DNA of 64,000 nucleotides from Saccharothrix syringae (lineage in GTDB: Bacteria > Actinomycetota > Actinomycetes > Mycobacteriales > Pseudonocardiaceae). The notes beneath the pieces are model-generated. The model searched no databases. It was not told the DNA's origin and saw nothing but the letters and a program-made list of their open reading frames with translations. Every line of letters starts with the position of its first letter. Position 1 is the first letter of the stretch. The stretch spans positions 1,674,001-1,738,000 of the forward strand of contig NZ_CP034550.1 of assembly GCF_009498035.1 (NCBI RefSeq). Reading direction: 5' to 3'. Of this stretch, positions 1 to 64,000 are shown piece by piece. The position numbers and the translations under genes are program-made.

Positions 1-629
1 TCAACCGCGAGGCACTGGGGTACGCGCGCCTGGCCGGTGACCGGGGCGTGGAGCTGTTCCTCCGGCAGAACACCGCCATGCTGGCCGAGTGGACCGGCAG
101 GCCGCGCGAGTCGGCCGACCTCGTCGGCGCGGTCCTGGAGACCCGGCTGTCACCCCGCCTGGAGGCCCTGTTCCGGCTGCGCCTGGCCCACGCGTCGGCC
201 CAGCTCGGCCTCGACGGGCAGGCACGCCGGCAGCTCGCGCGGGCCCGCGGCCTGTACGAGGACGGCGTGCGCGACGACGACCCGCCCTGGTCGTGGTGGA
301 TCAACGAGGCCCAGCTCAACTGGTTCGAGGGTGCCGTCCACCTGCGGCTGGGCCGCGCGGCGTCGGTCGAGGCGTTCGAGCGGGCGGCCGAGGCGGTCTC
401 GGAGCCGCGCATGGACCGCAACTGCCGGCTGTGGGCGCTCTACGCCCACGCGGTGAACCGCTCCTGGGGTGACGTCGACCGGCTCGCCCGGGACCTGCTC
501 CCGGCGGGGGGCATCCGCTCCGGCCTCGCCCGCGCCCGCCTGGACGCCGCGCTCGGCGCCCTCGACCGGGGGAGGGCGCCGGGCACGGTCCGCGAACTGG
601 TCTCGGCCCTGCGAGCCCGGGCGCAGTGA
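1..629 (+). CDS. C-terminal part of a TPR-type helical-repeat protein (5' end outside window)
   Basis: The reading frame is open from the left edge (first full codon at position 3) to a TGA at 627-629, so the true start lies outside the window. A GTG at 48 is internal to the open frame. The visible 208 or so residues are rich in Ala, Arg and Leu and are predicted helical. They contain short repeated segments of TPR type, such as FRLRLAHASAQLGLDGQARR and WALYAHAVNR. This resembles the C-terminal half of actinobacterial XRE-type regulators, which have an N-terminal helix-turn-helix and a TPR tail. The helix-turn-helix part is not in the window, so regulator identity is inferred only from resemblance. 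No terminator is visible right after the stop. Confidence 0.6.
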   Translation, partial: NREALGYARLAGDRGVELFLRQNTAMLAEWTGRPRESADLVGAVLETRLSPRLEALFRLRLAHASAQLGLDGQARRQLARARGLYEDGVRDDDPPWSWWINEAQLNWFEGAVHLRLGRAASVEAFERAAEAVSEPRMDRNCRLWALYAHAVNRSWGDVDRLARDLLPAGGIRSGLARARLDAALGALDRGRAPGTVRELVSALRARAQ

Positions 630-673
630 CCTGGCCTCGCGGCTCTGACCTGGGCGTTCCCGCTCCCGCGGGC

Positions 674-844
674 TCAGACGTAGGCGTCGAGGTCCGCGAC
701 CTGCGCGTAGTGGGCGTCGTCGACCTCCCAGGGGGCCGCGGCGCCCGGCTCCGGGAGGGCCTGCCGCGCGGGGCGCAGCTCCTCCGGCAGCGCGGTGCAG
801 TCGTCGATCAGCTGGGCCAGCGTGTCCGCCTCTGGGGTGCTCAC
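674..844 (-). CDS. small acidic hypothetical protein (56 aa)
   Basis: A GTG at 844 opens a 56-codon frame ending at TGA 674-676. The product begins MSTPEADTLAQLIDDCTALP and ends QVADLDAYV. It is acidic, soluble, and has no signal peptide or membrane segment. Codon third positions are nearly all G or C, which favours a real gene. Against it, the only Shine-Dalgarno-like stretch (GGAG) touches the start codon, so initiation would have to be leaderless or weak. It lies downstream of asnB on the same strand, but the asnB terminator separates them. No family is recognised. The protein could be a small actinobacterial hypothetical or a chance frame. Confidence 0.4.
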   Translation of the reverse strand: MSTPEADTLAQLIDDCTALPEELRPARQALPEPGAAAPWEVDDAHYAQVADLDAYV

Positions 845-914
845 CTCCGCGACCGTATTCGTGCGGAGAGCTTGACAAAAGCCCTACCCGGCGGTAATCG
901 CCCCCGAACGCGAA

Positions 915-951
915 GGGGCCCCGCGGCGCGGCAGGCGCACCGCGGGGCCCC
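915..951 (-). terminator. intrinsic-type hairpin downstream of asnB
   Basis: A perfect 12-bp inverted repeat (915-926 and 940-951, GGGGCCCCGCGG against its complement) with a 13-nt loop lies just after the asnB stop codon. There is no clear U-tract, as is common for terminators in this GC-rich group. Confidence 0.7.
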
Positions 952-960
952 GGGGAACCG

Positions 961-2889
961 TCAGAGCTTGACCGGGTAGTGCGGCTCCGGCACGACCGGG
1001 CGGATCCGGCCCTCCACGAAGATGCCGTGCCAGATCATGAACACCAGCAGCGCCCAGATCCGGCGGCTGTTGTCCGCCACGCCCGACCGGTGCTCCTCGA
1101 TGACCCGCAGCACCGCGTCCTTGTCGATGTACCGGTCGGTCTGCGACTGGCGCACGTGGTCGACCGCCCACTCGTGCATCTCGTCCTTGAGCCAGTGCCG
1201 GATCGGCACCGGGAAGCCCAGCTTGCGGCGGTTCAGCACGTGCGCGGGCACGATGTCGCGGATCGCCCGGCGCAGCGCGTGCTTGGTGGTCTCCCGGGTC
1301 AGCTTCAGCTCCGAGGGCACCTGCGAGGCGATCCGGAACACCTCCGGGTCCAGGAACGGCACCCGCAGCTCCAGCGAGTTCGCCATGGTCATCTTGTCCG
1401 CCTTGACCAGGATGTCGCCCCGCAGCCAGGTGAACAGGTCCACGTGCTGCATCCGCGTCACCGGGTCCCAGCCCTCCGACTCGCGGTACGGCTGCGCGGT
1501 CACGTCCTGGTGCGACACGTTCGGGTCATAGGTGCGCAGCACCTGCCGAAGCTGGTCGTCCAGGAAGATCCGGGCGTTGCCGTAGTAGCGCTCCTCCAAG
1601 GTCAGCGCGCCCCGCCGCAGCAGGTCCTTGCCGCGCACGCCCTGCGGGATCTTCGTGGACACCTTGCCCATGGCCTTGCGCAGCGCGCCCGGCACCCGCT
1701 CGAACGGCGCCAGCGACAGCGGCTCGCGGTAGATGGTGTAACCGCCGAACAGCTCGTCCGCGCCCTCGCCCGACAGCACCACCTTCACGTGCTCGCGCGC
1801 CTCGCGGGCGATGAACCACAGCGGCACCAGCGCCGGGTCGGCCACCGGGTCGTCCAGGTACCAGGTGATCAGCGGCAGGGCGTCCATCATCTCCTGCGCC
1901 GTCACCGCCCGGACCACGTGCTTCACCCCGATCGCGGCGGCCGACTCGGCGGCCACGTCGATCTCGGAGTAGCCCTGCCGGTGGAAACCGGTGGTGAACG
2001 TGATCAGGTCCGGGTTGTGCTCCTTGGCCAGCGCCGCGACCACGGTCGAGTCGATGCCGCCGGACAGGAACGAGCCGACCGTCACGTCCGCGCGCATGTG
2101 CTTGGCCACCGAGTCGCGCAGCGCCTCGGTGATCTCGTCGTAGAGCCGGTTCTCGTCCGCCTCGCCGCGCACCGCGCGCGGCCGGAACGTCGCCGGGAAG
2201 TACCGCTCGACCACCGGCTCGCCACCCGGCGTGAGCGTGAACGACGTGCCGGACTCGATCCGGTGAACCCGCGAGTGCAGGGACTCCGGCTCGGGCACGT
2301 ACTGCAGGATCAGGTAGTGCTGGAGGGCCTTCTGGTCGACCTCCGGCCGGATGCCGATGGCCGGGGCCAGTTCCAGCACCGACTTCTTCTCGCTGGAGAA
2401 CGCCACGCCGCCCGGCCCGGCCGCGTAGTACAGCGGCTTGATGCCGAACGGGTCGCGCGCGCCGAACACCACGCGCCGCGCCTTGTCCCAGATCAGGAAG
2501 GCGAACATGCCGCGCAACCTGGCCACCGCGGACGGGCCCCAGTAGTGGTAGGCCGCCACGATGGTCTCGGTGTCGCCGTCGGTGGCGAACCGGGCGCCGA
2601 ACTGCTTGGTCAGCTCCGCCCGCAGCTCCAGGTAGTTGTAGATCTCGCCGTTGAACAGGATCGCGTACCGGCCCTGGGCCTCGGGCGGGCCCCAGTGCAG
2701 CGGTTGGTGCGAGTGCTCGATGTCGATGATGGACAGGCGGTTGAAGCCGAAGACGACCTCACCGCCCTGCCAGGTGCCGCTCTCGTCGGGGCCGCGGTGC
2801 CGCATGCAGCGCAGTGCCCCCGCCACCGCCGAGCGCGCCCGCTGGGCCTCGTCTTCGCCAGGGCAAACCAGTCCTACCAGGCCGCACAC
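961..2889 (-). CDS. asnB: asparagine synthase (glutamine-hydrolysing)
   Basis: The enzyme makes asparagine from aspartate, glutamine and ATP in the cytoplasm. The GTG at 2889 is chosen because it places Cys at position 2 (MCGLVGLV). Removal of the start Met exposes the N-terminal nucleophile of the class II glutaminase domain (about residues 2-220). An AAAGGTG stretch lies upstream of it. The synthetase domain follows, with the pyrophosphate loop SGGIDST at about residue 273. The length of 642 residues fits the long actinobacterial AsnB group. The mycobacterial and corynebacterial homologue (ltsA/asnB) affects cell-wall robustness, probably by amidating peptidoglycan diaminopimelate. That role is known for relatives and inferred here. 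The gene is divergent from ctaC, as in M. tuberculosis Rv2200c/Rv2201. Confidence 0.93.
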   Translation of the reverse strand: MCGLVGLVCPGEDEAQRARSAVAGALRCMRHRGPDESGTWQGGEVVFGFNRLSIIDIEHSHQPLHWGPPEAQGRYAILFNGEIYNYLELRAELTKQFGARFATDGDTETIVAAYHYWGPSAVARLRGMFAFLIWDKARRVVFGARDPFGIKPLYYAAGPGGVAFSSEKKSVLELAPAIGIRPEVDQKALQHYLILQYVPEPESLHSRVHRIESGTSFTLTPGGEPVVERYFPATFRPRAVRGEADENRLYDEITEALRDSVAKHMRADVTVGSFLSGGIDSTVVAALAKEHNPDLITFTTGFHRQGYSEIDVAAESAAAIGVKHVVRAVTAQEMMDALPLITWYLDDPVADPALVPLWFIAREAREHVKVVLSGEGADELFGGYTIYREPLSLAPFERVPGALRKAMGKVSTKIPQGVRGKDLLRRGALTLEERYYGNARIFLDDQLRQVLRTYDPNVSHQDVTAQPYRESEGWDPVTRMQHVDLFTWLRGDILVKADKMTMANSLELRVPFLDPEVFRIASQVPSELKLTRETTKHALRRAIRDIVPAHVLNRRKLGFPVPIRHWLKDEMHEWAVDHVRQSQTDRYIDKDAVLRVIEEHRSGVADNSRRIWALLVFMIWHGIFVEGRIRPVVPEPHYPVKL

Positions 2890-3085
2890 GCCGTAACACC
2901 TTTCGAGTCGTGTGGAGAAGAGTCCAGTATGCCGGGGCGGCTCTGTGTGACCGAAACTGCACCGCACGGGTGCGGCCCCCGAGGGGTGGGCCCCGTTGAG
3001 CTGGGTTACGCTCCCGCATGATCCGGCGAGGGCGCTCTAGTCCCTTGCCCGTGAGCACTTGAAGGCAGCGAGGAGGCGGCGAGCA
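2890..3085. promoter_or_regulatory. divergent asnB/ctaC promoter region with possible upstream ORF
   Basis: This 196-nt gap separates two divergent gene starts. On the plus strand a TACGCT hexamer (3007-3012) lies 5 nt before an ATG at 3018 and could act as a -10 box for ctaC transcription. That ATG opens a 14-codon frame ending at TGA 3060-3062, just before the ctaC ribosome binding site. It may be a leader peptide or chance. Confidence 0.35.
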
Positions 3086-4024
3086 GTGGGCCTGAAGGAG
3101 GGCACCAGGGCAGCCCGGCTGGCGAAGGTCGGTGGGCTGGTCGGCCTGGTCGGCGTCGGGGCCACGGGTTGCTCCACGGAAGAGGTGATGCGCTTCGGCT
3201 GGCCGGCGGGTGTGACCCCGCAGGCCGAGGCGATGCGCGAGCTGTGGACGTGGTCGGTCGTCGCCGCGCTCGCGGTCGGCGTCATCGTGTGGGGCCTGAT
3301 CCTCTGGTCGATCGCGTTCCACCGCAAGAAGAGCGAGGAGCTGCCGCGCCAGGTCGCCTACAACCTGCCGCTGGAGATCGTCCTCCTGGTCGTGCCCACG
3401 GTCATCGTCGCGGTGCTGTTCTACTTCACCGCGGTGACGCAGAACTACGTCATCCGGGAGAGCGACGACCCGGACGTGACGGTCGACGTGATCGCGTTCC
3501 AGTGGAACTGGGAGTTCCGCTACCCGGAGTACAAGCTGGAGTCCGATGACACCCTCCCGGTGAGCACGGTCGGGTCGTCCGGCGAGATCCCGCTGCTGGT
3601 CCTGCCCCAGGGCCGCTCGGTGCGGTTCAACCTGGAGTCGACCGACGTCATCCACTCGTTCTTCGTGCCGGAGTTCCACTTCAAGCGCGACGTGTTCCCG
3701 GAGCCGAAGAAGAACAACCAGGACAACTCGTTCGAGATCGAGCGGATCGACCGGACGGGCTCGTTCGTGGGCCGCTGCGCCGAGCTGTGCGGCACCTACC
3801 ACGCGGTGATGAACTTCGAGGTCCGGGCCCTGGAGCAGGGCGACTTCGACCGGTACATGGAGCTGCGGCAGCGGACCAACGAGGCGACCGGCCTGCCCTA
3901 CACCGCGGCCGAGGCGCTCGGCGAGGTGGACTGCGGCGAGCTGTGCACGCCGTACGCCGTGACGACCAAGCCCTTCGACACCGACCGGACCGTCCGCGAG
4001 GCGTCGTCCGGCGGCGGGAAGTAG
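3086..4024 (+). CDS. ctaC: cytochrome c oxidase subunit II (lipoprotein)
   Basis: This is subunit II of the aa3-type oxidase, which accepts electrons from cytochrome c domains through the CuA centre on the outer membrane face. The GTG at 3086 is chosen because AGGAGG (3071-3076) lies 9 nt upstream. The alternative is TTG 3059. The N-terminus carries a lipobox ending VGATGC, so the protein is probably lipid-anchored. Two membrane helices follow. The CuA ligands are visible as CAELCGTYH (Cys231, Cys235, His239), with the aromatic AFQWNWEFRYPE stretch before them. The length of 312 residues is normal. It is followed directly by ctaF. The catalytic subunit I (ctaD) is not in this window, which is usual in actinobacteria. 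Confidence 0.96.
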   Translation: MGLKEGTRAARLAKVGGLVGLVGVGATGCSTEEVMRFGWPAGVTPQAEAMRELWTWSVVAALAVGVIVWGLILWSIAFHRKKSEELPRQVAYNLPLEIVLLVVPTVIVAVLFYFTAVTQNYVIRESDDPDVTVDVIAFQWNWEFRYPEYKLESDDTLPVSTVGSSGEIPLLVLPQGRSVRFNLESTDVIHSFFVPEFHFKRDVFPEPKKNNQDNSFEIERIDRTGSFVGRCAELCGTYHAVMNFEVRALEQGDFDRYMELRQRTNEATGLPYTAAEALGEVDCGELCTPYAVTTKPFDTDRTVREASSGGGK

Positions 4025-4036
4025 GAGGACGCTGCG

Positions 4037-4453
4037 ATGAAGGTCGAAGCCCGCATTTTCGACTTGGTGATGGCGTTCTCGTTCCTGATGGCCGTCGTGT
4101 ACGGCTACTGGACGTGGGCGGACACCGGGGCCGTCGAGCCCGTCGGCACGGTCGCCCTGGCCCTGACCGGCGGCCTGGCCCTGATCGTGGGCACGTACTT
4201 CCGGTTCGTCGCCCGCCGCATCGAGGTGCGGCCGGAGGACAACGCGGACGCCGAGATCAGCGACGGCGCCGGTGAGCTGGGCTTCTTCAGCCCGGGCAGC
4301 TACTGGCCGATCGGCCTGGCCGCGGCGGCCGCGACCGCGGGCGTGGCGCTCGCGTTCTGGCACGTCTGGATGCTGGTGATCGCGATCGTGCTGGTGCTGA
4401 TCGCGGTCGGCGGCCTGGTGTTCGAGTACCACACGGGCCCGAACCACGAGTGA
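4037..4453 (+). CDS. ctaF: cytochrome c oxidase subunit IV
   Basis: This is the small actinobacterial oxidase subunit of 138 residues with four hydrophobic helices in two hairpins (about residues 7-28, 34-55, 92-110 and 112-132). The start ATG has AGGAGG overlapping the ctaC stop codon, 8 nt upstream. The two genes are 12 nt apart and surely share a transcript. CtaF is part of the oxidase in the bcc-aa3 supercomplex of Mycobacterium and Corynebacterium. No catalytic residues are expected. A strong hairpin follows the stop codon. Confidence 0.93.
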   Translation: MKVEARIFDLVMAFSFLMAVVYGYWTWADTGAVEPVGTVALALTGGLALIVGTYFRFVARRIEVRPEDNADAEISDGAGELGFFSPGSYWPIGLAAAAATAGVALAFWHVWMLVIAIVLVLIAVGGLVFEYHTGPNHE

Positions 4454-4467
4454 GCCCGCTTCGGCGG

Positions 4468-4500
4468 AAGGCCCCCACCCGACCGGGTGGGGGCCTTCTT
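4468..4500 (+). terminator. terminator after ctaC-ctaF
   Basis: A 13-bp stem (4468-4480 with 4485-4497, AAGGCCCCCACCC and its complement) with a 4-nt loop is followed by a short CTT run. It ends the ctaCF unit and could also act on the opposite strand, where an acyltransferase gene ends at 4527. Confidence 0.8.
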
Positions 4501-4526
4501 CGCTTTCCGGGCCTTCCCGGGCGTTC

Positions 4527-5195
4527 TCAGGCCGCCTTGGCGTTGTTCTGGTAGCTGTCGACGTACTCCTGCCCGGACAGCTCCAGGATGCGGTAGACGA
4601 CCTCGTCGGTGATCGACCGGAGCACCGGCAGCGACTCCTGCATGCCCGCGTACCGGTCGAAGCGCAGCGGCGCGCCGAACCGCACGGTCACCGGCCGGAT
4701 GCGGGGCAGCCTCGCGTCGACGGGCTGGACCTCGTCGGTGCCCACGAGCCCCACCGGGACGACCGGCGCGCCGGACTCCAGCGCCATGCGCGCGACGCCC
4801 GTGCGGCCGCGGTGCAGGCGGCCGTCCAGCGAGCGCGTGCCCTCCGGGTAGATGGCGAACGCGCCGCCGTCGTCCAGGATGGCCTTGGCGGTGTCCAGCG
4901 AGGCCCTGGCGGCCCGGCCGAGGCCGCGGCGGACGGGGACGTGGCCCAGGGAGCCGAAGAAGTAGCGGGACAGGGCGCCCTTGACGCCCTTGCCCTCGAA
5001 GTACTCGGCCTTGGCGAGGAAGGAGACGCGGCGCGGCACCACCATGGGGATGACGATGCTGTCGATGAACGACAGGTGGTTGGCCGCCAGGATGACCGGG
5101 CCGGTGGCCGGTACGTTCTCCAGCCCTTCGACGCGGGGGCGGTAGACCAGGCGCGCCGTGGGCGCCACCACGCGCTTCATCACCGTGTAGAGCAT
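4527..5195 (-). CDS. PlsC-type 1-acyl-glycerol-3-phosphate acyltransferase
   Basis: The protein probably transfers an acyl chain from acyl-CoA or acyl-ACP to lysophosphatidate during phospholipid synthesis at the inner membrane face. Two family motifs are visible: the catalytic NHLSFID (HX4D) and IYPEGTR. The length of about 222 residues is typical. ATG 5195 is preferred because sequence upstream of it does not look coding. A GTG two codons earlier is possible, and no strong ribosome binding site marks either. The paralogue at 37141 is clearly related and shares the ending pattern ELSGQEYVD, so the window holds two members of the family. The gene ends against the ctaF terminator and has its own repeat-rich upstream region. 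Confidence 0.88.
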   Translation of the reverse strand: MLYTVMKRVVAPTARLVYRPRVEGLENVPATGPVILAANHLSFIDSIVIPMVVPRRVSFLAKAEYFEGKGVKGALSRYFFGSLGHVPVRRGLGRAARASLDTAKAILDDGGAFAIYPEGTRSLDGRLHRGRTGVARMALESGAPVVPVGLVGTDEVQPVDARLPRIRPVTVRFGAPLRFDRYAGMQESLPVLRSITDEVVYRILELSGQEYVDSYQNNAKAA

Positions 5196-5468
5196 GCCCA
5201 CAGCATGACTCGCGCCTGTTGCGGCGTGGTGAAAAGGTGTCCCGGGTCTCCCAACCCCGCGTGTCCTCCACTCGAACACCGCGTGTCCTCCACTCCGACA
5301 CCGGGTGACGGCCGCTGCAACACCGGGTGACGGCCGCTGCAACACCGGGTGAGAGCCGTCGACGTGCCGGAGTGCGACCTGAGCCTTCCGGGTGCGACGG
5401 CACGGCCTGGCGTCGTCGACCCGCGGCGGGCGAACCAGGTCCCCGGCGTCGCCCGCCGATCCCGCCCC
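5196..5468. repeat. repeat-bearing intergenic region upstream of the acyltransferase gene
   Basis: No gene is supported here. Two near-identical units of CGCGTGTCCTCCACTC occur around 5254-5300. They are followed by three copies of a roughly 22-nt unit containing ACACCGGGTGA (about 5297-5352). The first unit type also builds the outer arms of the large palindrome at 11.8 kb, so this looks like a partial or decayed copy of the same element family. The region separates trpD from the acyltransferase gene and must also contain the acyltransferase promoter, which I could not identify. Confidence 0.6.
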
Positions 5469-6530
5469 TCAGGACTCGGCCAGCGACGCCTTCAGCTCGG
5501 TCGACCGCGCCGCCCACCGCCGCAGCAGGTCGGCCGCCGCGCCGGAGTCGACCGCCTCGGCGGCCCGCCCCTGCGCCGCCGCGAGGTCCGCGTGCAGGTC
5601 GTCGGACAGGCCGCTGTGCGCGGCGATCGCACCGGCCGCGTTGAGCAGCACCGCGTCGCGCACCGCGCCCGGCTTCCCGCTCACCAGCTCGCGCACGACC
5701 TCGGCGTTCACCGACGCGTCCCCGCCCTTGAGGTCCTCCGGCAGCGCCGGCGACACCCCCAGCCGCGACGGGTCGAGGCGGTCCCGGCGCACCGCGCCGC
5801 CGTCCACGACCCAGACCGACGTCGTGGTCGTGGTGGTGATCTCGTCCAGGCCGTCGTCGCCGCGCACGACCAGCGCGGTGTTGCCGCGGCGCGCGAAGAC
5901 GCCCGCGATCAGGGGCGCGGCGCTCTCCCGCGCGCACCCGATGAGCCCCACCCGCGGCTGCGCCGGGTTCGTCAGCGGCCCGAGCAGGTTGAACGACGTG
6001 GGGATGCCGATCTCCCGGCGCGGCGCGCCCGCGTGCCGGAAACCGGGGTGGAACACCGGCGCGAAGCAGAACCCGATGCCCAGCTCGGCCACGGTCTGCT
6101 GCACGCCCAGCGGCGGCAGGTCGATGGCCACGCCCAGCGCCTCCAGCACGTCCGCCGTGCCGCACTGGGACGACGCCGCGCGGTTGCCGTGCTTGACCAC
6201 CGGCACCCCGGCCGCGGCGGTGACCAGGGTCGCCATGGTCGAGATGTTCACCGACCCGGACTGGTCGCCGCCCGTGCCGACGATGTCCGCCACGCGCCCG
6301 GCCACGTCGAACCGGCGGGCGTGGTGCAGCATCATCGTGGCCAGGCCGTCCACCTCCTCGGGCGTCTCGCCCTTGGCGCGCAGCGCGACCAGGAACGCGC
6401 CCACCTGCGCGGGCGTCGCGGCACCGGTCATGACCTGGTCCATCGCCCACGCCGTGTCCTCGTCGGACAGGTCGGCGCGGTCGATGAGCCGGTTGAGCAG
6501 TAACGGCCAGCTGCGCTCCACCGCGGTCAT
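5469..6530 (-). CDS. trpD: anthranilate phosphoribosyltransferase
   Basis: TrpD joins anthranilate to phosphoribosyl pyrophosphate in tryptophan synthesis. With the start at ATG 6530 (MTAVERSWPLLL) the protein has 353 residues. The PRPP-binding loop GTGGD lies at 85-89 and KHGNRAASS at 113-121. The metal-binding GDDGLDE segment is in the second half. The start overlaps the stop codon of the upstream gene in an ATGA, showing translational coupling to the receiver-like protein. As in M. tuberculosis, this trpD stands alone near ctaE, away from other trp genes. A run of seven Thr codons after DGLDEI is a small local oddity. Confidence 0.96.
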   Translation of the reverse strand: MTAVERSWPLLLNRLIDRADLSDEDTAWAMDQVMTGAATPAQVGAFLVALRAKGETPEEVDGLATMMLHHARRFDVAGRVADIVGTGGDQSGSVNISTMATLVTAAAGVPVVKHGNRAASSQCGTADVLEALGVAIDLPPLGVQQTVAELGIGFCFAPVFHPGFRHAGAPRREIGIPTSFNLLGPLTNPAQPRVGLIGCARESAAPLIAGVFARRGNTALVVRGDDGLDEITTTTTTSVWVVDGGAVRRDRLDPSRLGVSPALPEDLKGGDASVNAEVVRELVSGKPGAVRDAVLLNAAGAIAAHSGLSDDLHADLAAAQGRAAEAVDSGAAADLLRRWAARSTELKASLAES

Positions 6531-6937
6531 CCGCGCACGACCGGCAGGGCCGTCGACCGCAGCACCTCGGCCACCGTCTCGGCCGCGGCCAGCGGGTCGA
6601 GCGGGTGCACCAGCACCGCGTCCGCCTGCGACCACGTCGCCAGCCACCGGTCGTCCTTGCGCCGGACCGCCACCACGACCGGGGGGCAGTCGGTGATCTC
6701 GTTCTTCAGCTGCCGGGACAGCCCCATGCCGCCGGTGGGCTGCGCCTCGCCGTCCAGGATGGCCAGGTCGACGCCGCCCCTGTCCATCTCGTAGAGCACG
6801 TCGGCGATGGTCCCGACCTCGACGTAGTCGACCCGGCCCAGGTCCGGCGCGGGGCGGCGCCCCACCGCGGTGATGATCGTCTCACGCACCTCGGGGCGGT
6901 GGCTGAACACCAGGATCCTGGTCGTCTGCGTGCTCAT
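6527..6937 (-). CDS. response-regulator-like receiver protein
   Basis: This 136-residue protein has the alternating beta-alpha pattern of a receiver domain. RILVFSHRPEVRETII forms the first strand and helix, and DLAILDGEAQPTGGMGLSR occupies the phosphorylation strand and loop. The acidic pocket is weak: the loop after the first strand has His-Arg instead of paired acids. Phosphoryl transfer is therefore doubtful, although an Asp is present in ILDGE. No output domain follows. It is translationally coupled to trpD (4-nt overlap). A receiver-only gene next to trpD and ctaE recurs in related actinobacteria as far as I recall. Its partner is unknown. Confidence 0.65.
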   Translation of the reverse strand: MSTQTTRILVFSHRPEVRETIITAVGRRPAPDLGRVDYVEVGTIADVLYEMDRGGVDLAILDGEAQPTGGMGLSRQLKNEITDCPPVVVAVRRKDDRWLATWSQADAVLVHPLDPLAAAETVAEVLRSTALPVVRG

Positions 6938-6987
6938 GTGCGCGTCCTCCGGCGGGTCGGGTGCCAGGTGACGCAGATGTTATCCGG

Positions 6988-7380
6988 CTAACCCGGTGTG
7001 ACCTGAAGCGCATCCCACCCGATCCAGTCGCCGCCCAGCCGCTGGGCCAGCCCGGCCATCCGCGCGCGCTCCTGCGCGCAGTGCAGTGCGTCCAGCTTCT
7101 GCACCCGCAGGGCGTGCACGCGGTCGCCCCCGCGCAGCTCCCAGCCGTCCGGCGCGAGCAGTTCGCGGGCGCGTTCGACCTGGTCAGGGGGTAGTTCGAG
7201 GTGGTGGCGCAGCACCGCGGGCTCCTCGGCGCGCCACCGCGGCGACCGGGCCAGCGCCGCCGAGTCCGCCTCCGCGAGGTCGAACGCCTCCACGACCACC
7301 ACCAGTCCGGGTGAATCGATCCGCAGTGGCGGTTCGCCCCCGCCGCGGAGGCGATCGCGCAACCGGCCCAGCAACCCCAT
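6988..7380 (-). CDS. conserved hypothetical protein (130 aa)
   Basis: The ATG at 7380 has GAGGTGG shortly upstream and gives a 130-residue basic-to-neutral protein starting MGLLGRLRDRLRGGGEPPLR. It contains a strand-rich segment (SPGLVVVVEAFDLAEADSAA) and a helical middle. There is no signal peptide or membrane segment. The gene sits between the receiver-like gene and divergent ctaE. I do not recognise a domain and no catalytic motif is apparent. A longer reading to 7494 is possible but runs through the ctaE upstream region and has poorer coding character. Confidence 0.6.
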   Translation of the reverse strand: MGLLGRLRDRLRGGGEPPLRIDSPGLVVVVEAFDLAEADSAALARSPRWRAEEPAVLRHHLELPPDQVERARELLAPDGWELRGGDRVHALRVQKLDALHCAQERARMAGLAQRLGGDWIGWDALQVTPG

Positions 7381-7463
7381 GACCACCTCACCGCGTGTGT
7401 GACCCAGATGACCTGCGCACCCGCCCCGGACCCGATGGGCGGAGCGAAAACCTGCAAGCAATA

Positions 7464-8072
7464 ATGCGTCGTGTGACAACGGCAGCGCCCTCAATCGGCC
7501 AGCGCGTGCACTCGCTGAACCGCCCGAACATGGTCAGCGTCGGCACCATCGTCTGGCTGTCCAGTGAGCTCATGTTCTTCGCGGGGCTCTTCGCCATGTT
7601 CTTCACGGTGAAGGCCCAGAACGAGGGGCACTGGCCCCCGGAGCCGACCGAGCTGAACGTGCCCTACGCACTGTTCTTCACGGTCATCCTGGTGGCTTCG
7701 TCGTTCACCTGCCAGTGGGGCGTGTTCGCCGCCGAGCGCGGTGACGTGTTCGGGCTGCGCCGCTGGTACCTGCTGACGCTGATCATGGGCGCGATCTTCG
7801 TGGCCGGCCAGGCGGGCGAGTACGTGAACCTCGTTCACGAGGGGACCACGATCCCGGGGTCCGCCTACGGCACCGTGTTCTACCTGACGACCGGCTTCCA
7901 CGGCCTGCACGTGATCGGTGGTCTGATCGCGTTCGGCTACCTGCTGGTCCGCACGAAGCTGAGCAAGTTCACGCCCGCGCAGGCGACCTCCGCGATCGTC
8001 GTGTCCTACTACTGGCACTTCGTCGACGTCGTCTGGATCGGCTTGTTCGCCGTCATCTACATCGTGCCCTGA
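7464..8072 (+). CDS. ctaE: cytochrome c oxidase subunit III
   Basis: This is subunit III of the aa3 oxidase, a membrane protein of about 202 residues with several helices. Recognisable segments are [17 protein letters not shown] near the N-terminus, [15 protein letters not shown], and the C-terminal [18 protein letters not shown], which is typical of the family. The start is uncertain: ATG 7464 and GTG 7473 ([10 protein letters not shown]) are both in frame and neither has a good ribosome binding site, so a leaderless transcript is possible. The gene leads the ctaE-qcrC-qcrA-qcrB unit, the same order as in Mycobacterium and Corynebacterium, where the products form the bcc-aa3 supercomplex. 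Confidence 0.95.
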
Positions 8073-8116
8073 CCAGCAAGAACCCCGAACTCACACCAGC
8101 AAGGGTTGCCGCACAC

Positions 8117-8926
8117 ATGACCACCAACACCACACGGGCCCGGAAGCGCGGCACCAAGCTGCGCAGGCGGATCTCGGGCCTGCTCGCGCTGGGCTTCGCG
8201 CTGCTGGCCGCGGGCTTCCTGTTCAGCGCCCTGGCGCCGCAGCCGCAGACCGCGCAGGCGCAGGACGACCCGGCGCAGGTGCGGCTGGGCGAGCAGCTCT
8301 ACAACAACACCTGCATCAGCTGCCACGGCAAGAACCTCGAAGGCGTCGAGGACCGCGGCCCCAGCCTGATCGGCGTGGGCGAGGCCGCCGTGTACTTCCA
8401 GGTCTCCTCCGGCCGCATGCCGCTGGCGCGGCAGGAGGCCCAGGGCCAGCGCAAGCCCTCGAAGTTCACCGCCGAGGAGGTGGACGCGATCGGCGCGTTC
8501 ATCCAGTCCCGCGGCGGCGGCCCGCAGACGCCCGAGGAGAGCGGCGCGGCGCTGCGCGGCGAGGACCCGGCCCGCGGCGGCGAGCTGTTCCGGCTGAACT
8601 GCGCGGCGTGCCACAACTTCACCGGTCGCGGCGGGGCGCTGTCGTCCGGCAAGTTCGCGCCCGAGCTGGAGGGCGTGACCGAGGAGCAGATCTACACCGC
8701 GATGCTCACGGGCCCGCAGAACATGCCGAAGTTCTCCGACCGGCAGCTCACGCCGGAGGAGAAGCAGGACATCATCGCTTACATCAAGTCGGTGTCCGAC
8801 GGGAACAACAACCCCGGCGGCGCCCCCCTCGGCGGCCTCGGGCCGGTATCGGAGGGTCTGATCGCGTTCATCGTGGGTATCGCCGCCCTGATCGGCGTGA
8901 CCCTCTGGATCGGAGCCAAGGCATGA
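8117..8926 (+). CDS. qcrC: cytochrome bc1 complex diheme cytochrome c subunit
   Basis: QcrC replaces both cytochrome c1 and soluble cytochrome c in actinobacteria, carrying electrons straight to the CuA site of the oxidase. The N-terminus is basic and then hydrophobic (about residues 18-40), acting as a signal or anchor. Two heme-binding sites are visible, CISCH (66-70) and CAACH (162-166), each with later Met residues as possible axial ligands. A C-terminal membrane helix (about 245-265) anchors the protein. The length of 269 residues fits. The stop codon overlaps the qcrA start in an ATGA. Confidence 0.97.
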   Translation: MTTNTTRARKRGTKLRRRISGLLALGFALLAAGFLFSALAPQPQTAQAQDDPAQVRLGEQLYNNTCISCHGKNLEGVEDRGPSLIGVGEAAVYFQVSSGRMPLARQEAQGQRKPSKFTAEEVDAIGAFIQSRGGGPQTPEESGAALRGEDPARGGELFRLNCAACHNFTGRGGALSSGKFAPELEGVTEEQIYTAMLTGPQNMPKFSDRQLTPEEKQDIIAYIKSVSDGNNNPGGAPLGGLGPVSEGLIAFIVGIAALIGVTLWIGAKA

Positions 8927-10047
8927 GCGGCGAGAAGCCGACCAACCTGCCCAGCGAGGCGGAACTCGCCGGGATGAGCAGGGACGAGCTGGTCAAGCTC
9001 GGCACCAACCTGGACGGCGTGGAGCTCGTCCACTACGAGGAGCGGTGGCCGGTCAAGGGCACCCGCGCCGAGAAGCGCGCCGAGCGCCTCGTCGCCCTGT
9101 GGTTCCTGATCTCGGCGCTGTCGGGCCTGGCGTTCCTGGTCGCCTTCCTGTGGTGGCCGTGGAAGTACGAGACCCCGCGCACCGACGCGCACTTCCTGTA
9201 CAGCCTGTACACGCCGGTCATCGGCCTGACCCTCGGCCTGGCCGTGGTGGCCCTGGGCGTGGGCGCGCTGCTGTACACGAAGAAGTTCATCCCGGAGGAG
9301 CTGGCCGTCCAGCAGCGCCACGACGGCGGCTCGGCGGAGATCGACAAGGCCACCGTGGTGGCCGAGCTCGCCGACGCGGGCACGCGCAGCACCATCGCCC
9401 GCCGCTCGCTGATCAAGCGCACCGCGGGCCTGGGCGCCGGCGTGTTCGGCCTGGGCGTGCTGGTCCTGCCGCTGGGCAGCCTCGTGCGCGACCCGTGGAA
9501 GAACAGCGACTCCAAGGACTCGCTGTGGCACACCGGCTGGAAGTCGGAGAACGGCGAGAAGGTCTACCTGCGCAACTACACCGGTGACCCGCACGAGGTC
9601 GTGCTGGTGCGCCCGGAGGACGTGGAGGCGGGCGGCTACCTGACCGTGTTCCCGTTCCGGGAGTCCGAGCGGGACGACGAGCACGCCCTCGTCGCCGCGA
9701 CCAAGCGGGTCGACAACCCGGTCCTGCTCCTGCGCTTCCGCCCCGGCCAGCAGATCGTGAAGCGGGCCGGCCAGGAGGACTTCAACTACGGCGACCTGTA
9801 CGCCTATTCCAAGATCTGCACCCACCTCGGGTGCCCGGCGTCGCTCTACGAGCAGCAGACCGGTCTGCTGCTGTGCCCCTGCCACCAGTCGCAGTTCGAC
9901 GTCTTCCACTACGGCAAGCCGCGCTTCGGCCCGGCGACCCGCGCCCTGCCTCAGCTTCCGATCACGGTGGACGAGGACGGATACTTGATTGCCCGCAGCG
10001 ACTTCATCGAGGCTGTGGGTCCGGCGTTCTGGGAGCGTAAGTCATGA
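8923..10047 (+). CDS. qcrA: cytochrome bc1 complex Rieske iron-sulfur subunit
   Basis: QcrA carries the 2Fe-2S cluster that accepts one electron from menaquinol. The first half has three membrane helices, an actinobacterial feature, instead of the single helix of other bacteria. The cluster motifs are CTHLGC (299-304) and CPCH (318-321), so the ligands are Cys299, His301, Cys318 and His321. Cys304 and Cys320 form the usual disulfide. The third helix is preceded by RRSLIKR, a twin-arginine-like motif typical of Rieske export. The gene overlaps qcrC and qcrB by 4 nt each, indicating tight coupling. The length of 374 residues is normal. Confidence 0.97.
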
Positions 10048-11717
10048 GCGGCATCACCACGCCGACCAAGCGGCAAGGGGCGGCTGCCCGTGCGGCCGGC
10101 GGTGCCGCGAAGTGGGCCGACGACCGGTTCCACATGGCCGGCGGCATGCGCAAGCAGCTGAACAAGGTCTTCCCGACCCACTGGTCGTTCCTGCTCGGCG
10201 AGGTCGCGCTCTACAGCTTCATCATCCTGCTGCTGTCGGGCACGTACCTGGCGCTGTTCTTCGACCCCTCCATGGAGGAGGTCATCTACGACGGGACGTT
10301 CCAGAACCTCCAGGGCATCCCGATGTCCCGGGCGTACGAGTCGGCGCTGCAGATCTCGTTCGACGTGCGCGGCGGCCTGTTCGTGCGGCAGGTCCACCAC
10401 TGGGCGGCGCTGCTGTTCATGGGCGCGATCGTCGTGCACATGTTCCGGATCTTCTTCACGGGCGCCTTCCGGCGGCCGCGCGAGATCAACTGGGTCATCG
10501 GCATCGTGCTGTTCATGCTCGGCGCGATCGAGGGCTTCCTCGGCTACTCGCTGCCCGACGACCTGCTGTCCGGCACCGGCCTGCGGGTGATGGCGGGCCT
10601 GCTGCTGTCGTTCCCGGTGGTCGGCACCTGGATCAACTGGCTGGCCTTCGGCGGCGAGTTCCCCGGCACGGAGATCATCCCGCGGTTCTACACGCTGCAC
10701 ATCCTGGTCATCCCGGCCATCATCCTGGCGCTGGTCGCGGCGCACCTGGCGCTGGTCTGGTACCAGAAGCACACGCAGTTCCCGGGCGTGGGCCGCAAGG
10801 AGACCAACGTCGTCGGCGTGCGCATCATGCCGGTGTTCGCGGCCAAGGGCGGCGGCTTCTTCGCCATCGTCGTCGGCATCACGGCCATCATGGGCGGCGT
10901 CTTCCAGATCAACCCGATCTGGAACTTCGGCCCGTACAGCGCGGCCCAGGTGTCGGCGGGCTCCCAGCCCGACTGGTACATGGGCTGGACGGACGGCCTG
11001 GTCCGCATCTGGCCCGCGTGGGAGCTCTACCTGGGCAACTACACGGTGCCGGAGCCGTTCCTGCCGTTCATGCTGGGCCTGCCGCTGCTGACCGGCGTCG
11101 CGGCGGTCTACCCGTGGATCGAGCGGAAGCTGACCAAGGACTACGCGCACCACAACCTGCTCCAGCGGCCGCGCGACGTGCCGGTCCGCACCTCGCTGGG
11201 CGTGATGGCGATCACGTACTTCATGGTGCTGCTGGTGATGGGCGCGAACGACATCTTCGCGTACAAGTTCGACGTCTCGTTGAACGCGACGACGTGGATG
11301 GGCCGGATCGGCCTGCTGGTCCTGCCGCCGCTGGCGTACTTCGCCACCTACCGGCTGTGCATCGGCCTCCAGCGGGCCGACCGCGAGGTGCTGGAGCACG
11401 GCGTGGAGACCGGCATCATCAAGCGGCTGCCGCACGGCGAGTTCATCGAGGTCCACCAGCCGCTGGGCCCGGTGGACGACCACGGCCACCCGCTGCCGCT
11501 GGAGTACCAGGCCGCGCCGGTGCCGAAGAAGATGAACAAGCTGGGGTCGGCCGGGCACCCGGTGCCGGGCAGCTTCCTGACCCCGGACCCGCCGGAGGAG
11601 ACCGCGGCGCTGGCCCGCGCCCGCGCCGAGCGCGGCGTCTCGGCGAACGACTCGCTGACCGGCGAGAACGCCACCGCGGGCGAACTAGCCGGCAAGCCGG
11701 CCCAGCCCGAAGACTGA
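10044..11717 (+). CDS. qcrB: cytochrome bc1 complex cytochrome b subunit
   Basis: QcrB is the membrane core that oxidises menaquinol and binds hemes bL and bH. The 557-residue protein has the family helices and heme-ligand regions, for example [20 protein letters not shown] in the second helix and [20 protein letters not shown] in the fourth. A long hydrophilic C-terminal tail (about 460-557) with Pro-, Glu- and Ala-rich stretches is typical of actinobacterial QcrB. It is the last gene of ctaE-qcrCAB and is followed by a strong hairpin. In mycobacteria this subunit is the target of imidazopyridine inhibitors. Confidence 0.97.
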
Positions 11718-11733
11718 CCAAGCCCAACGCGAA

Positions 11734-11765
11734 GGGCCCGGCACCTGGTGGTGCCGGGCCCTCGC
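11734..11765 (+). terminator. terminator after qcrB
   Basis: A perfect 12-bp stem (11734-11745 with 11750-11761, GGGCCCGGCACC and its complement) with a TGGT loop follows the qcrB stop by 16 nt. Confidence 0.8.
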
Positions 11766-11771
11766 ACATCC

Positions 11772-12003
11772 CGCGTGTCCTCCAGTCCGACCCCGCGTGT
11801 CCTCCACTCGGACACCGCGAGTCGACCCTTCGGGACCGTCGTGTCGAACCTCCAGGACCCCCGAGTTCTACGTTCAGGACCCCTGGCCGGGGCGCGAATG
11901 TGGAACTCGGGGGTCCTGAGCGTTCGACACGACGGGTCTGAGTGTTCGACTCGCGGTGTCTGGGTGGAGGACACGCGGTGTCCGGGTGGAGGACACGCGC
12001 GGG
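11772..12003. repeat. large imperfect palindrome with nested short repeats
   Basis: About 230 nt form a nested inverted repeat. The left arm has two CGCGTGTCCTCCA units, then GTCGTGTCGAAC, then the inner sequence GGACCCCCGAGTTC. The right arm returns GAACTCGGGGGTCC, GTTCGACACGAC, and two units of GGTGGAGGACACGCG. The centre is a spacer of about 40 nt. It lies where qcrB and the Lrp-type gene converge. The inner core is shared with the palindrome at 39.6 kb although the outer units differ, and the outer units recur at 5.25 kb. No coding sequence is supported inside. Confidence 0.8.
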
Positions 12004-12005
12004 GG

Positions 12006-12290
12006 TCAGGAGTCTTCGAGGCCGATGGCGAAGGCGGCGTCGGTGTCGCGCTTGGCGTAGGAGCGGAACGAGATGTGGGTGTCCGTGTTGAGCACGCCGG
12101 GCACCTTGGAGATGCGGCCGGGCACCAGGTCGGCCAGGTCCTCGTGCTTGGCGACCTTCACCAGGGCGATCAGGTCGACGTCGCCCGCGCACGAGTAGAC
12201 CTCGGTGACGCCCTCGATGTCGGCGATCGCCTGCGCCGCGTCCGGGATGGTGTCGGCGGCGGCCTGGATCAGCACGATCGCGGTGATCAC
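12006..12290 (-). CDS. Lrp/AsnC ligand-binding-domain protein (no DNA-binding domain)
   Basis: The 94-residue product is a stand-alone RAM (regulation of amino acid metabolism) domain. It has the betaalphabeta-betaalphabeta order and the typical start ITAIVLIQAAADTIPDAAQA, then GVTEVYSCAGDVDLIALV. It lacks the helix-turn-helix of full Lrp proteins, so it cannot bind DNA alone. It may bind a small ligand or form mixed oligomers with full-length Lrp proteins. GTG 12290 is chosen because AGGAGG lies 7-12 nt upstream. The upstream neighbour is the exonuclease gene on the same strand, 40 nt away. Stand-alone RAM proteins near qcrB recur in actinobacteria. Confidence 0.85.
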   Translation of the reverse strand: MITAIVLIQAAADTIPDAAQAIADIEGVTEVYSCAGDVDLIALVKVAKHEDLADLVPGRISKVPGVLNTDTHISFRSYAKRDTDAAFAIGLEDS

Positions 12291-12330
12291 AGCGGTCCTC
12301 CTGCAAGTCGGGGTCTCGACCGCCCACATG

Positions 12331-14034
12331 CTAGTGGCCGGCGTCCCGGTACTGGTCGCGACCGGCGTCGGCGCGCGCCACCCACCCGCGCCACGACCCG
12401 GCGCCGCCCGCCGGCGAGGCCCACGGGGTGTCGCAGCGCACCAGGCGGGTGCCGGGCCGCTCCAGCCAGCGCAGCACCACGCCCACCTCCTCGGCGGGTG
12501 CGCCGAGCAGCGGCCCCTCGCCCGGCACGACGGTCTCCGCCCCGGCCACCAGCGACTCCACCACGGGCATCGGCGGCACGCCCCGCCGCGCCACCCCCGC
12601 CGAGGCCAGCCGCCCGTGCCGGACCACCGCGAACTCCCACCCGCCCGAGCCGTCGGGCCGGGCGGCCACCAGCTCCGGCAGGGCGGCGAGCGCGGCCAGC
12701 CGCTGCGCCCGGTCCAGCGCCCGCACCAGGGCCGACACCCGGTCCCGGCGGGCGGCGGCGTCCTCGAACCGGTGCGCCTGCGCCAGGGCGTCCAACTGGG
12801 CCGCCAGGGCGTCCAGCGGTGCCGTGTCGACGCCCGCGACGAGCCGCCGGAACGCGTCGGCGGCGGGCGCGTAGTCGGCCGCCGACTGCAGCCCCGCGCA
12901 CGGCGCCTTGCACCGTCCCAGCTCGTAGAGGGCGCACGGCGTGCCCGAGGGCTTGCGCGCCGGGATGCGCTGGGCGCACGCCCGCAGCGGCACGGCGTCC
13001 TGGAGCGTCTCCGCGGCGGCCTCGGCCAGGCGCCGCGACCGGAACGGCCCCAGCGCACCCGCGCGCGGCGCCCGGACCACCGACAGCCGCGGGAACGCCT
13101 CGTCGGTCAGCACCAGCCACCACGCGCCGCCCGGGTTCTTGGAGCGCCGGTTGTAGGCGGGCCTGTGCGCGCTGATCAGCCGCAGCTCCCGCACCTCGGC
13201 CTCCAGCGGGTGGGCGCACTCGACCGCGTCCACCCGCACGGCCAGCGCCACCATCTCCCGCAACCGCTTGCGGCCCTCGCTCGCGGTGAAGTACTGCCGC
13301 ACCCGCCTGCGCAGGTCGGAGGCCGTGCCGACGTACAGGACCTCCTCCGACGGGCCGCGGAACAGGTACACGCCGGGCACCGAGGGCAGGTGCGCGGCCA
13401 GCGAGCGCTTGCGGCGCTGCTCGGCGGTCACCTCCGGCAGGTAGGCGACCAGCTCCTCCAGCGAGTGCACGCCCACCGAGCCGACCCGTTCCAGCAGGTG
13501 GTGCAGCACCTCCACGGTGGCGCGGGCGTCGGTCAGCGCCCGGTGGTTGGGCTGCTCGGCCACGCCGAACAGCGCGGCCAGCGCGGACAGCCGGCAGCTG
13601 GGCGCCTCGTCGCGGGTCAGCACCCGCCGGGCCAGGCGCACCGTGCACACCACGGTCGGCCTGCGCCAGGGGTAGCCCAGGCGCTCGCAGGCGGCCTTGA
13701 TGAAGCCCACGTCGAAGCCCGAGTTGTGCGCCACGAGCACGGCGCCGGCCGCGAACTCCAGGAACGCGGGCAGCACGGTGGCCAGCCGCGGCGCACCGGT
13801 CACCATCACCTGGGTGATCCCGGTCAGGGCCGTGACCTGCGGCGGGATGCCCCGCTCCGGGTCCACCAGGGTGGCGAACTCGCCGAGCACCCGCCCGCCG
13901 CGCACCTTGACCGCGCCGATCTCGGTGATCGCGTCCTCGCCCGCCCGGCCACCCGTGGTCTCCAGGTCGAACACGACGAACGTGGTCTCGCGCAGCGGGG
14001 TGCCCAGTTCGTCGAACGTGAGCTGTTCAGTCAT
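12331..14034 (-). CDS. DEDD exonuclease / GIY-YIG nuclease fusion protein
   Basis: The 567-residue protein joins two nuclease modules. The N-terminal DnaQ-like exonuclease (about 15-190) shows FDLETTG (22-28), HNSGFDVGF and an HRALTDARAT segment, the usual ExoI, II and III signatures. A GIY-YIG domain like the UvrC N-terminus follows (about 215-300, VPGVYLFRGPSEEVLYVGTA). A cysteine-bearing tail includes CALYELGRCKAPCAG. The homologue in M. tuberculosis is Rv2191. The role is presumably DNA repair or processing, but the substrate is not established from sequence. ATG 14034 (MTEQLTFDELG) is preferred to the more upstream in-frame start because the preceding residues are low-quality. Confidence 0.9.
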   Translation of the reverse strand: MTEQLTFDELGTPLRETTFVVFDLETTGGRAGEDAITEIGAVKVRGGRVLGEFATLVDPERGIPPQVTALTGITQVMVTGAPRLATVLPAFLEFAAGAVLVAHNSGFDVGFIKAACERLGYPWRRPTVVCTVRLARRVLTRDEAPSCRLSALAALFGVAEQPNHRALTDARATVEVLHHLLERVGSVGVHSLEELVAYLPEVTAEQRRKRSLAAHLPSVPGVYLFRGPSEEVLYVGTASDLRRRVRQYFTASEGRKRLREMVALAVRVDAVECAHPLEAEVRELRLISAHRPAYNRRSKNPGGAWWLVLTDEAFPRLSVVRAPRAGALGPFRSRRLAEAAAETLQDAVPLRACAQRIPARKPSGTPCALYELGRCKAPCAGLQSAADYAPAADAFRRLVAGVDTAPLDALAAQLDALAQAHRFEDAAARRDRVSALVRALDRAQRLAALAALPELVAARPDGSGGWEFAVVRHGRLASAGVARRGVPPMPVVESLVAGAETVVPGEGPLLGAPAEEVGVVLRWLERPGTRLVRCDTPWASPAGGAGSWRGWVARADAGRDQYRDAGH

Positions 14035-14172
14035 CAACCGGGCACGGTAACCCCACGCACCGACAATCCCGCGCCCGACGGGGTCGGAGCCGCCCCGCGC
14101 CCGGTCGGAGAGCACCGGCGGGCGAGCGGGCTACGTCGTGTTACCGGATCGGTGGACGGCAGGGGTGGGCCG

Positions 14173-14178
14173 TAGCCT
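14173..14178 (+). promoter_or_regulatory. candidate -10 box giving a leaderless NYN gene transcript
   Basis: TAGCCT lies exactly 6 nt before the GTG at 14185, so transcription would begin at or next to the start codon. Confidence 0.5.
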
Positions 14179-14184
14179 GTACGG

Positions 14185-15534
14185 GTGCAAGACCCGACCG
14201 CCCCCCTGGACGAGCTCGACGCCGGCGCGCCGGCCGAGCCCGTCGAGTCCACTGTGGACTGGGGTGCGCTGCCCGAGCCGCTGCGGATGCGGCTGGCCGA
14301 GCTGAGCGCCGACGCGCTGGGCGACCTGGCGAAGGTCGACGTGCCGCAGTCGCTGCGGGCCGTGGCCCGGTTCGCGCCCACCAAGCGCGCCCGGCTCGGC
14401 AGCGGCGCCCTGGTCGCCGGGCTGAGGTCGTCGACGAACTTCCGCGCGGCCGTGGTGGAGTGGCTGCAGCGCAACCGGCCGGCGGCGCTGGAGGTCACCG
14501 CGCCCGACCCGGTCGCGGCGGGCGCCGCGGCGGTGCTCCAGGGCGAGGAGGTGGCCAACCACTTCATCGAGCTGGTCACCCGGCGCGCGGCGGACGCGGC
14601 GCTGCGGGCCGAGCGGGACGCCGCCGTGCAGCGCGCCGAGCGCCTGGAGCTGGAGCTGGAGCGGCTGCGGGCGGAGCGGGCCGAGGTCGACGGCGCGGCG
14701 GACAAGGTCCGGCAGGCCGCCGAGGTGGAGCTGGAGCGGCTGCGCAAGCGGCTGCGGGAGCAGGGCGTGCGGCTGCGCGAGGCCAAGGACCGGGCCGAGT
14801 CGGCGGCGGCCGAGGTGGAGCGGGTGCGCGCGGCGGCCGAGGTCGAGGTGCGCCGGCTGACCGCCGAGCGCGACCGGGAGCGCGAGCGGGCCGAGAACGA
14901 GCGGACCAAGGCGCAGCGGGCCGAGGCCGACGCCGAGGTGGCGCGCCAGTCGGCCAAGGAGGCCCGCCAGGCCGACGAGGTGCGGCTGGCGCTGCTGGTG
15001 GACACCCTGGACGGCGCGGTGAACGGGCTGCGCCGCGAGCTGGCCCTGGGCGGCGCCGGACCGCGCCCGGCGGACCTCGTGCGCGGCGCCAGCGCGGCGC
15101 AGGGCGCGGTCGGCCGGGTGGAGGACCCGGCGGCGCTGGACCGGCTGCTCGCGCTGCCCGCGGTGCACCTCATCGTCGACGGCTACAACGTGACCAAGAC
15201 GGGCTACCCGGAGCTGTCGCTGTCCGACCAGCGCGACCGCCTGGTGCACCAGCTGGCGGTGCTGGCGGCGCGCACCGGCGCGGAGGTGACGCTGGTGTTC
15301 GACGGCGCGGGCGTGGTGGCCGTGCCGACGTCCGGGCCGCGCGGGGTGCGGGTGCTGTTCAGCGACCCGGGCGTGCTGGCCGACGACGTGATCCGGGCGC
15401 TGGTGACCGCCGAGCCCGAGGGCCGTCCGGTCGTCGTGGTGACCTCCGACCGGGCGGTCGCGGACTCGGTCAGACGGCGGGGCGCCCACCCGGTGCCCTC
15501 CGCGGTGCTGCTGGCCCGACTCGGCCGGGTGTGA
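14185..15534 (+). CDS. NYN-domain RNA-binding/nuclease-like protein with long coiled coil
   Basis: The 449-residue protein has three parts. An N-terminal helical region (1-120) is followed by a long Glu/Arg/Ala-rich coiled coil (about 125-265). The C-terminal NYN (YacP-like PIN) domain begins at about residue 328 with LIVDGYNVTKTGYPE, followed by VTLVFDGAG and TSDRAVADSVRRRG. The conserved acids in DGYN, FDG and TSD match the metal-binding site of PIN/NYN ribonucleases, so RNA cleavage is plausible but unproven. The start GTG 14185 fits a leaderless transcript. The gene is divergent from the exonuclease gene and precedes the cell-wall hydrolase gene. Confidence 0.85.
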   Translation: MQDPTAPLDELDAGAPAEPVESTVDWGALPEPLRMRLAELSADALGDLAKVDVPQSLRAVARFAPTKRARLGSGALVAGLRSSTNFRAAVVEWLQRNRPAALEVTAPDPVAAGAAAVLQGEEVANHFIELVTRRAADAALRAERDAAVQRAERLELELERLRAERAEVDGAADKVRQAAEVELERLRKRLREQGVRLREAKDRAESAAAEVERVRAAAEVEVRRLTAERDRERERAENERTKAQRAEADAEVARQSAKEARQADEVRLALLVDTLDGAVNGLRRELALGGAGPRPADLVRGASAAQGAVGRVEDPAALDRLLALPAVHLIVDGYNVTKTGYPELSLSDQRDRLVHQLAVLAARTGAEVTLVFDGAGVVAVPTSGPRGVRVLFSDPGVLADDVIRALVTAEPEGRPVVVVTSDRAVADSVRRRGAHPVPSAVLLARLGRV

Positions 15535-15649
15535 CACGGATCGTGTTTTTAACACCACCGGGGGTCACACGGCGAGGTCATGGCTGCACCGTTCGAGGTG
15601 AAAAACGACCTCACACCGTTTTACACCCCCCGCTAGTGGACGATCGGAC

Positions 15650-15826
15650 TCGCTTTTCGTAACCTAGCCGAGATCTCGCGGCGGGCAGTCGTCCAGCCTG
15701 GGCGACGACGCGAGCTCACCGCCGAATCGGCCTGTCGGGGTGCCGAGCCGGAAACGCGAACCTGAGCTGCCGGGCAGTCGCCCGCGCCCGCGCCGGTAGG
15801 CGGTCCAGACCTGAAGGAGACACGCG
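15650..15826 (+). promoter_or_regulatory. candidate c-di-AMP riboswitch (ydaO/yuaA type)
   Basis: The roughly 300-nt leader of the NlpC/P60 gene contains blocks I associate with the ydaO class: GCCGAATCGGCC, then GGGGTGCCGAGCCGGAAACG, CGAACCTGAG, GGTAGGCGGTCCA, and a terminal AAGGAG ribosome binding site at 15814-15819. In actinobacteria this riboswitch is known to control cell-wall hydrolases such as Rpf and NlpC/P60 proteins, exactly the gene type here. I matched the motif by eye only; a covariance-model search with Rfam RF00379 would decide. An AT-richer stretch (15541-15635) upstream probably holds the promoter. Confidence 0.55.
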
Positions 15827-15831
15827 CGACT

Positions 15832-16872
15832 GTGGCGTCGCAACGACTCAAGCGCGGACTGCGCGGGGCGATGGCGGCCACGGCGGTGGCCGCCGCGGCG
15901 GTGGGCGTCATGCCCGTACCGGCCGGAGCCCAGCCGAACACACCCGCGAACGCCTCCGAGGCGCTGAAGAAGTACAACGAGCTGGCCGAGCAGGCGACGA
16001 AGCTCAACGAGGAGCTGCTGCGCGCCGAGGAGCAGCGCAACGCCAACCAGGCCGCCCTCGACCAGGCCAACGCCGAGCTCCAGCAGGCCACCCAGGCCGG
16101 CGAGCAGGCCAAGGCCGACGAGGAGGACTTCCGGGTCCAGGTCGACAAGCTCACCGAGGCGTCCTTCGAGGGCGCGCGGTTCAGCCAGCTGTCGGCGCTG
16201 CTCGTGGCGGAATCGCAGCAGGACTTCCTCAACCGCATGTCCGCGCTGGGCGTGCTGGCCTCCGACAACAGCGAGGCGCTGGGCAGGCTGTCCGGCGCGG
16301 TCGACGCCGCCGAGGACGCGCGCCAGAAGGCCGCCGACGCCCAGGGCCGCGCGCAGGCCGCCACCGACGAGGCCATCCGCATCGCCGAGGACGTCAAGAA
16401 GCGCCGCGACGACCTCGACCGGCAGAAGGCCGAGGTCAAGCAGCAGCTCGACCGGCTCACCGCGCAGGAGCGCACCAACCTCCAGTCGGTCGGCTCCGTG
16501 CCGAACGTGACCGTGCCCGAGGGCGTGGCCGGCGCCGCCCTCCAGTTCGCCCTGAACCAGATCGGCGACATGTACCAGTACGGCGCGACCGGCCCCAACC
16601 TGTGGGACTGCTCGGGCCTGACCATGAAGTCGTACGCGGACGCGGGCGTGAGCATCCCGCGCACCAGCCAGGGCCAGGCCGGCGCCGGCCGGCCGGTCAG
16701 CCGCGCCGAGGTCCGGGCCGGCGACATCATCGTCTACAACGGCGGCAACCACGTCGGCATGGCGGTGGACAACAACAACGTCGTGCACGCCTCCACCGAC
16801 GGCGTCCCGGTCAAGGTCGTGCCGATCAACAACCCCGGCACCATCTACGCGATGCGCCGCATCGCGGGCTGA
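15832..16872 (+). CDS. NlpC/P60 peptidoglycan endopeptidase, RipC/RipA-like
   Basis: This secreted hydrolase probably cuts the D-Glu to meso-diaminopimelate bond in peptidoglycan stems. A signal peptide (about residues 1-35, cleavage after PAGAQ) is followed by a long coiled coil (about 45-220), the autoinhibitory or FtsX-binding type of segment. The C-terminal NlpC/P60 domain has the catalytic Cys260 in DCSGLT and His307 in GGNHVGM. The M. tuberculosis counterpart by position is Rv2190c. GTG 15832 has AAGGAG 12 nt upstream, rather far but within the leader. The candidate c-di-AMP riboswitch in front suggests control by cell-wall or osmotic signalling. Confidence 0.9.
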   Translation: MASQRLKRGLRGAMAATAVAAAAVGVMPVPAGAQPNTPANASEALKKYNELAEQATKLNEELLRAEEQRNANQAALDQANAELQQATQAGEQAKADEEDFRVQVDKLTEASFEGARFSQLSALLVAESQQDFLNRMSALGVLASDNSEALGRLSGAVDAAEDARQKAADAQGRAQAATDEAIRIAEDVKKRRDDLDRQKAEVKQQLDRLTAQERTNLQSVGSVPNVTVPEGVAGAALQFALNQIGDMYQYGATGPNLWDCSGLTMKSYADAGVSIPRTSQGQAGAGRPVSRAEVRAGDIIVYNGGNHVGMAVDNNNVVHASTDGVPVKVVPINNPGTIYAMRRIAG

Positions 16873-16884
16873 CAGACGTGCTCC

Positions 16885-16916
16885 GGCGGGGTCATCCTGG
16901 GTGGGATGGCCCCGCC
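16885..16916 (+). terminator. hairpin after the NlpC/P60 gene
   Basis: Stem arms 16885-16897 and 16904-16916 (GGCGGGGTCATCC and its near-complement, one mismatch) flank a 6-nt loop directly after the stop codon and before the next start. Confidence 0.6.
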
Positions 16917-16934
16917 GACGCGCAACCCCGGCCC

Positions 16935-18194
16935 ATGAGCCGCCACCGCGTGCCGCTGGCCCTGCTGGTCGCCCTGACCTTCCTGGGCGGCCTCACCGCG
17001 GCCGTGGCACCCCGGTCGCCCGCGCCCGCGGTCGCCGCCGCTGCCGAGCAGGCCCGGTCCGAGCAGGTCGGGGCGCTGCTCGACCGGCGCGCCCGGGCCC
17101 TGCTGGCGCGCGACGAGGCGGCGTTCACCGCCGACCTCGACCCCGGCGCGGACCCGGCGTTCCGGCGGCGGCAGCTCGACCTGTTCCGCAACCTCGCCGC
17201 CGTGCCGCTGGCCGAGTGGGGCTACCGCCTGACCGGCGGCCCCGACAGCGCACCGCCCGCGCCGCCCGCCGCCGACGAGGTGTGGGCGCCCGGCGTGCGG
17301 CTGTCCTACCGGCTGCGCGGCGTGGACGTCGAGGCGAGCGAGCAGGACGCGGCCTACCTGTTCACCCGGCGCGGCGACCGCTGGTACCTCAACTCCGACA
17401 CCGCGCTGGAGCCGCTGGGCAGGCGCACCTGGCGCGGGCCGTGGGACTTCGGGCCGTGCCAGGTGCTCACCGGGCCGGGCGGGTTCGTGCTCACCCACCC
17501 CGGCGGCGAGCCGCTGGCGCGGCGGGTGCTGGCGGAGCTGGACGGCGCGGTGCGCGCGGTCACCGAGGTGTGGGGCCAGGCGTGGGCGCGGCAGGTGGCC
17601 GTGCTGGTCCCGGCCGGCGCCGAGGAGATGGCCGCGCTGGTCGGGCCCGGGTTCGCCACCGGGGCGATCGCGGGCGTCGCGGTGGCCGACCGGGTGGACC
17701 CCGCCACGCGCACCGCGCGCGGCCAGCGGGTGGTGCTCAACCCGGCCGCCGCCGGTGCCCTGTCGCCCACCGCGCTGCGGGTGCTGCTGCGGCACGAGAT
17801 CACGCACGTCGCGGTGCGCGGCGAGACCGTCGACGGCGCGCCGATGTGGCTGCTGGAGGGCTTCGCGGACTACGTCGGCTACCGGGGCGGCGACGTGCCG
17901 CCCAAGCGGGCCGCGCCCCTGCTCGCCGCCCGGGTCCGGGAGGGGCTGCCGACCGCGCTGCCCGCCGACGAGGACTTCCGCGGCGCCGACATGGAGCTGG
18001 CCTACCAGCAGGCGTGGTCGCTGAACACCTACCTGGCCTCGGTGCTGGGCGAACCCGGCCTGGTGGACCTGTACCGGCGGCTGGCCCGGGTGCGGGCGTC
18101 CGAAGTGGACGGGGTGCTGGTCGAGGTGACCGGCGAGGGCACCGCGGCGCTCGTCGCGGGCTGGCGCGAGTACCTGCGCGCGACGTTCCCGTAA
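16935..18194 (+). CDS. secreted or anchored putative zinc metallopeptidase (HEXXH)
   Basis: The 419-residue protein starts with a basic, then hydrophobic signal segment (RVPLALLVALTFLGGLTAAV). The zinc motif HEITH is at 287-291, and MWLLEGFADYVGY about 20 residues later supplies Glu308 as a gluzincin-type third ligand. This matches the peptidase MA-like superfamily. The function beyond peptidase fold is unknown. It lies between the NlpC/P60 gene and pimB, in the position of Rv2189c. Its TAA stop codon is also the first part of the candidate pimB -10 box. The start ATG 16935 lacks a clear ribosome binding site, and a leaderless start is possible. Confidence 0.75.
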   Translation: MSRHRVPLALLVALTFLGGLTAAVAPRSPAPAVAAAAEQARSEQVGALLDRRARALLARDEAAFTADLDPGADPAFRRRQLDLFRNLAAVPLAEWGYRLTGGPDSAPPAPPAADEVWAPGVRLSYRLRGVDVEASEQDAAYLFTRRGDRWYLNSDTALEPLGRRTWRGPWDFGPCQVLTGPGGFVLTHPGGEPLARRVLAELDGAVRAVTEVWGQAWARQVAVLVPAGAEEMAALVGPGFATGAIAGVAVADRVDPATRTARGQRVVLNPAAAGALSPTALRVLLRHEITHVAVRGETVDGAPMWLLEGFADYVGYRGGDVPPKRAAPLLAARVREGLPTALPADEDFRGADMELAYQQAWSLNTYLASVLGEPGLVDLYRRLARVRASEVDGVLVEVTGEGTAALVAGWREYLRATFP

Positions 18195-18197
18195 CGT
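18192..18197 (+). promoter_or_regulatory. candidate -10 box for pimB overlapping the upstream stop codon
   Basis: TAACGT begins with the TAA stop codon of the metallopeptidase gene and lies 6 nt before the pimB GTG at 18204, the spacing of leaderless transcripts. Confidence 0.45.
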
Positions 18198-18203
18198 GGG
18201 CCC

Positions 18204-19334
18204 GTGCGTCGGACCCTGCTGGTGACCAATGACTTCCCGCCCCGGCCCGGTGGCATCCAGGCATACCTGCACGCCCTGGCCGTGCGGCTGCCCGACCTCG
18301 TGGTGTACGCGCCGTCGTGGACCTCGCCCGCCGGCTCGCACCCCGAGTTCGACGCGGTGCAGCCGTTCGAGGTGGTCCGGCACCCCGGGACGCTGATGCT
18401 GCCCACCCCCGACGTGCTCCGGCGGGCGAAGGACGTCGTGCGCGGCGCCGGCTGCGAGGCCGTGTGGTTCGGCGCGGCGGCCCCGCTGGCGCTGATGGCG
18501 CCGTGGCTGCGGGCCGCCGGCGCGGCGCGGGTGGTGGCGTCCACGCACGGGCACGAGGTGGGCTGGTCGATGCTGCCGGGCGCGCGCCAGGCGCTGCGGC
18601 GGATCGGGTCCGATGTGGACGTGGTCACGTTCGTCAGCCGGTACACGCGGTCCCGGTTCGCGGCGGCGTTCGGGCCGATGGCGGCGCTGGAGCACCTGCC
18701 GTCCGGTGTGGACACCTCGGTCTACCGGCCGGACGCGGGTGCCCGCGCGGAGATCCGCGCCCGGTACGGCCTCGGCGACCGGCCGGTGGTGGTGTGCGTG
18801 TCGCGGCTGGTGCCGCGCAAGGGGCAGGACGTGCTGGTGCGGGCGCTGCCCGAGATCCGGCGCCGGGTGCCGGGCGCGGCGCTGCTGGTGGTGGGCGGCG
18901 GGCCGTACCGGGGGGCGTTGGAGGAGCTGGCTGCCTCGGTGGGGGTGTCGGAGCACGTCGTGATGACCGGGTCGGTGCCGTGGGAGGAACTGCCCGCGCA
19001 CTACAACGCGGGTGACGTGTTCGCCATGCCCTGCCGGACGCGGGGGAGGGGGCTGGACGTCGAGGGGCTGGGGATCGTGTACCTGGAGGCGTCGGCGACC
19101 GGGCTGCCCGTGGTGGCCGGTCGGTCGGGTGGTGCGCCGGAGACCGTGCGGGACGGGGTGACCGGGCGCGTGGTGGACGGGCGCGAGGTGGCCGAGGTGG
19201 TCGACGCGGTGGCCGGGCTGCTGGCCGACCCGGGGGTGGCGGCGAAGATGGGGGCGGCGGGGCGCGAGTGGGTCACGCGGGAGTGGCGGTGGGAGGACCT
19301 GGCCGACCGGCTGGTTCGGCTGATCGACGGGTGA
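18204..19334 (+). CDS. pimB: GDP-mannose-dependent phosphatidylinositol monomannoside mannosyltransferase
   Basis: This GT4-family enzyme (GT-B fold) probably adds the second mannose to phosphatidylinositol mannoside, the base of PIM and lipomannan. Features of the family are visible: the N-terminal glycine-rich NDFPPRPGGIQAYLH, the donor-binding CVSRLVPRKGQD, and the C-terminal EX7E-type GIVYLEASATGLPVVAG. The length of 376 residues matches PimB' (Rv2188c), and the position next to the acyl-CoA ligase and Rv2189c-like genes supports the assignment. Another GT4 mannosyltransferase cannot be excluded. The start GTG 18204 fits leaderless initiation. Confidence 0.88.
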   Translation: MRRTLLVTNDFPPRPGGIQAYLHALAVRLPDLVVYAPSWTSPAGSHPEFDAVQPFEVVRHPGTLMLPTPDVLRRAKDVVRGAGCEAVWFGAAAPLALMAPWLRAAGAARVVASTHGHEVGWSMLPGARQALRRIGSDVDVVTFVSRYTRSRFAAAFGPMAALEHLPSGVDTSVYRPDAGARAEIRARYGLGDRPVVVCVSRLVPRKGQDVLVRALPEIRRRVPGAALLVVGGGPYRGALEELAASVGVSEHVVMTGSVPWEELPAHYNAGDVFAMPCRTRGRGLDVEGLGIVYLEASATGLPVVAGRSGGAPETVRDGVTGRVVDGREVAEVVDAVAGLLADPGVAAKMGAAGREWVTREWRWEDLADRLVRLIDG

Positions 19335-19605
19335 GCGACGCTCGTTGGTGGTTGGTGGTTGGTGGCTGGTGGCTGGTGGCTGAGAGCCGGGAGCCGGGAG
19401 CCGAGGGCCGGGGACTGGCGGCTGAGGGCCGGGAGCCGAGGGCCGGGAGCCGGGACCCGAGGGCTGGGAGCCGGCGGCTGAGGGCCGGAGGCGGGAGCCG
19501 GGGCCAAAGGTCAGGGGCCGGAAGCCGGGCGCCGAAGGTCGGGGGCCGGGAGCCGAGGGCTGGGGCCGGGGTCGGAAGCTGAGGGCCGGAGGTCGGGAGC
19601 CGAAG
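19335..19605. repeat. degenerate GC-rich minisatellite
   Basis: After pimB there are about 260 nt built from imperfect short units such as GGTTGGTGGCTGGTGG and GGGAGCCGAGGGCCGG. The G excess on this strand is strong. No gene, start signal or conserved frame is credible here. Confidence 0.85.
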
Positions 19606-19649
19606 GCCCAGCTTATCCATCAATCGCTTGATTGATGGATAAGCTGGGC
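19606..19649. terminator. perfect 20-bp inverted repeat between convergent genes
   Basis: Arms 19606-19625 and 19630-19649 are exact complements around a GCTT loop. The inner half of each arm (TTATCCATCAATC) is strikingly AT-rich for this genome. It sits between the 3' ends of pimB and the coiled-coil gene, so a bidirectional terminator is the simplest role. There is no U-tract. Confidence 0.65.
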
Positions 19650-19687
19650 GCAGGTCTCCTGTGCGGCAAGCACCCGGCCGACCCGGG

Positions 19688-20641
19688 TCAGCTGGCCAGC
19701 TCCAGTTCGCTGCGCTGCGTCGGCAGTGCGGTCACGACGTCCGGCAGCGCCCCGCCGGCAGGCACCCCATCGGTCGACCTCTCCTCGACCAGCACCTCCT
19801 CGACCAGCACTTCCTCCGGCAGCACCTCCTCCGGCAGCGGGTCGAGCAGCGGCTCGGCCTCGGCCAGCAGCTCACGCGCGGTCCGCAGTCCCTCGGCGAT
19901 GCGGTCACGACGCCCGCGCAGCTCGTCCACCCGCCGCTGCGCCTCGGCGACGATGCCGGCCGCCCGGGCCTCCGCCTCGCGCACCAGCCGCGCCGCCTCC
20001 GCCTCGGCCGCCGCCCGCCGGGCGGCCAGGTCGGCGGCGGCCTCGGCGCGGCGGGCGTTCATGGCCAGCTCGAAGTCCGCCTGGACCTGCTCGCGCAGCT
20101 CGGCGGCCTGCTCGTCCAGCTCGCGCCGCCGCAGCTCGGCCTGCCGCGTCATGGCGTGGACCCGGTCGTGCGCCTGCCGCATGACCTCCCGGTGCTCGGC
20201 CTCCAGCTCGCGGCGGCGCTCGTCCAGCTCGCCGACCAGGCGGTCGTAGCGCTCGCGCAACCTGGTCGACGCCCGCTCCGCCGACGCCCAGTGGTGCTCG
20301 GCGGCGGCCTTGGCGCGGGCGGTGATCTCGGCCGCCTGCTCGTGCGCCAGCTCGGCCATCCGCCGCAGGCGGTAGTCCAGGGCCTGCGGGTCGACCGGGG
20401 TCCGGCACACCCGGTCCAGCTGCTGCCGCAGCACGTGGATCTCCGCCCGGGCGTTCTCCAGCTGCCGGGTCAGGTCCTCGGCGCGGGCGACCGCCTCGTC
20501 GCGGTCCACCGCGAGCGCCCGGAGGTCCGCCTCGGTGGCGGCGACGTGCCGCCGCACCTGGCCGGGGTCGAAGCCGCGCCACACCACGTCGAAGTCGGTG
20601 CGCAGGGGCAGCAGTTCCGCGTCGCCGTCGGCCGCCGTCAC
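19688..20641 (-). CDS. DivIVA/Wag31-like coiled-coil protein
   Basis: The 317-residue acidic protein begins with a short N-terminal segment containing LRTDFDVVWRGFDPGQVRRH, which resembles the start of DivIVA-domain proteins. An almost unbroken coiled coil runs to about residue 265. The C-terminus contains a five-residue repeat (EEVLPEEVLVEEVLVEE). GTG 20641 is chosen because GAGGAGG lies about 8 nt upstream. DivIVA proteins mark curved or polar membrane in actinobacteria. This copy lacks other domains and is probably not the main Wag31, which is encoded near ftsZ, so a scaffold role in envelope growth is only an inference. Confidence 0.7.
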   Translation of the reverse strand: MTAADGDAELLPLRTDFDVVWRGFDPGQVRRHVAATEADLRALAVDRDEAVARAEDLTRQLENARAEIHVLRQQLDRVCRTPVDPQALDYRLRRMAELAHEQAAEITARAKAAAEHHWASAERASTRLRERYDRLVGELDERRRELEAEHREVMRQAHDRVHAMTRQAELRRRELDEQAAELREQVQADFELAMNARRAEAAADLAARRAAAEAEAARLVREAEARAAGIVAEAQRRVDELRGRRDRIAEGLRTARELLAEAEPLLDPLPEEVLPEEVLVEEVLVEERSTDGVPAGGALPDVVTALPTQRSELELAS

Positions 20642-20772
20642 GGGAGGCTCCTCCTCGCTGTGATCGAAGTCATTTCCGCCGGGGACGCCTTGCGCGCCCC
20701 TCCACACCTTTGTTAGCACTCTCGGGCAGTGAGTGCCAACCGTGGTCTGCTTGTCGCTCCAGGAGGTCCCTC

Positions 20773-21975
20773 TTGAGCAGCTCGCCTTCCGCAGCTCCCG
20801 CCCACCCCCTGCCGCGCGGTCCCGAGGACCCGCTGCGCGTCGCCCTGGTCGCCCCGCCCTACTTCGACGTCCCGCCCAAGGCGTACGGCGGGGTGGAGGC
20901 CGTCGTGGCCGACCTGGCCGACGCGCTGGTCGCCCGCGGCCACTCGGTGACCCTGCTCGGCGCGGGCGAGCCCGGCACCGCCGCCCGCTTCGTGCCCGTG
21001 TGGGAGCGGACGGTCCCCGAGCGTCTAGGCGAGCCGTTCCCCGAGGTCGCCCACGCCGCGGCCGTGCGCCGGGAGCTGGAGCGGCTGGCGGTGGCCGAGG
21101 GGCTCGACGTCGTCCACGACCACACCCTCGCCGGTCCCCTCAACGCGCCCGCCCTGGCCGCGCTGGGCGTGCCCACCGTGGTCACCGTGCACGGCCCGGT
21201 CGACGAGGACCTGCACCGCTACTACCGCGCCCTCGGCGAGGACGTGCACCTGGTCGCCATCAGCGACCGCCAGCGCGCGCTGGCCCCCGACCTGAACTGG
21301 ACCGCCACCGTCCACAACGCACTGCGCCTGCGCGACTGGCCGTTCCGGGCGCGCAAGGAGGACTACGCGCTGTTCCTCGGCCGCTTCCACCCGGACAAGG
21401 CGCCGCACCTGGCCCTGGAGGCCGCGCACGCCGCCGGCGTGCCGCTGGTCCTGGCGGGCAAGTGCGCCGAGCCGGTCGAGAAGGAGTACTTCGAGCGCGA
21501 GGTGCGCCCGCGGCTGACCGACCGCGACCACGTCTTCGGCGTCGCCGACGCCACCGCGAAGCGCGAACTGCTGGCCAACGCCCGCTGCCTGCTGTTCCCC
21601 ATCCGGTGGGAGGAGCCGTTCGGCATGGTCATGATCGAGGCGATGGCCTGCGGCACGCCCGTGGTGGCGCTGCGCGCGGGCGCGGTGCCCGAGGTCGTGG
21701 CCGACGGCGTCACCGGCCTGGTCCGCGACCACCCCGACGAGCTGGTCGAGGCGCTGCGCGAGGTGCGCGCCCTGGACCCGGCGGCCTGCCGCGCCCACGT
21801 CGCCGAGCACTTCGACGTCGACCGCCTCGGCGCGGGCTACGAGGCCGCCTACCGCCGGGCCCTCGAACCCGGCCGCGACCTCGACGCCCTGCGCCGCGAC
21901 TACGCCGCCCTGGACTCCGCGCTCGACCGGGTCTACGAGCGCGGCGTCGTGCACGCCTCCGGAGAACCGGCGTGA
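20773..21975 (+). CDS. GT4-family glycosyltransferase
   Basis: The TTG at 20773 has AGGAGG (20761-20766) 6 nt upstream, which decides the start. The 400-residue protein has the GT-B fold of GT4 enzymes. An N-terminal acceptor-binding domain contains VALVAPPYFDVPPKAYGGVE. The nucleotide-sugar domain contains FLGRFHPDKAPHLALEAA and a C-terminal EPFGMVMIEAMACGTPVVA (EX7E motif). The stop overlaps the next start in GTGA, so it is coupled to a glycogen-debranching-type enzyme. That suggests a role in alpha-glucan or another glucoside. The donor sugar cannot be read from the sequence. Confidence 0.85.
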   Translation: MSSSPSAAPAHPLPRGPEDPLRVALVAPPYFDVPPKAYGGVEAVVADLADALVARGHSVTLLGAGEPGTAARFVPVWERTVPERLGEPFPEVAHAAAVRRELERLAVAEGLDVVHDHTLAGPLNAPALAALGVPTVVTVHGPVDEDLHRYYRALGEDVHLVAISDRQRALAPDLNWTATVHNALRLRDWPFRARKEDYALFLGRFHPDKAPHLALEAAHAAGVPLVLAGKCAEPVEKEYFEREVRPRLTDRDHVFGVADATAKRELLANARCLLFPIRWEEPFGMVMIEAMACGTPVVALRAGAVPEVVADGVTGLVRDHPDELVEALREVRALDPAACRAHVAEHFDVDRLGAGYEAAYRRALEPGRDLDALRRDYAALDSALDRVYERGVVHASGEPA

Positions 21976-24086
21976 CCGGCGCACCGGAGCCCTTCAACGC
22001 GGGGGAGCCCGCCCTGACCGGCGCCTCCGGCGGCACCACCACCCTGGTGGAGGGCAGCACGTTCTGCCTGTCCGACGGCACGGGCGACATCGAGCCGGGC
22101 ACCGCGCACGGGCTGTTCTTCCGGGACGCGCGGGTGCTGTCGCGGTGGCAGCTGCGCCTGGACGGCCGCGCGCCGCACCCGCTGTCGGTGGCGCACCCCG
22201 AGGCGTTCGCGGCCAGGTTCGTGCTGCGCCGCCCGCCCGGCGCGGGGCAGGCCGACAGCACGCTGCTGCTGGTGCGCGAACGCCTGGTCGGCGACGGCAT
22301 GCGGGAGGTCGTCACCGTGGAGAACCTGGGCCGCGAGGCCACGGCCGTGCGCCTGGACCTGCACGTCGACGCCGACTTCGCCGACCTGTTCGCGGTGAAG
22401 GAGGGGCGCGCGGTGCCCGGTGGCGCCGACGTCACCGCGGCGGGCCGGGAACTGCTGCTGCGCGACCGCGGTGACGGCGCGCGCGGGCTGTCCGTCAGCG
22501 CCACGGGCGACGTCACCGCGGTGCCCGGCGCGTTGAGCTGGCAGGTCGTGGTGCCCGCCGGGAAGCGGTGGTCCACCGAGGTCGCGGTGCAGCCCACCCT
22601 GGCCGGGCGGCCCGTCGAACCGCGGTTCCACCGCGGCGAGCGGATGGAGCACACCGAGCCCGCGCGCAAGATCATGGCCTGGCGCGCCGCCAGCACCGCG
22701 GTCACCGCGACCGACCCGGTGCTGACCGCCGTGCTGCGCCGCACCGAGAGCGACCTGGGCGCGTTGCAGATCCACGACCCGACGCGCGGCGGGCGGCCGT
22801 TCGTCGCCGCCGGCGCGCCGTGGTTCATGACCCTGTTCGGCCGCGACAGCCTGCTCACCGCGTGGATGGCGTTGCCGCTGGACGTCGGCCTGGCGCTGGG
22901 CACCCTCCAGACCCTCGCCGAGACCCAGGGCACCAGGACCGACCCGCTGACCGAGGAGGAGCCCGGTCGCGTCCTGCACGAGCTGCGCCTGGGCCCGGAC
23001 AGCACGGCGGTGCTGGGCGGCAACCACTACTTCGGCACCGCGGACGCCACCCCGCTGTTCGTGATGCTGCTGGCCGAGTGCTGGCGGTGGGGCGCGGACC
23101 CGGAGGTGGTGCGGGCCCTGCTGCCCGCCGCGGACGCCGCGCTGACCTGGGTGCAGCGGTACGGCGACCGCGACGGCGACGGGTTCGTCGAGTACCGGCG
23201 CGCCACCGACCGCGGCCTGGCCAACCAGGGCTGGAAGGACAGCTTCGACGGCGTCAACGACGCCTCCGGCCGCCTGGCCGTGCCGCCGATCGCGCTGTGC
23301 GAGGTGCAGGCGTACGCCTACGGCGCGCTGCTGGCGCGGGCGGAGCTGGCCGAGGGGTTCGACGACCCGGCGGGCGCCGCCCGGCTGCGCGCCCGGGCCG
23401 ACGAGCTGCGGCGGCGGTTCGCCGAGGCGTTCTGGCTGCCCGACCGCGGCTGGTACGCCGTGGCGCTGGACGGGCGCAAGCAACCCGTCGACGCGCTGAC
23501 CAGCAACAGCGCCCACTGCCTGTGGACCGGGATCGCGACCGACGAGCACGCCGGAGCGCTGATCCGGCGGCTGGCCGACGCGGACATGGAGACCGGGTAC
23601 GGCCTGCGCACGCTCGCCGCGTCGATGGGGGCCTACAACCCCATGAGCTACCACAACGGGTCGGTGTGGCCGCACGACACGGCCATCGCCGTGGCCGGCC
23701 TGCTGCGCTACGCCCACCTGCCGGGGGCGGTGGACCTGGCGCACCGGCTGGCCGAGGGCCTGCTGGACGCCGCCGCCGCGTTCGGCGGCCGGCTGCCGGA
23801 GCTGTTCTGCGGCTTCTCCCGGGACGACTTCAGCCCGCCCGTGCCGTACCCGACCTCGTGCTCGCCGCAGGCGTGGGCCAGCGCCGCGCCGCTGCTGCTG
23901 GTGCGCGCCTTCCTCGGCCTCGACCCGCACGTGCCGCGGCGGCGGCTGGCGGTCTCGCCGCACCTGCCGGGGCGGTGGGGCGAGGTGTCGCTGACCGACC
24001 TGCGGCTGGGCGAGGCGGTCGTGCGGGTGCGGGCGAGCGGCGAGCGCGCGGAGGTGGAGGGCCTGCCGGACGGCTGGACCACCTGA
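21972..24086 (+). CDS. amylo-alpha-1,6-glucosidase family protein (GH133-like)
   Basis: The 704-residue cytoplasmic protein has an N-terminal GDE_N_bis-type beta-rich domain (about 10-260). A C-terminal (alpha/alpha)6-barrel glucosidase domain shows WFMTLFGRDSLLTAWMALP, GLANQGWKDSFDGV and NPMSYHNGSVWPHDTAI, segments conserved in glycogen-debranching relatives. The acids in GRDS and KDSFD sit where substrate-binding and catalytic residues are expected. The start GTG 21972 overlaps the GT4 stop. Together the pair probably builds and trims a glucan or glucoside. Proteins of this family are often annotated only as glycogen debranching-like, so the exact substrate is open. Confidence 0.85.
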   Translation: MTGAPEPFNAGEPALTGASGGTTTLVEGSTFCLSDGTGDIEPGTAHGLFFRDARVLSRWQLRLDGRAPHPLSVAHPEAFAARFVLRRPPGAGQADSTLLLVRERLVGDGMREVVTVENLGREATAVRLDLHVDADFADLFAVKEGRAVPGGADVTAAGRELLLRDRGDGARGLSVSATGDVTAVPGALSWQVVVPAGKRWSTEVAVQPTLAGRPVEPRFHRGERMEHTEPARKIMAWRAASTAVTATDPVLTAVLRRTESDLGALQIHDPTRGGRPFVAAGAPWFMTLFGRDSLLTAWMALPLDVGLALGTLQTLAETQGTRTDPLTEEEPGRVLHELRLGPDSTAVLGGNHYFGTADATPLFVMLLAECWRWGADPEVVRALLPAADAALTWVQRYGDRDGDGFVEYRRATDRGLANQGWKDSFDGVNDASGRLAVPPIALCEVQAYAYGALLARAELAEGFDDPAGAARLRARADELRRRFAEAFWLPDRGWYAVALDGRKQPVDALTSNSAHCLWTGIATDEHAGALIRRLADADMETGYGLRTLAASMGAYNPMSYHNGSVWPHDTAIAVAGLLRYAHLPGAVDLAHRLAEGLLDAAAAFGGRLPELFCGFSRDDFSPPVPYPTSCSPQAWASAAPLLLVRAFLGLDPHVPRRRLAVSPHLPGRWGEVSLTDLRLGEAVVRVRASGERAEVEGLPDGWTT

Positions 24087-24337
24087 GGGATTCGGACCAC
24101 GGTGACCGGACCGCCCGGCAGGACCACCCGAGCCGCCGGCCGGTCCGGGCGGGGGCGCCGACCGACCCGTCGGCGGTCGGCGCCCGCCGAGTACCGGCGG
24201 TCGCGCGGCTCCGCGACCCCGGCGCGCACGAGCGCCCAGGGCGTGAACGCCCGCCGCCTTCCCGGTCGCGCGGGCCGGGAGGTCGACGTCGTCCAGCCGC
24301 TCCGGATCACCCGGTCGGGGGGCGTTCCCCCAGGCGC
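24087..24337. other. GC-rich intergenic region, no gene supported
   Basis: Apart from a terminator hairpin (24153-24185) I see nothing definite. A frame from 24102 to 24341 is rich in Arg, Pro and Gly and runs across the hairpin, so it is not accepted as a gene. Confidence 0.6.
24153..24185 (+). terminator. hairpin after the amylo-alpha-1,6-glucosidase gene
   Basis: Arms 24153-24164 and 24174-24185 (GGGCGCCGACCG and its exact complement) enclose a 9-nt loop 67 nt after the stop codon. Confidence 0.6.
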
Positions 24338-24366
24338 TTGACCTGCTGCGCGACTCTGGTTATAAG
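24338..24366 (+). promoter_or_regulatory. strong sigma-70-like promoter
   Basis: TTGACC (24338-24343) and TATAAG (24361-24366) are separated by exactly 17 nt. This is near-consensus for the housekeeping sigma factor and the clearest -35/-10 pair in the window. Transcription would start near 24373 and run into the small gene at 24417. Confidence 0.75.
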
Positions 24367-24416
24367 AAAGGTGTATCGGTCAGTTACCAGGTGATCGTGG
24401 CCCGGGAGTGATCGAC

Positions 24417-24728
24417 GTGACCGGTGTGCCGAGGGTCGGGCGGTCGGGTTCCGCCACCGCCGACGCGCACTTCGCCGACGTGGTCTTCGCCGACCAGCAG
24501 TGGGTGGACGCGGAGTTCGCGGCGCTCATCGCCGCCAACTTCGACGCCGCCGCCCCCGCCCCGCGCCCCCGCCCGGCGCGCGGGCCCTCACGCCACCCCC
24601 GACCGCCCGCGCCCGCCGGTGAACCGGTGGCGGGCGCGTGGGGTGCGAAGCCCCCGGTCGAGGCCCGGGAGCGCTCGCCACCCGCCCGCGCCCACCGAGC
24701 GAGTTCCACCGAGCGAGCGAGGAGGTGA
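24417..24728 (+). CDS. small hypothetical protein (103 aa)
   Basis: Two in-frame starts exist. GTG 24417 is preferred over GTG 24408 because GGGAG (24404-24408) then sits 8 nt upstream. The first 50 residues look like a folded or peptide-binding segment (DAHFADVVFADQQWVDAEFA, then ALIAANFD). The remainder is a Pro/Arg/Ala-rich tail ending in STERARR, possibly disordered. The strong promoter just upstream argues for real expression. No family is recognised. The tail could have been extended by loss of a stop codon. Confidence 0.55.
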   Translation: MTGVPRVGRSGSATADAHFADVVFADQQWVDAEFAALIAANFDAAAPAPRPRPARGPSRHPRPPAPAGEPVAGAWGAKPPVEARERSPPARAHRASSTERARR

Positions 24729-24966
24729 TGGGCACGGGGCCGGGACCGAAGCGCCCGCCGCGGAGCGGCTCGTCCTCCCCTTCCGCCGGCAGCCCGCGAC
24801 CAGCGCCGGCCCGGCGTCCGACGACGCGCCCGCGACGAGCGCCCCGGCGGTGCCGCGCGGTCGGCGGCCCCACCCCACGACCCGGACCACCCACGAAATG
24901 CGTGCGCGCCCGCCGCCGCCTACGGTGGCAGCGGGCACTACCCCTGCGCTCCCGGGAGGACCGTCG

Positions 24967-25185
24967 ATGAGTCCGGAGACGCCGTGGAACGACGCGGCCG
25001 ACCAGCTCCGCCCAGTCGAACCCGAAGTGGAGGGCGCCGACCTGGACGAGGAAGCCGCCGTCGGTCGCGACGCGCCCACCGCGGTGACGCCGACGGGCGG
25101 TTTCGAAGCGGACCCGGCCGACGTCGCCGACCAGCAGCGCGCCGTCCCGCTGCCGGACGACCAGCCGGACCCCGACCGGTTCTGA
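24967..25185 (+). CDS. small acidic hypothetical protein (72 aa)
   Basis: ATG 24967 is preceded by GGGAGGA with good spacing. The product is strongly acidic (MSPETPWNDAADQLRPVEPE; ending DDQPDPDRF) and likely disordered, with no Cys and no membrane segment. It ends 4 nt from the stop codon of the convergent SARP gene. Upstream, 24729-24966 shows no gene or clear signal. The function is unknown. Similar acidic peptides are common in this family of bacteria but I cannot name one. Confidence 0.6.
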   Translation: MSPETPWNDAADQLRPVEPEVEGADLDEEAAVGRDAPTAVTPTGGFEADPADVADQQRAVPLPDDQPDPDRF

Positions 25186-25189
25186 CCGG

Positions 25190-28183
25190 TCAGGACCCCG
25201 GCGGCTCCAGCAGGCGGTCGGCGCGGTCCAGCTCGGCCGCCGCGGCCAGGTCGTCGCCCGCGGCCCGGTGCACGGCGGCCAGCTCGACGCGCGCCGCCCG
25301 CTCGGCCGGCCGCAGCCCCAACCGCACGGTGAGCGCGACCGCCTGCTCCGCGAGCGCCCTCGCCTCGGCGTGCTCGCCGAGCAGCCGCCGCACGCCCGCC
25401 AGGCCCACCAGGGCCCGCGCCTCGCCCGGCGGGTAGCCGATCCGCCCGGCCTTGGTCAGCGCCTGCTGGAACTGCTCGTCCGCCACCGCCAACGAGCCCA
25501 GCCCCCGGTTCGCCGAGGCCATCACCACCAGCACGTTCGTGGTGATCCGCTGGTCACCGCCCTCGCGCAGCTCGGCCAGCGCCCGGTCCGCCAGGTCCAG
25601 CGCCTCGGCGTGCTCGCCCAGGTCCAGGCGCACCGACGCGGTGGCCTCCAGCGCCCGGGCCGCGGCCTCCCGGAACCCGGCCTCGGTGGCCAGCCGCAGC
25701 GCGTCGGCCAGGTGCGCCAGCGCCCGCTGCGGCTCGCCCGCCTGCTGCGCCACCACGCCCAGCAGCGTCAGCGCGGTGATCTCGCCGGCGCGCAGGCCGT
25801 GCTCCACGCTGATCGCCAGCGCCTCGCCGAGCAGGTCCGCCGCCTCGGCCAGCTCGCCGGTCTCGACGGCCAGCACGCCCAGCCCGGTGAGCACCGCCGT
25901 CTCGCCCGACCGCGGCCCGCCCGCCTCGCGCCGCAGCGCCAGGCACGTCTCCAGGTCGTTGCGCGCCGACGCCAGGTCGCCCGCCTCCAGCCGCACCACG
26001 CCGAGGTTGCCGCGCACCCCCGCCTCCGACTCCAGGTCACCGGACACCCGGTGCAGCTCGACGGCCCGCGTGTAGTGCTCGATCGACTCGGCGAAGTCGC
26101 CCAGCCGCCAGTGCAGCGTGCCCAGGTTCTGGTGCATCGCCGCCTCGCCCGCGACGTCCCGCTGCTCGTGCGCGGCGTCCATCCCGTACTGCGCGGTCAG
26201 CAGCCACTCGGTGACGTGCTTGCCGCTCCACAGGTACCCGCGCAGCCCGTCGGCCAGCCGCCACGACACCGCCGCCGGGCCGTGCTCGGCCGCCGCCCGG
26301 ATCGCCGCGGCCAGGTTCGCCCGCTCCGCGTCCAGCCACGCCCGCGCCTGCGCCGCCGTCTCCACGCCGGCCAGCCGCGCCTGCCCGGCCGGCGCGGACG
26401 GCAGCCGCATCAGGTCCGGGTACAGCAGTTCCGCGCAGTGGTCCACGGCCCGCACGTAGAACTCCAGCAGCCGGGTGCGCGCGGCCTCGGCGTCCTCGGC
26501 CACCGAGGCGGCGAACCGGGCCAGCGAGTCGTGGAACGAGTACCGCCCGGCCACCCCCCGCACCAGCCGCGCCCCGGCGAGCTGGTCGAGCAGCAGCGCC
26601 GCCGCGGCGACCGGCACGTCCGCGACCCGGGCCGCCGCCTCCGGCGTGAAGTCCGGCCCCGGCACCACGCTGAGCAGCCCGAACAGCCGCCGCGCCGCCG
26701 GGGTCAGCGCGTCGAGGGCCAGGTGCAGCGGGTCGCGGTCGCCCAGTCGCTCCAGGTACCGCGCCACCGAACCGCCGCCCAGCGAGGCCGACGCCACGTC
26801 CAGCGCCAGCGGCAGGTGCCCGCACCGCCGCGCCAGCTCCTCCGCCGCCTGCCCGGACCGCCCCAGCAGGGCCAGCGACTCGGCGGGCGAGAGCACGTCC
26901 AGGTCCACCCGGCGGGCGCCGTCGACGGCGATCAGGCCGCGCAGGTCGTCCCGGCTGGTCACCAGCACCGGGCAGCTCGCCGCGCCCGGCAGCAGCGGGC
27001 GCACCTGGTCCGGCGCGGCCGCGTTGTCCAGCACCAGCAGCATCCGCCGACCGGCCAGCAGCGACCGGAACAGCGTGCTCTGCTCGTCCGGGTCCACCGG
27101 GATCTGCTCCGGCGGCACGCCCAGCGCCCGCAGGAACCGGGTCAGCACCTCCACCACCGGCGTCGGCGGCCCCGGCGCGTACCCGCGCAGGTCCGCGTAC
27201 AGCCGCCCGTCCGGGAACCGGTCGCGCAGCCGGTGCGCCACGTGCGCCGCCAGCGCCGTCTTGCCCACGCCGGGCACGCCGGTCAGCACCACGATCGGCA
27301 CGGCGGTCCGCGCGCCGTCCGGCGCGACCAGCCGGGAGATCCGGTCCACCGCCTCGGCGCGCCCCACGAACCCGGGCACCTCGGGCGGCAACTGGTCCGG
27401 CACGTCCGGGTCGACCTGCTCCACCGGCGCGGCCAGGCTCGGGTCGCCCACCAGGATCGCCTGGTGCAGCTCGCGCAGCGCCGCGCCCGGCTCCACGCCC
27501 AGCTGCTCGTCCAGCACCCGGTCGACCAGCCGGAACGCCTCCAGCGCCTCGGCCTGCCTGCTGCCCCGGTACAGCGCCACCATCAGCTGCGCCCAGAACC
27601 GCTCGCGCAGCGGGTAGTCCGCGGTCAGCGCGCGCAGCACCGGGATCACCCGCTCGTGGTTGCCCAGCGCCAGCTCGACGTCGACGTGCTCCTCGTGCGC
27701 CACCAGCAGCCGCTCGGCCAGCCGCGGCACCTCGTGGTCGCGCAGCGAGTCCGACGGCACGTCCGCCAGCGCCGGGCCGCGCCACAGGCCCAGCGCCTCG
27801 GCGTACAGGTCGGCGGCCTCGGCCAGGCGCCCGGACCGCGCGGCCTGCCGCGCCCGGCCCGCGGTGGCCGTGAACCGGTGCACGTCCACCTGCTCGGGCG
27901 GCACCACCAACCGGTAGCCGTCCGAAGTGGTCCGGATCAGCGACGGGTCGCCCAGCAGCTGCCGCAGCCGCATCACGTAGGTCTGGAGCGTGCCGCGCGT
28001 GCGCGCCGGCGGGCTGTCGCCCCACAGGAACGCCACCAGCTCGCCAATTGAGACGACCCGTCCCGCGCGCAGCGACAACGCGGCCAGCAGCGCGCGGTGC
28101 TTCCCCGCCCGGACGGGCACGGGTTGCCCCTGTATGCGCACCTCAAGCGGGCCGAGTAGACCGAACCACGGCCCAGCGCCCAT
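25190..28183 (-). CDS. AfsR/SARP-family regulator with NB-ARC and TPR domains
   Basis: The 997-residue protein has the full AfsR-like order. An OmpR-type winged helix (about 8-95, with GKHRALLAALSLRAGRVVS) is followed by a bacterial transcriptional activator domain (about 95-245). An NB-ARC ATPase (about 270-560) has Walker A GVPGVGKTALA and a Walker B-like RRMLLVLDNAAA. At least seven TPR units extend to the C-terminus. Such proteins activate specialised metabolism genes in response to an unknown signal sensed by the TPR part. No biosynthetic cluster lies beside it here, so its targets are probably elsewhere. The start ATG 28183 has no obvious strong ribosome binding site. Confidence 0.92.
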   Translation of the reverse strand: MGAGPWFGLLGPLEVRIQGQPVPVRAGKHRALLAALSLRAGRVVSIGELVAFLWGDSPPARTRGTLQTYVMRLRQLLGDPSLIRTTSDGYRLVVPPEQVDVHRFTATAGRARQAARSGRLAEAADLYAEALGLWRGPALADVPSDSLRDHEVPRLAERLLVAHEEHVDVELALGNHERVIPVLRALTADYPLRERFWAQLMVALYRGSRQAEALEAFRLVDRVLDEQLGVEPGAALRELHQAILVGDPSLAAPVEQVDPDVPDQLPPEVPGFVGRAEAVDRISRLVAPDGARTAVPIVVLTGVPGVGKTALAAHVAHRLRDRFPDGRLYADLRGYAPGPPTPVVEVLTRFLRALGVPPEQIPVDPDEQSTLFRSLLAGRRMLLVLDNAAAPDQVRPLLPGAASCPVLVTSRDDLRGLIAVDGARRVDLDVLSPAESLALLGRSGQAAEELARRCGHLPLALDVASASLGGGSVARYLERLGDRDPLHLALDALTPAARRLFGLLSVVPGPDFTPEAAARVADVPVAAAALLLDQLAGARLVRGVAGRYSFHDSLARFAASVAEDAEAARTRLLEFYVRAVDHCAELLYPDLMRLPSAPAGQARLAGVETAAQARAWLDAERANLAAAIRAAAEHGPAAVSWRLADGLRGYLWSGKHVTEWLLTAQYGMDAAHEQRDVAGEAAMHQNLGTLHWRLGDFAESIEHYTRAVELHRVSGDLESEAGVRGNLGVVRLEAGDLASARNDLETCLALRREAGGPRSGETAVLTGLGVLAVETGELAEAADLLGEALAISVEHGLRAGEITALTLLGVVAQQAGEPQRALAHLADALRLATEAGFREAAARALEATASVRLDLGEHAEALDLADRALAELREGGDQRITTNVLVVMASANRGLGSLAVADEQFQQALTKAGRIGYPPGEARALVGLAGVRRLLGEHAEARALAEQAVALTVRLGLRPAERAARVELAAVHRAAGDDLAAAAELDRADRLLEPPGS

Positions 28184-28545
28184 CCGCTCGCGCCCCCTCG
28201 TCGCACCTTGCCGGGTACAGCCTAGGACGAGCGCTGACGGCGCGAGTCACCGCCGCGTCAGCGATACGACAGCGCGGTGCGGCAGTCTTCTGGATGTCCC
28301 GGTTGGGGGACCGGGACGACAAAGCTTCTCGGGTCCGCGTCAGCGGATACGCGATCACTGGGGGTCGAGTGGCCCGCACCTGTCAGGTGCGGGCCACTCG
28401 TCTGTGTTCAATGGCCGCTGCTCCGCAGACGGCGGCTCGGCCGCCTGTAGTCGGCCTCGCGGCCGGCCGGAGGCCGGCGCGGTGGTCCCGGTGGGGGTGG
28501 TGACCACCTCGCGGGGACGGGGGTGGGGCGGGGCTTGTGGTGGGG
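28184..28545. other. 362-nt intergenic region with four hairpins
   Basis: No gene is supported. Inverted repeats occur at about 28231-28265 (GCTGACG with CGTCAGC), 28296-28317 (GTCCCGGT with ACCGGGAC), 28334-28347 (TCCGC with GCGGA) and 28366-28400 (17-bp arms). The region is both the 3' flank of the acyl-CoA ligase gene and the 5' flank of the SARP gene on the minus strand. The last 140 nt before the ligase stop are G-rich low-complexity sequence. Confidence 0.5.
28366..28400 (-). terminator. near-perfect hairpin downstream of the acyl-CoA ligase gene
   Basis: Arms 28366-28382 and 28384-28400 are exact 17-nt complements around a single T, so the folded form is a 14-15 bp stem with a small loop. 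It probably ends transcription from the ligase gene before the SARP promoter. Confidence 0.6.
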
Positions 28546-30354
28546 TCAGTTGGAGTAGATGGCCTCGATGTCCTGCTTGTAGTTGGTGGCGACGATCGAG
28601 CGGCGGAGTTTGAGGCTCGGGGTCATCTCGCCGCCGGCTTCGGTGAAGTCGGTGGGGAGGATGCGGAACTTCTTGATGGCCTCCGCCTTGGAGACGGCCT
28701 TGTTGGCCTCGTCCACCGCCGCCTGGATGACGGTGCGCAGGGTCTCGTCGTCGAGCAGGTCCGCGACGGTGGCGGAGGCCGGCTTGCCGTTCTGCTCCTT
28801 CCAGGCGGGGAAGAACTCCGGGTCGATGGTGACCAGGGCGCCGATGAACGGCTGCGCGTCGCCGACCACCATGCACTGGCTGATCAGGGGGTGGGCGCGG
28901 AGGCGGTCCTCCAGGACGGCAGGGGAGACGTTCTTGCCGCCGGCGGTGACGATGATCTCCTTCTTGCGGCCGGTGATCCTGAGGAAGCCGTCGGTGTCCA
29001 ACTGGCCGATGTCGCCGGTGTGGAACCAGCCGTCCTCCAGGGCGTCGGAGGTGGCGGACGGGTTGTTCCAGTAGCTGCGGAAGACGACGTCGCCCTTGAT
29101 CAGGATCTCGCCGTCCTCGGCGATGCGGACCGAGGTGCCGGCCACGGGGCGGCCCACCGTGCCCACGCGGAAGGCGGCCTCGGTGTTCACGCAGGCGGCG
29201 GCGCTGGTCTCGGTCAGGCCGTAGCCCTCCAGGACCGGGACGCCCACGCCGCGGAAGAAGTGCGCCAGGCGCTCGCCCAGGGGGGCGCCGCCGGAGACGG
29301 CGGCGATGCACCGGCCGCCCAGGGCCGCCTGGAGCTTGCTGTAGACGAGCTTGGCGAAGACCGCGTGCTTGATCTTCAGGCCGAGGCCGGCGCCGCCCCC
29401 GTCGAGGGCCTGGCTGTAGGCCACCGCGGTGGCCTCGGCGGCGTCGAAGATCTTGCCCTTGCCCTCGGCGTGCGCCTTCTGCTTGGCGCCGTTGTAGACC
29501 TTCTCGAACACGCGGGGGACGGCCACCACGAACGTGGGGCGGAACGACTGGAGGTCCGCGACCAGGTTCTTCACGTCCGGGGTGTGGCCCAGGGTGACCC
29601 GCGCGTAGACGCTGCACAGGGCGATGGCGCGGGCCAGGATGTGCGCCAGCGGCAGGAACAGCAGCAACGAGTTGCCCGCCTGCATGAGCTGCGGGAACGC
29701 GGTGATGTCCGCGCGGATCTCGGCCAGCAGGTTGCGGTGGCTCAGCTCGCAGCCCTTGGGGCGGCCGGTGGTGCCGGAGGTGTAGACGATGGTCGCGGTG
29801 TCGTCCGCGCCGACCGCCTTGCGCCGCGCGTGCGCGTCCTCGTCGGACACCGACGCGCCCAGCGCGGTCAGCTCGTCGACCGCGCCCGCCGCGTCGCCGT
29901 CGGGGCCCTCGACCTGCCACACGTGCCGCACCTCGGGCAGGCCGGACACGATCGAGTCCACCGCCGCCCGGTGCGCCGCGGTCTCCACGAACACGGCCTT
30001 GGCCGAGGAGTCGGACAGGATCCACTCGACCTGCTCGGCCGACGAGGTCTCGTAGATGGGCACCACGACACCGCCCGCCTGCCAGACGGCGAAGTCGAGC
30101 AGCGTCCACTCGTAGCGGGTCTTCGACATCAGGCCCACCCGGTCACCGGGCTCCAGGCCCGCGGCGACCAGGCCCTTCGCCACCGCGAGGACCTGGGCGG
30201 CGAAGTCGCGGGCGGTCACGTCCACCCACGTGCCGTCGACGCGGCGGCGGAAGCTGACGGCGTTGCCGAAGCGCTCCGCGTTCGCCCACACCATGTCGGT
30301 GAGGTTCTCCTCGGCAGCCACAGTGGCGGTGGCGGGGACGCTGAACTCGCGCAC
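28546..30354 (-). CDS. long-chain fatty acid-CoA ligase, FadD15-like
   Basis: The enzyme activates long fatty acids with ATP and CoA. The 602-residue protein shows the AMP-binding signature TATIVYTSGTTGRPKGCELS, the LEGYGLTETSAAACV motif, the GWFHTGDIGQLDTDGFLRI segment, and the C-terminal lysine region FRILPTDFTEAGGEMTPSLK. GTG 30354 is chosen because GGAGG lies 6 nt upstream. The homologue at this position in M. tuberculosis is FadD15 (Rv2187). It lies near pimB and acyltransferase genes, consistent with supply of acyl chains for envelope lipids, although that link is only inferred. Confidence 0.93.
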   Translation of the reverse strand: MREFSVPATATVAAEENLTDMVWANAERFGNAVSFRRRVDGTWVDVTARDFAAQVLAVAKGLVAAGLEPGDRVGLMSKTRYEWTLLDFAVWQAGGVVVPIYETSSAEQVEWILSDSSAKAVFVETAAHRAAVDSIVSGLPEVRHVWQVEGPDGDAAGAVDELTALGASVSDEDAHARRKAVGADDTATIVYTSGTTGRPKGCELSHRNLLAEIRADITAFPQLMQAGNSLLLFLPLAHILARAIALCSVYARVTLGHTPDVKNLVADLQSFRPTFVVAVPRVFEKVYNGAKQKAHAEGKGKIFDAAEATAVAYSQALDGGGAGLGLKIKHAVFAKLVYSKLQAALGGRCIAAVSGGAPLGERLAHFFRGVGVPVLEGYGLTETSAAACVNTEAAFRVGTVGRPVAGTSVRIAEDGEILIKGDVVFRSYWNNPSATSDALEDGWFHTGDIGQLDTDGFLRITGRKKEIIVTAGGKNVSPAVLEDRLRAHPLISQCMVVGDAQPFIGALVTIDPEFFPAWKEQNGKPASATVADLLDDETLRTVIQAAVDEANKAVSKAEAIKKFRILPTDFTEAGGEMTPSLKLRRSIVATNYKQDIEAIYSN

Positions 30355-30465
30355 GTCGACCTCCGGACGTTGTTTGTTACCGGTGGGGAAACTTAGCCTG
30401 TGATTCCGGCGATACACCAGGCCGGGGCGGTGTTCCGTAACCGTGTCGTGGCACTCTTCCACCCC

Positions 30466-30846
30466 GTGCCCAGCGTTGACGTCGTGGACGAGACATTCAT
30501 CGCGGTCCCGCCCGCCGCGGTCGCCGCCGCCTTCGCGCCGCCGGGGTCCTGGCGGGACTTCTGGCCCGACCTCACCCTCGATGTATACGCCGATCGGGGC
30601 ATCCAGGGCCTGCGCTGGACGGTGGGCGGCGCGTTGGTCGGAACGATGGAGGTGTGGCTGGAGGCGGTGCTGGACGGCACCCTGCTGCACTACTTCCTGC
30701 GCGCGGACCTGCCCGGCGACCCGCCGGCCAGGCGCGTCCGGCGGGAGGTGCGGCGCCGCCAGCTGGCCGCGAAGGAGATCGGCCTGGGGCTCAAGATGGC
30801 CCTGGAGGCGGGTCGACCGCCGGGGGTGGCGCCGGCCCTGCCGTAG
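30466..30846 (+). CDS. SRPBCC-fold protein (polyketide cyclase/dehydrase family)
   Basis: The 126-residue protein fits the START-like SRPBCC fold: an opening strand VDVVDETFIAVPPAAVAAAF, a middle hairpin (GLRWTVGGALVGTMEVWLEA), and a long C-terminal helix. It has no signal peptide. Several in-frame GTG codons (30400, 30451, 30466) could start it. GTG 30466 gives the normal domain boundary (MPSVDVVDETF). A TAGCCT hexamer at 30394-30399 could be the -10 box. It is divergent from the ligase gene, as its M. tuberculosis relatives near Rv2185c are. The ligand is unknown. Confidence 0.75.
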   Translation: MPSVDVVDETFIAVPPAAVAAAFAPPGSWRDFWPDLTLDVYADRGIQGLRWTVGGALVGTMEVWLEAVLDGTLLHYFLRADLPGDPPARRVRREVRRRQLAAKEIGLGLKMALEAGRPPGVAPALP

Positions 30847-30857
30847 ATTCGTCCCCC

Positions 30858-31646
30858 GTGCGGGTTCACGTCGTCTCCGATGTCCACGGCAACGCGGACG
30901 CCCTCGCCCGCGCGGGCGACGGCGCGGACGCCCTGGTCGTCCTGGGTGACCTGGTCGACTTCGTCGACTACTACGACCACGGCCGGGGCATCCTCGGCCG
31001 CGTGTTCGGCGCGGAGAAGGTCGAGGTGTTCGCCCGGCTGCGGCGCGGCAACGGCGGCGCCGAGACGGTCCGCTACATGCGGTCGCTGTGGGAGGGCCTG
31101 GACAACGCCGCCGAGGTGGTCCGGGAGGCGGTGCTGGAGCAGTACACCGAGCTGTTCGCGGCGATGAGCGCGCCCACCTACGCCACGCCCGGCAACGTCG
31201 ACGACCCGGAGCTGTGGCCGCTGTTCGCGCGCGACGGCGTGCACGTGCTGGACGGCGCGGTCGCCGAGATCGGCGGCCTGCGGTTCGGGTTCGCCGGCGG
31301 CGCCGTGCTCGACCGGGGGTTCGTGCCCAACCGGCGCGGCCCGTGGCGGCCCTACCTGCGCACCGAGGAGGAGTTCGGCGCGGCCCTGGCGGGCCTGGGC
31401 GAGGTGGACGTGCTGTGCACGCACGTGCCGCCCGCGGTGCCCGACCTGGTCTACGACGTGGTCGCCCGCCGGGCGGAGCGCGGCTCGACGTCGCTGCTGA
31501 AGGTGATCGAGCGCGACCGGCCCCGCTGGTCGGTGTTCGGGCACGTGCACCAGCCGCTGGCCAGGCGGGTGCGCCTGGGCTGGACCGAGTGCGTCAACGT
31601 CGGCCACTTCCAGCGCACCGGCACGCCCCACGTGCTGAGCTGGTGA
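30858..31646 (+). CDS. calcineurin-like metallophosphoesterase
   Basis: The 262-residue protein has the full metallophosphoesterase set: DVHGN at the N-terminus, LGDLVD, GNVDD, a later THVPP, and GHVH near the end. These supply the two-metal site. The family hydrolyses phosphomonoesters, phosphodiesters or nucleotides, and the substrate cannot be read from sequence. The start GTG 30858 follows the upstream stop by 11 nt and has no ribosome binding site, so it may be leaderless or coupled. It lies in a plus-strand series of small genes between two SRPBCC genes. Confidence 0.88.
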   Translation: MRVHVVSDVHGNADALARAGDGADALVVLGDLVDFVDYYDHGRGILGRVFGAEKVEVFARLRRGNGGAETVRYMRSLWEGLDNAAEVVREAVLEQYTELFAAMSAPTYATPGNVDDPELWPLFARDGVHVLDGAVAEIGGLRFGFAGGAVLDRGFVPNRRGPWRPYLRTEEEFGAALAGLGEVDVLCTHVPPAVPDLVYDVVARRAERGSTSLLKVIERDRPRWSVFGHVHQPLARRVRLGWTECVNVGHFQRTGTPHVLSW

Positions 31647-31660
31647 CCCCGCACACCGGG

Positions 31661-31666
31661 TAGCCT
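31661..31666 (+). promoter_or_regulatory. candidate -10 box, leaderless SRPBCC gene
   Basis: TAGCCT ends 6 nt before the ATG at 31673. Confidence 0.5.
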
Positions 31667-31672
31667 CCCCGC

Positions 31673-32110
31673 ATGGCCGACGAGTCCACCCAGTCCATCG
31701 TCATCGACGCGACGCCCGAGGAGATCGTGGCGGTCATCGCCGACTTCGACGCCTACCCCGAGTGGGCCAACGGCGTGCAGCGCACCGAGGTGCTGGAGAC
31801 CGGGGCGGACGGCCGGGCGGCCCAGGTGAGGTTCAACATCGACCAGGGCCCGATCAAGGACGAGTACGTGCTGGCCTACGACGAGTGGTCGCCGGACCGC
31901 ATCTCGTGGCACCTGGTCAAGGGGCAGATGCAGAAGTCGCAGGAGGGCAGCTACGTGCTGACCCCCCGGGGCGGCTCGACCGAGGTCACCTACACGCTGT
32001 CGGTCCAGCTGGTGGTGCCGATGATCGGCCTGTTCCGCCGCAAGGCCGAGAAGATGATCATGGACACGGCCCTCAAGGAGCTCAAGCGCCGGGTGGAAAA
32101 CGCGCGGTGA
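31673..32110 (+). CDS. SRPBCC family protein (Rv2185c-like)
   Basis: This is a 145-residue START-like protein, with STQSIVIDATPEEIVAVIAD and FDAYPEWANGVQRTEVLE at the N-terminus and a C-terminal helix bearing KELKRRVENAR. It probably binds a hydrophobic ligand in its cavity. Its stop codon overlaps the start of the ArsA-like gene in GTGA, so the two are translationally coupled. The same pair occurs as Rv2185c-Rv2184c in M. tuberculosis. No catalytic residues are recognisable. Confidence 0.85.
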   Translation: MADESTQSIVIDATPEEIVAVIADFDAYPEWANGVQRTEVLETGADGRAAQVRFNIDQGPIKDEYVLAYDEWSPDRISWHLVKGQMQKSQEGSYVLTPRGGSTEVTYTLSVQLVVPMIGLFRRKAEKMIMDTALKELKRRVENAR

Positions 32111-33303
32111 GCGCCCGCCTGCTGCTGTTCACCGGCAAGGGCGGGGTCGGCAAGACGACTCTGGCCGCCGCCACCGCCGCCGCGCTCGCCGCCGGCGGCC
32201 GCAAGACCCTGGTCGCCTCCACCGACCCGGCCCACTCGCTGGGCGACGCGCTGGGCGTGCCGCTGTCCGACCGGGTCGCCGAGGTCGAGGGCACCGGGCT
32301 GCACGCCGTCCAGGTCGACCCGCGCGCCCTGGTCGACGACGCCTGGCGCGAGCTGCGCGGCCACCTGCGGACCGTGCTCGCGGGCGCCGGCGTGGACGAG
32401 CTGGAGGCCGAGGAGCTGACCGTGCTGCCCGGCGTGGAGGAGCTGCTGGCGCTCTCGGAGGTGCGGCGCCTGGCCCGGGGCGGCACGTGGGACGTCGTGG
32501 TCGTCGACTGCGGCCCCACCGCCGAGACCCTGCGCCTGCTGGCCCTGCCCGAGGCGTTCGCCTCCTACCTGGAGCGGCTGTTCCCCACCCACCGGCGCGT
32601 GGTGCGCGGCCTGCTGGCCGGCGTCGCGGGCAGCGGCTCGGTGGAGCGCTGGGACGCCACCGCCGACGCGCTCGGCAGGCTCGCCGAGGACCTGGCCCAG
32701 CTCCGCGACCTGCTCACCTCGGCGGAGACCGGCGTCCGGCTCGTGCTGACCCCCGAGCGGGTGGTCGCCGCCGAGACCCGCCGCACCGTCACCGCGCTCG
32801 CCCTCCAGGGCATCCGGGTCGACGGCGTGGTCGCCAACCGGGTCGTGCCCGACCCCGGCGAGGACGGCGGGCCGGCCGCGGCCTGGCTGCGCACCCGCCG
32901 CGCCGAGCAGGACGCCGTGCTCGCCGGGCTGGCCGACCTGCCCGGGCTGCGCACCGTGCCGCACCGGGCCGCCGAACCCGTCGGCACCGCCGCCCTGCTG
33001 GACGTCGCCGAGGGCCTCTACCAGGGGCGCGACCCGCTGGAGGGCGGGGGCGCCGCCGGCCTGCCGCTGGAGGTCGAGCGCACCGGCGACCGGGAGTACA
33101 CCCTGCGCCTCGCGCTGCCCGTGGGCGACTCGGAGCTGGAGCTGGCCCGCGTGGGCGACGACCTGGCCGTCACCGTGGACGGCAGGCGCCGGCTGGTCGC
33201 GCTGCCCTCGCTGCTCAAGCGCTGCGCGGTGACCGGCGCGGAGCTGGACGACACCGGGTTGGCGGTGCGCTTCGCCCCCGACCCCGAGCTGTGGATGCGG
33301 TGA
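32107..33303 (+). CDS. ArsA/Get3-like ATPase
   Basis: The 398-residue protein starts with the deviant Walker A motif FTGKGGVGKTTLAAATA, followed by STDPAHSLGDALG (switch I) and VVVDCGPTAETLRLL (switch II), the hallmarks of ArsA/Get3 ATPases. There is no arsR or arsB neighbour, so arsenite export is unlikely. In actinobacteria this family sits with SRPBCC genes and may act in membrane-protein or lipid handling. The C-terminal 120 residues form a small beta-rich domain (LEVERTGDREYTLRLALPVG), also found in actinobacterial members. Both ends overlap neighbouring genes by 4 nt. Confidence 0.88.
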   Translation: MSARLLLFTGKGGVGKTTLAAATAAALAAGGRKTLVASTDPAHSLGDALGVPLSDRVAEVEGTGLHAVQVDPRALVDDAWRELRGHLRTVLAGAGVDELEAEELTVLPGVEELLALSEVRRLARGGTWDVVVVDCGPTAETLRLLALPEAFASYLERLFPTHRRVVRGLLAGVAGSGSVERWDATADALGRLAEDLAQLRDLLTSAETGVRLVLTPERVVAAETRRTVTALALQGIRVDGVVANRVVPDPGEDGGPAAAWLRTRRAEQDAVLAGLADLPGLRTVPHRAAEPVGTAALLDVAEGLYQGRDPLEGGGAAGLPLEVERTGDREYTLRLALPVGDSELELARVGDDLAVTVDGRRRLVALPSLLKRCAVTGAELDDTGLAVRFAPDPELWMR

Positions 33304-33632
33304 GGCACGTGGACCCGAAGCTGGCCGAGGAGCTGCGCCTGCTGCTCGACGCCGCCGCCGAGCGGGCGCAGCCGTGGCTGCACCGCGTGGCCGAGCAGGG
33401 CGCGACCGGGCACGACCCGGGCGCGTGCGGCTGGTGCCCGCTGTGCAACGCGGTGGCCCTGGTGCGCGGCGACCGCTCGGAGCTGGCCGCCAAGGCCGCC
33501 GAGCACCTGGTGGGCCTGATCGCGGTGCTGCGGGCCGCGCTGGCCGAACCGGCGGCCCCGGCCCCGGCCTCCGAGGAACCCGCCCGGCCCCGCGTCCAGC
33601 ACATCCCCGTCGTCCGGCGGAACCAGTGCTAG
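33300..33632 (+). CDS. small conserved protein with CxxCxxC-type cluster
   Basis: The 110-residue protein (VRHVDPKLAEELRLLLDAAA) contains ACGWCPLCNAV, a tight Cys cluster that could bind zinc, followed by a helix and a Pro/Ala-rich tail ending in Cys. GTG 33300 overlaps the ArsA-like stop (GTGA). GTG 33309 is the alternative start. The stop overlaps the next gene. The position equals Rv2183c. Its link to the ArsA-like ATPase by coupling suggests they work together, but no function is known to me. Confidence 0.7.
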   Translation: MRHVDPKLAEELRLLLDAAAERAQPWLHRVAEQGATGHDPGACGWCPLCNAVALVRGDRSELAAKAAEHLVGLIAVLRAALAEPAAPAPASEEPARPRVQHIPVVRRNQC

Positions 33633-34612
33633 CCGAACCGCTGCTGACCATCGGCATCGACGTCGGCGGGACCAGCGTGCGCGCGGGCGTCGTGGACGGC
33701 GACGGCGCGGTCCTCGACACCGCCCGCGCCGCCACGCCCGGTGACGAGGAGGCGCTGGAGGAGGCGATCGGCGCGGCCGTCGCCGAGCTGGCGTCCCGGC
33801 ACCCTGTGGCCGCAGTCGGCCTGGCCGTGGCGGGCTTCGTCGCCGCGGACCGGCGCACCGTGCGGTTCGCGCCGCACCTGGCCTGGCGGCAGGCGCCCGT
33901 CGCCGACCGGATCACCCGCCGCGTGGGCATGCCCGTGGTCCTGGAGCACGACGCGAACGCCGCCGCCCTGGCCGAGTACCGCTTCGGCGCCGCGCGGGGC
34001 GCCCGGATCGCCGTCCTGGTGGCCCTGGGCACCGGCATCGGCGGTGCGCTGCTGGTCGACGGCGAGGTGTTCCGCGGCGCGCACGGCGTGGCGCCCGAGC
34101 TGGGCCATCTGCGGCTCGTGCCCGGCGGCCGGCCCTGCCCCTGCGGCAAGCACGGCTGCTGGGAGCGGTACTGCAGCGGCACCGCGCTGAGCACCACGGC
34201 CGTGGAGCTGCTGGCCCGCCACCCCGGCGTGTCCACCGTCCTGGCCCGGGAGGCGGGCGCCGACCCCGGCGCGGTGACCGGCCGCCGGGTGGCGGGCGCG
34301 GCCCGCGACGGCGACCCGCTGGCGCTGCGCGCCATGGCCGAGCTGGCCCGCTGGCTGGGCGACGGGCTCGCCCTGGTCGCCGACGTGTACGACCCGGAGG
34401 TGGTCGTCATCGGCGGCGGCGTGTCCGAGTCGGCCCCGCTGTTCCTCGACGACGCCCGCGAGCGCTACGCGGAGGTGGTGACCGGCGCGGGCCACCGGCC
34501 GCTGGCCCGCATCCGCACCGCCCAGCTCGGCGACGACGCGGGCATCGTCGGCGTGGCCTCGCTGGCCCGCGACGTGGCGGCGCGCACCTCGCGCAACGGA
34601 CGGATCCGCTGA
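33626..34612 (+). CDS. ROK-family glucokinase
   Basis: The 328-residue protein probably phosphorylates glucose with ATP. ROK features are clear: an N-terminal phosphate loop IGIDVGGTSVRAG, VLEHDANAAALAEYRFG with the catalytic Asp, VALGTGIGGALLVDGEV, and the zinc motif CPCGKHGCWERYCSG. A helix-turn-helix domain is absent, so it is an enzyme and not a ROK repressor. Start GTG 33626 overlaps the preceding gene. The phosphofructokinase gene is about 4 kb downstream, not in the same unit. Other hexoses are possible substrates. Confidence 0.87.
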   Translation: MLAEPLLTIGIDVGGTSVRAGVVDGDGAVLDTARAATPGDEEALEEAIGAAVAELASRHPVAAVGLAVAGFVAADRRTVRFAPHLAWRQAPVADRITRRVGMPVVLEHDANAAALAEYRFGAARGARIAVLVALGTGIGGALLVDGEVFRGAHGVAPELGHLRLVPGGRPCPCGKHGCWERYCSGTALSTTAVELLARHPGVSTVLAREAGADPGAVTGRRVAGAARDGDPLALRAMAELARWLGDGLALVADVYDPEVVVIGGGVSESAPLFLDDARERYAEVVTGAGHRPLARIRTAQLGDDAGIVGVASLARDVAARTSRNGRIR

Positions 34613-34627
34613 GCCGGGGCCTGGGCG

Positions 34628-34633
34628 TAGCAT
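34628..34633 (+). promoter_or_regulatory. candidate -10 box, leaderless MEDS-STAS gene
   Basis: TAGCAT lies 6 nt before the ATG at 34640. Confidence 0.5.
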
Positions 34634-34639
34634 CGGGGA

Positions 34640-35458
34640 ATGCGCACCTCCGGCGTCCTGGGCGCCACCAGGGGACTCGGGCTGCACGACCACATCTGCT
34701 GGCCCTACGAGGACCCGGAGGAGTTCCGCGCCCGCGTGCTGGAGTTCCTGGCCGACGGCCTGGTCCTGGGCCAGCAGTGCTGGTACGTCTCCGAGGGGCC
34801 CACCGAGGTGCTGACCTCCCACGTGGCGGAGCTGGGCCCGGCGCTGGAGTCCGGCGCGCTGCGCGTGGTGTCGGTCGACGAGACCTACGGCGGTGCCACG
34901 GTCACCCCGGCCGGGCAGGTGGCCACCTACGCCGCGGCCACCGAGGCGGCGCTGGCCGCCGGGTACGCGGGCCTGAGGGTGGCCGCCGAGGCCACGCCGA
35001 TGGTGCGCGGCGACGAGGCGCTGGAGGCGTTCTGCCGGTACGAGCACCTGGTCGACCGCTACATGGCGGGCCGGCCGTTCGCGGCGATGTGCGCCTACAA
35101 CCGCGCCGAGCTGCCCGAGGCCGCGATAGGCGAGCTGGCGTGCATGCACCCGGCCAGCGGCGCGGACGCCGCGCCGTTCCGCCTGTACGCCGCCTCCGGT
35201 GACCGGGTCGCCCTGGACGGCGAGCTGGACCTGGCCAGCCGCGAGCGCTTCCCGCGGGCGCTGGACCGGGTCGGGCTGAGCGCCGGCACCGGCCCGGTCG
35301 TGGTCGAGGCCGCGGAGCTGGAGTTCATCGACCACCACGCGATGTTCGCCCTCGCCCGCGCCGCCGGTGGCGAGGTGGTGCTGCGCACCAGGCACCGGGC
35401 GCCCGCCCGGCTGGCCGAGCTCGTCCGCGTGCCCGGCCTGCGGGTGGAGGCCGAATGA
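34640..35458 (+). CDS. MEDS-domain protein with C-terminal STAS-like domain
   Basis: The first 170 or so residues are a MEDS (DcmR-type sensory) domain: HDHICWPYEDPEEFRARVLE, FLADGLVLGQQCWYVSE, and GLRVAAEATPMVRG. The last 90 residues resemble a STAS domain of anti-sigma-factor antagonists (DRVALDGELDLASRERFPRA, VVVEAAELEFIDHHAM). At the usual phosphorylation site the Ser is replaced by His (FIDHHA), so Ser phosphorylation there is impossible. The start fits leaderless initiation. The gene overlaps its neighbour, a MEDS-histidine-kinase-like protein, by 4 nt, which suggests a partner-switching pair controlling a sigma factor. The signal is unknown. Confidence 0.82.
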   Translation: MRTSGVLGATRGLGLHDHICWPYEDPEEFRARVLEFLADGLVLGQQCWYVSEGPTEVLTSHVAELGPALESGALRVVSVDETYGGATVTPAGQVATYAAATEAALAAGYAGLRVAAEATPMVRGDEALEAFCRYEHLVDRYMAGRPFAAMCAYNRAELPEAAIGELACMHPASGADAAPFRLYAASGDRVALDGELDLASRERFPRALDRVGLSAGTGPVVVEAAELEFIDHHAMFALARAAGGEVVLRTRHRAPARLAELVRVPGLRVEAE

Positions 35459-36375
35459 GGACGGGTGCGGCCCGCGACCACGTCGGGTACTACCACGAGA
35501 CGGCGTTCTACGGCAGCGACACCGAGTTCCAGGCCCTGGTGGTGCCCTTCCTCGACGAGGGCGTGGCGGCGGGCGAACCGGTCCTGGTGGCGTGCTGCGA
35601 GACCAACGAGCGGCTGCTGCGCGACCGGGTCGCCGACGTCTCGGGCATCCGGTTCCTGCCCGGCGCCGACCACTACAGCCGCCCCACCGACGCGATCCTG
35701 ACCTACCGGAAGCTGTTCGCCGAGTACTCGGGCGCGCCGCAGATCCGCGTGGTCGGCGACGTGCCGCACCCCGGCGTGGGCGCCGCCTGGGACTGGTGGT
35801 CGCGCTACGAGGCCGCGGTCAACGAGGTGTTCGGGGACTACGCCCTGTGGGGCCTGTGCCCCTACGACCTGCGCACCACGCCACCCGGCGTGGTGGCGGA
35901 CGTGCTGCACGCCCACCCGCACGTGGCGGGCGTGGGCGCCAACCCCGACTACCTGGGCTCCTGGACCTGGCCCGACCCCGTGCCGGACCCGCTGGAGGCC
36001 GAGCCGCCGCTGGTGGACCTGGGCGACCCGAGCCCGGCCGAGGCGCGGCACGCCGTGTCCGCCGCCTGCGTGGCCACCCGGCTGCTGCGGGACGAGCTGG
36101 ACGACATCATCTACGCCGCGAGCGAGGCGGTGACCAACGCCATCACCCACGGCAAGCCGCCGGTGCGGCTGCGCGTCTGGGCGGACGCCGAGCACGTCGT
36201 GGTGGCCGTGTCCGACCGGGGGGAGGGGCCGGGGTCGCCGGTCGTGGGCCTGGTGCCGACCTCGCAGACCACCAGCGCGGGCCTCGGCCTGTGGCTGACC
36301 CACCGGACCTGCCGCGGGGTGTCCATGTACCGGGACGCCAACGGCTACACCATCCGCCTGGTCGTCGGCGGTTAG
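35455..36375 (+). CDS. MEDS-domain anti-sigma factor with HATPase_c domain
   Basis: The 306-residue protein has an N-terminal MEDS domain (about 8-170; HVGYYHETAFYGSDTEFQAL and VRVVGDVPHPG-like core) and a C-terminal RsbW-type ATPase domain. The N-box EAVTNAITHG, a G1 box DRGEGPG, and GLGLWLTHRTC are visible. Such proteins bind and inhibit a sigma factor, or phosphorylate a STAS antagonist. The start ATG overlaps the MEDS-STAS stop (ATGA), so the two are made together. No sigma factor gene lies beside them. The sequence after the stop (36376-36473) is G-rich and holds no gene. Confidence 0.85.
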   Translation: MRTGAARDHVGYYHETAFYGSDTEFQALVVPFLDEGVAAGEPVLVACCETNERLLRDRVADVSGIRFLPGADHYSRPTDAILTYRKLFAEYSGAPQIRVVGDVPHPGVGAAWDWWSRYEAAVNEVFGDYALWGLCPYDLRTTPPGVVADVLHAHPHVAGVGANPDYLGSWTWPDPVPDPLEAEPPLVDLGDPSPAEARHAVSAACVATRLLRDELDDIIYAASEAVTNAITHGKPPVRLRVWADAEHVVVAVSDRGEGPGSPVVGLVPTSQTTSAGLGLWLTHRTCRGVSMYRDANGYTIRLVVGG

Positions 36376-36473
36376 GGCGCGGTCGGCGGGCGTTCGGTCG
36401 GCGGGCGGCCCGGGGCGGGGTGCGGTCCTGGCTCGGGCGGGTGCCGGTGGGAGCGCGGTCCCGGCCCCGTCGT

Positions 36474-36944
36474 CTAGAGCACGGCCCCGTCGTCCCAGCC
36501 GGAGTCCGGCGGCGGGCCGTTGCGGATGCGCAGCACCAGCCAGCCGACGCCGGAGCACATGACGATCAGCGCCAGCGGCGTCCCGACCGAGCCGGTCAAC
36601 CCGAACAGGCCGGGGAACAGCAGCACCACCACGCCCAGCAGGATCAGCAGCAGCGCGGCGATCGTGCCCGGCCGCAGCGCGGGCAGCGGGGGCGGCTCGG
36701 GCGGCACGTAGTGCTCGTCCGACTCCTCGTCCCCCTCCTCGGCCGTGGCGACGGCGGGCTGGCCCTCGGGGCGCACCGGGCGGGCCGGCTCGGCCTCCTC
36801 GGCGGCGACGTCCTCCGCCGCGTCGTCCTCGTCGTCGGCCCAGGTGCGCTTGCCCACGCCCTCGCGCTCCAACCCCGCCACGATCTCGGCGAAGGTGGCG
36901 TCCACGTCCTCGGGGCCGTCGGTAGAGTCGCGTCGGGAGTTCAT
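36474..36944 (-). CDS. two-helix membrane protein, hypothetical
   Basis: The ATG at 36944 has GGAG about 8 nt upstream and gives 156 residues. The first 90 are very acidic (DDEDDAAEDVAAEEAEPARP) and probably cytoplasmic and disordered. Two membrane helices follow (about 96-118, PGTIAALLLILLGVVVLLFP, and 121-143). The tail is RIRNGPPPDSGWDDGAVL. The hydrophobic part resembles small actinobacterial DUF308-like proteins, with low certainty. It is divergent from the acyltransferase gene. Confidence 0.7.
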   Translation of the reverse strand: MNSRRDSTDGPEDVDATFAEIVAGLEREGVGKRTWADDEDDAAEDVAAEEAEPARPVRPEGQPAVATAEEGDEESDEHYVPPEPPPLPALRPGTIAALLLILLGVVVLLFPGLFGLTGSVGTPLALIVMCSGVGWLVLRIRNGPPPDSGWDDGAVL

Positions 36945-37140
36945 CGGCGTGCTCCAGCCCTCCGAGCCGTGGGAGACGGGTCCAGGAGTTCCATCGTCGC
37001 ACGTGCCCGCCGTGTTGCGGGTACGACAGCCGGGCGACGGGTACGACCGTACCGCGTGCGCGAGGGGCTTCGTTGTGGTTTGTGGGCTTCGCTCCGTAGG
37101 CTGACGGGGGATCAAGCACGTCGAGGAGGCGCTCCCAGCG

Positions 37141-37866
37141 GTGCTCTACTGGTTGATGAAACACATCTTTCTCGGGCCGCTCCTGAACCTGTTCTTCCGG
37201 CCCAAGATCATCGAGGGCGCCGAGAACATCCCCGCGGAGGGCGGCGCCATCCTGGCGAGCAACCACCTCGCGGTCTCCGACTCGTTCTTCCTCCCGCTGA
37301 AGCTGTCCCGCCGGGTCACCTTCCCGGCCAAGATCGAGTACTTCACCGGCAAGGGCTTCAAGGGCGCGTTCAAGCGCTGGTTCTTCTCCGGTGTCGGCCA
37401 GGTGCCGATCGACCGGTCCAGCGCCTCGGCCGCGCAGAGCGCGCTCGACACGGGCGTGCGGATCGTGCGCGAGGGCAAGCTGCTCGGCATCTACCCGGAG
37501 GGCACCCGCAGCCCCGACGGCCGCCTGTACAAGGGCAAGGTCGGCGTCGCGTGGATCGCCCTGGAGTCCGGCGCCCCGGTGATCCCGGTGGCCATGTTCG
37601 GCACGGACAAGGCCAACCCCATCGGCTCGAAGATGTGGCGGCCGTACCCGATCCGGATCAAGATCGGCAAGCCGCTCGACTTCTCCCGGTACGCGGGCCT
37701 GTCCGGCGACCGGTTCGTGCTGCGCTCGATCACCGACGAGATCATGTACGCGCTGATGGAGCTGTCCGGCCAGGAGTACGTCGACGTCTACGCGGCCAAG
37801 GCCAAGGAGGCGCCCCGGGACGGGGCGGACCGGCCCGACCGGTTGCCCGAGGCGAAGGCGGGCTGA
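37141..37866 (+). CDS. PlsC-type 1-acyl-glycerol-3-phosphate acyltransferase (Rv2182c-like)
   Basis: This 241-residue second copy of the family shows SNHLAVSDSFFLPL (HX4D motif) and IYPEGTRSPDG. It is close to the acyltransferase at 4527. GTG 37141 has AGGAGG some 12 nt upstream, and ATG 37156 (MKHIF) is an alternative. The product probably makes phosphatidate in the inner membrane. Its place before RNase AS and aroG matches Rv2182c in M. tuberculosis. The C-terminal 20 residues are charged and likely disordered. Confidence 0.88.
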   Translation: MLYWLMKHIFLGPLLNLFFRPKIIEGAENIPAEGGAILASNHLAVSDSFFLPLKLSRRVTFPAKIEYFTGKGFKGAFKRWFFSGVGQVPIDRSSASAAQSALDTGVRIVREGKLLGIYPEGTRSPDGRLYKGKVGVAWIALESGAPVIPVAMFGTDKANPIGSKMWRPYPIRIKIGKPLDFSRYAGLSGDRFVLRSITDEIMYALMELSGQEYVDVYAAKAKEAPRDGADRPDRLPEAKAG

Positions 37867-37876
37867 ACCGCACCCC

Positions 37877-37882
37877 TAGGGT
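37877..37882 (+). promoter_or_regulatory. candidate -10 box, leaderless RNase AS gene
   Basis: TAGGGT lies 6 nt before the GTG at 37889. Confidence 0.5.
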
Positions 37883-37888
37883 GGTGCC

Positions 37889-38401
37889 GTGCGGTTCTTC
37901 TACGACTGTGAGTTCATCGAGGACGGGGTCACCATCGACCTCGTCTCCATCGGGGTGGTCGACGAGGAGGGTCGCGAGTTCTACGCCGTCTCCACGGAGT
38001 TCGACCCGGCGAAGGCCGGACCGTGGGTGCGCGCCAACGTGCTCAACCAGCTCCCGCCGCCCGCCGACCGGTCGTGGCGCAGCCGGGAGCGGATCCGGAC
38101 CGACCTGCTCGACTTCCTCGGCGGCCCCAAGGCCAACCGGGACGACGTCGAGCTGTGGGCGTGGTTCGCGGCGTACGACCACGTGGCGCTGGCGCAGCTG
38201 TGGGGCCCGATGCCCGCGCTGCCGCGCTGCCTGCCCCGCTTCACCCGCGACCTGAGGCAGCGCTGGGAGGACGTGGGCAGGCCGCGCCTGCCGCAGCCGC
38301 CCGCCGACGCGCACGACGCGCTGGCCGACGCCCGGCACAACCTCGCGCGGTGGAAGGTGATCGAGGCCGAACGGCTCAAGCGCGGCTTCCCCGTTCGGTA
38401 G
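37889..38401 (+). CDS. 3'-5' exoribonuclease, RNase AS type
   Basis: The 170-residue protein is a single DEDD-type exonuclease domain. RFFYDCEFIEDG supplies the first acids (D and E), ELWAWFAAYDHVALAQLWG the second region, and AHDALADARHNLARW the last acids. It matches RNase AS (Rv2179c), which degrades adenylate-rich RNA ends. The length is normal. The start fits leaderless initiation. It sits between acyltransferase and phosphofructokinase genes. Confidence 0.9.
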   Translation: MRFFYDCEFIEDGVTIDLVSIGVVDEEGREFYAVSTEFDPAKAGPWVRANVLNQLPPPADRSWRSRERIRTDLLDFLGGPKANRDDVELWAWFAAYDHVALAQLWGPMPALPRCLPRFTRDLRQRWEDVGRPRLPQPPADAHDALADARHNLARWKVIEAERLKRGFPVR

Positions 38402-38547
38402 CTGCGCCTTCGGGATGCGGTAACCAGGTCTTTCCCCGTTCGTGGTGGTGTGTTCTCCGTCCGGTAGGTGGACCCTCGCTTGCTGCACCGATCCAGCACG
38501 TGTCAGTCTTGGGTGACCCACGCCACGAGAAGAGATTGGCTAAGCAA

Positions 38548-39573
38548 ATGCGCATTGGTGTGCTCACCGGCGGTGGTGACTGCCCCGGCCTCAACGCGGT
38601 GATCCGCGGTGTGGTCCGCAAGGGCATCGAGGTCCACGGCTGGGACGTCCTCGGGTTCCGCAACGGGTGGCAGGGCCCGATCGAGAACCTGACCAAGCCG
38701 ATCGGCCTCGCCGACGTCGAGGACATCCTGACCCGCGGCGGCACCATCCTCGGCTCCTCGCGCACCAACCCGTACAAGGTCGAGGGCGGTGTCGACAAGA
38801 TCCGCCAGGTCCTCAAGGACAACGGCGTCGACGCGCTGATCGCCATCGGCGGCGAGGACACCCTGGGCGTGGCCAAGCGGCTCACCGACGACGGCATCGG
38901 CGTCGTGGGCGTGCCGAAGACCATCGACAACGACCTGGGCGCCACCGACTACACGTTCGGGTTCGACACCGCCGTGCACATCGCCACCGAGGCGATCGAC
39001 CGGCTGCGCACCACGGCCGAGTCGCACCACCGGGCCCTGGTCGTCGAGGTCATGGGCCGGCACGCGGGCTGGATCGCGCTGCACTCGGGCCTCGCCGGCG
39101 GCGCCAACGTGATCCTGGTGCCCGAGCGGCAGTTCAGCGTCGACAAGGTCGTCGAGTGGGTGGAGCGGCGGTTCGAGGCCCAGTACGCCCCGATCATCGT
39201 GGTCGCCGAGGGCGCGATCCCCGAGGGCGGCGCCGAGGTGCTGCACTCCGGTGAGAAGGACGCGTTCGGCCACGTCCGGCTGGGCGGCGTCGGCACCTGG
39301 CTGGCCGAGGAGATCGCCGAGCGGACCGGCAAGGAGTCGCGCGCGGTCGTGCTGGGCCACGTGCAGCGCGGCGGCATCCCGACCGCCTACGACCGCGTGC
39401 TCGCCACCCGCTTCGGCCTGCACGCCGTGGACGCGGTGGCCGAGGGCGACTTCGGCGTCATGGTCGCCCTGAAGGGCACCGACATCGTCCGCGTCAAGCT
39501 CTCCGAGGCGACCGCCGAGCTGAAGACCGTCCCCCTGGAGCGCTACCAGGAAGCCGAAGTCTTCTTCGGCTGA
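38548..39573 (+). CDS. pfkA: 6-phosphofructokinase, pyrophosphate-dependent type predicted
   Basis: The enzyme phosphorylates fructose 6-phosphate in glycolysis. The 341-residue protein has GGGDCPGLNAVIRG, TIDNDL, MGRHAGWIALHSG and the GHVQRGG substrate segment. At the positions that decide the phosphoryl donor it has Asp104 (GGEDTLG, 101-107) and Lys124 (GVPKTIDND). In PfkA-family enzymes Gly104 with Gly124 means ATP, whereas Asp104 with Lys124 means pyrophosphate, as in the Amycolatopsis methanolica enzyme. So PPi dependence is predicted and the reaction would be reversible. The ATG has a weak GAAGAG upstream. A strong terminator follows. Confidence 0.92.
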   Translation: MRIGVLTGGGDCPGLNAVIRGVVRKGIEVHGWDVLGFRNGWQGPIENLTKPIGLADVEDILTRGGTILGSSRTNPYKVEGGVDKIRQVLKDNGVDALIAIGGEDTLGVAKRLTDDGIGVVGVPKTIDNDLGATDYTFGFDTAVHIATEAIDRLRTTAESHHRALVVEVMGRHAGWIALHSGLAGGANVILVPERQFSVDKVVEWVERRFEAQYAPIIVVAEGAIPEGGAEVLHSGEKDAFGHVRLGGVGTWLAEEIAERTGKESRAVVLGHVQRGGIPTAYDRVLATRFGLHAVDAVAEGDFGVMVALKGTDIVRVKLSEATAELKTVPLERYQEAEVFFG

Positions 39574-39589
39574 TCCCCTCCCGCACCAC

Positions 39590-39627
39590 GCACCCCGGGC
39601 GGCCACCACACCCCCGGGGTGCTTTTT
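39590..39627 (+). terminator. intrinsic terminator after phosphofructokinase
   Basis: A 10-bp stem (39590-39599 with 39613-39622, GCACCCCGGG and its complement) is followed by five T residues (39623-39627). It is the most classical terminator of the window. Confidence 0.9.
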
Positions 39628-39631
39628 CACA

Positions 39632-39809
39632 CGCGTGTCATGCCTCCAGACCTCGCGTGTCATGCGCTGAGCCCCGGCGTGTCATGCGCTCAGGACCCCC
39701 GAGTTGGTCATTCAGAGCCGAGCCAGGGCACCTGAATGTGGATTTCGGGGGTGCTGAGTGCATGACACGCGCGGTTTGAGTGCATGACACGCGCGGGCTG
39801 GGGGCATGA
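39632..39809. repeat. imperfect palindrome with nested repeats, second locus
   Basis: The left arm carries three GCGTGTCATGC-type units and then CAGGACCCCCGAGTTGGTCATTC. The right arm returns GAATGTGGATTTCGGGGGTGC, then two GTGCATGACACGCGC units and a GCATGAC. The core CAGGACCCCCGAGTT is the same as in the palindrome at 11.8 kb, but the outer unit is GTGTCATGC instead of GTGTCCTCC. It fills the gap between the convergent 3' ends of the phosphofructokinase and DUF2891 genes. Confidence 0.8.
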
Positions 39810-39817
39810 CTCGCCGG

Positions 39818-40828
39818 TTAGTGGGCGGCCAGGTGCAGGTAGGTGGCGAAGGTGCCCAGCCAGTGCTCGGCGTAGTAGCCGTGGCCCAGGACTTGGTGCA
39901 GGCCGGTGGTGGCGTGGGCCTCGGCGGCGGTGCGGGCCAGGTCGGTGTGGGGGTGCGACGGGGGGAGGGCGTCGGCGATGGCGCGCCACTGCCAGGCGCG
40001 GGACAGGGCCAGGCCGACCAGGTGGGAGCCGTGGGGGTCGGACGGGTCGTCGACCGGTGCGGGTTCCCGCAACACCTTCCAGCGGGCCTCCTCCAGGTCG
40101 GGCAGGAAGGCGTCGAACCACGCGGTGAACTCGTCCGGCGGCAGCACGCGGCGCATCAGGTCGGCCTCGGTGAGCGCGGGCGACAGGAAGTCCGCCGCGT
40201 CCGGCTCGAACCCGCCGTACCCGGCGTCCTCGCGGTGCCAGCGCAGCGCCGCCGCCGCGCACGCCGCCGCCAGCTCCTCGTCCCCGACGGCACGCGCCGC
40301 GTCCAGCACCAGCCCGGTGGCGAACGCGGTGTTGCCGTGCGTGCCGGTGCGCACCGGCAGCCGCGCGCCGGCCACCTTGACCAGGAAGCGCTCGCGCAGC
40401 ACCTCGCTCAACGGCCGCAGCGCCACCGCCCACGGCGAGCCCCACGTGCGCAGCTCCGCGTCCAGCACCAGCAGCCACGCCCACCCGTAGGGCCGCTCCC
40501 AGAACCCGCCGCTCGGCCCGGTGAAGAACTCCGCCTCGACGCGCGCGTTCTCCGGCGTGATCAGCGAGTCGAGCACCCGCCGCGCCTCCTCGGCGCCGTC
40601 CAGGCCGGGCCGCAGCCGCAGCAGCCGCACCGCCAGCCACGTCTGGTGCACGCACGAGTGCCAGTCGAACGACCCGGCGAAGATCGGGTGCAGCACCCGC
40701 TGCGGCACCAGCCCGGCGTCGTCGGCGATCACGTGCGTCCAGTGCACGGGGTGGTCCCGCTGGACGTTCTCCACCGCCACGGACAGCAATCGCGCGGCCG
40801 TCCCATCATCCAACCGGGTGTCTGGCAT
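39818..40828 (-). CDS. DUF2891 family protein
   Basis: The 336-residue protein has the conserved DUF2891 pattern: HPIFAGSFDWHSCVHQTWLA near residue 50, GFWERPYGWAWLLVLDAEL, GTHGNTAFATGLVLDAAR, and the C-terminal GSHLVGLALSRAWQWRAI. Conserved His, Trp and Asp residues and an alpha-barrel pattern suggest an enzyme acting on a sugar or glycan, but no activity is known to me. ATG 40828 is used. An ATG a few codons earlier (MMWLMPD) is also possible and neither has a clear ribosome binding site. It is divergent from aroG. Confidence 0.8.
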   Translation of the reverse strand: MPDTRLDDGTAARLLSVAVENVQRDHPVHWTHVIADDAGLVPQRVLHPIFAGSFDWHSCVHQTWLAVRLLRLRPGLDGAEEARRVLDSLITPENARVEAEFFTGPSGGFWERPYGWAWLLVLDAELRTWGSPWAVALRPLSEVLRERFLVKVAGARLPVRTGTHGNTAFATGLVLDAARAVGDEELAAACAAAALRWHREDAGYGGFEPDAADFLSPALTEADLMRRVLPPDEFTAWFDAFLPDLEEARWKVLREPAPVDDPSDPHGSHLVGLALSRAWQWRAIADALPPSHPHTDLARTAAEAHATTGLHQVLGHGYYAEHWLGTFATYLHLAAH

Positions 40829-40879
40829 GAGCCACATCATGCACAGCCGGACCGGTGCCCGTCCTGCAGTGTGGACAGC

Positions 40880-40885
40880 TATCTT
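40880..40885 (+). promoter_or_regulatory. candidate -10 box, leaderless aroG
   Basis: TATCTT lies 6 nt before the aroG GTG at 40892. The surrounding 25 nt are AT-rich for this window. Confidence 0.55.
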
Positions 40886-40888
40886 TAA

Positions 40889-42280
<1,392 letters not shown>

Positions 42281-42294
42281 CGCGAGGACCGACG

Positions 42295-42340
42295 ACGGCG
42301 GTGGCCCCCGACCTCGGGTGAGGTCGGGGGCCACCGCCGT
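42295..42340. terminator. bidirectional terminator between aroG and the PASTA kinase gene
   Basis: Two perfect 21-nt arms (42295-42315 and 42320-42340) enclose a GGGT loop between the convergent stop codons. It is the longest stem in the window. Confidence 0.85.
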
Positions 42341-42347
42341 TGTCGCG

Positions 42348-44537
42348 TCAGATGCCGACCAGCGTGATCCGGGTGTCCTTGGGCACGCGCTGGCCCGCGC
42401 GCACGGACTGGTTGACCACCCGCGCCCGGTCCCGGTTGTTGAACTGCACGTCCACCTTCAGCCCGAGCCTCTCCAGCTCCTCCTTGGCCTCCTGGACCCG
42501 CTTGCCCTCGACCTGCGGCACGGTCACCGCGTTCGACAGGAACACCGTCACCCGCCGGTCGTTGGAGGGCGCGTTCGAGCCCGCCGCCGGGTCGGTGCGC
42601 ACGACCTTGCCGCGGTCCACCGCCTCGGAGAACTCCTCCGGTCCCTCGACGGGCTCGAACCCGGCGCGCTCCAGCTCGCCGAACGCCTCGTCCTTGGACT
42701 TGCCGGTGACGCTGGGCACGGGCCGGGGCTGGGCGCCCTTGCTGAGCACGATCGTCACGGTCGAGCCGATCGGCACCGGCGTGCCGCCCGCCGGGTCGAG
42801 CTTGACCACCTTGCCCTTGGGCACGCGGTCGCTGAACTCCTCCCTGGCCGGGTCGACCTTCGACTGGAGCCCCACCGACGCGATCTCCCGCTCGGCCACC
42901 GCGACCTCGACCCCGGCGTTGACCACCGGTACCACCGGCTTGCCGGTGGACACCACGATCCGCACCAGGTCGCCGCGGGTGAGCTCGGTGCCGCCCGGCG
43001 GGTCGACGCTGATCACCTGGCCCGCGGGCACCGTGTCGCTCTGCTGCGGGGTCCTGGTCCGCTTCAGCGAGGCCGCCTCGACCAGCTCGAAGGCGGTGGC
43101 CTCGTCCTTGCCGACCAGCTCGGGCACCCTGGTGACCTGGCCGACGGAGAACCACCAGGTGGCCACGCCGATCAGCACCGCGGCCACGACCACCACGCTG
43201 AGCCAGGTGATGAACTGGCGCTTGCCGCGCGCCCGCATCTCCTCGTACAGCTGCTCGGGCGTCTTCTTCCGCCGCGCCGGGCGCCGGGGGCGCGGGCGGG
43301 GCCTCGGCGCGGTGAGCGGCGCCTCGGCCGGCGGCACGAGCGCGGCCCGGGGGATCGCCCGGGTGCCCTGCGGGCCCGCCGGGGGCGGCACCAGCGGGTT
43401 CGGGCGGTGCACCGGCACGGTCGGGTCGGCGAAGGCCACGGGCGCGCCCACGCCGACGGGCAGGACCCGCACGGTCTGCTCGGCCGGGCCCGGCGGCGGC
43501 ACCGGCCCGGCGCCCGGCGCGCCGAGGACCACCCGCTGGGTGAGCGGCTCGCCCGTCGGCACCCGCCGGGTCGGCGGCTCGCCGCCGGCGACCCCGGGTT
43601 CCCCCGTCGGCACGCGCCGGGTCGGCGGCTCGCCACCGGGCGCCTGCTCGGCGGGCGGGACCTCGGCGGGCGGCGCGACGGGCACCGGCACGTCCGCGGG
43701 CACCAGCCCGAGCTTCGCCCGGACCGCCTCCACCTCGGACAGGAACGACTCGGCGTCCGCGGGCCGCAGGAACGGCTCGCGGCGGGTGGCCCGGCGCACC
43801 AGCTCCGCGACCTCGGCCGGCACGTCCGGCACCGGCGGCACCTCGTCGTTGACGTGCCGGTAGGCCACCGAGATGGCGTTGTCGCCCACGTAGGGCGGCG
43901 CGCCGGTCAGGACCTCGTAGAGCAGCACGCCCGCCGAGTACACGTCGCTGCGGGCGTCGGTGTTGCCCGTGGTCACCTGTTCGGGTGAGAGGTAGGCGAC
44001 CGTGCCCAGGATCACCGAGTCGCTGGTGACCCCCGCCGTGGACACCGCCCGGACCAGGCCGAAGTCGGCGACCTTCACCACGCCGCCGCGCCCGATCAGC
44101 ACGTTCTCCGGCTTCACGTCCCGGTGCACCAGCTCCGCCCGGTGCGCGGCGGCCAGCGGCGCGAGCACCTTCTCCAGGACCGTCAGCGCGAGCGGCACGT
44201 CCAGCCTGCCGCGCTCGTTGAGCAGGTCGCGCAGGGTGCCGCCCTCGACCAGCTCCATCACCAGGAAGACCCGGTCCTCGTCGACGCCCTGGTCGTGCAC
44301 CTGCACCACGCCGGGGTGGTGCAGCTTGGCCGCGGCCCGCGCCTCGCGCTCGAACCGCGCGACGAACTGCGGGTCCGCGGAGAACCTGGGGTCCATGACC
44401 TTGATGGCCACTTCCCGCTCCAGGCGCGTGTCCACGCCCCGGTAGACGGTGGACATGCCGCCGCGCGCCACCAGGGTGCCGACCCGGTAGCGTTGTTCGA
44501 GCAGCCCGCCGATCACGTTCGTCGCCGACCTTTCCAC
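42348..44537 (-). CDS. pknL: PASTA-domain serine/threonine protein kinase
   Basis: A membrane kinase thought to sense peptidoglycan fragments. The kinase domain (about 15-275) has YRVGTLVARGGMSTVYRG, VAIKVMD (Lys), LVHRDVKPENVLI, VADFGL and APE-like SPEQ. A Pro-rich linker with two copies of GGEPPTRRVPTGEP follows (about 300-320). One membrane helix lies at about 447-467. Four PASTA domains make the C-terminus (VPELVGKD, VPSVTGKS, VPQVEGKR and similar openings). The length of 729 residues suits a PknL/PknB type. Position between aroG and the Rv2175c-like gene gives PknL. GTG 44537 is used. GTG 44516 (MIGGLLEQRY) is equally plausible. Confidence 0.93.
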   Translation of the reverse strand: MERSATNVIGGLLEQRYRVGTLVARGGMSTVYRGVDTRLEREVAIKVMDPRFSADPQFVARFEREARAAAKLHHPGVVQVHDQGVDEDRVFLVMELVEGGTLRDLLNERGRLDVPLALTVLEKVLAPLAAAHRAELVHRDVKPENVLIGRGGVVKVADFGLVRAVSTAGVTSDSVILGTVAYLSPEQVTTGNTDARSDVYSAGVLLYEVLTGAPPYVGDNAISVAYRHVNDEVPPVPDVPAEVAELVRRATRREPFLRPADAESFLSEVEAVRAKLGLVPADVPVPVAPPAEVPPAEQAPGGEPPTRRVPTGEPGVAGGEPPTRRVPTGEPLTQRVVLGAPGAGPVPPPGPAEQTVRVLPVGVGAPVAFADPTVPVHRPNPLVPPPAGPQGTRAIPRAALVPPAEAPLTAPRPRPRPRRPARRKKTPEQLYEEMRARGKRQFITWLSVVVVAAVLIGVATWWFSVGQVTRVPELVGKDEATAFELVEAASLKRTRTPQQSDTVPAGQVISVDPPGGTELTRGDLVRIVVSTGKPVVPVVNAGVEVAVAEREIASVGLQSKVDPAREEFSDRVPKGKVVKLDPAGGTPVPIGSTVTIVLSKGAQPRPVPSVTGKSKDEAFGELERAGFEPVEGPEEFSEAVDRGKVVRTDPAAGSNAPSNDRRVTVFLSNAVTVPQVEGKRVQEAKEELERLGLKVDVQFNNRDRARVVNQSVRAGQRVPKDTRITLVGI

Positions 44538-44713
44538 AGCCGTGGATCGTACGGTGGGTGTTGTTGACCGAGTGCCGTGCGCTGGATGGTCCCACGCGCG
44601 CGTGTGGGATCCGCGTCAAAGCCGCATGAAACCAAGGGTGTCCGCCGGGTAACCCGGCGGTGTACCGCGACCACCCGGTTGGCGCAGGGCATCGTTTCGG
44701 CCGTTGTGGCATC

Positions 44714-45088
44714 GTGACGCACGTGAGTGCGATTCCTGCCGCTGCCGACGTGCTGGCTCCCGACCTGGAGGTCCTGAACCTGCCGGAGGTCGCCGAGCGC
44801 CTCGGCCTGCCGATCAACCGAGTCCACCAGCTGCTGCGCGACGGCCAACTGCTCGCCGAGCGCCGCAACGGTGTGCTCGTCGTCCCCGCCCAGTTCCTCG
44901 CCGCCGGAGGCGTGGTCAAGGGACTGCCTGGCACCATCACGGTGCTGCGCGATTCCGGCTACTCGACCGAAGAGATCCTGCGGTGGCTGTTCACCGAGGA
45001 CGACACGCTGCCGGGCACGCCGATCGAGGCGTTGCGCGGCGACCGCGGTCGCGAGGTCAAGCGGCGGGCGCAGGCCCTGGGCTTCTGA
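44714..45088 (+). CDS. Rv2175c-like DNA-binding protein, likely PknL substrate
   Basis: The roughly 124-residue protein contains a MerR/excisionase-like winged helix (NLPEVAERLGLPINRVHQLL, then VVPAQFLAAGGVVKGLPG) and a C-terminal helix EVKRRAQALGF. It clearly matches the M. tuberculosis Rv2175c type, a DNA-binding protein phosphorylated by PknL. The gene is divergent from pknL, as there. Start is uncertain: GTG 44714 (MTHVSAIPAAADVL) or GTG 44723 (MSAIPAAADVL), neither with a good ribosome binding site. Thr residues in the N-terminal segment could be phosphorylated. Confidence 0.85.
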   Translation: MTHVSAIPAAADVLAPDLEVLNLPEVAERLGLPINRVHQLLRDGQLLAERRNGVLVVPAQFLAAGGVVKGLPGTITVLRDSGYSTEEILRWLFTEDDTLPGTPIEALRGDRGREVKRRAQALGF

Positions 45089-45158
45089 CCGAACCGCACC
45101 ACACCAGGAACAACCGGCCACGTCCGGGCGGCCCTCGGGTCGTCCGGACGTCGTGCTT

Positions 45159-45378
45159 CTCGGGCGACTCGTGTTGCGTTAACAGGACCGGTCGATGCGT
45201 GGGCGATTCGTGTTGCGTTAAGACGGATGGTGGAGGTGTGGGCGATTCGTGTTGCGTCAAGACGGATGGTGGACGCTTGAGCAACTCGTGTTGCGTCAAG
45301 GCGGCCGGTAGGCGCCTGGGCAACTCGTGTTGCGTTAAGGTGGTCGAAAGATGCGTGGGCAATTCGTGTTGCGTTAGT
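45159..45378. repeat. 39-bp tandem array, six cores
   Basis: The core GTGTTGCGTT (or GTGTTGCGTC) recurs at 45171, 45210, 45249, 45288, 45327 and 45366, exactly 39 nt apart. About 15-20 nt around each core (GGGCGATTC or GGGCAACTC before it, AAG after it) are conserved and the rest varies. The array fills the gap between the convergent 3' ends of the Rv2175c-like and crtB genes. Both strands are open through it in a frame (period 13 codons) but no start signal is present, so it is not called as a gene. Confidence 0.85.
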
Positions 45379-45387
45379 CCGGTGCCC

Positions 45388-46275
45388 TCAGCGGCCCGTG
45401 GCGCGGGCGACGAGGGCACGGGCCAGGCCGGGCAGGGCCACGGCCAGCCGGCGCGACGCCGGCACCGCCACCCGCCGGTCCAGCACCCGGTAGTCCGCCG
45501 CCGCGATCTCGTCCAGGATGCCCCGGTACAGCACCAGCGCGGTCCGCACGCACGGCCGCGCCGCCGGGGCGAGCAGCGCCACCCCGCCCTCGGCCTCCCG
45601 GTACACCGCCAGCGTGTGCGCCACGAGGTGCCGCAACGCCCGCCGCACCCGCTGGTCCACCCGCCCGGTGCGCCGGCCCGCCAGCAGCAGCTCCCGGTCG
45701 ACCCCGTGCGCGGCCAGCACGTCCTCGGGCAGGTAGACCCGCCCCCGGTCCAGGTCCTCGCCGACGTCCCGCAGGAAGTTGGTCAGCTGGAACGCCCGGC
45801 CCAGCGCGGCGGCGGACGGCTCGGCCTCCGCGCGCGGCACCACCGTCCCGAGCACCGGCAGCAGCTGCAGCCCGATCACGGCCGCCGAGCCGTGCACGTA
45901 CCGGTCCAGCGCCGCGAAATCCGGGTAGGACCGCACGTGCAGGTCCATCCGCATGGACGCCAGGAAGTCGGCGAACAGCCCGTGGTCGATCGAGTGGCGG
46001 TCCGCGGTGTCGGCCAGGGCCGCCAGCACCGGGTGCCCGGTGGGGTGCCCGGCCAGCTCCTCGGCGAGCTGCTTGCCCAGCAGGTCCAGCTCGGCGGCCG
46101 GGTCCTCGACCTCGCCGCCGTCCACGATCTCGTCCGCCCACCGCGCGAACCCGTACAGCGCGTGCACGGCCGGGCGCCGCGCGGGCGGGAGCAGGCGGGT
46201 GGCCAGGAAGAACGTGCGACCGTGCCGGGCGTTCAGCTCGCGGCAGCGGGCGTACGCCGCGGCGAGGTCCGTCAC
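45388..46275 (-). CDS. crtB: phytoene synthase family protein
   Basis: The enzyme probably joins two geranylgeranyl diphosphates to phytoene. The 295-residue protein has [29 protein letters not shown] (first Asp-rich motif) and [20 protein letters not shown] (second Asp-rich motif with the signature pattern). GTG 46275 overlaps the mptA stop in GTGA, so it is coupled to the mannosyltransferase gene. With crtI and idsA on the same strand it completes a carotenoid set up to lycopene. Squalene or dehydrosqualene synthesis is possible but less likely beside crtI. Confidence 0.88.
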
Positions 46276-47789
46276 GTGTACCTGCCGGACAGCTTCAGCG
46301 GGTCGGGCCTGGTCAGCGTCGCGCACGCCAGCGCGCACACCGCCGTGACCAGCGCCAGGTAGCCCCAGGAGTACAGGGCCGTGTCGCCGTTGGGGAAGGT
46401 GACCAGCAGCAGCCAGGTGGAGAAGAACGCCGCCGCCTTCAGGCCCGTGGTGGTCCAGGCGAAGCCCGCGGCCAGCACCAGCGCCCAGCTGAAGTACCAG
46501 GGCAGCGTGGCCGGGGACAGCAGCGCCACCGCCAGCATGGTGATCGCCGCCCGCCGCACGGCCTCCGCGCCGCCGTCCTCCGCCGCCCGCCACTGCCGCC
46601 ACGCGATGTAGACCAGCAGCAGCGAGCCCAGGCCGCGGGCGACGGTCATGAACCAGGTCGGCTCGACCCGGACGAAGGAGCTGACCACGGTGTGCGCGAA
46701 GTCGCCGACCGCGCTGGGCAGCGACAGCCAGTTCACGATGGTCGAGGACGAGCTGAGCGCGGGCACCCAGCCCAGGTCCAACCCGGACACCAGCGTGGTG
46801 GCCCCGAACACCAGCGCGAACACCGCCACGCCGCCCGCGACGGCCCGGCCCAGCCGCGCGTTGCGCGTGCCGTGCAGCCGCCGCGCCCACACCAGCACCA
46901 GGAACGGCAGCGCGACCACGGCGGTGGCCTTCACCGCGAACGCCAGCGTCACCACGGCCAGGCCGAGGACGTGCCTGCGGTCGAGCACCAGCAGCACGCC
47001 CGCGGCCATCAAGCCCACCATCAGCAGGTCGTTGTGCGCGCCGCCGATGAGGTGCACCAGCATCAGCGGGTTCGCCGCGACCAGCCACAGCGCGGTCGCG
47101 GGCCGCCCGCCCAGGTGCCTGGTCAGGCCGGGCAGCGACCAGCACAGCAGCACCAGGCCGCACGCCAGGGCGAAGCGCATGAGCACCACGCCGCCGATCA
47201 CGCTGGCGCCGGTGGCCCACACGACGCCCTCGGCGAGCATCAGGAACAGCGGCCCGTACGGGGCCGGGGTGTTCTGCCAGACCCAACTGACGTTCTCCGA
47301 CAGCGGGCTCTGCAGCACCGCCGGGCCCACCGAGTAGGGGTCCAGGCCGTTGAGCTTGAGCTGGCCCTGCGCCAGGTAGCTGTAGATGTCCTTGCTGAAC
47401 AGCGGCGGCGCGAACAGCAGCGGCAGCGTCCAGGCCACCACCGCGGTGAGCACGGCGGGGCTGCCGACGTGCCGGTTGCGCACCATCCGGCCCAGCCGGA
47501 CCCACGACCAGATCACCAGGCCCAGGCCGAGGTAGAGCACGGCGGTGGCCAGGTCGTGGCCGTGGCCGTAGCGGATCCAGCTCAGCGAGGTGTCGGCGAT
47601 CAGCGGGTCGTGCTTGAGGACCGCGCCCGCGCCCGTGCCGCCCAGCGCGAGCAGCATGACGCCCGCCACGCCGAGCAGGATGGTGCGGATCGGGATGCCG
47701 CCGGGGTCCGGCCGGTCCCGTTCCGGGGTAGCCGACGACCGCACCGGGTCGACAGGTGCGGCGCTCGATCGGGAGGGGGTCGCGGCCAT
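46272..47789 (-). CDS. mptA: alpha-1,6-mannopyranosyltransferase (GT-C, GT87 type)
   Basis: A membrane enzyme that extends the mannan backbone of lipomannan with polyprenyl-phosphate-mannose. The 505-residue protein has about 12 hydrophobic helices and GT-C features: an early acidic loop and the conserved [14 protein letters not shown] with [10 protein letters not shown] in the first large periplasmic loop. [13 protein letters not shown] follows. Position next to idsA and the pknL block matches Rv2174 (MptA). The paralogue MptB cannot be fully excluded. ATG 47789 (MAATPSRSS) is preferred to ATG 47810. Gene order places it between crtI and crtB, which is unusual. Confidence 0.87.
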
Positions 47790-47962
47790 CGCCGGAACAT
47801 CGTCGCACAACGGCGGGGCGCGCCGGCACGTGATGGGCCGGTCCGGTGTCGTCGTCGCGGCGTCCCGGGGGATCGTCGCACGGCGGCCTCACCCGGGCGA
47901 GTGACCACATGGAGTATTCGCGGTGCGCGCGACCGCCGGTTCGGCCCGGCCGAACGACCAGG

Positions 47963-49456
47963 TCAGCGCCTGGTGCGCGACCGGCGCCCGACCACCGGCC
48001 GGCGGGCCGCCGCGCCGACCGCGCCGGTGATCCGCTGGGCGGCGAGCCGGCCGGAGACCAGCACCGGCGGCACGCCCACGCCCGGCGTGGTGCCGCAGCC
48101 GGCGAGCACCGCGTTGTCCAGCACGAGGTTGCGCGGCCGGAACGGGCCGGTCTGGGCGAAGGTGTGGGCGGCGGAGAACGGGGTGCCCGCGGCCAGGCCG
48201 CGCGCGGCCCAGTCGCGCGGCGTGACCAGCCGCTCCACCTCGATCGCGGACCCGAACCCGGTCAGGCCGCGCGCCTCCAGCGTGCGCACCAGCTCCTCGC
48301 GGTAGGCGGGGCCGACGCGTTCCCAGTCGATGGCCGAGGTGCGCAGGTTCGGCGCGGGCGCCAGCACGAACAGGCCCTGCCCGGGCGGGGCGGTGACCAG
48401 CAGCGACGGGTCGCTCATCAGCGTGCCGCGGCGGGTCAGCTCGTCGAAGGTCCGCCGCCACGCGGCGCCGAAGAAGACGGTGTGGTGGGCCAGCTCGGGC
48501 CAGGTGCGCGTCACCCCGGCGTGCAGCACGACCGCGGACGGCGACCAGGTGATCGGCAGCGGTCGGCGCGGGCGGTGGCCGAGCAGGCGGTAGGAGGTCG
48601 GCAGGTCCGGGGTGAGCACCACCGCGTCGCACGGGATGCGCTCGCCCCGGGCGGTGCGCACGGCGGTGACCCGGCCGCCGATCCGCTCCAGCCACGCCAC
48701 CCGCGTCCGGTAGCGGAACTCGGCCCCGGCGTCCTGCGCGGCGGCCGCCAGGGCGTCCGGCAGCGCGCGCATCCCGCCCTCGGGGTGGTAGACGCCCGCG
48801 ACGGTGTCCATGTAGGCGATCACGGCGTAGGCGGCCAGCGCCCGGTGCGGCGGCACCCCCGCGTACAGCGACTGGAAGGTGAACACCCGCCGCAGGCGCT
48901 CGTCGGAGAGGAAGCGCGCCACCGACGGTTCGAGCCGGGCGAACCCGCGCAGCGCGGCCAGCTCCGCCAGCCGGGGCGTGAGCAGGTCCAGGGGCGAGTC
49001 GAAGTTCGCGCCGATGAACGCGTCCCGCTCCACCCGGTACAGCCGGGTCAGCCAGCGGCGCAGCTCCCGGTACCCGGCGGCCTCGCGGGGACCGGCGAAC
49101 CGGCGCACCTCGGCCTCCATCGCCCCGGCGTCGGCGTGCACGTCCAGCGTGCTGCCGTCGGCGAAGCGGGCCCGGTAGGCGGGGTCGACGGGCCGCAGGT
49201 CGAGCCGGTCGCCCAGCGACTCGCCGACCGCGTGCAGCGCCTCGTCCACCAGCTCCGGCATGGTCAGCACGGTCGGGCCGGTGTCGAACCGGTAGCCGCC
49301 CAGGTCGAGTCGCCCGGCCCGGCCGCCGGGCACGGCGTCCCGCTCGACCACGGTGACCCGCCTGCCCGCGCCGAGCAGGTGCAGCGCCGCGGACAGCCCC
49401 GCCAGCCCCGCACCGACCACGACCACGTGGTCGGTGCGACCCGTGACCACGCGCAT
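47963..49456 (-). CDS. crtI: phytoene desaturase (CrtI type)
   Basis: An FAD enzyme that introduces double bonds into phytoene. The 497-residue protein starts with the dinucleotide-binding fold [20 protein letters not shown] and [21 protein letters not shown]. It ends with the CrtI-type [20 protein letters not shown] segment. A Tyr-rich middle ([20 protein letters not shown]) is typical. The ATG at 49456 lies only 2 nt after the idsA stop codon, so the two form one transcript. The number of desaturation steps, and so the final carotenoid, cannot be read. Confidence 0.9.
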
Positions 49457-49458
49457 CG

Positions 49459-50526
49459 TCAGTAGGTCCGCTTCGTGGCGCTGATCGCCAGCTCGGCCAG
49501 CCGATCGGCCGCCGGTTCGGCCACCGGTGCCCGGTCCAGCGCCCGCAGCGCCGACTCGGTCAGCTCGCCGATCCGCTCCTCCACCGCGGCCACCGCGCCG
49601 ACCCGCTCCAGCTGGTCCCGGGCCACGGCGACCGTCGCCTCGTCCAGGTCGGGGCGGCCCAGCGCGTCGTGCAGCACGTCCGCGCCGTACTCCATGCCCA
49701 GCGCCACCAGCAGCGTCCGCTTGCCCTCGCGCAGGTCGTCGCCCGCGGGCTTGCCGGTCACCGCCGGGTCGCCGAACACGCCGAGCAGGTCGTCGCGCAG
49801 CTGGAACGCCACGCCGATGTCGGCGCCGAACGAGCGCAGCCCGGCCACCAGCTCCGGCGAGCCCGCGCCGATGGCCGCGCCCATGTGCAGCGGCCGTTCC
49901 ACGGTGTACGCGGCGGTCTTGAGCCGGTCGATGCGCAGCGCCGCGTCCGGCGAGGCGTCCCCGCGGGCCTGGGTGAGCACGTCGAGGTACTGGCCGGCCA
50001 GCATCTCGGTCCGCATGTCCCGCCACGGCAGGCTCAGCCGCTGCAGCGCGTCGGTGGGCAGCCCGGCCGCGAACAGCATGTCGTCGGCCCAGGCCAGGGC
50101 CACGTCGCCGATCAGCACGGCCGCGGCCAGGCCGAACCGCTCGGGTGCGCCCAGCCAGCCGCGCTCGCGGTGGTCGCGGGCGAACCGGACGTGCACGGTC
50201 GGCCTGCCGCGGCGGGTCTCGGAGGCGTCCATCAGGTCGTCGTGCACCAGGGCGCACGCCTGGATCAGCTCCAGCGAGCTGACCGCGGTGAGCACGGCGC
50301 CCGCCAGCTCGTCGTCCGGGTCGCCGCCAGCCGCGCGCCAGCCCCACCAGGCGAACGTGGGCCGGATCCGCTTGCCGCCGCCGAGGACGAAGTCGGCCAG
50401 CGCGTCCACGGCCCCGGTGAAGTTGCCCTCCATGCGCTCGCCCAGCGCCCGGCGGTCGGCGAGGTAGCCGGCCAGCGCGGTGTCGACGTGCTTGGGCAGT
50501 TCGAGGTCCAGTGGGTGGGGCGGCAC
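49459..50526 (-). CDS. idsA: polyprenyl (geranylgeranyl) diphosphate synthase
   Basis: The enzyme condenses isopentenyl diphosphate with allylic diphosphates. The 355-residue protein has GGGKRIRPTF, the first Asp-rich motif VHDDLMDASETRRG, and the second FQLRDDLLGVFGD. Two aromatic-free residues precede the first motif (QACALVHDD), which favours a C20 product. GTG 50526 is chosen because GAGGTGA lies upstream. It is the first gene of idsA-crtI-mptA-crtB and would supply the C20 precursor to crtB. The counterpart of M. tuberculosis is Rv2173 (idsA2). Confidence 0.9.
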   Translation of the reverse strand: MPPHPLDLELPKHVDTALAGYLADRRALGERMEGNFTGAVDALADFVLGGGKRIRPTFAWWGWRAAGGDPDDELAGAVLTAVSSLELIQACALVHDDLMDASETRRGRPTVHVRFARDHRERGWLGAPERFGLAAAVLIGDVALAWADDMLFAAGLPTDALQRLSLPWRDMRTEMLAGQYLDVLTQARGDASPDAALRIDRLKTAAYTVERPLHMGAAIGAGSPELVAGLRSFGADIGVAFQLRDDLLGVFGDPAVTGKPAGDDLREGKRTLLVALGMEYGADVLHDALGRPDLDEATVAVARDQLERVGAVAAVEERIGELTESALRALDRAPVAEPAADRLAELAISATKRTY

Positions 50527-50616
50527 GGGTCTATCGTCACCTCTGCGCCGTGCGGCCGCCCAACCGGGGGGTGGTCCACCTACCGGAAGGCTTGTCCCAC
50601 CCGGCGGGCGTGGCTC

Positions 50617-50622
50617 TAGGCT
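50617..50622 (+). promoter_or_regulatory. candidate -10 box, leaderless metF
   Basis: TAGGCT lies 6 nt before the ATG at 50629. Confidence 0.5.
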
Positions 50623-50628
50623 GGTCGC

Positions 50629-51513
50629 ATGACGTCGGTCGTCGAACGCCTCAGCGGGGACAAGCCCGTGTTCTCCGTCGAGTTCTTCCCGCCGCGCGAC
50701 CCGGCGGACGAGGCCGTGCTGTGGCGCGCGATCCGCGAGCTGGAACCGCTCGACCCGGCGTTCGTGTCCATCACCTACGGCGCGGGCGGCTCCACGCGCG
50801 ACCGGACCATCCGCACCACCGGGCGCGTGGTGCAGGAGACCACGCTGGTGCCGATGGCGCACCTGACCGCGGTGGACCACTCGGTGGCCGAGCTGCGCAA
50901 CGTGATCGGCTGGTACGCGGCGGTGGGGGTGCGCAACATCCTCGCGGTCCGCGGCGACCCGCCCGGCGACGTCAACGGCGAGTGGGTGCGCCACCCCGAA
51001 GGGCTGAACTACGCCGAGGAGCTGGTCCGGCTCTGCCGCGAGCTGGGCGACTTCTGCGTGGGCGTCGCGGCGTTCCCCTACGGCCACCCGCGGTCGGCGG
51101 ACCTGGACGAGGACACCAGGTACCTGGTGCGCAAGCTGCGGGCGGGCGCGGACTTCGCGATCGCCCAGCTGTTCCTCGACGCCGACGACTTCCTGCGGCT
51201 GCGCGACCGGGTGGCGGCGGTGGGCTGCGACACCGTGCTGCTGCCCGGCCTGATGCCGCTGACCACGCGCCGGACGCTGGCCAAGACGGTGGAGCTGTCG
51301 GGCGCGCCGGTGCCCGCCGCGGTGGCGCGCAGGCTGGAGCCGTTCCTGGACGACCCGGTGGCGTTCCGGGCGGAGGGCGTGGACCTGGTGACGGAGATGG
51401 GGCAGCGGCTGCTCGCCGAGGGCGTGCCCGCGCTGCACTTCTACACGTTCAACCGGTCGAAGGCGACGCGCGAGGTGGTCGGTCGGCTGGGCCTGGTGCC
51501 CGCTCGCGCGTGA
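50629..51513 (+). CDS. metF: methylenetetrahydrofolate reductase
   Basis: The FAD enzyme makes 5-methyltetrahydrofolate for methionine synthesis. The 294-residue protein has SVEFFPPRDPADEA, FVSITYGAGGSTRDRT, ILAVRGDPP and GVAAFPYGHP, all diagnostic, plus AIAQLFLDADDFLRL and the C-terminal HFYTFNRSKATREV. The M. tuberculosis gene at this position (Rv2172c) belongs to the same fold. Start fits a leaderless transcript divergent from idsA. The last 65 nt overlap the 3' end of the convergent hydrolase gene, so RNA-RNA pairing of the two transcripts is possible. Confidence 0.94.
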   Translation: MTSVVERLSGDKPVFSVEFFPPRDPADEAVLWRAIRELEPLDPAFVSITYGAGGSTRDRTIRTTGRVVQETTLVPMAHLTAVDHSVAELRNVIGWYAAVGVRNILAVRGDPPGDVNGEWVRHPEGLNYAEELVRLCRELGDFCVGVAAFPYGHPRSADLDEDTRYLVRKLRAGADFAIAQLFLDADDFLRLRDRVAAVGCDTVLLPGLMPLTTRRTLAKTVELSGAPVPAAVARRLEPFLDDPVAFRAEGVDLVTEMGQRLLAEGVPALHFYTFNRSKATREVVGRLGLVPARA

Positions 51514-52381
51514 CCCGGCGGATGAACGCGAGCACCCGTCCGGTGAACGCGTCGCGCTCGTCCGCCCGCAGGGAGGGGTGGTGCCCCAGCTCGGGCAGCA
51601 CCCCCACCTCGGCCGCGGGCAGCGGCGCCCGGAGCCGGTCCGCGGCGGCGACCGGGTCGTGCACGGCGCTGCGCCCGGCGAACACCGCCAGCACCGGCAC
51701 CCGCAGGGACCGGATGGCGTCCTCGGCGGGGCGGGTCTGGAAGGGCAGGCGCGCCCGGTAGGTGCGGATCGCGGTGAGCACCAGCCGGGTGTCCGGCCGG
51801 TCGAGCAGGTCCGCGCCCGCGGCCCGGCGCAGCCACCGCCGCCACAGCCACTCCCGGTCGACGAGCGCGGCCACCGCACCGTGCAGCACCAGCCGGCGGG
51901 AGAACCCCGCGGTCACGGCGGTGGGGTCGAGCAGGCTGATCGAGGCGAGCCGGTCCGGCGCGTGGATCGCCTGGTTGACCGCGTGCCAGCCGCCGGTGGA
52001 GCCGCCCACCAGGTGCACCCCGGTCAGGCCCAGGCGGTCGAGCACGTCGTCGAGGCACGCCGCCCGGTCGCGGTGGTCGACCAGCGGCGCGGTCTGCACG
52101 CTGCGACCCGCCTCGCCCAGCGTGTCGACCGCGTGGACGGGGTGGTGCGCCGCGAACGCCGGGATCAGGTCCGCCAGGGAGGCCGTGGTGGCCATGAGCC
52201 CGGGCAGCAGCACCAGCGGCGGCGCGTCACCACTCCCGAAGCGGTAGACCCGGGTCGTGCCGTGCCGGGTGTCGACGTCGTGCACGGCGTCCGGCGCCGG
52301 GCACTCCGCCATCGCCCGCTCGTAGGCCGCGGAGTACCGCGCCCGAGCCGCCTCGTCCCTGAACCCGCCAACGCCCTTCAT
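51449..52381 (-). CDS. alpha/beta-fold hydrolase
   Basis: The 310-residue protein has the hydrolase fold with nucleophile elbow VGGSTGGWHAVN (Ser in GGSTGG), an early LVLLPGLMATTAS oxyanion segment, and a late LPELGHHPSLR with the catalytic His. There is an internal acid candidate in VLAVFAGRSAVHD. ATG 52381 has GGGAAGGGGG upstream. Substrate unknown. It is divergent from the AraC-type pseudogene, so the regulator may once have controlled it. The 3' end overlaps metF by 65 nt. Confidence 0.85.
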   Translation of the reverse strand: MKGVGGFRDEAARARYSAAYERAMAECPAPDAVHDVDTRHGTTRVYRFGSGDAPPLVLLPGLMATTASLADLIPAFAAHHPVHAVDTLGEAGRSVQTAPLVDHRDRAACLDDVLDRLGLTGVHLVGGSTGGWHAVNQAIHAPDRLASISLLDPTAVTAGFSRRLVLHGAVAALVDREWLWRRWLRRAAGADLLDRPDTRLVLTAIRTYRARLPFQTRPAEDAIRSLRVPVLAVFAGRSAVHDPVAAADRLRAPLPAAEVGVLPELGHHPSLRADERDAFTGRVLAFIRRVTRERAPGPADRPPRASPSTG

Positions 52382-52461
52382 CGGCGACCCCCTTCCCTCG
52401 GTTGCACGAGACGCTATGAAGGGGCGGGGGCCTTCGTCTTGGACGAATGGAAGGGGGACCG

Positions 52462-53266
52462 GTGGCCGACTGGAGCCTGGTGGTGCCGCGCCGGGAGGTC
52501 GAGCGGGTGGCGGCGGAGCGGGCCTTCGGCCGCCCGGACCCCCGGTTGGCCGGGCACGTCCTCGACTACGCCGCGCAGGACCAGCCGCCGACGGGTCCGG
52601 TGGCCTGGCGGGTGGCCCCGCTCGCGGCTGTCACCGTGGTGCTCGACCTGGCCGCGCCGGACCGCCGCTCGCCCACCGGGCGGGTGCTGCCCGCCTCGCC
52701 GGTGCTGGGGCTGCGCGACCGACCGCTGGAGGTGGTGCAGGAGGGCGCCTGCCGCGACGTCACCGTCGCGCTGACGCCGGCGGGCGCCCACGCCCTGTTC
52801 GGCGTGCCCCTGCGGGAGCTGGCCAACGAGGTCACCGCCCTGGCCGACCTGCTGGGCCGGGAGGCGGCGCTGCTGCTCGAAAGGCTCGCCGAGGCGCCGG
52901 GCCGGCCCGCGCGGTTCCGGGTCCTGGACGCCTGGCTGGGGCCGCGCCTGGACGCCGGCCCGGAGCAGGCCGGGCCGGTGCGGTGGGCGTGGCGGCGGGT
53001 GATGGCCTCGGGCGGGCGGGTGCGCGTGGACCGGCTCGCCGCCGAGGTCGGCTGGACCCGGCAGCACCTGACCAGCCGGTTCCGCGAGCAGGTCGGGCTC
53101 ACGCCCAAGGCGGCGGCCCGGGTGGCGCGCCTGCACCGGGCCGTGTCGCTGCCGACCCGGCCGGTGCCGGGAGGTCGCGGCGAGGTGCGGTTGCGCGGAC
53201 CAGCCGCGCCTCAACCGCGAGTTCCGCGCGCTGACCGGGTACACCCCCGCCGAGCGGTGGGTGTGA
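52462..53266 (+). pseudogene. AraC-family regulator, frameshifted near the C-terminus
   Basis: GTG 52462 (after GGAAGGGGGACC) opens a regulator frame, with an N-terminal AraC-like domain and the first helix-turn-helix (VDRLAAEVGWTRQHLTSRFR) followed by ARVARLHRAVSLPTRP. At about 53150-53165 the frame is lost. The second helix-turn-helix appears in the +1 frame as CREVAARCGCADQPRLNREF, then RALTGYTPAERWV and TGA 53264-53266. One extra nucleotide (or two missing) explains it. Read without repair, the frame continues into nonsense past 53700. Either the gene is decaying or the assembly has an indel here. Confidence 0.8.
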
Positions 53267-53271
53267 TGGCG

Positions 53272-53635
53272 TCAGGCGCCGAGCCTGCGCTCGGTGGCCG
53301 ACTCCAGCGCCACGGCCAGCCGGTTGAGCCCGTTGACGCCGATGATCAGCGCCGGCGGGTCGGCCGGCTCCTTCTCGGTGAACGCCGCGTCCGCCCGCGC
53401 CCACAGCTCGGCGGGCACGCCGTGCTCGCCCATCCGGGTGACCGCGTCGGTCAGCCCCATGGCCACCCGCTCGGTCCCGGTGAAGAAGGTGGACTCCCGC
53501 CACGCCGAGACGGCGAACAGCCGCCGACGTCCTCACCCGCCCCCACCGCGTCGGTGGAGTGCACGTCCACGCAGAACGCGCACCCGTCATCAGGCGGTAT
53601 GCCTCGGGCGCCACCGCGGGGAACCCCATCCCCAT
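53272..53635 (-). pseudogene. carboxymuconolactone decarboxylase/AhpD-like gene, degraded
   Basis: Pieces of one protein lie in different frames. MGMGFPAVAPEAYRLMTG starts at ATG 53635. GCAFCVDVHSTDAVGAGEDV, the CxxC-to-His signature of the family, follows in another frame. Then RLFAVSAWRESTFFTGTERV and AMGLTDAVTRMGEHGVPAEL to the end lie in a third shift. The usual 20 or so residues between the first two pieces are missing, so there is an internal deletion as well as two frame changes. A 64-residue tail frame (53272-53466) survives. This looks like real decay, next to the frameshifted AraC gene. Confidence 0.75.
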
Positions 53636-53675
53636 GCCGGGGGGACGAGGCGACCGGGGCGGGTGTGACAGCCGG

Positions 53676-54326
53676 TCAGGAGACGAGGCCGCGCCGGTGC
53701 GACACGACGGCCAGGACCAGCACGATCAGCGCCGCGCCGCCGGTCAGCCCGGCGACCAGCATGGCCCAGCCGAAGTAGGACACGGAGTTCGGTCCGGCGT
53801 ACCGCACGGTCGCGGTGAGCATCGACGCCTGGCCCGGCTTCGGGGTCCACCCGATCGTGGCGTTGTCCTCTTCTCGCCCGTTCGTGTCGACGACCTCGCC
53901 CGGGAAGCTGATCTTCACCTGGATGTCGGCCCGCTCCGGCGGCACCTGGGTCAGGTCCACCGACCCCGACAGCGTCACCAGGTCGCCCGAGCGCCGGAAG
54001 GTCAGCTGGTACCGGCTGGACGACGCGCTGGTGGCCACCGACAGGGCCCTGACCTCGTCGAAGGTCAGCGCGCTGAACGACAGCTGCGTGCCCACGTAGT
54101 CGTCGAGCTGGTACGGCTTGGTGGTCACCCGGCCGGCCAGCTCCTCGGGCACCTTCAGCTGCGGGCCGGGGTCGTTGTCCCTGGTGGGCGGCGTGGCGGC
54201 GGTGATCTCGCCGGACACCCGGTCGTCCTGCGACACCGCCATGGCGGCGTGCAGCCGGACGCACCCCGTCAGCGTGAACGCCGCGAGGAGGAGCACGGGC
54301 AGGAGGAGCGCGGATGCCCTGGGCAC
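53676..54326 (-). CDS. lppM: LppM-like lipoprotein (DUF3153)
   Basis: The 216-residue protein has a signal peptide with lipobox TLTGC (LLLAAFTLTGCVRLHA), so it is exported and lipid-modified. A beta-rich exterior domain follows (DDRVSGEITAATPP; ATSASSSRYQLTFRRSGDLV). A C-terminal membrane helix (SVSYFGWAMLVAGLTGGAAL) leads to a short cytoplasmic tail RRGLVS. It matches M. tuberculosis LppM (Rv2171), which takes part in phagosome events. In a non-pathogen the role is unknown. GTG 54326 has a weak AGGA upstream. The gene is divergent from the DUF885 gene. Confidence 0.85.
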   Translation of the reverse strand: MPRASALLLPVLLLAAFTLTGCVRLHAAMAVSQDDRVSGEITAATPPTRDNDPGPQLKVPEELAGRVTTKPYQLDDYVGTQLSFSALTFDEVRALSVATSASSSRYQLTFRRSGDLVTLSGSVDLTQVPPERADIQVKISFPGEVVDTNGREEDNATIGWTPKPGQASMLTATVRYAGPNSVSYFGWAMLVAGLTGGAALIVLVLAVVSHRRGLVS

Positions 54327-54418
54327 GCGATCATCCTGCCGGCAGCGGTCAAAAGTTGACCGGCGGGACACGGTCGTGAGCCTGGCTAAGTACCTGTCGG
54401 GGGGATGCGACCCGCAGG

Positions 54419-54424
54419 TAACGT
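54419..54424 (+). promoter_or_regulatory. candidate -10 box, leaderless DUF885 gene
   Basis: TAACGT lies 7 nt before the ATG at 54432. Confidence 0.4.
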
Positions 54425-54431
54425 GCGGCGC

Positions 54432-56111
54432 ATGGCAACCTCCCCCGCCGGCGTGCACGGCATCAGCAACCAGTTCGTGGCCGACACCGCGGCCGCGGAC
54501 CCGTTGACCGCGACCTTCATCGGCAAGCCCGGCCACGACGACCGGCTGACCGACTTCTCGCCGGAGGGGCACGCCGCCCGCCTGGAGCTGGCCAGGCGGG
54601 CGCTCGCCGAGGTCGCGGCCGCCGAGCCCGCGGACGGGTCGGAGGTCGACGCCAAGGCCGTGTTCCTGGAGCGGGTGGGCCTGGAGGTCGAGCTGCACGA
54701 GGCCGGCCTCACCGCGAGCAACCTCAACGTCATCGCCAGCCCCGTGCAGTCGCTGCGCGAGGTGTTCGACCTGATGCCCACCGAGACCGCCGACGACTGG
54801 GCCGTGATCGCCAAGCGCCTGGCCGCCGTGCCGGAGGCGCTGGCCGGCCTGCGCGCGGGCCTGGCCCACGCCGCCGACGGCGGCCGGGTGGCGGCGCTGC
54901 GCCAGGTCACCAGGGTCGCCGCGCAGTGCGACACGTGGTCGGGCCGCGCGGGCGGCGGCTCGTTCTTCGCCCGGATGGTCGCCGGCGCGCCCGCCGGGGC
55001 CGCGCTGCGCACCGACCTGGAGGCGGGCGCGACCGCCGCGGCCCAGGCGTACGGCGACTTCGCCGACTTCCTGCGCGCGGACCTCGCGCCCCGGGCACCG
55101 GAGAAGGACGCGGTCGGCGAGGACGTCTACCGGCTCCAGTCGCGCTACTTCACCGGCTCCCGCCTCGACCTGGCCGAGGCGTACGAGTGGGGCTGGGCCG
55201 AGTTCGCCCGCGTCGAGACCGAGATGAAGCAGGTCGCGAACCGCATCGAGCCGGGCGCCACGCTCGCCGGTGCCGCCGCCGCGCTGGACGCGAACCCCCG
55301 CTACCTGGTGCGCGGCAAGGACGGTCTCCAGGCGTGGATGCAGGACCTGTCGGACAAGGCGCTGCTGGACGTGCGCGGCGTGCACTTCGACCTGCCCGAC
55401 GAGCTGATGCGCCTGGAGTGCCGCATCGCGCCGCCCGGCGGCGGCGTCGGCGCCTACTACACCGGCCCCACCCCGGACTTCTCCCGGCCGGGCCGCATGT
55501 GGTGGTCCGTGCCCGCGGACAAGGAGGAGTTCTCCACCTGGCGCGAGGTCAGCACCGTCTACCACGAGGGCGTGCCGGGCCACCACCTCCAGGTCGCCAC
55601 GGCCGTGCACCAGGCGGAGAAGCTGAACGAGTTCCAGCGCCTGCTGTGCTGGGTGTCCGGCCACGGCGAGGGCTGGGCGCTCTACGCCGAGCGGCTGATG
55701 CGCGAGCTGGGCTACCTGGAGGACGACGGCGACCTGCTGGGCATGCTCGACGCGCACCTGTTCCGCGCCGCCCGCGTGATCATCGACATCGGCATGCACC
55801 TGGAGCTGGAGATCCCGAAGGGCACCGGCTTCCACGAGGGCGAGCGCTGGACCCCGGAGCTGGGCCTGGAGTTCATGCTGACCCGTACCATCACCGACCC
55901 GGCCCACGTGCGCGACGAGATCGACCGCTACCTGGGCTGGCCCGGCCAGGCGCCGTCGTACAAGCTCGGCGAACGGCTCTGGCTGGCCGCCCGCGACGAG
56001 GCCCGCGCGCGCCACGGCGCGTCGTTCGACCTCAAGACCTTCCACTCCCGCGCCTTGGAGATGGGGGCCATGGGGCTGGACACTCTTCGTGAACGGCTCG
56101 CGCAGATCTGA
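54432..56111 (+). CDS. DUF885 family zinc-peptidase-like protein
   Basis: The 559-residue protein has no signal peptide and is largely helical. The zinc motif is visible as VYHEGVPGHHLQVAT (HEGxPGHH), with HGEGWALYAERLM about 50 residues later, which would give the third ligand. These are the marks of DUF885 proteins, distantly related to M32/gluzincin carboxypeptidases. ATG 54432 (MATSPAGVHG) is used. Another in-frame start lies at 54405. Function is probably peptide degradation, inferred from motif only. Confidence 0.87.
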   Translation: MATSPAGVHGISNQFVADTAAADPLTATFIGKPGHDDRLTDFSPEGHAARLELARRALAEVAAAEPADGSEVDAKAVFLERVGLEVELHEAGLTASNLNVIASPVQSLREVFDLMPTETADDWAVIAKRLAAVPEALAGLRAGLAHAADGGRVAALRQVTRVAAQCDTWSGRAGGGSFFARMVAGAPAGAALRTDLEAGATAAAQAYGDFADFLRADLAPRAPEKDAVGEDVYRLQSRYFTGSRLDLAEAYEWGWAEFARVETEMKQVANRIEPGATLAGAAAALDANPRYLVRGKDGLQAWMQDLSDKALLDVRGVHFDLPDELMRLECRIAPPGGGVGAYYTGPTPDFSRPGRMWWSVPADKEEFSTWREVSTVYHEGVPGHHLQVATAVHQAEKLNEFQRLLCWVSGHGEGWALYAERLMRELGYLEDDGDLLGMLDAHLFRAARVIIDIGMHLELEIPKGTGFHEGERWTPELGLEFMLTRTITDPAHVRDEIDRYLGWPGQAPSYKLGERLWLAARDEARARHGASFDLKTFHSRALEMGAMGLDTLRERLAQI

Positions 56112-56194
56112 CCCGGACGGACGAGCGGAGCGGGGGCCTCACGACGAGGTCACCCGCTCCGGGGTTGAATGGGCGGGCGAGGAGAGGGGGAGGG

Positions 56195-56830
56195 ATGACC
56201 AGACGTCCCGTGCGGTCCGCGCTCGGCGCGGTGCTGGCCGGCGCGCTGCTGCTCGGCGCGTCCCCGGTGGTCGCGCAGGCGCAGCCCGGCGCCGTCGCGG
56301 ACCGGGACCAGTGGCGCATCCGGCAGGACATCGTGGACCACGCGCTGCGCGAGGTCGGCCAGCGCGAGGGCAGGGGGAACTACTACCCGCAGAAGTACCA
56401 GGACGCCGGCGGCCCGGGCGTGCTGCGCCCGGCCGAGTGGTGCGGCGTGTTCGTCAACTGGGCCTGGACCACCGCGGGCGTGCCCGTCCGGCCGTCCATG
56501 CGGCCCGAGGCGGGCGCGTCGGTGCTCGACCAGGGCCACTGGGCGACCTACTGGCAGAAGTGGGGCCGGGCCAACGGCCGCTGGAAGGACATCGGCGAGC
56601 GGGAGGTGGCGCCCGGTGACGCGGTGGTCTACGGCAACTACCCGGACATGCACGCGCACGTCGGCCTCGTGGTCGAGGTGAAGTACGACCGGACCGGCCG
56701 CAAGGCCACGCACGTCCGCACGGTCGAGGGCAACTTCGGCGACCGGGTCGTCTACTCCAAGCTGCGCCCGATCGACGGCCTCAACGCGGGCCGGTTCCTC
56801 AAGGCGACGGGTTTCGTCTCGCCGTTCTGA
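56195..56830 (+). CDS. secreted CHAP-domain protein
   Basis: ATG 56195 follows GGGGAGGG immediately, a very strong ribosome binding site. A signal peptide (VRSALGAVLAGALLLGASPV, cleavage near AQAQP) leads to a CHAP amidase/peptidase domain (about 45-205). EWCGVFVNWAW contains the catalytic Cys, and HAHVGLVVEV the His. An Asn or Glu lies in VEGNFGD. Such proteins cut peptidoglycan or act as amidases. The 211-residue length is complete, with no extra anchor. A terminator follows. Confidence 0.85.
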   Translation: MTRRPVRSALGAVLAGALLLGASPVVAQAQPGAVADRDQWRIRQDIVDHALREVGQREGRGNYYPQKYQDAGGPGVLRPAEWCGVFVNWAWTTAGVPVRPSMRPEAGASVLDQGHWATYWQKWGRANGRWKDIGEREVAPGDAVVYGNYPDMHAHVGLVVEVKYDRTGRKATHVRTVEGNFGDRVVYSKLRPIDGLNAGRFLKATGFVSPF

Positions 56831-56839
56831 AGCCGGTGC

Positions 56840-56877
56840 GAGGGGGCGGGCGGTCCACCGGGACCGCCCGCCCCCTC
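56840..56877. terminator. hairpin after the CHAP gene
   Basis: Perfect 17-nt arms (56840-56856 and 56861-56877) enclose an ACCG loop. The right arm reaches into the stop codon of the convergent GNAT gene, so one stem serves both strands. Confidence 0.8.
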
Positions 56878-57436
56878 ATGCCACGGGCAGCGCGCGACCC
56901 AGCACGGCGAACGGCCGCGGGTCGCCGGTGAACTGGTAGTGCCGCAGCACGTCCACGAACCCCACCCGGCGGTAGAGCCGCCACGCCTTGCTCGGTCCCT
57001 CCGGTGTGGACAGCAGCACCCGCGAGTTGGGCACGCCCGAGAGCAGGTTGCGCAGCAGCTGCTCGCCGATGCCGCGGCCCTGCGCGTCGGGCAGCACGTG
57101 CAGCTCGGTCAGCTCGAAGTAGTCGCGCATCCACTCCTCGACCGCGGTGGGCCCGGCGACCATGGTGAGGCCGTGGCGCACCTGCTCGTGCCACCACTGG
57201 CCGACCGCGCCGCGGTAGCCGTAGCCGATGCCGACCAGCTCGTCCCGCTCGCCGAGGGCGGCCACGCACCGCCAGCCGTCGCGCAGCATGTGCGCCAGCC
57301 ACATGGGGGCGCGCTGCTCGGCCGTGCCGGGCGGGTAGTTCATCGCGCTGACGTAGAGCGCCAGCGCCTCGCCCAGCCGGGCGTTGAGCTCGCGGGCGGA
57401 CAGCTCCACCAGCCGCCGCGACGGTGCGGCGGTCAC
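56876..57436 (-). CDS. GNAT-family N-acetyltransferase
   Basis: The 186-residue protein has the GNAT core, with the acetyl-CoA loop in LPDAQGRGIGEQLLRNLL (Q/RxxGxG/A) and ELHVLPD before it. An N-terminal helical part (about 1-60, ELNARLGEALALYVSAM) precedes it, and the C-terminal VGFVDVLRHYQFTGDPRPFA follows. GTG 57436 overlaps the YbaK gene stop in GTGA, so both are coupled. The substrate cannot be named. Confidence 0.85.
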   Translation of the reverse strand: MTAAPSRRLVELSARELNARLGEALALYVSAMNYPPGTAEQRAPMWLAHMLRDGWRCVAALGERDELVGIGYGYRGAVGQWWHEQVRHGLTMVAGPTAVEEWMRDYFELTELHVLPDAQGRGIGEQLLRNLLSGVPNSRVLLSTPEGPSKAWRLYRRVGFVDVLRHYQFTGDPRPFAVLGRALPVA

Positions 57437-57933
57437 CGGGCGACCGCCGCGGGCGTGCCGCCGGTCAGCTCGACCAGGCCCGCGAACGTGGTCGGGTAGA
57501 CCGCGTGCGGGTGCCCGGCCGCGGCCCACACCACGTCGTACCGCGCCAACGCGGTGTCGACGAAGGTCCGCAGCGGCGCGGGGTGCCCGATCGGCGAGAC
57601 GCCGCCGATCACCTGGCCGGTGTGCTCGCGCACGAACGCGGGCGCGGCGCGCTCCACCCGGTCGACGCCCGCGAGCCCGGCCAGCAGCTCCTGGTCCGCG
57701 CGGTGCGCGCCGGAGGTGAGCACGAGCAGGGGCGCGGCCACGCCGTCGCGGACCGCGGCGAACACGAGGCTGTTGGCGATCGCGCCCACCGGCACGCCCA
57801 CCGCCGCGGCCGCCTCGGCGGCGGTGCGGACGGCGTCGGCCAGCACGCGGATGCCGTCCGCCGACTCGTGGTGGCCGGCCTCGCACAGGGCGGCGGCCAC
57901 CTTGCGGATGCCGGGGTGGTCGAGTGCGCTCAC
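57433..57933 (-). CDS. YbaK/EbsC family aminoacyl-tRNA deacylase-like protein
   Basis: The 166-residue protein matches the YbaK/prolyl-tRNA-editing fold. It shows AAAAVGVPVGAIANSLVF, LVLTSGAHRADQE, and a C-terminal PIGHPAPLRTFVDTAL with the conserved GH segment. It probably hydrolyses mischarged tRNA. GTG 57933 has no good ribosome binding site. The gene is divergent from a SOS-type operon at 58117, and a LexA box lies between the two starts. Confidence 0.87.
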   Translation of the reverse strand: MSALDHPGIRKVAAALCEAGHHESADGIRVLADAVRTAAEAAAAVGVPVGAIANSLVFAAVRDGVAAPLLVLTSGAHRADQELLAGLAGVDRVERAAPAFVREHTGQVIGGVSPIGHPAPLRTFVDTALARYDVVWAAAGHPHAVYPTTFAGLVELTGGTPAAVAR

Positions 57934-57998
57934 CCGTTCATGAGACCACGCGCGCCCGGCTTGAGGAGTGCCGGGCTCGCAGGATAGGCTTGCGGGGC

Positions 57999-58014
57999 TC
58001 GAACGTCTGTTCGA
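57999..58014 (+). promoter_or_regulatory. LexA-type SOS box
   Basis: TCGAACGTCTGTTCGA is an exact match to the actinobacterial SOS box TCGAAC-N4-GTTCGA. It lies 103 nt before the small gene at 58117 and 66 nt before the divergent YbaK start (57933). Confidence 0.75.
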
Positions 58015-58021
58015 GCTATGC

Positions 58022-58058
58022 CTTGGCGGTGGGGCGGGGGAAGCGCCCCACCGCCAAG
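58022..58058 (+). other. 15-bp hairpin in the SOS-operon leader
   Basis: CTTGGCGGTGGGGCG and its complement flank a 7-nt GGGGAAG loop just downstream of the LexA box. It may be a terminator or attenuator of the leader. No U-tract follows. Confidence 0.45.
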
Positions 58059-58116
58059 TGCCGCCGTCTCCCCGCGGCGGTCGTCGCTGTCCCGACGCCG
58101 CGAGGAGGCCGCGAGA

Positions 58117-58276
58117 GTGACTTCGACCTTCCCCCTCCAGCCCCGGCCGGCGTCGGCGGTCCGCCCGCGCCCCGGCGCGGGCCCGGACCCCTTCCCGTGC
58201 GGCAGACGACCTGGTGCGCCTGGTGGCGCGGTTCACCGAGCAGGCCGACGAGATCACGTACGAGGACACACTGTGA
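58117..58276 (+). pseudogene. small gene with apparent frameshift, upstream of a mycothiol-type enzyme
   Basis: GTG 58117 has GAGGAGG about 8 nt upstream and opens MTSTFPLQPRPASAVRPRPG. A second frame ends DDLVRLVARFTEQADEITYE-DTL at TGA 58274-58276 with good codon bias, and that TGA overlaps the next gene in GTGA. The two parts need one extra nucleotide between about 58180 and 58205 to join. No start exists for the second frame alone. The gene is either broken or mis-assembled. It would encode about 52 residues of unknown function. Confidence 0.55.
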
Positions 58277-59034
58277 GCAGGGGACTGGTCGCCTACGACC
58301 GCCTGATCGACGTCGTGGAACTGGAAGCCGAACGCCTGGCCGACGCCGCGCGGGGGCAGCGCCCCGAGCGGCAGGTGCCCGCCTGCCCGGGGCTCAACCT
58401 CGGGGAGACGGCGCGGCACGTGGGCAGCACGTACCGGATGGTGTCGACCTGGCTGAGGGAAGGCAGCCAACCCCTGGTGTGGCAGCAGGACCCCGAGGAG
58501 GGCCAGTCGCTGCCGGAGTACGTGCGCGGCGGGGTGCGGGACCTCGTGCGCGCCCTGCGGGTGCACGAGCCCGACGACCCGTGCGAGACCTGGTGGCCCG
58601 CCGAGCGCAACCACCACTTCTGGGCGCGCCGCCTGGCGCACGAGTCGACCGTGCACCGGATGGACGTGCAGGCGGCGGCCGGGCTGCCGATCGACCCGGT
58701 GGACGACGACGTGGCCGAGGACGGCATCGACGAGGTGCTGTCGCTGTGGCTGGGGCACCGCCTGGACGTCATGGGCGTGCGCGGCACCCGGCCGGGTTCG
58801 GTCGCGATCGACGCGGGGAACCGGGTGTGGGTCGCGGTGGCCGGCCCGGAACCCGCCACCGCCCGGCTGGTCGCACCGGCCGAGGCCACCGCGGACGGCC
58901 GGGTGGCCGGCACCCCGATGCAGCTCTACCGCTGGCTGTGGGGCCGCATCCCGGACCGGGACCTGCCGCCCACCACCGGTGACCACGACGCCATCGCCCA
59001 GCTGTGGGCGCTGCTGCGGCTGGCCACCAAGTAG
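58273..59034 (+). CDS. maleylpyruvate isomerase-family (mycothiol-dependent type) protein
   Basis: The 253-residue protein has the DinB-like MDMPI fold: LDVVELEAERLADAA-type N-terminus, PACPGLNLGETARHVGSTY and WARRLAHESTVHRMDVQAAA, with the His residues that bind metal. A C-terminal MDMPI_C-type domain follows (SVAIDAGNRVWVAVAGPEPA). Members use mycothiol for isomerase or transfer reactions. GTG 58273 overlaps the stop of the small upstream frame. The LexA box upstream suggests DNA-damage control, an inference from position. Confidence 0.82.
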   Translation: MSRGLVAYDRLIDVVELEAERLADAARGQRPERQVPACPGLNLGETARHVGSTYRMVSTWLREGSQPLVWQQDPEEGQSLPEYVRGGVRDLVRALRVHEPDDPCETWWPAERNHHFWARRLAHESTVHRMDVQAAAGLPIDPVDDDVAEDGIDEVLSLWLGHRLDVMGVRGTRPGSVAIDAGNRVWVAVAGPEPATARLVAPAEATADGRVAGTPMQLYRWLWGRIPDRDLPPTTGDHDAIAQLWALLRLATK

Positions 59035-59036
59035 AC

Positions 59037-59082
59037 GTGCGCCCGCCGCCGGTTCCCGGACCCCACCCGGCGGCGGGCGCAC
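59037..59082. terminator. bidirectional terminator between the MDMPI and PhoD genes
   Basis: Perfect 16-nt arms (59037-59052 and 59067-59082) flank a 14-nt loop, directly after the MDMPI stop (59032-59034). Confidence 0.8.
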
Positions 59083-59096
59083 CCCACCTCGTTGTC

Positions 59097-60680
59097 TCAC
59101 AACGGGGTCGAGGTGACCTCGCGCAGCCCGTCGGCGGTCGCGGTCTCCAGGCGGAAGCGCATCTCGCGGCCCTCGAACTCCAGCACCCCCACCGAGTTGC
59201 CGAAGTGCGGCCCGCTGAGCTTGTGCCACCCCACCGGGTCCGGCGAGATGCCCCGCCGGTCCGCCCAGCGCCGCAGCAGCCGCGCGATCGGCCGCGACCA
59301 GGACAGCCGGAACGCCGGCCGGAACACCCACGGCGGGTCGTTGTGCACCGGCGAGCACACCAGTTGGTAGACCTTCGCCTCCGGTCTGGAGGGGAACGAC
59401 GCCCGCGCCGCGTAGCTGTGGTGCACGTCCCCGGACAGCACGCACACCGTGCCCGGTCCCCGCTCGTCCCGCGCGACCCGCTCGATCAGCCGGGCCAACC
59501 GCTCGAACGACGCCCGGAACGCGGGCCAGTGCTCCAGGTCCGCCACCTGCCGCACCTTCTCGCCCACCCGGCCGCGCCACCCGGGCAGGCCCGCCATCCG
59601 CTCGTTGAGCGACTGGAAGTGGCTCAGCCCGTGCGGCATCAGCCACGGCAGCGACGAGCCGATCAGCAGGTGGTCGAAGTCGCCGACCGCGTTCTCCTCG
59701 ATCCACCGGAACTCGCCGTCGCCGACCATCAGCCGCTCCGGGCCGGACAGGATGCGTCCGCTGCGCGTGTCGATCACCAGCAGCCGGACGCGGCCGAAGT
59801 CGCGCAGGTAGCTCCACCGCGTCGACTTGCCGCCGTCGACCTCCTGGTCGGCCTGCTCGGCGAAGTCCTCCAGCAGCGGCTGCACGTCGCCGCCCGCCGC
59901 CCGGACCTTCTCGTAGAGCGGGTCGCGCGCCAGGTCCTGCGGGCTCAGGTTGCCCAGGTGCTGGTACACCCAGTACGACGCGAGGCCCGCCCGGATCCGC
60001 TCGGGCCACCACGGCTTGCGCGCCATCTGCTCGCGCCACACCCGCGAGGTGTTCCAGTCGTCGCGGACGTCGTGGTCGTCGAAGATCATCGACGTCGGCA
60101 CCACCGACATCAGCCAGCGGATCTCCGGGTCGGCCCACGACTCGTGGTACAGCTCGGCGTACTCCCGGAACGACACGACCTCGCCCGCGGGCTCCGGCCG
60201 GCGCTCCGCCAGCCACTTCGTGATCCGCTGCGTGGGCTCGTCGGCGTAGACCTGGTCGCCCAGCAGCACCAGCGCGTCCGGCCACCGCTCGGCCGGTTCG
60301 TCCTTCATCCGCAACGCGTAGGAGTCCAGCGCGTCCACGCCGAGCTTGTCGGGCTTGCGCGGGTCGCCGACCTCCTTGGCCGCGCGGCACGACCCGAACA
60401 GCAGCCGCCGCACGGGTGTGGTGCGGATGCGCGGCGCCGGGAACGCCGAACCCGGTCGCGGCCACACCACCTCGCCGTCCAGCCGCACGTCGTACGGCGT
60501 GGTCGTGCCGGGCTCCAGGCCCTCGACGACCACCAGGGCGAAGTGCTGCTCGCCCACCTGGAACGTCCGCGCGCGGTGTCCCGCGACGGTCACCTCACAG
60601 GCCGTGTCCGTCTCGACCCACACCGTGGCCGACGTCGGGTCGACGTGCCTGAGCACCGGACCTAGCACCAGCTCCGCCAT
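59097..60680 (-). CDS. PhoD-type alkaline phosphatase / phosphodiesterase
   Basis: The 527-residue protein has the PhoD order: an N-terminal fibronectin-like domain (VLRHVDPTSATVWVETDTAC), then LLFGSCRAAKEVG, LVLLGDQVYADEP, MIFDDHDVRDDWN and the late CVLSGDVHHSYAARA, the metal-binding set. No signal peptide or twin-arginine motif is visible at ATG 60680 (MAELVLGPVLRH), so it appears cytoplasmic, unlike classical PhoD. It may act on phosphodiesters. It ends against a shared terminator and is divergent from the VOC gene. Confidence 0.88.
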   Translation of the reverse strand: MAELVLGPVLRHVDPTSATVWVETDTACEVTVAGHRARTFQVGEQHFALVVVEGLEPGTTTPYDVRLDGEVVWPRPGSAFPAPRIRTTPVRRLLFGSCRAAKEVGDPRKPDKLGVDALDSYALRMKDEPAERWPDALVLLGDQVYADEPTQRITKWLAERRPEPAGEVVSFREYAELYHESWADPEIRWLMSVVPTSMIFDDHDVRDDWNTSRVWREQMARKPWWPERIRAGLASYWVYQHLGNLSPQDLARDPLYEKVRAAGGDVQPLLEDFAEQADQEVDGGKSTRWSYLRDFGRVRLLVIDTRSGRILSGPERLMVGDGEFRWIEENAVGDFDHLLIGSSLPWLMPHGLSHFQSLNERMAGLPGWRGRVGEKVRQVADLEHWPAFRASFERLARLIERVARDERGPGTVCVLSGDVHHSYAARASFPSRPEAKVYQLVCSPVHNDPPWVFRPAFRLSWSRPIARLLRRWADRRGISPDPVGWHKLSGPHFGNSVGVLEFEGREMRFRLETATADGLREVTSTPL

Positions 60681-60691
60681 GGCGCAGACGT

Positions 60692-60697
60692 TACCTT
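60692..60697 (+). promoter_or_regulatory. candidate -10 box, leaderless VOC gene
   Basis: TACCTT lies 6 nt before the ATG at 60704, and only 12 nt beyond the divergent PhoD start codon. Confidence 0.45.
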
Positions 60698-60703
60698 CGG
60701 GCC

Positions 60704-61414
60704 ATGGCAACGAGGTTGTACGAGGTCGTCGTGGACGCGAACGACCCGGCGGCACTGGCCCGCTTCTGGTCGGTCCTGCTGGGCAGGCCCGTCGTCGGGG
60801 AGTCGGACGACGAGGTCGACGTCGAGCTGGCCGCGGGGCAGGAGCTGACGTTCGTGCGGGTCGCGGACCGGAAGGACGGCAAGAACCGACTGCACCTCGA
60901 CCTGACCTCCACCTCGGCCGAGGACCAGGCGGCGATCGTGGCGCGCGCGGAGGAACTGGGCGCGCGCCGGGTCGACGTCGGGCAGCGCGACGTGCCGTGG
61001 GTGGTGCTGGCGGACCCGGAGGGCAACGAGTTCTGCGTGCTGGAGCGGCGCGACGAGTACGCGCGCAACGGGCCGGTGGCGGCGATCGTGGTGGACTCGC
61101 TCGACCCGCGCGCGCAGGCGGCGTTCTGGGCGGCGGCGACCGGGCTGCCGGTGACGCGCGAGCACGCCGACTACGCGTCCCTGTGGCAGGAGGCGGGTCC
61201 GGCGGTGGAGTTCGTTCGGGTGGCCGAAGCCAAGCGGGGCAAGAACCGCCTGCACCTCGACGTGGTGCCGCCCGCGGACGGCGACCTGCCGACCGAGGTG
61301 GCGCGGCTGGAGGCGTGCGGTGCGGTGCGGGCGGACGTGGGGCAGGGCGACGTGCCGTGGGTGGTGCTGGCCGACCCGGAGGGCAACGAGTTCTGCGTGT
61401 TGACGCCCCGCTGA
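60704..61414 (+). CDS. tandem VOC (glyoxalase-like) domain protein
   Basis: The 236-residue protein is two VOC modules of the Glyoxalase_6 type (about 1-118 and 119-236). The ending DVPWVVLADPEGNEFCVL occurs in both modules, and the coding DNA of the two copies is nearly identical over about 50 nt (60988 and 61348 regions). A KNRLHLD strand also recurs. Such proteins bind small molecules, sometimes for resistance or degradation. No metal triad is obvious. The start fits a leaderless transcript. It may be the product of an internal duplication. Confidence 0.85.
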   Translation: MATRLYEVVVDANDPAALARFWSVLLGRPVVGESDDEVDVELAAGQELTFVRVADRKDGKNRLHLDLTSTSAEDQAAIVARAEELGARRVDVGQRDVPWVVLADPEGNEFCVLERRDEYARNGPVAAIVVDSLDPRAQAAFWAAATGLPVTREHADYASLWQEAGPAVEFVRVAEAKRGKNRLHLDVVPPADGDLPTEVARLEACGAVRADVGQGDVPWVVLADPEGNEFCVLTPR

Positions 61415-61788
61415 GCCGGGCGCGGTTCAGCTGTGGCCCGGTCGGCGGCGGCCGGACGTGTTTCGCGGATCTTCGGGCGTGGGCGGTCTTTCGGCCGGTC
61501 ATGTGGTCGGGTTCACGACATTCCACGAATGCGCGGCACCGGCTGCTCCTCCGACCGCGCGGGCGTTCGCGGACACCTCGCAGTCCTGGTACTGCCTGAG
61601 CGGCGTGGAGGGGCGACCGGGCGACCTCCCGGTTCCGGCGCGACGGGCTGGGACTCGCGTTGAGATCTGGGCCGGGATCTGGGCCGGGGCCGGACTGAGG
61701 TCTGCGCCGGGATCTGGCGGCGGGGCTTGGCGGCGGGGTCTGGTGGCGGGGTCTGGTGGCTTCGAGGCCGACCACCTACAGTGCCGAT
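61415..61788. other. 374-nt intergenic region, low-complexity 3' half
   Basis: No gene is supported. From about 61660 to 61760 the sequence is built from short G-rich units such as GGGATCTGGGCCGG and GGCGGGGTCTGGTGG. The last 15 nt before the GntR start are AT-rich and hold the candidate promoter. The first half (61430-61640) contains nothing I recognise. Confidence 0.6.
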
Positions 61789-61800
61789 ATGCAATATATT
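61777..61800 (+). promoter_or_regulatory. candidate -10 box and possible autoregulatory operator of the GntR gene
   Basis: TACAGT (61777-61782) lies 6 nt before the ATG at 61789, the leaderless spacing. AATATATT at 61793-61800, inside the first codons, is a short perfect palindrome in an otherwise GC-rich region and may be a regulator site. Confidence 0.45.
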
Positions 61801-62427
61801 AGTCGGGCGCTGTTCCGCGACCAGGCGTTGAGCGCGATCCGCGAGGCGATCCTGGGCGGCGACCTCGCGCCCGGCGAGGCGATCAAGGACGTGGAGCTGG
61901 CCGAGCGGCTGGGCCTGTCCCGCACGCCGGTGCGCGAGGCGCTGGCCCGGCTCACCGACGAGGGCCTGGTCGAGACCAAGCCGCACAGCTACACGCGCGT
62001 CACGCCGTTGGACACCGCGGCGGTGCGCGACGCGCACGTCGTCGTCCAGGCCATGCACGCCCTGGCCGCGCGACTGGCCGTGCCCAGGCTGGTGCCCGCG
62101 GACCTGGACGCGATGCGCGAGGCCAACGCGGCCTTCGCCCAGGCGCTGGCCGGCGGGGACGTGCCCGCCGCGCTGGCCGCCGACGACGCGTTCCACGCGG
62201 TGGCGGTGCGGCGCAGCGGGAACTTCGCCGTGGTCGCCACGATCGAGCGCTACACGCCGCTGGTGCGCCGCCTGGAGCGCCTGCGCTTCGCCGGACCGGC
62301 GGGCCGCCACTCCGTGGCCATGCACGACGAGATCACCACCGCCTGCGCGGCGGCCGACGCCGACCTGGCGGCCCGGCTGGTCGAGCGCAACTGGGCGACG
62401 CTGTCCGACCTGCTGGAGGAGAACTGA
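61789..62427 (+). CDS. GntR-family regulator, FCD domain
   Basis: The 212-residue protein has an N-terminal winged helix ([20 protein letters not shown], then [20 protein letters not shown]) and a helical FCD ligand domain with several His and Asp residues suited to metal binding ([27 protein letters not shown]). It is one nucleotide from acdS, so it likely controls the ACC deaminase operon and itself. ATG 61789 ([12 protein letters not shown]) is chosen because the preceding sequence is low-complexity and a leaderless promoter fits. Confidence 0.88.
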
Positions 62428-62428
62428 C

Positions 62429-63424
62429 GTGGCACTGGCCGACTTCCCCCGTTACCCGCTGCTGTTCGGCCCGTCGCCGGTGCACCCGCTGGAGCGCCTG
62501 AGCGCACACCTCGGCGGTGCGCGCGTGTGGGCCAAGCGGGAGGACTGCAACTCCGGCCTGGCCTACGGCGGCAACAAGACCCGCAAGCTGGAGTACCTGG
62601 TGGCCGACGCGCTGGCGCAGGGGTGCGACACCCTGGTCTCCATCGGCGGCGTGCAGTCCAACCACACCCGCCAGGTGGCCGCCGCGGCCGCGCGGGCGGG
62701 CCTGGCCTGCGTGCTGGTGCAGGAGAGCTGGGTGGACTGGCCGGACGCGGTGTACGACCGGGTGGGCAACATCCTGCTCAGCCGCCTGATGGGCGCCGAG
62801 GTCCGGTTGGTGGAGGCCGGTTTCGGCATCGGCGTCAAGCCCGCGTGGGAGCAGGCGGTCGAGGACGTCCGCGCGGCGGGCGGCAAGCCCTACGCCATCC
62901 CGGCGGGCGCGTCGGACCACCCCCTGGGCGGCCTGGGCTTCGCCGGCTGGGCGGCCGAGGTCGAGCGGCAGGAGGCCGAGCTGGGCGTCCGGTTCGACAC
63001 GATCGTGGTGTGCTCGGTGACCGGCAGCACGCAGGCGGGCATGGTGGCGGGCTTCGCGGGCAGCGGTCGGCGCGTCATCGGCATCGACGCCTCGGCGGAA
63101 CCGTGCGACACGCGCGCCCAGGTGCTCCGGATCGCGCGGCGGACGGCGGAACTGCTCGACGTCGAGGTGGACGACTCGGACGTGACGCTGGACGACCGGT
63201 TCCACGAGGGCATCTACGGCGTGCCCGGCGAGGCCACGCTGGAGGCCATGAGGCTCGGCGCGCGCCTGGAGGGCATGATCACCGACCCGGTCTACGAGGG
63301 CAAGTCGTTGGCGGGCCTGGTGGAACTGGTCTCCAGCGGCGAGGTCCCGCGCGACTCGACGGTCCTCTACGCGCACCTCGGCGGCCAGCCGGCCCTCAAC
63401 GCCTACAGCGCCCTGTTCCGCTGA
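62429..63424 (+). CDS. acdS: 1-aminocyclopropane-1-carboxylate deaminase
   Basis: A PLP enzyme that opens the ring of ACC to 2-oxobutanoate and ammonia, lowering plant ethylene. The 331-residue protein has [20 protein letters not shown] with the PLP Lys50 (Lys51 in Pseudomonas numbering), [16 protein letters not shown] and [13 protein letters not shown]. Tyr-Glu in VYEG and Leu in [12 protein letters not shown] match the residues that separate true ACC deaminases from D-cysteine desulfhydrases. GTG 62429 is one nucleotide after the GntR stop. The operon suggests a plant-associated lifestyle. Confidence 0.93.
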
Positions 63425-63462
63425 ACTCCTTGCGACGGCTGACAAAGCGCCGCGCGGGTTTT

Positions 63463-63556
63463 GCGCGCGGTCACGAAGACCGCGCCGTGCGGGATGCCGA
63501 AGGATGGTCCTCGCGTTGGTGGAGCGACAGGGAGGAGCGACCGATGTCGGTAGTTC
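63463..63556 (+). promoter_or_regulatory. structured leader, copy 1
   Basis: An 8-bp hairpin with an ACGAA loop (63465-63472 with 63478-63485) is followed after 16 nt by CGAAGGATGGTCCTC, a second short hairpin (GGA with TCC), and by GCGACAG and GGGAGGAGCGA, a ribosome binding site for ATG 63544. The same blocks recur in copy 2 at 63629-63705. Confidence 0.6.
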
Positions 63557-63606
63557 GGGTGATGGGCAGCGCGGCCGTGCCGTCGGCGCAGGACTGGGTG
63601 CGGTAG
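63544..63606 (+). CDS. 20-residue peptide after leader copy 1
   Basis: ATG 63544, with GGGAGGAG upstream, encodes MSVVRVMGSAAVPSAQDWVR and stops at TAG. Its first codons align with the start of the gene following copy 2, so it may be a remnant of a duplicated 5' end or a real leader peptide. Confidence 0.35.
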   Translation: MSVVRVMGSAAVPSAQDWVR

Positions 63607-63628
63607 CCCGCGCGACCGGTGCTCTGCG

Positions 63629-63704
63629 CGTGGTCACGAAGACCGCCACGTCCCCGACCTCGAAGGATGGTCCTCAAGTCCGACGCGACAGTGAGGAGCG
63701 AGGG
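63629..63704 (+). promoter_or_regulatory. structured leader, copy 2
   Basis: GGTCACGAAGACC with the ACGAA loop at 63636-63640, then 16 nt, then CGAAGGATGGTCCTC, then GCGACAGTGAGGAGCGA. Spacing of the first two blocks equals copy 1 (16 nt). The ATG of copy 1 aligns with CTG 63705 here. Confidence 0.6.
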
Positions 63705-64000
63705 CTGCCGGTACTCCGGCGGGCACGAGGGGCACGGGCCGCGGCGAACGCGGTGGCACGACGGGCGCACCGCACCGGGTTCCCGGGCGCGGCGCTGCTG
63801 GTGGCGGTAGCGCTGGTGTCGCCCACCCCGGCGCGGGGGTCGCCGCCACCCCGCTGGTGGGCTTCGACGCCGTGGCCACGCAGGCCGAGGGGCGCGTGTG
63901 GAAGCACCTCGGCCTGCGCCGCGACCGGTACGTCCTCTTCAACGACGGCTACATCCACCAGCAGGGCGCCATCCGCGAGAAGTGGCCGTTCCCGCAACCC
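63705..64000 (+). pseudogene. exported protein gene, frameshifted, 3' end outside window
   Basis: A CTG at 63705 sits 6 nt after GAGGAG and opens PVLRRARGARAAANAVARRA and a signal peptide (PGAALLVAVALVSPTPARG). At the G run 63835-63839 the frame changes by one. The mature part continues in another frame as VAATPLVGFDAVATQAEGRV, then KHLGLRRDRYVLFNDGYIHQ to the edge, with good codon bias. The Trp/Tyr pattern (RYVLFNDGYIH) loosely resembles a hemopexin repeat. GTG 63753 is an alternative start. One inserted G would restore the frame, so sequencing error is possible. Confidence 0.55.

Follow-up and report, generated by a model that had tools for sequence, protein, structure and literature searches.

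BOX-type repeats are dispersed, intergenic elements built of modules in variable number. Repeats of the REP type (REP, BIME and REPIN) are described in parts of PMC3733652 and PMC3116915 as high-copy, extragenic sequences that lie at gene 3' ends and in convergent gaps, grouped and often in inverted pairs. For the DNA uptake sequences (DUS) of Neisseriaceae, sections of PMC3630211 report dialects, accumulation in the core genome and inverted pairs at terminators, often with intragenic copies. The element considered here lies in a 64,000-nt stretch of the Saccharothrix syringae chromosome (NZ_CP034550.1, positions 1,674,001 to 1,738,000; the window), where it separates qcrB from an lrp-type gene, and is one copy of a non-coding dispersed family present in scattered Pseudonocardiaceae genomes. 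Our preferred reading, to which we give somewhat less than an even chance, is that of a REP-like dispersed repeat served by a putative trans-acting factor that reads its words.

With a codon-usage gene caller written for this analysis, qcrB (cytochrome b subunit, with cytochrome b domains) is placed at 10044..11717 on the forward strand and the lrp-type gene (94 aa, Lrp/AsnC ligand-binding domain) at 12006..12290 on the reverse strand, the two converging on the array and the lrp stop codon lying 6 nt from it. The qcrB terminator, a perfect 13-bp hairpin at 11733..11762 (forward strand), is outside the array, and such a hairpin is also present in the corresponding gaps of relatives. The DNA from this terminator to the lrp stop codon holds a strong imperfect palindrome, real as the preliminary description had it at 11772..12003: inverted arms at 11772-11882 and 11889-11999 are 82% complementary across a 6-nt gap (11883-11888), the best ungapped inverted repeat (11772-11999) pairs 91 of 114 positions and scores 68, where 292 random 230-nt pieces of the window score 17 at most, and the RNA fold of 11720-12010, qcrB terminator included, reaches -248 kcal/mol (z = -22), equalled by none of 200 shuffles. 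The outer and inner layers noted earlier are both present, but they are units of a single 22-nt array. Each arm consists of five tandem 22-nt units in the order A-A-C-D-E from outside inward, then mirrored. The left arm (11774..11883, forward strand) comprises A at 11774-11795, A at 11796-11817, C at 11818-11839, D at 11840-11861 and E at 11862-11883; the right arm (11888..11997, reverse strand) repeats that order with A at 11997-11976, A at 11975-11954, C at 11953-11932, D at 11931-11910 and E at 11909-11888, leaving a strandless centre of 11884..11887 between the two E units where arms defined by complementarity leave 6 nt. The A unit begins CGTGTCCTCC, C begins CGAGTCGAAC (the left arm has CGAGTCGACC instead), D begins CGTGTCGAAC and E begins CGAGTTCYAC. 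The core GGACCCCCGAGTTC, matched exactly at 11855..11868 (forward strand, the end of D and start of E) and at 11903..11916 (reverse strand), is thus the border of the two innermost units. It had been said that the element holds no coding frame; mechanical ORFs do overlap it, but the gene caller places no gene within it.

Two further arrays occur in the window. Behind the pfkA terminator, three B units (CGTGTCATGC) and one degenerate E form a left arm at 39634..39719 (forward strand), facing a right arm of three B units with a decayed E at 39750..39813 (reverse strand). The recurrence of the inner core reported at 39.7 kb is found there once, though with one mismatch and in one arm only. Ordinary terminator hairpins persist beside two of the window's arrays, those at qcrB and at pfkA. 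The third array is decayed, with two A units at 5260..5301 (forward strand) followed by 22-nt repeats of other sequence to about 5362; within 5260-5362 these later repeats (GGGTGACGGCCGCTGCAACACC) differ strongly from the A units and are perhaps a new or foreign unit type. A G000 'array' listed at 34.7 kb (G000 being the genome that carries the window) falls inside a called gene and was taken as a false positive. Searched in the window only, with two mismatches allowed, the 14-mer GGACCCCCGAGTTC gives 4 matches, a number reached in 5 of 100 shuffles; the core alone is not significant within the window, and its significance comes from the whole genome.

There, in 10.93 Mb, the exact core GGACCCCCGAGTT occurs 36 + 34 times on the two strands, where the reversed-pattern control gives 0 + 1, and the core proposed to recur elsewhere is accordingly present in 70 exact copies against a single control match. 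A word-specific two-unit pattern matches 232 + 182 times and a word-free one 239 + 190 times (429 in all), each with a control of 0; these counts are lower bounds, as the fixed-frame pattern skips units starting GAGAGTC (L100 and L118 in G013). The unit is directional and 22 bp long: CGWGTC, a three-letter word, C and a semi-conserved tail, repeated at 22-bp steps. A profile of 184 units begins CGWGTC. Its positions 2-6 and its words, position 10 included, were fixed by the way the units were selected; of the positions left free, 1 has C (0.99), 13 has T or C, 14 has C (0.91), 16 has G (0.85) and 20 has C (0.81). The unit is not palindromic as a whole. The unit types GTGTCCTCC, GTGTCATGC, GAGTCGAAC and GTGTCGAAC follow a fixed order toward the E unit, so that unit strings read in the unit direction as runs of a or b, then c, d and E, with tandem forms such as bbbcdEaaa. 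The idea of a family with a fixed core and variable flanks is borne out, the innermost part being nearly fixed and the outer units differing between loci. Nor are the arms all identical, which had been named as the mark of an ordinary insertion sequence or MITE: arrays vary in unit number and order. Outer arms are not unique to each locus, however, since a few unit types recur in fixed order toward E; and the suggestion that the core is copied alone fits poorly, because what recurs is the whole ordered arm, whether single, in tandem, inward or outward.

The phase of the units is strict. Between intact same-strand neighbours no more than 60 nt apart (n = 117), the distance is 22 nt in 100 cases, 44 in 15, and 23 and 45 in one each, and single-arm and tandem arrays keep the 22-nt phase without an inverted partner. 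Arrays hold 170 of 187 units; of the 17 lone units, 12 are in genes. In an even sample of 100 evenly spaced 20-kb stretches of G000 plus the window (2.06 Mb), 34 arrays were parsed: 18 single or tandem, 10 inward, 5 outward and 1 complex. Sixteen lie between convergent genes, 16 between co-directional genes and 2 at a stretch edge, with none of the 34 inside genes or between divergent genes, in a sample whose gaps longer than 60 nt (n = 875) include 264 divergent and 146 convergent ones. The median distance from an array to the nearest stop codon is 6 nt (at most 60 nt in 28 of 34) and to the nearest start 748 nt, the stop being nearer than the start in 32 of 34; individual distances may err, as gene ends come from the codon-usage caller and overlaps of up to 60 nt were set to zero.

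Arrays are also crowded in one half of the chromosome. The contig opens with a group of genes among which are dnaA, dnaN, a recF-like gene and gyrB. Of the evenly spaced stretches, the 52 situated before 2.75 Mb or after 8.0 Mb hold 30 of the 31 arrays and the remaining 48 hold 1 (p = 5e-8 when weighted by length and 4e-7 when weighted by available 3' ends, with limits chosen after the data were seen). In G015, whose origin was inferred from qcrB synteny, 62 loci with the GAAC word number 9, 15, 10, 14, 5, 5, 1, 1, 1 and 1 per successive 0.5 Mb from that origin, 48 of them within 2 Mb. Such crowding, together with species words and inverted pairs at gene ends, parallels DUS as presented in sections of PMC3630211, and would suit host-serving chromosomal sites retained at core-region gene ends for their benefit to the cell, each unit being read by a species-specific DUS-like receptor or by a chromosome-organising protein. 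We consider this explanation unlikely: nearly all units are in arrays, and none of the sampled arrays lies in a gene, whereas the same sections (PMC3630211) describe DUS as often intragenic; in addition, few matches or none are present in most genomes of the family.

The species words themselves were compared across the genus (25 genomes), where the word-free pattern matches in 16 genomes, with three or more matches in 14 and a control of 0 in all 25; G013 has arrays although the two-unit pattern misses them. The three-letter word differs between species. GAAC pairs predominate in G005 (161 of 194 pairs), G015 (97/117), G022 (40/43) and G002 (68/86), make up part of the pairs in G001 (125/298) and G018 (37/78), and are scarce in G024 (5/234) and G003 (0/78). 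Pairs of the ATGC/CTCC type account for 330 of 429 in G000 and nowhere else in the genus exceed 8 per genome. Neither kind is used to any extent by G024, G007, G020 and G021; G003 has 0 GAAC and 8 ATGC/CTCC pairs of 78, and G019 has 0 and 5 of 24; in this group GTAC/GTAA, CCAAC, CTAC or GTGC take the place of both. The E unit or a close variant is found at loci of most array-bearing relatives examined and is absent from one G019 array. Beyond the genus, a sample of 220 Pseudonocardiaceae genomes, 13 of them of this genus, contains 28 with at least 10 matches (8 of the 28 from this genus), spread over 12 of 46 genera, and the array-rich genomes often sit beside congeners with no matches. Any match at all is found in 92 of the 220, a figure that overstates presence, with control counts reaching 3. 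Of 21 further loci fetched there, 4 hold a chain of three or more units and one, L359 (G078), has two units that fill a convergent gap; these, together with L106 and L107, are the arrays examined outside the genus. The array of L361 is not beside a called stop codon.

The strict phase and the species words point to a reader acting at the level of DNA, a step from phase and dialect to reader that we infer, while the place of the arrays, their hairpin strength and the matching word classes of their arms speak for a role in RNA. On the latter view the arrays would be bidirectional terminators or 3'-end stabilisers, selection keeping the long hairpin between convergent genes. Arrays do sit at stop codons, and of the 16 convergent gaps 6 have the array no more than 20 nt from both stop codons, so that little other DNA remains in which to terminate. 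In ten gaps whose arrays are inward or outward, the fold reaches -0.63 to -0.85 kcal/mol per nt, stronger than in 107 other convergent gaps (mean -0.57, not length-matched). Among 82 arms of G000 (those of the even sample and of 30 non-random loci, duplicates removed), which form 27 inverted pairs, both arms have the same outer word class in 18 of 18 inward pairs and in 8 of 9 outward ones, agreement reached by 0 of 2000 and 0.4% of permutations, respectively. A few doubly compensated changes are seen between the relatives G024 and G007 (4 or 6 pairs by direction), but broken pairs outnumber them (28 or 32). Moreover, 18 of 34 arrays are single or tandem, and in five gaps that hold a single array the fold reaches -0.43 to -0.61 per nt, which is not stronger than elsewhere. 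Inward arms of one locus are no more alike than arms of the same unit string across loci (0.812 in 7 pairs vs 0.838 in 54 comparisons), nor appreciably are outward arms (0.795 vs 0.788, 2 each), and the window's array, the copy checked, lacks an adjacent T-run despite its G+C-rich hairpin. The hairpin thus looks secondary, and not the preferred target of selection, because single arms are common and pairing is not preferentially kept; we regard the terminator explanation as rather unlikely. At L127 (G000:1296100-1297100), an inward palindrome has at its centre an ordinary terminator-like hairpin (GGCCCCGCACC...GGTGCGGGGCC), as though the arms had been set on either side of a pre-existing terminator.

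An array of this kind at qcrB/lrp occurs only in G000 among the 25 genomes of the genus, which implies either a gain in this lineage or loss elsewhere. At this site G019 carries a 22-nt array too, but a different one, and the other 23 genomes have the terminator hairpin followed by a short gap or unrelated DNA (the contig of G001 ends before lrp); the gap of G005 is occupied by another palindromic repeat, in which CGTGTCATCC words occur four times without the 22-nt phase. No target-site duplication was recognised by eye at the one site compared. Two of the three array junctions of the window (that of the third array and pfkA) also hold arrays in G024, with other words and another arrangement, and in the one G002 stretch that included the junction sought, no array was found there. 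Long palindromic repeats of other kinds occupy the same junctions in other species (CGTGTCATCC in L245 of G005; CGTATGGCCTG in L266-L269 of G006 and L257 of G017), and gaps at such junctions look like hot spots for different elements. Behind qcrB in Kutzneria and Amycolatopsis (L020, L026, L033) there are long near-perfect hairpins of the GAAGGCCCCCTTC or GAAGGGCCCCTTC type, another style of repeat in these sister genera.

All three arrays of an 80-kb G024 stretch are shared with G007. Across four array pairs, the fourth chosen because both members were search matches, 86 of 684 aligned array sites differ vs 55 of 3200 in the 400-nt flanks, a sevenfold contrast that is partly gene constraint, because the flanks are mostly coding. 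Arrays of the two genomes differ by the gain or loss of a 22-nt unit and by mirrored base changes, and at G024:C1:4492835-4492928 a tandem run of 22-nt units that do not differ in sequence (four identical two-unit rows, which overlap) suggests a recent expansion of the array. Turnover of this sort, identical tandem units included, could be expected if slippage, hairpin template switching and ectopic gene conversion made the arrays as a satellite with neither reader nor function. That explanation appears distinctly improbable to us, given that intact units show almost no 1-nt phase errors and that the ordered word grammar recurs at unlinked loci; it also leaves a new site such as qcrB/lrp unexplained, because conversion needs prior homology.

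A second dispersed repeat was encountered alongside the arrays: a hairpin cassette, conserved and some 125 nt long (GATTTGACATGGG...CCCATGTCAAATC). It lies immediately upstream of a tandem array at 6 of 6 distinct G000 loci (L139:14360-14500, L142, L143, L144, L224 and L132) and matches in 13 of the 25 genomes of the genus, one marginally; of 27 cassette loci fetched from relatives, only 6 have two or more chained units no farther than 400 nt away. A riboswitch was considered for the cassette and set aside, no Rfam match being obtained at gathering.

Under the preferred reading, the unit would be the recognition site of a putative trans-acting DNA factor, either an enzyme that mobilises or copies the arms or a binding protein with sites that recombination spreads. 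Such a factor would hold the units to their 22-bp phase, close to two helical turns, and would drive genome-wide replacement of the word. Arms would accumulate at the 3' ends of genes, as neither genes nor promoters would tolerate them, and inverted arms would give, as a by-product, a long transcript hairpin that may act as a shared 3' end. This reading is favoured by the copy number with clean controls, the phase, the species words, the position at stop codons, the lineage-specific qcrB/lrp copy, the patchy distribution over 12 of 46 genera and the phased single arms. Against it stand the mobilising enzyme and recurrent neighbour that were sought and not found, the target-site duplication not seen at one site, the 12 lone units in genes, and the scarcity away from dnaA, which should be less for a purely selfish element. 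It is tempting to speculate further that the arrays are a sequence-coded recognition system, in which each species' own word, set in a 22-bp frame at gene ends of the dnaA half, would be an uptake, recombination or organising signal read by a co-evolving protein and so a species tag; we think this a doubtful proposition. In any case, a genome-wide change of word between close relatives, with frame and place kept, is hard to explain without a trans-acting reader, and the word offers a handle for fishing out the reading factor, with genera that mix array-rich and array-free species as a natural comparison. Should the arrays prove to end transcripts or to mark the core half of the chromosome, they would bear on the insulation of convergent genes and on chromosome compartments in antibiotic-producing actinomycetes.

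Searches for a known identity or partner were as follows. The RAYT/Y1 transposase family (PF01797) gave 0 matches in G000, its control matching in 5 of 14 named genomes. Among 209 neighbouring proteins no clear recurrent neighbour emerged, similarities across loci being weak (29 to 51% identity). Rfam, searched up to E = 1, returned eight rows far below gathering scores, one an sRNA over the qcrB terminator and seven microRNA precursors over the array, as a long hairpin would give. Plasmid and phage collections, from which records very near the window's genome may be absent, gave no match, and no earlier description of these arrays was found in the open-access literature searched. LexA boxes were also considered, prompted by TCGAAC...GTTCG.

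Set against described systems, the arrays resemble intrinsic terminators in their place just behind stop codons and in the hairpin strength of inverted arrays, but differ in having words shared genome-wide, tandem units and single-arm forms, and no T-run at the window's copy. They are like BOX-type repeats in modularity, except that all modules are 22-bp variants of one unit and the arms are inverted. With the DUS of Neisseriaceae they share species dialects in a fixed frame, a bias to core regions and inverted pairs at gene ends; many DUS copies are lone and intragenic, however, whereas here almost all units are in 22-bp arrays outside genes. The likeness to REP/BIME/REPIN extends to high copy number, extragenic location at gene 3' ends and in convergent gaps, grouping in inverted folding pairs, and the preference for convergent or co-directional placement (16 + 16 of 34 arrays). 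The arrays depart from those systems in their 22-bp direct repeats, their long phased arrays and their several ordered words. The unit profile shows no 20-40 bp palindromic unit with a GTAG or CGTC tag, and G000 is without a RAYT match. While thus failing two defining features of REP/BIME, the tagged palindromic unit and the RAYT, the family works most like those elements.
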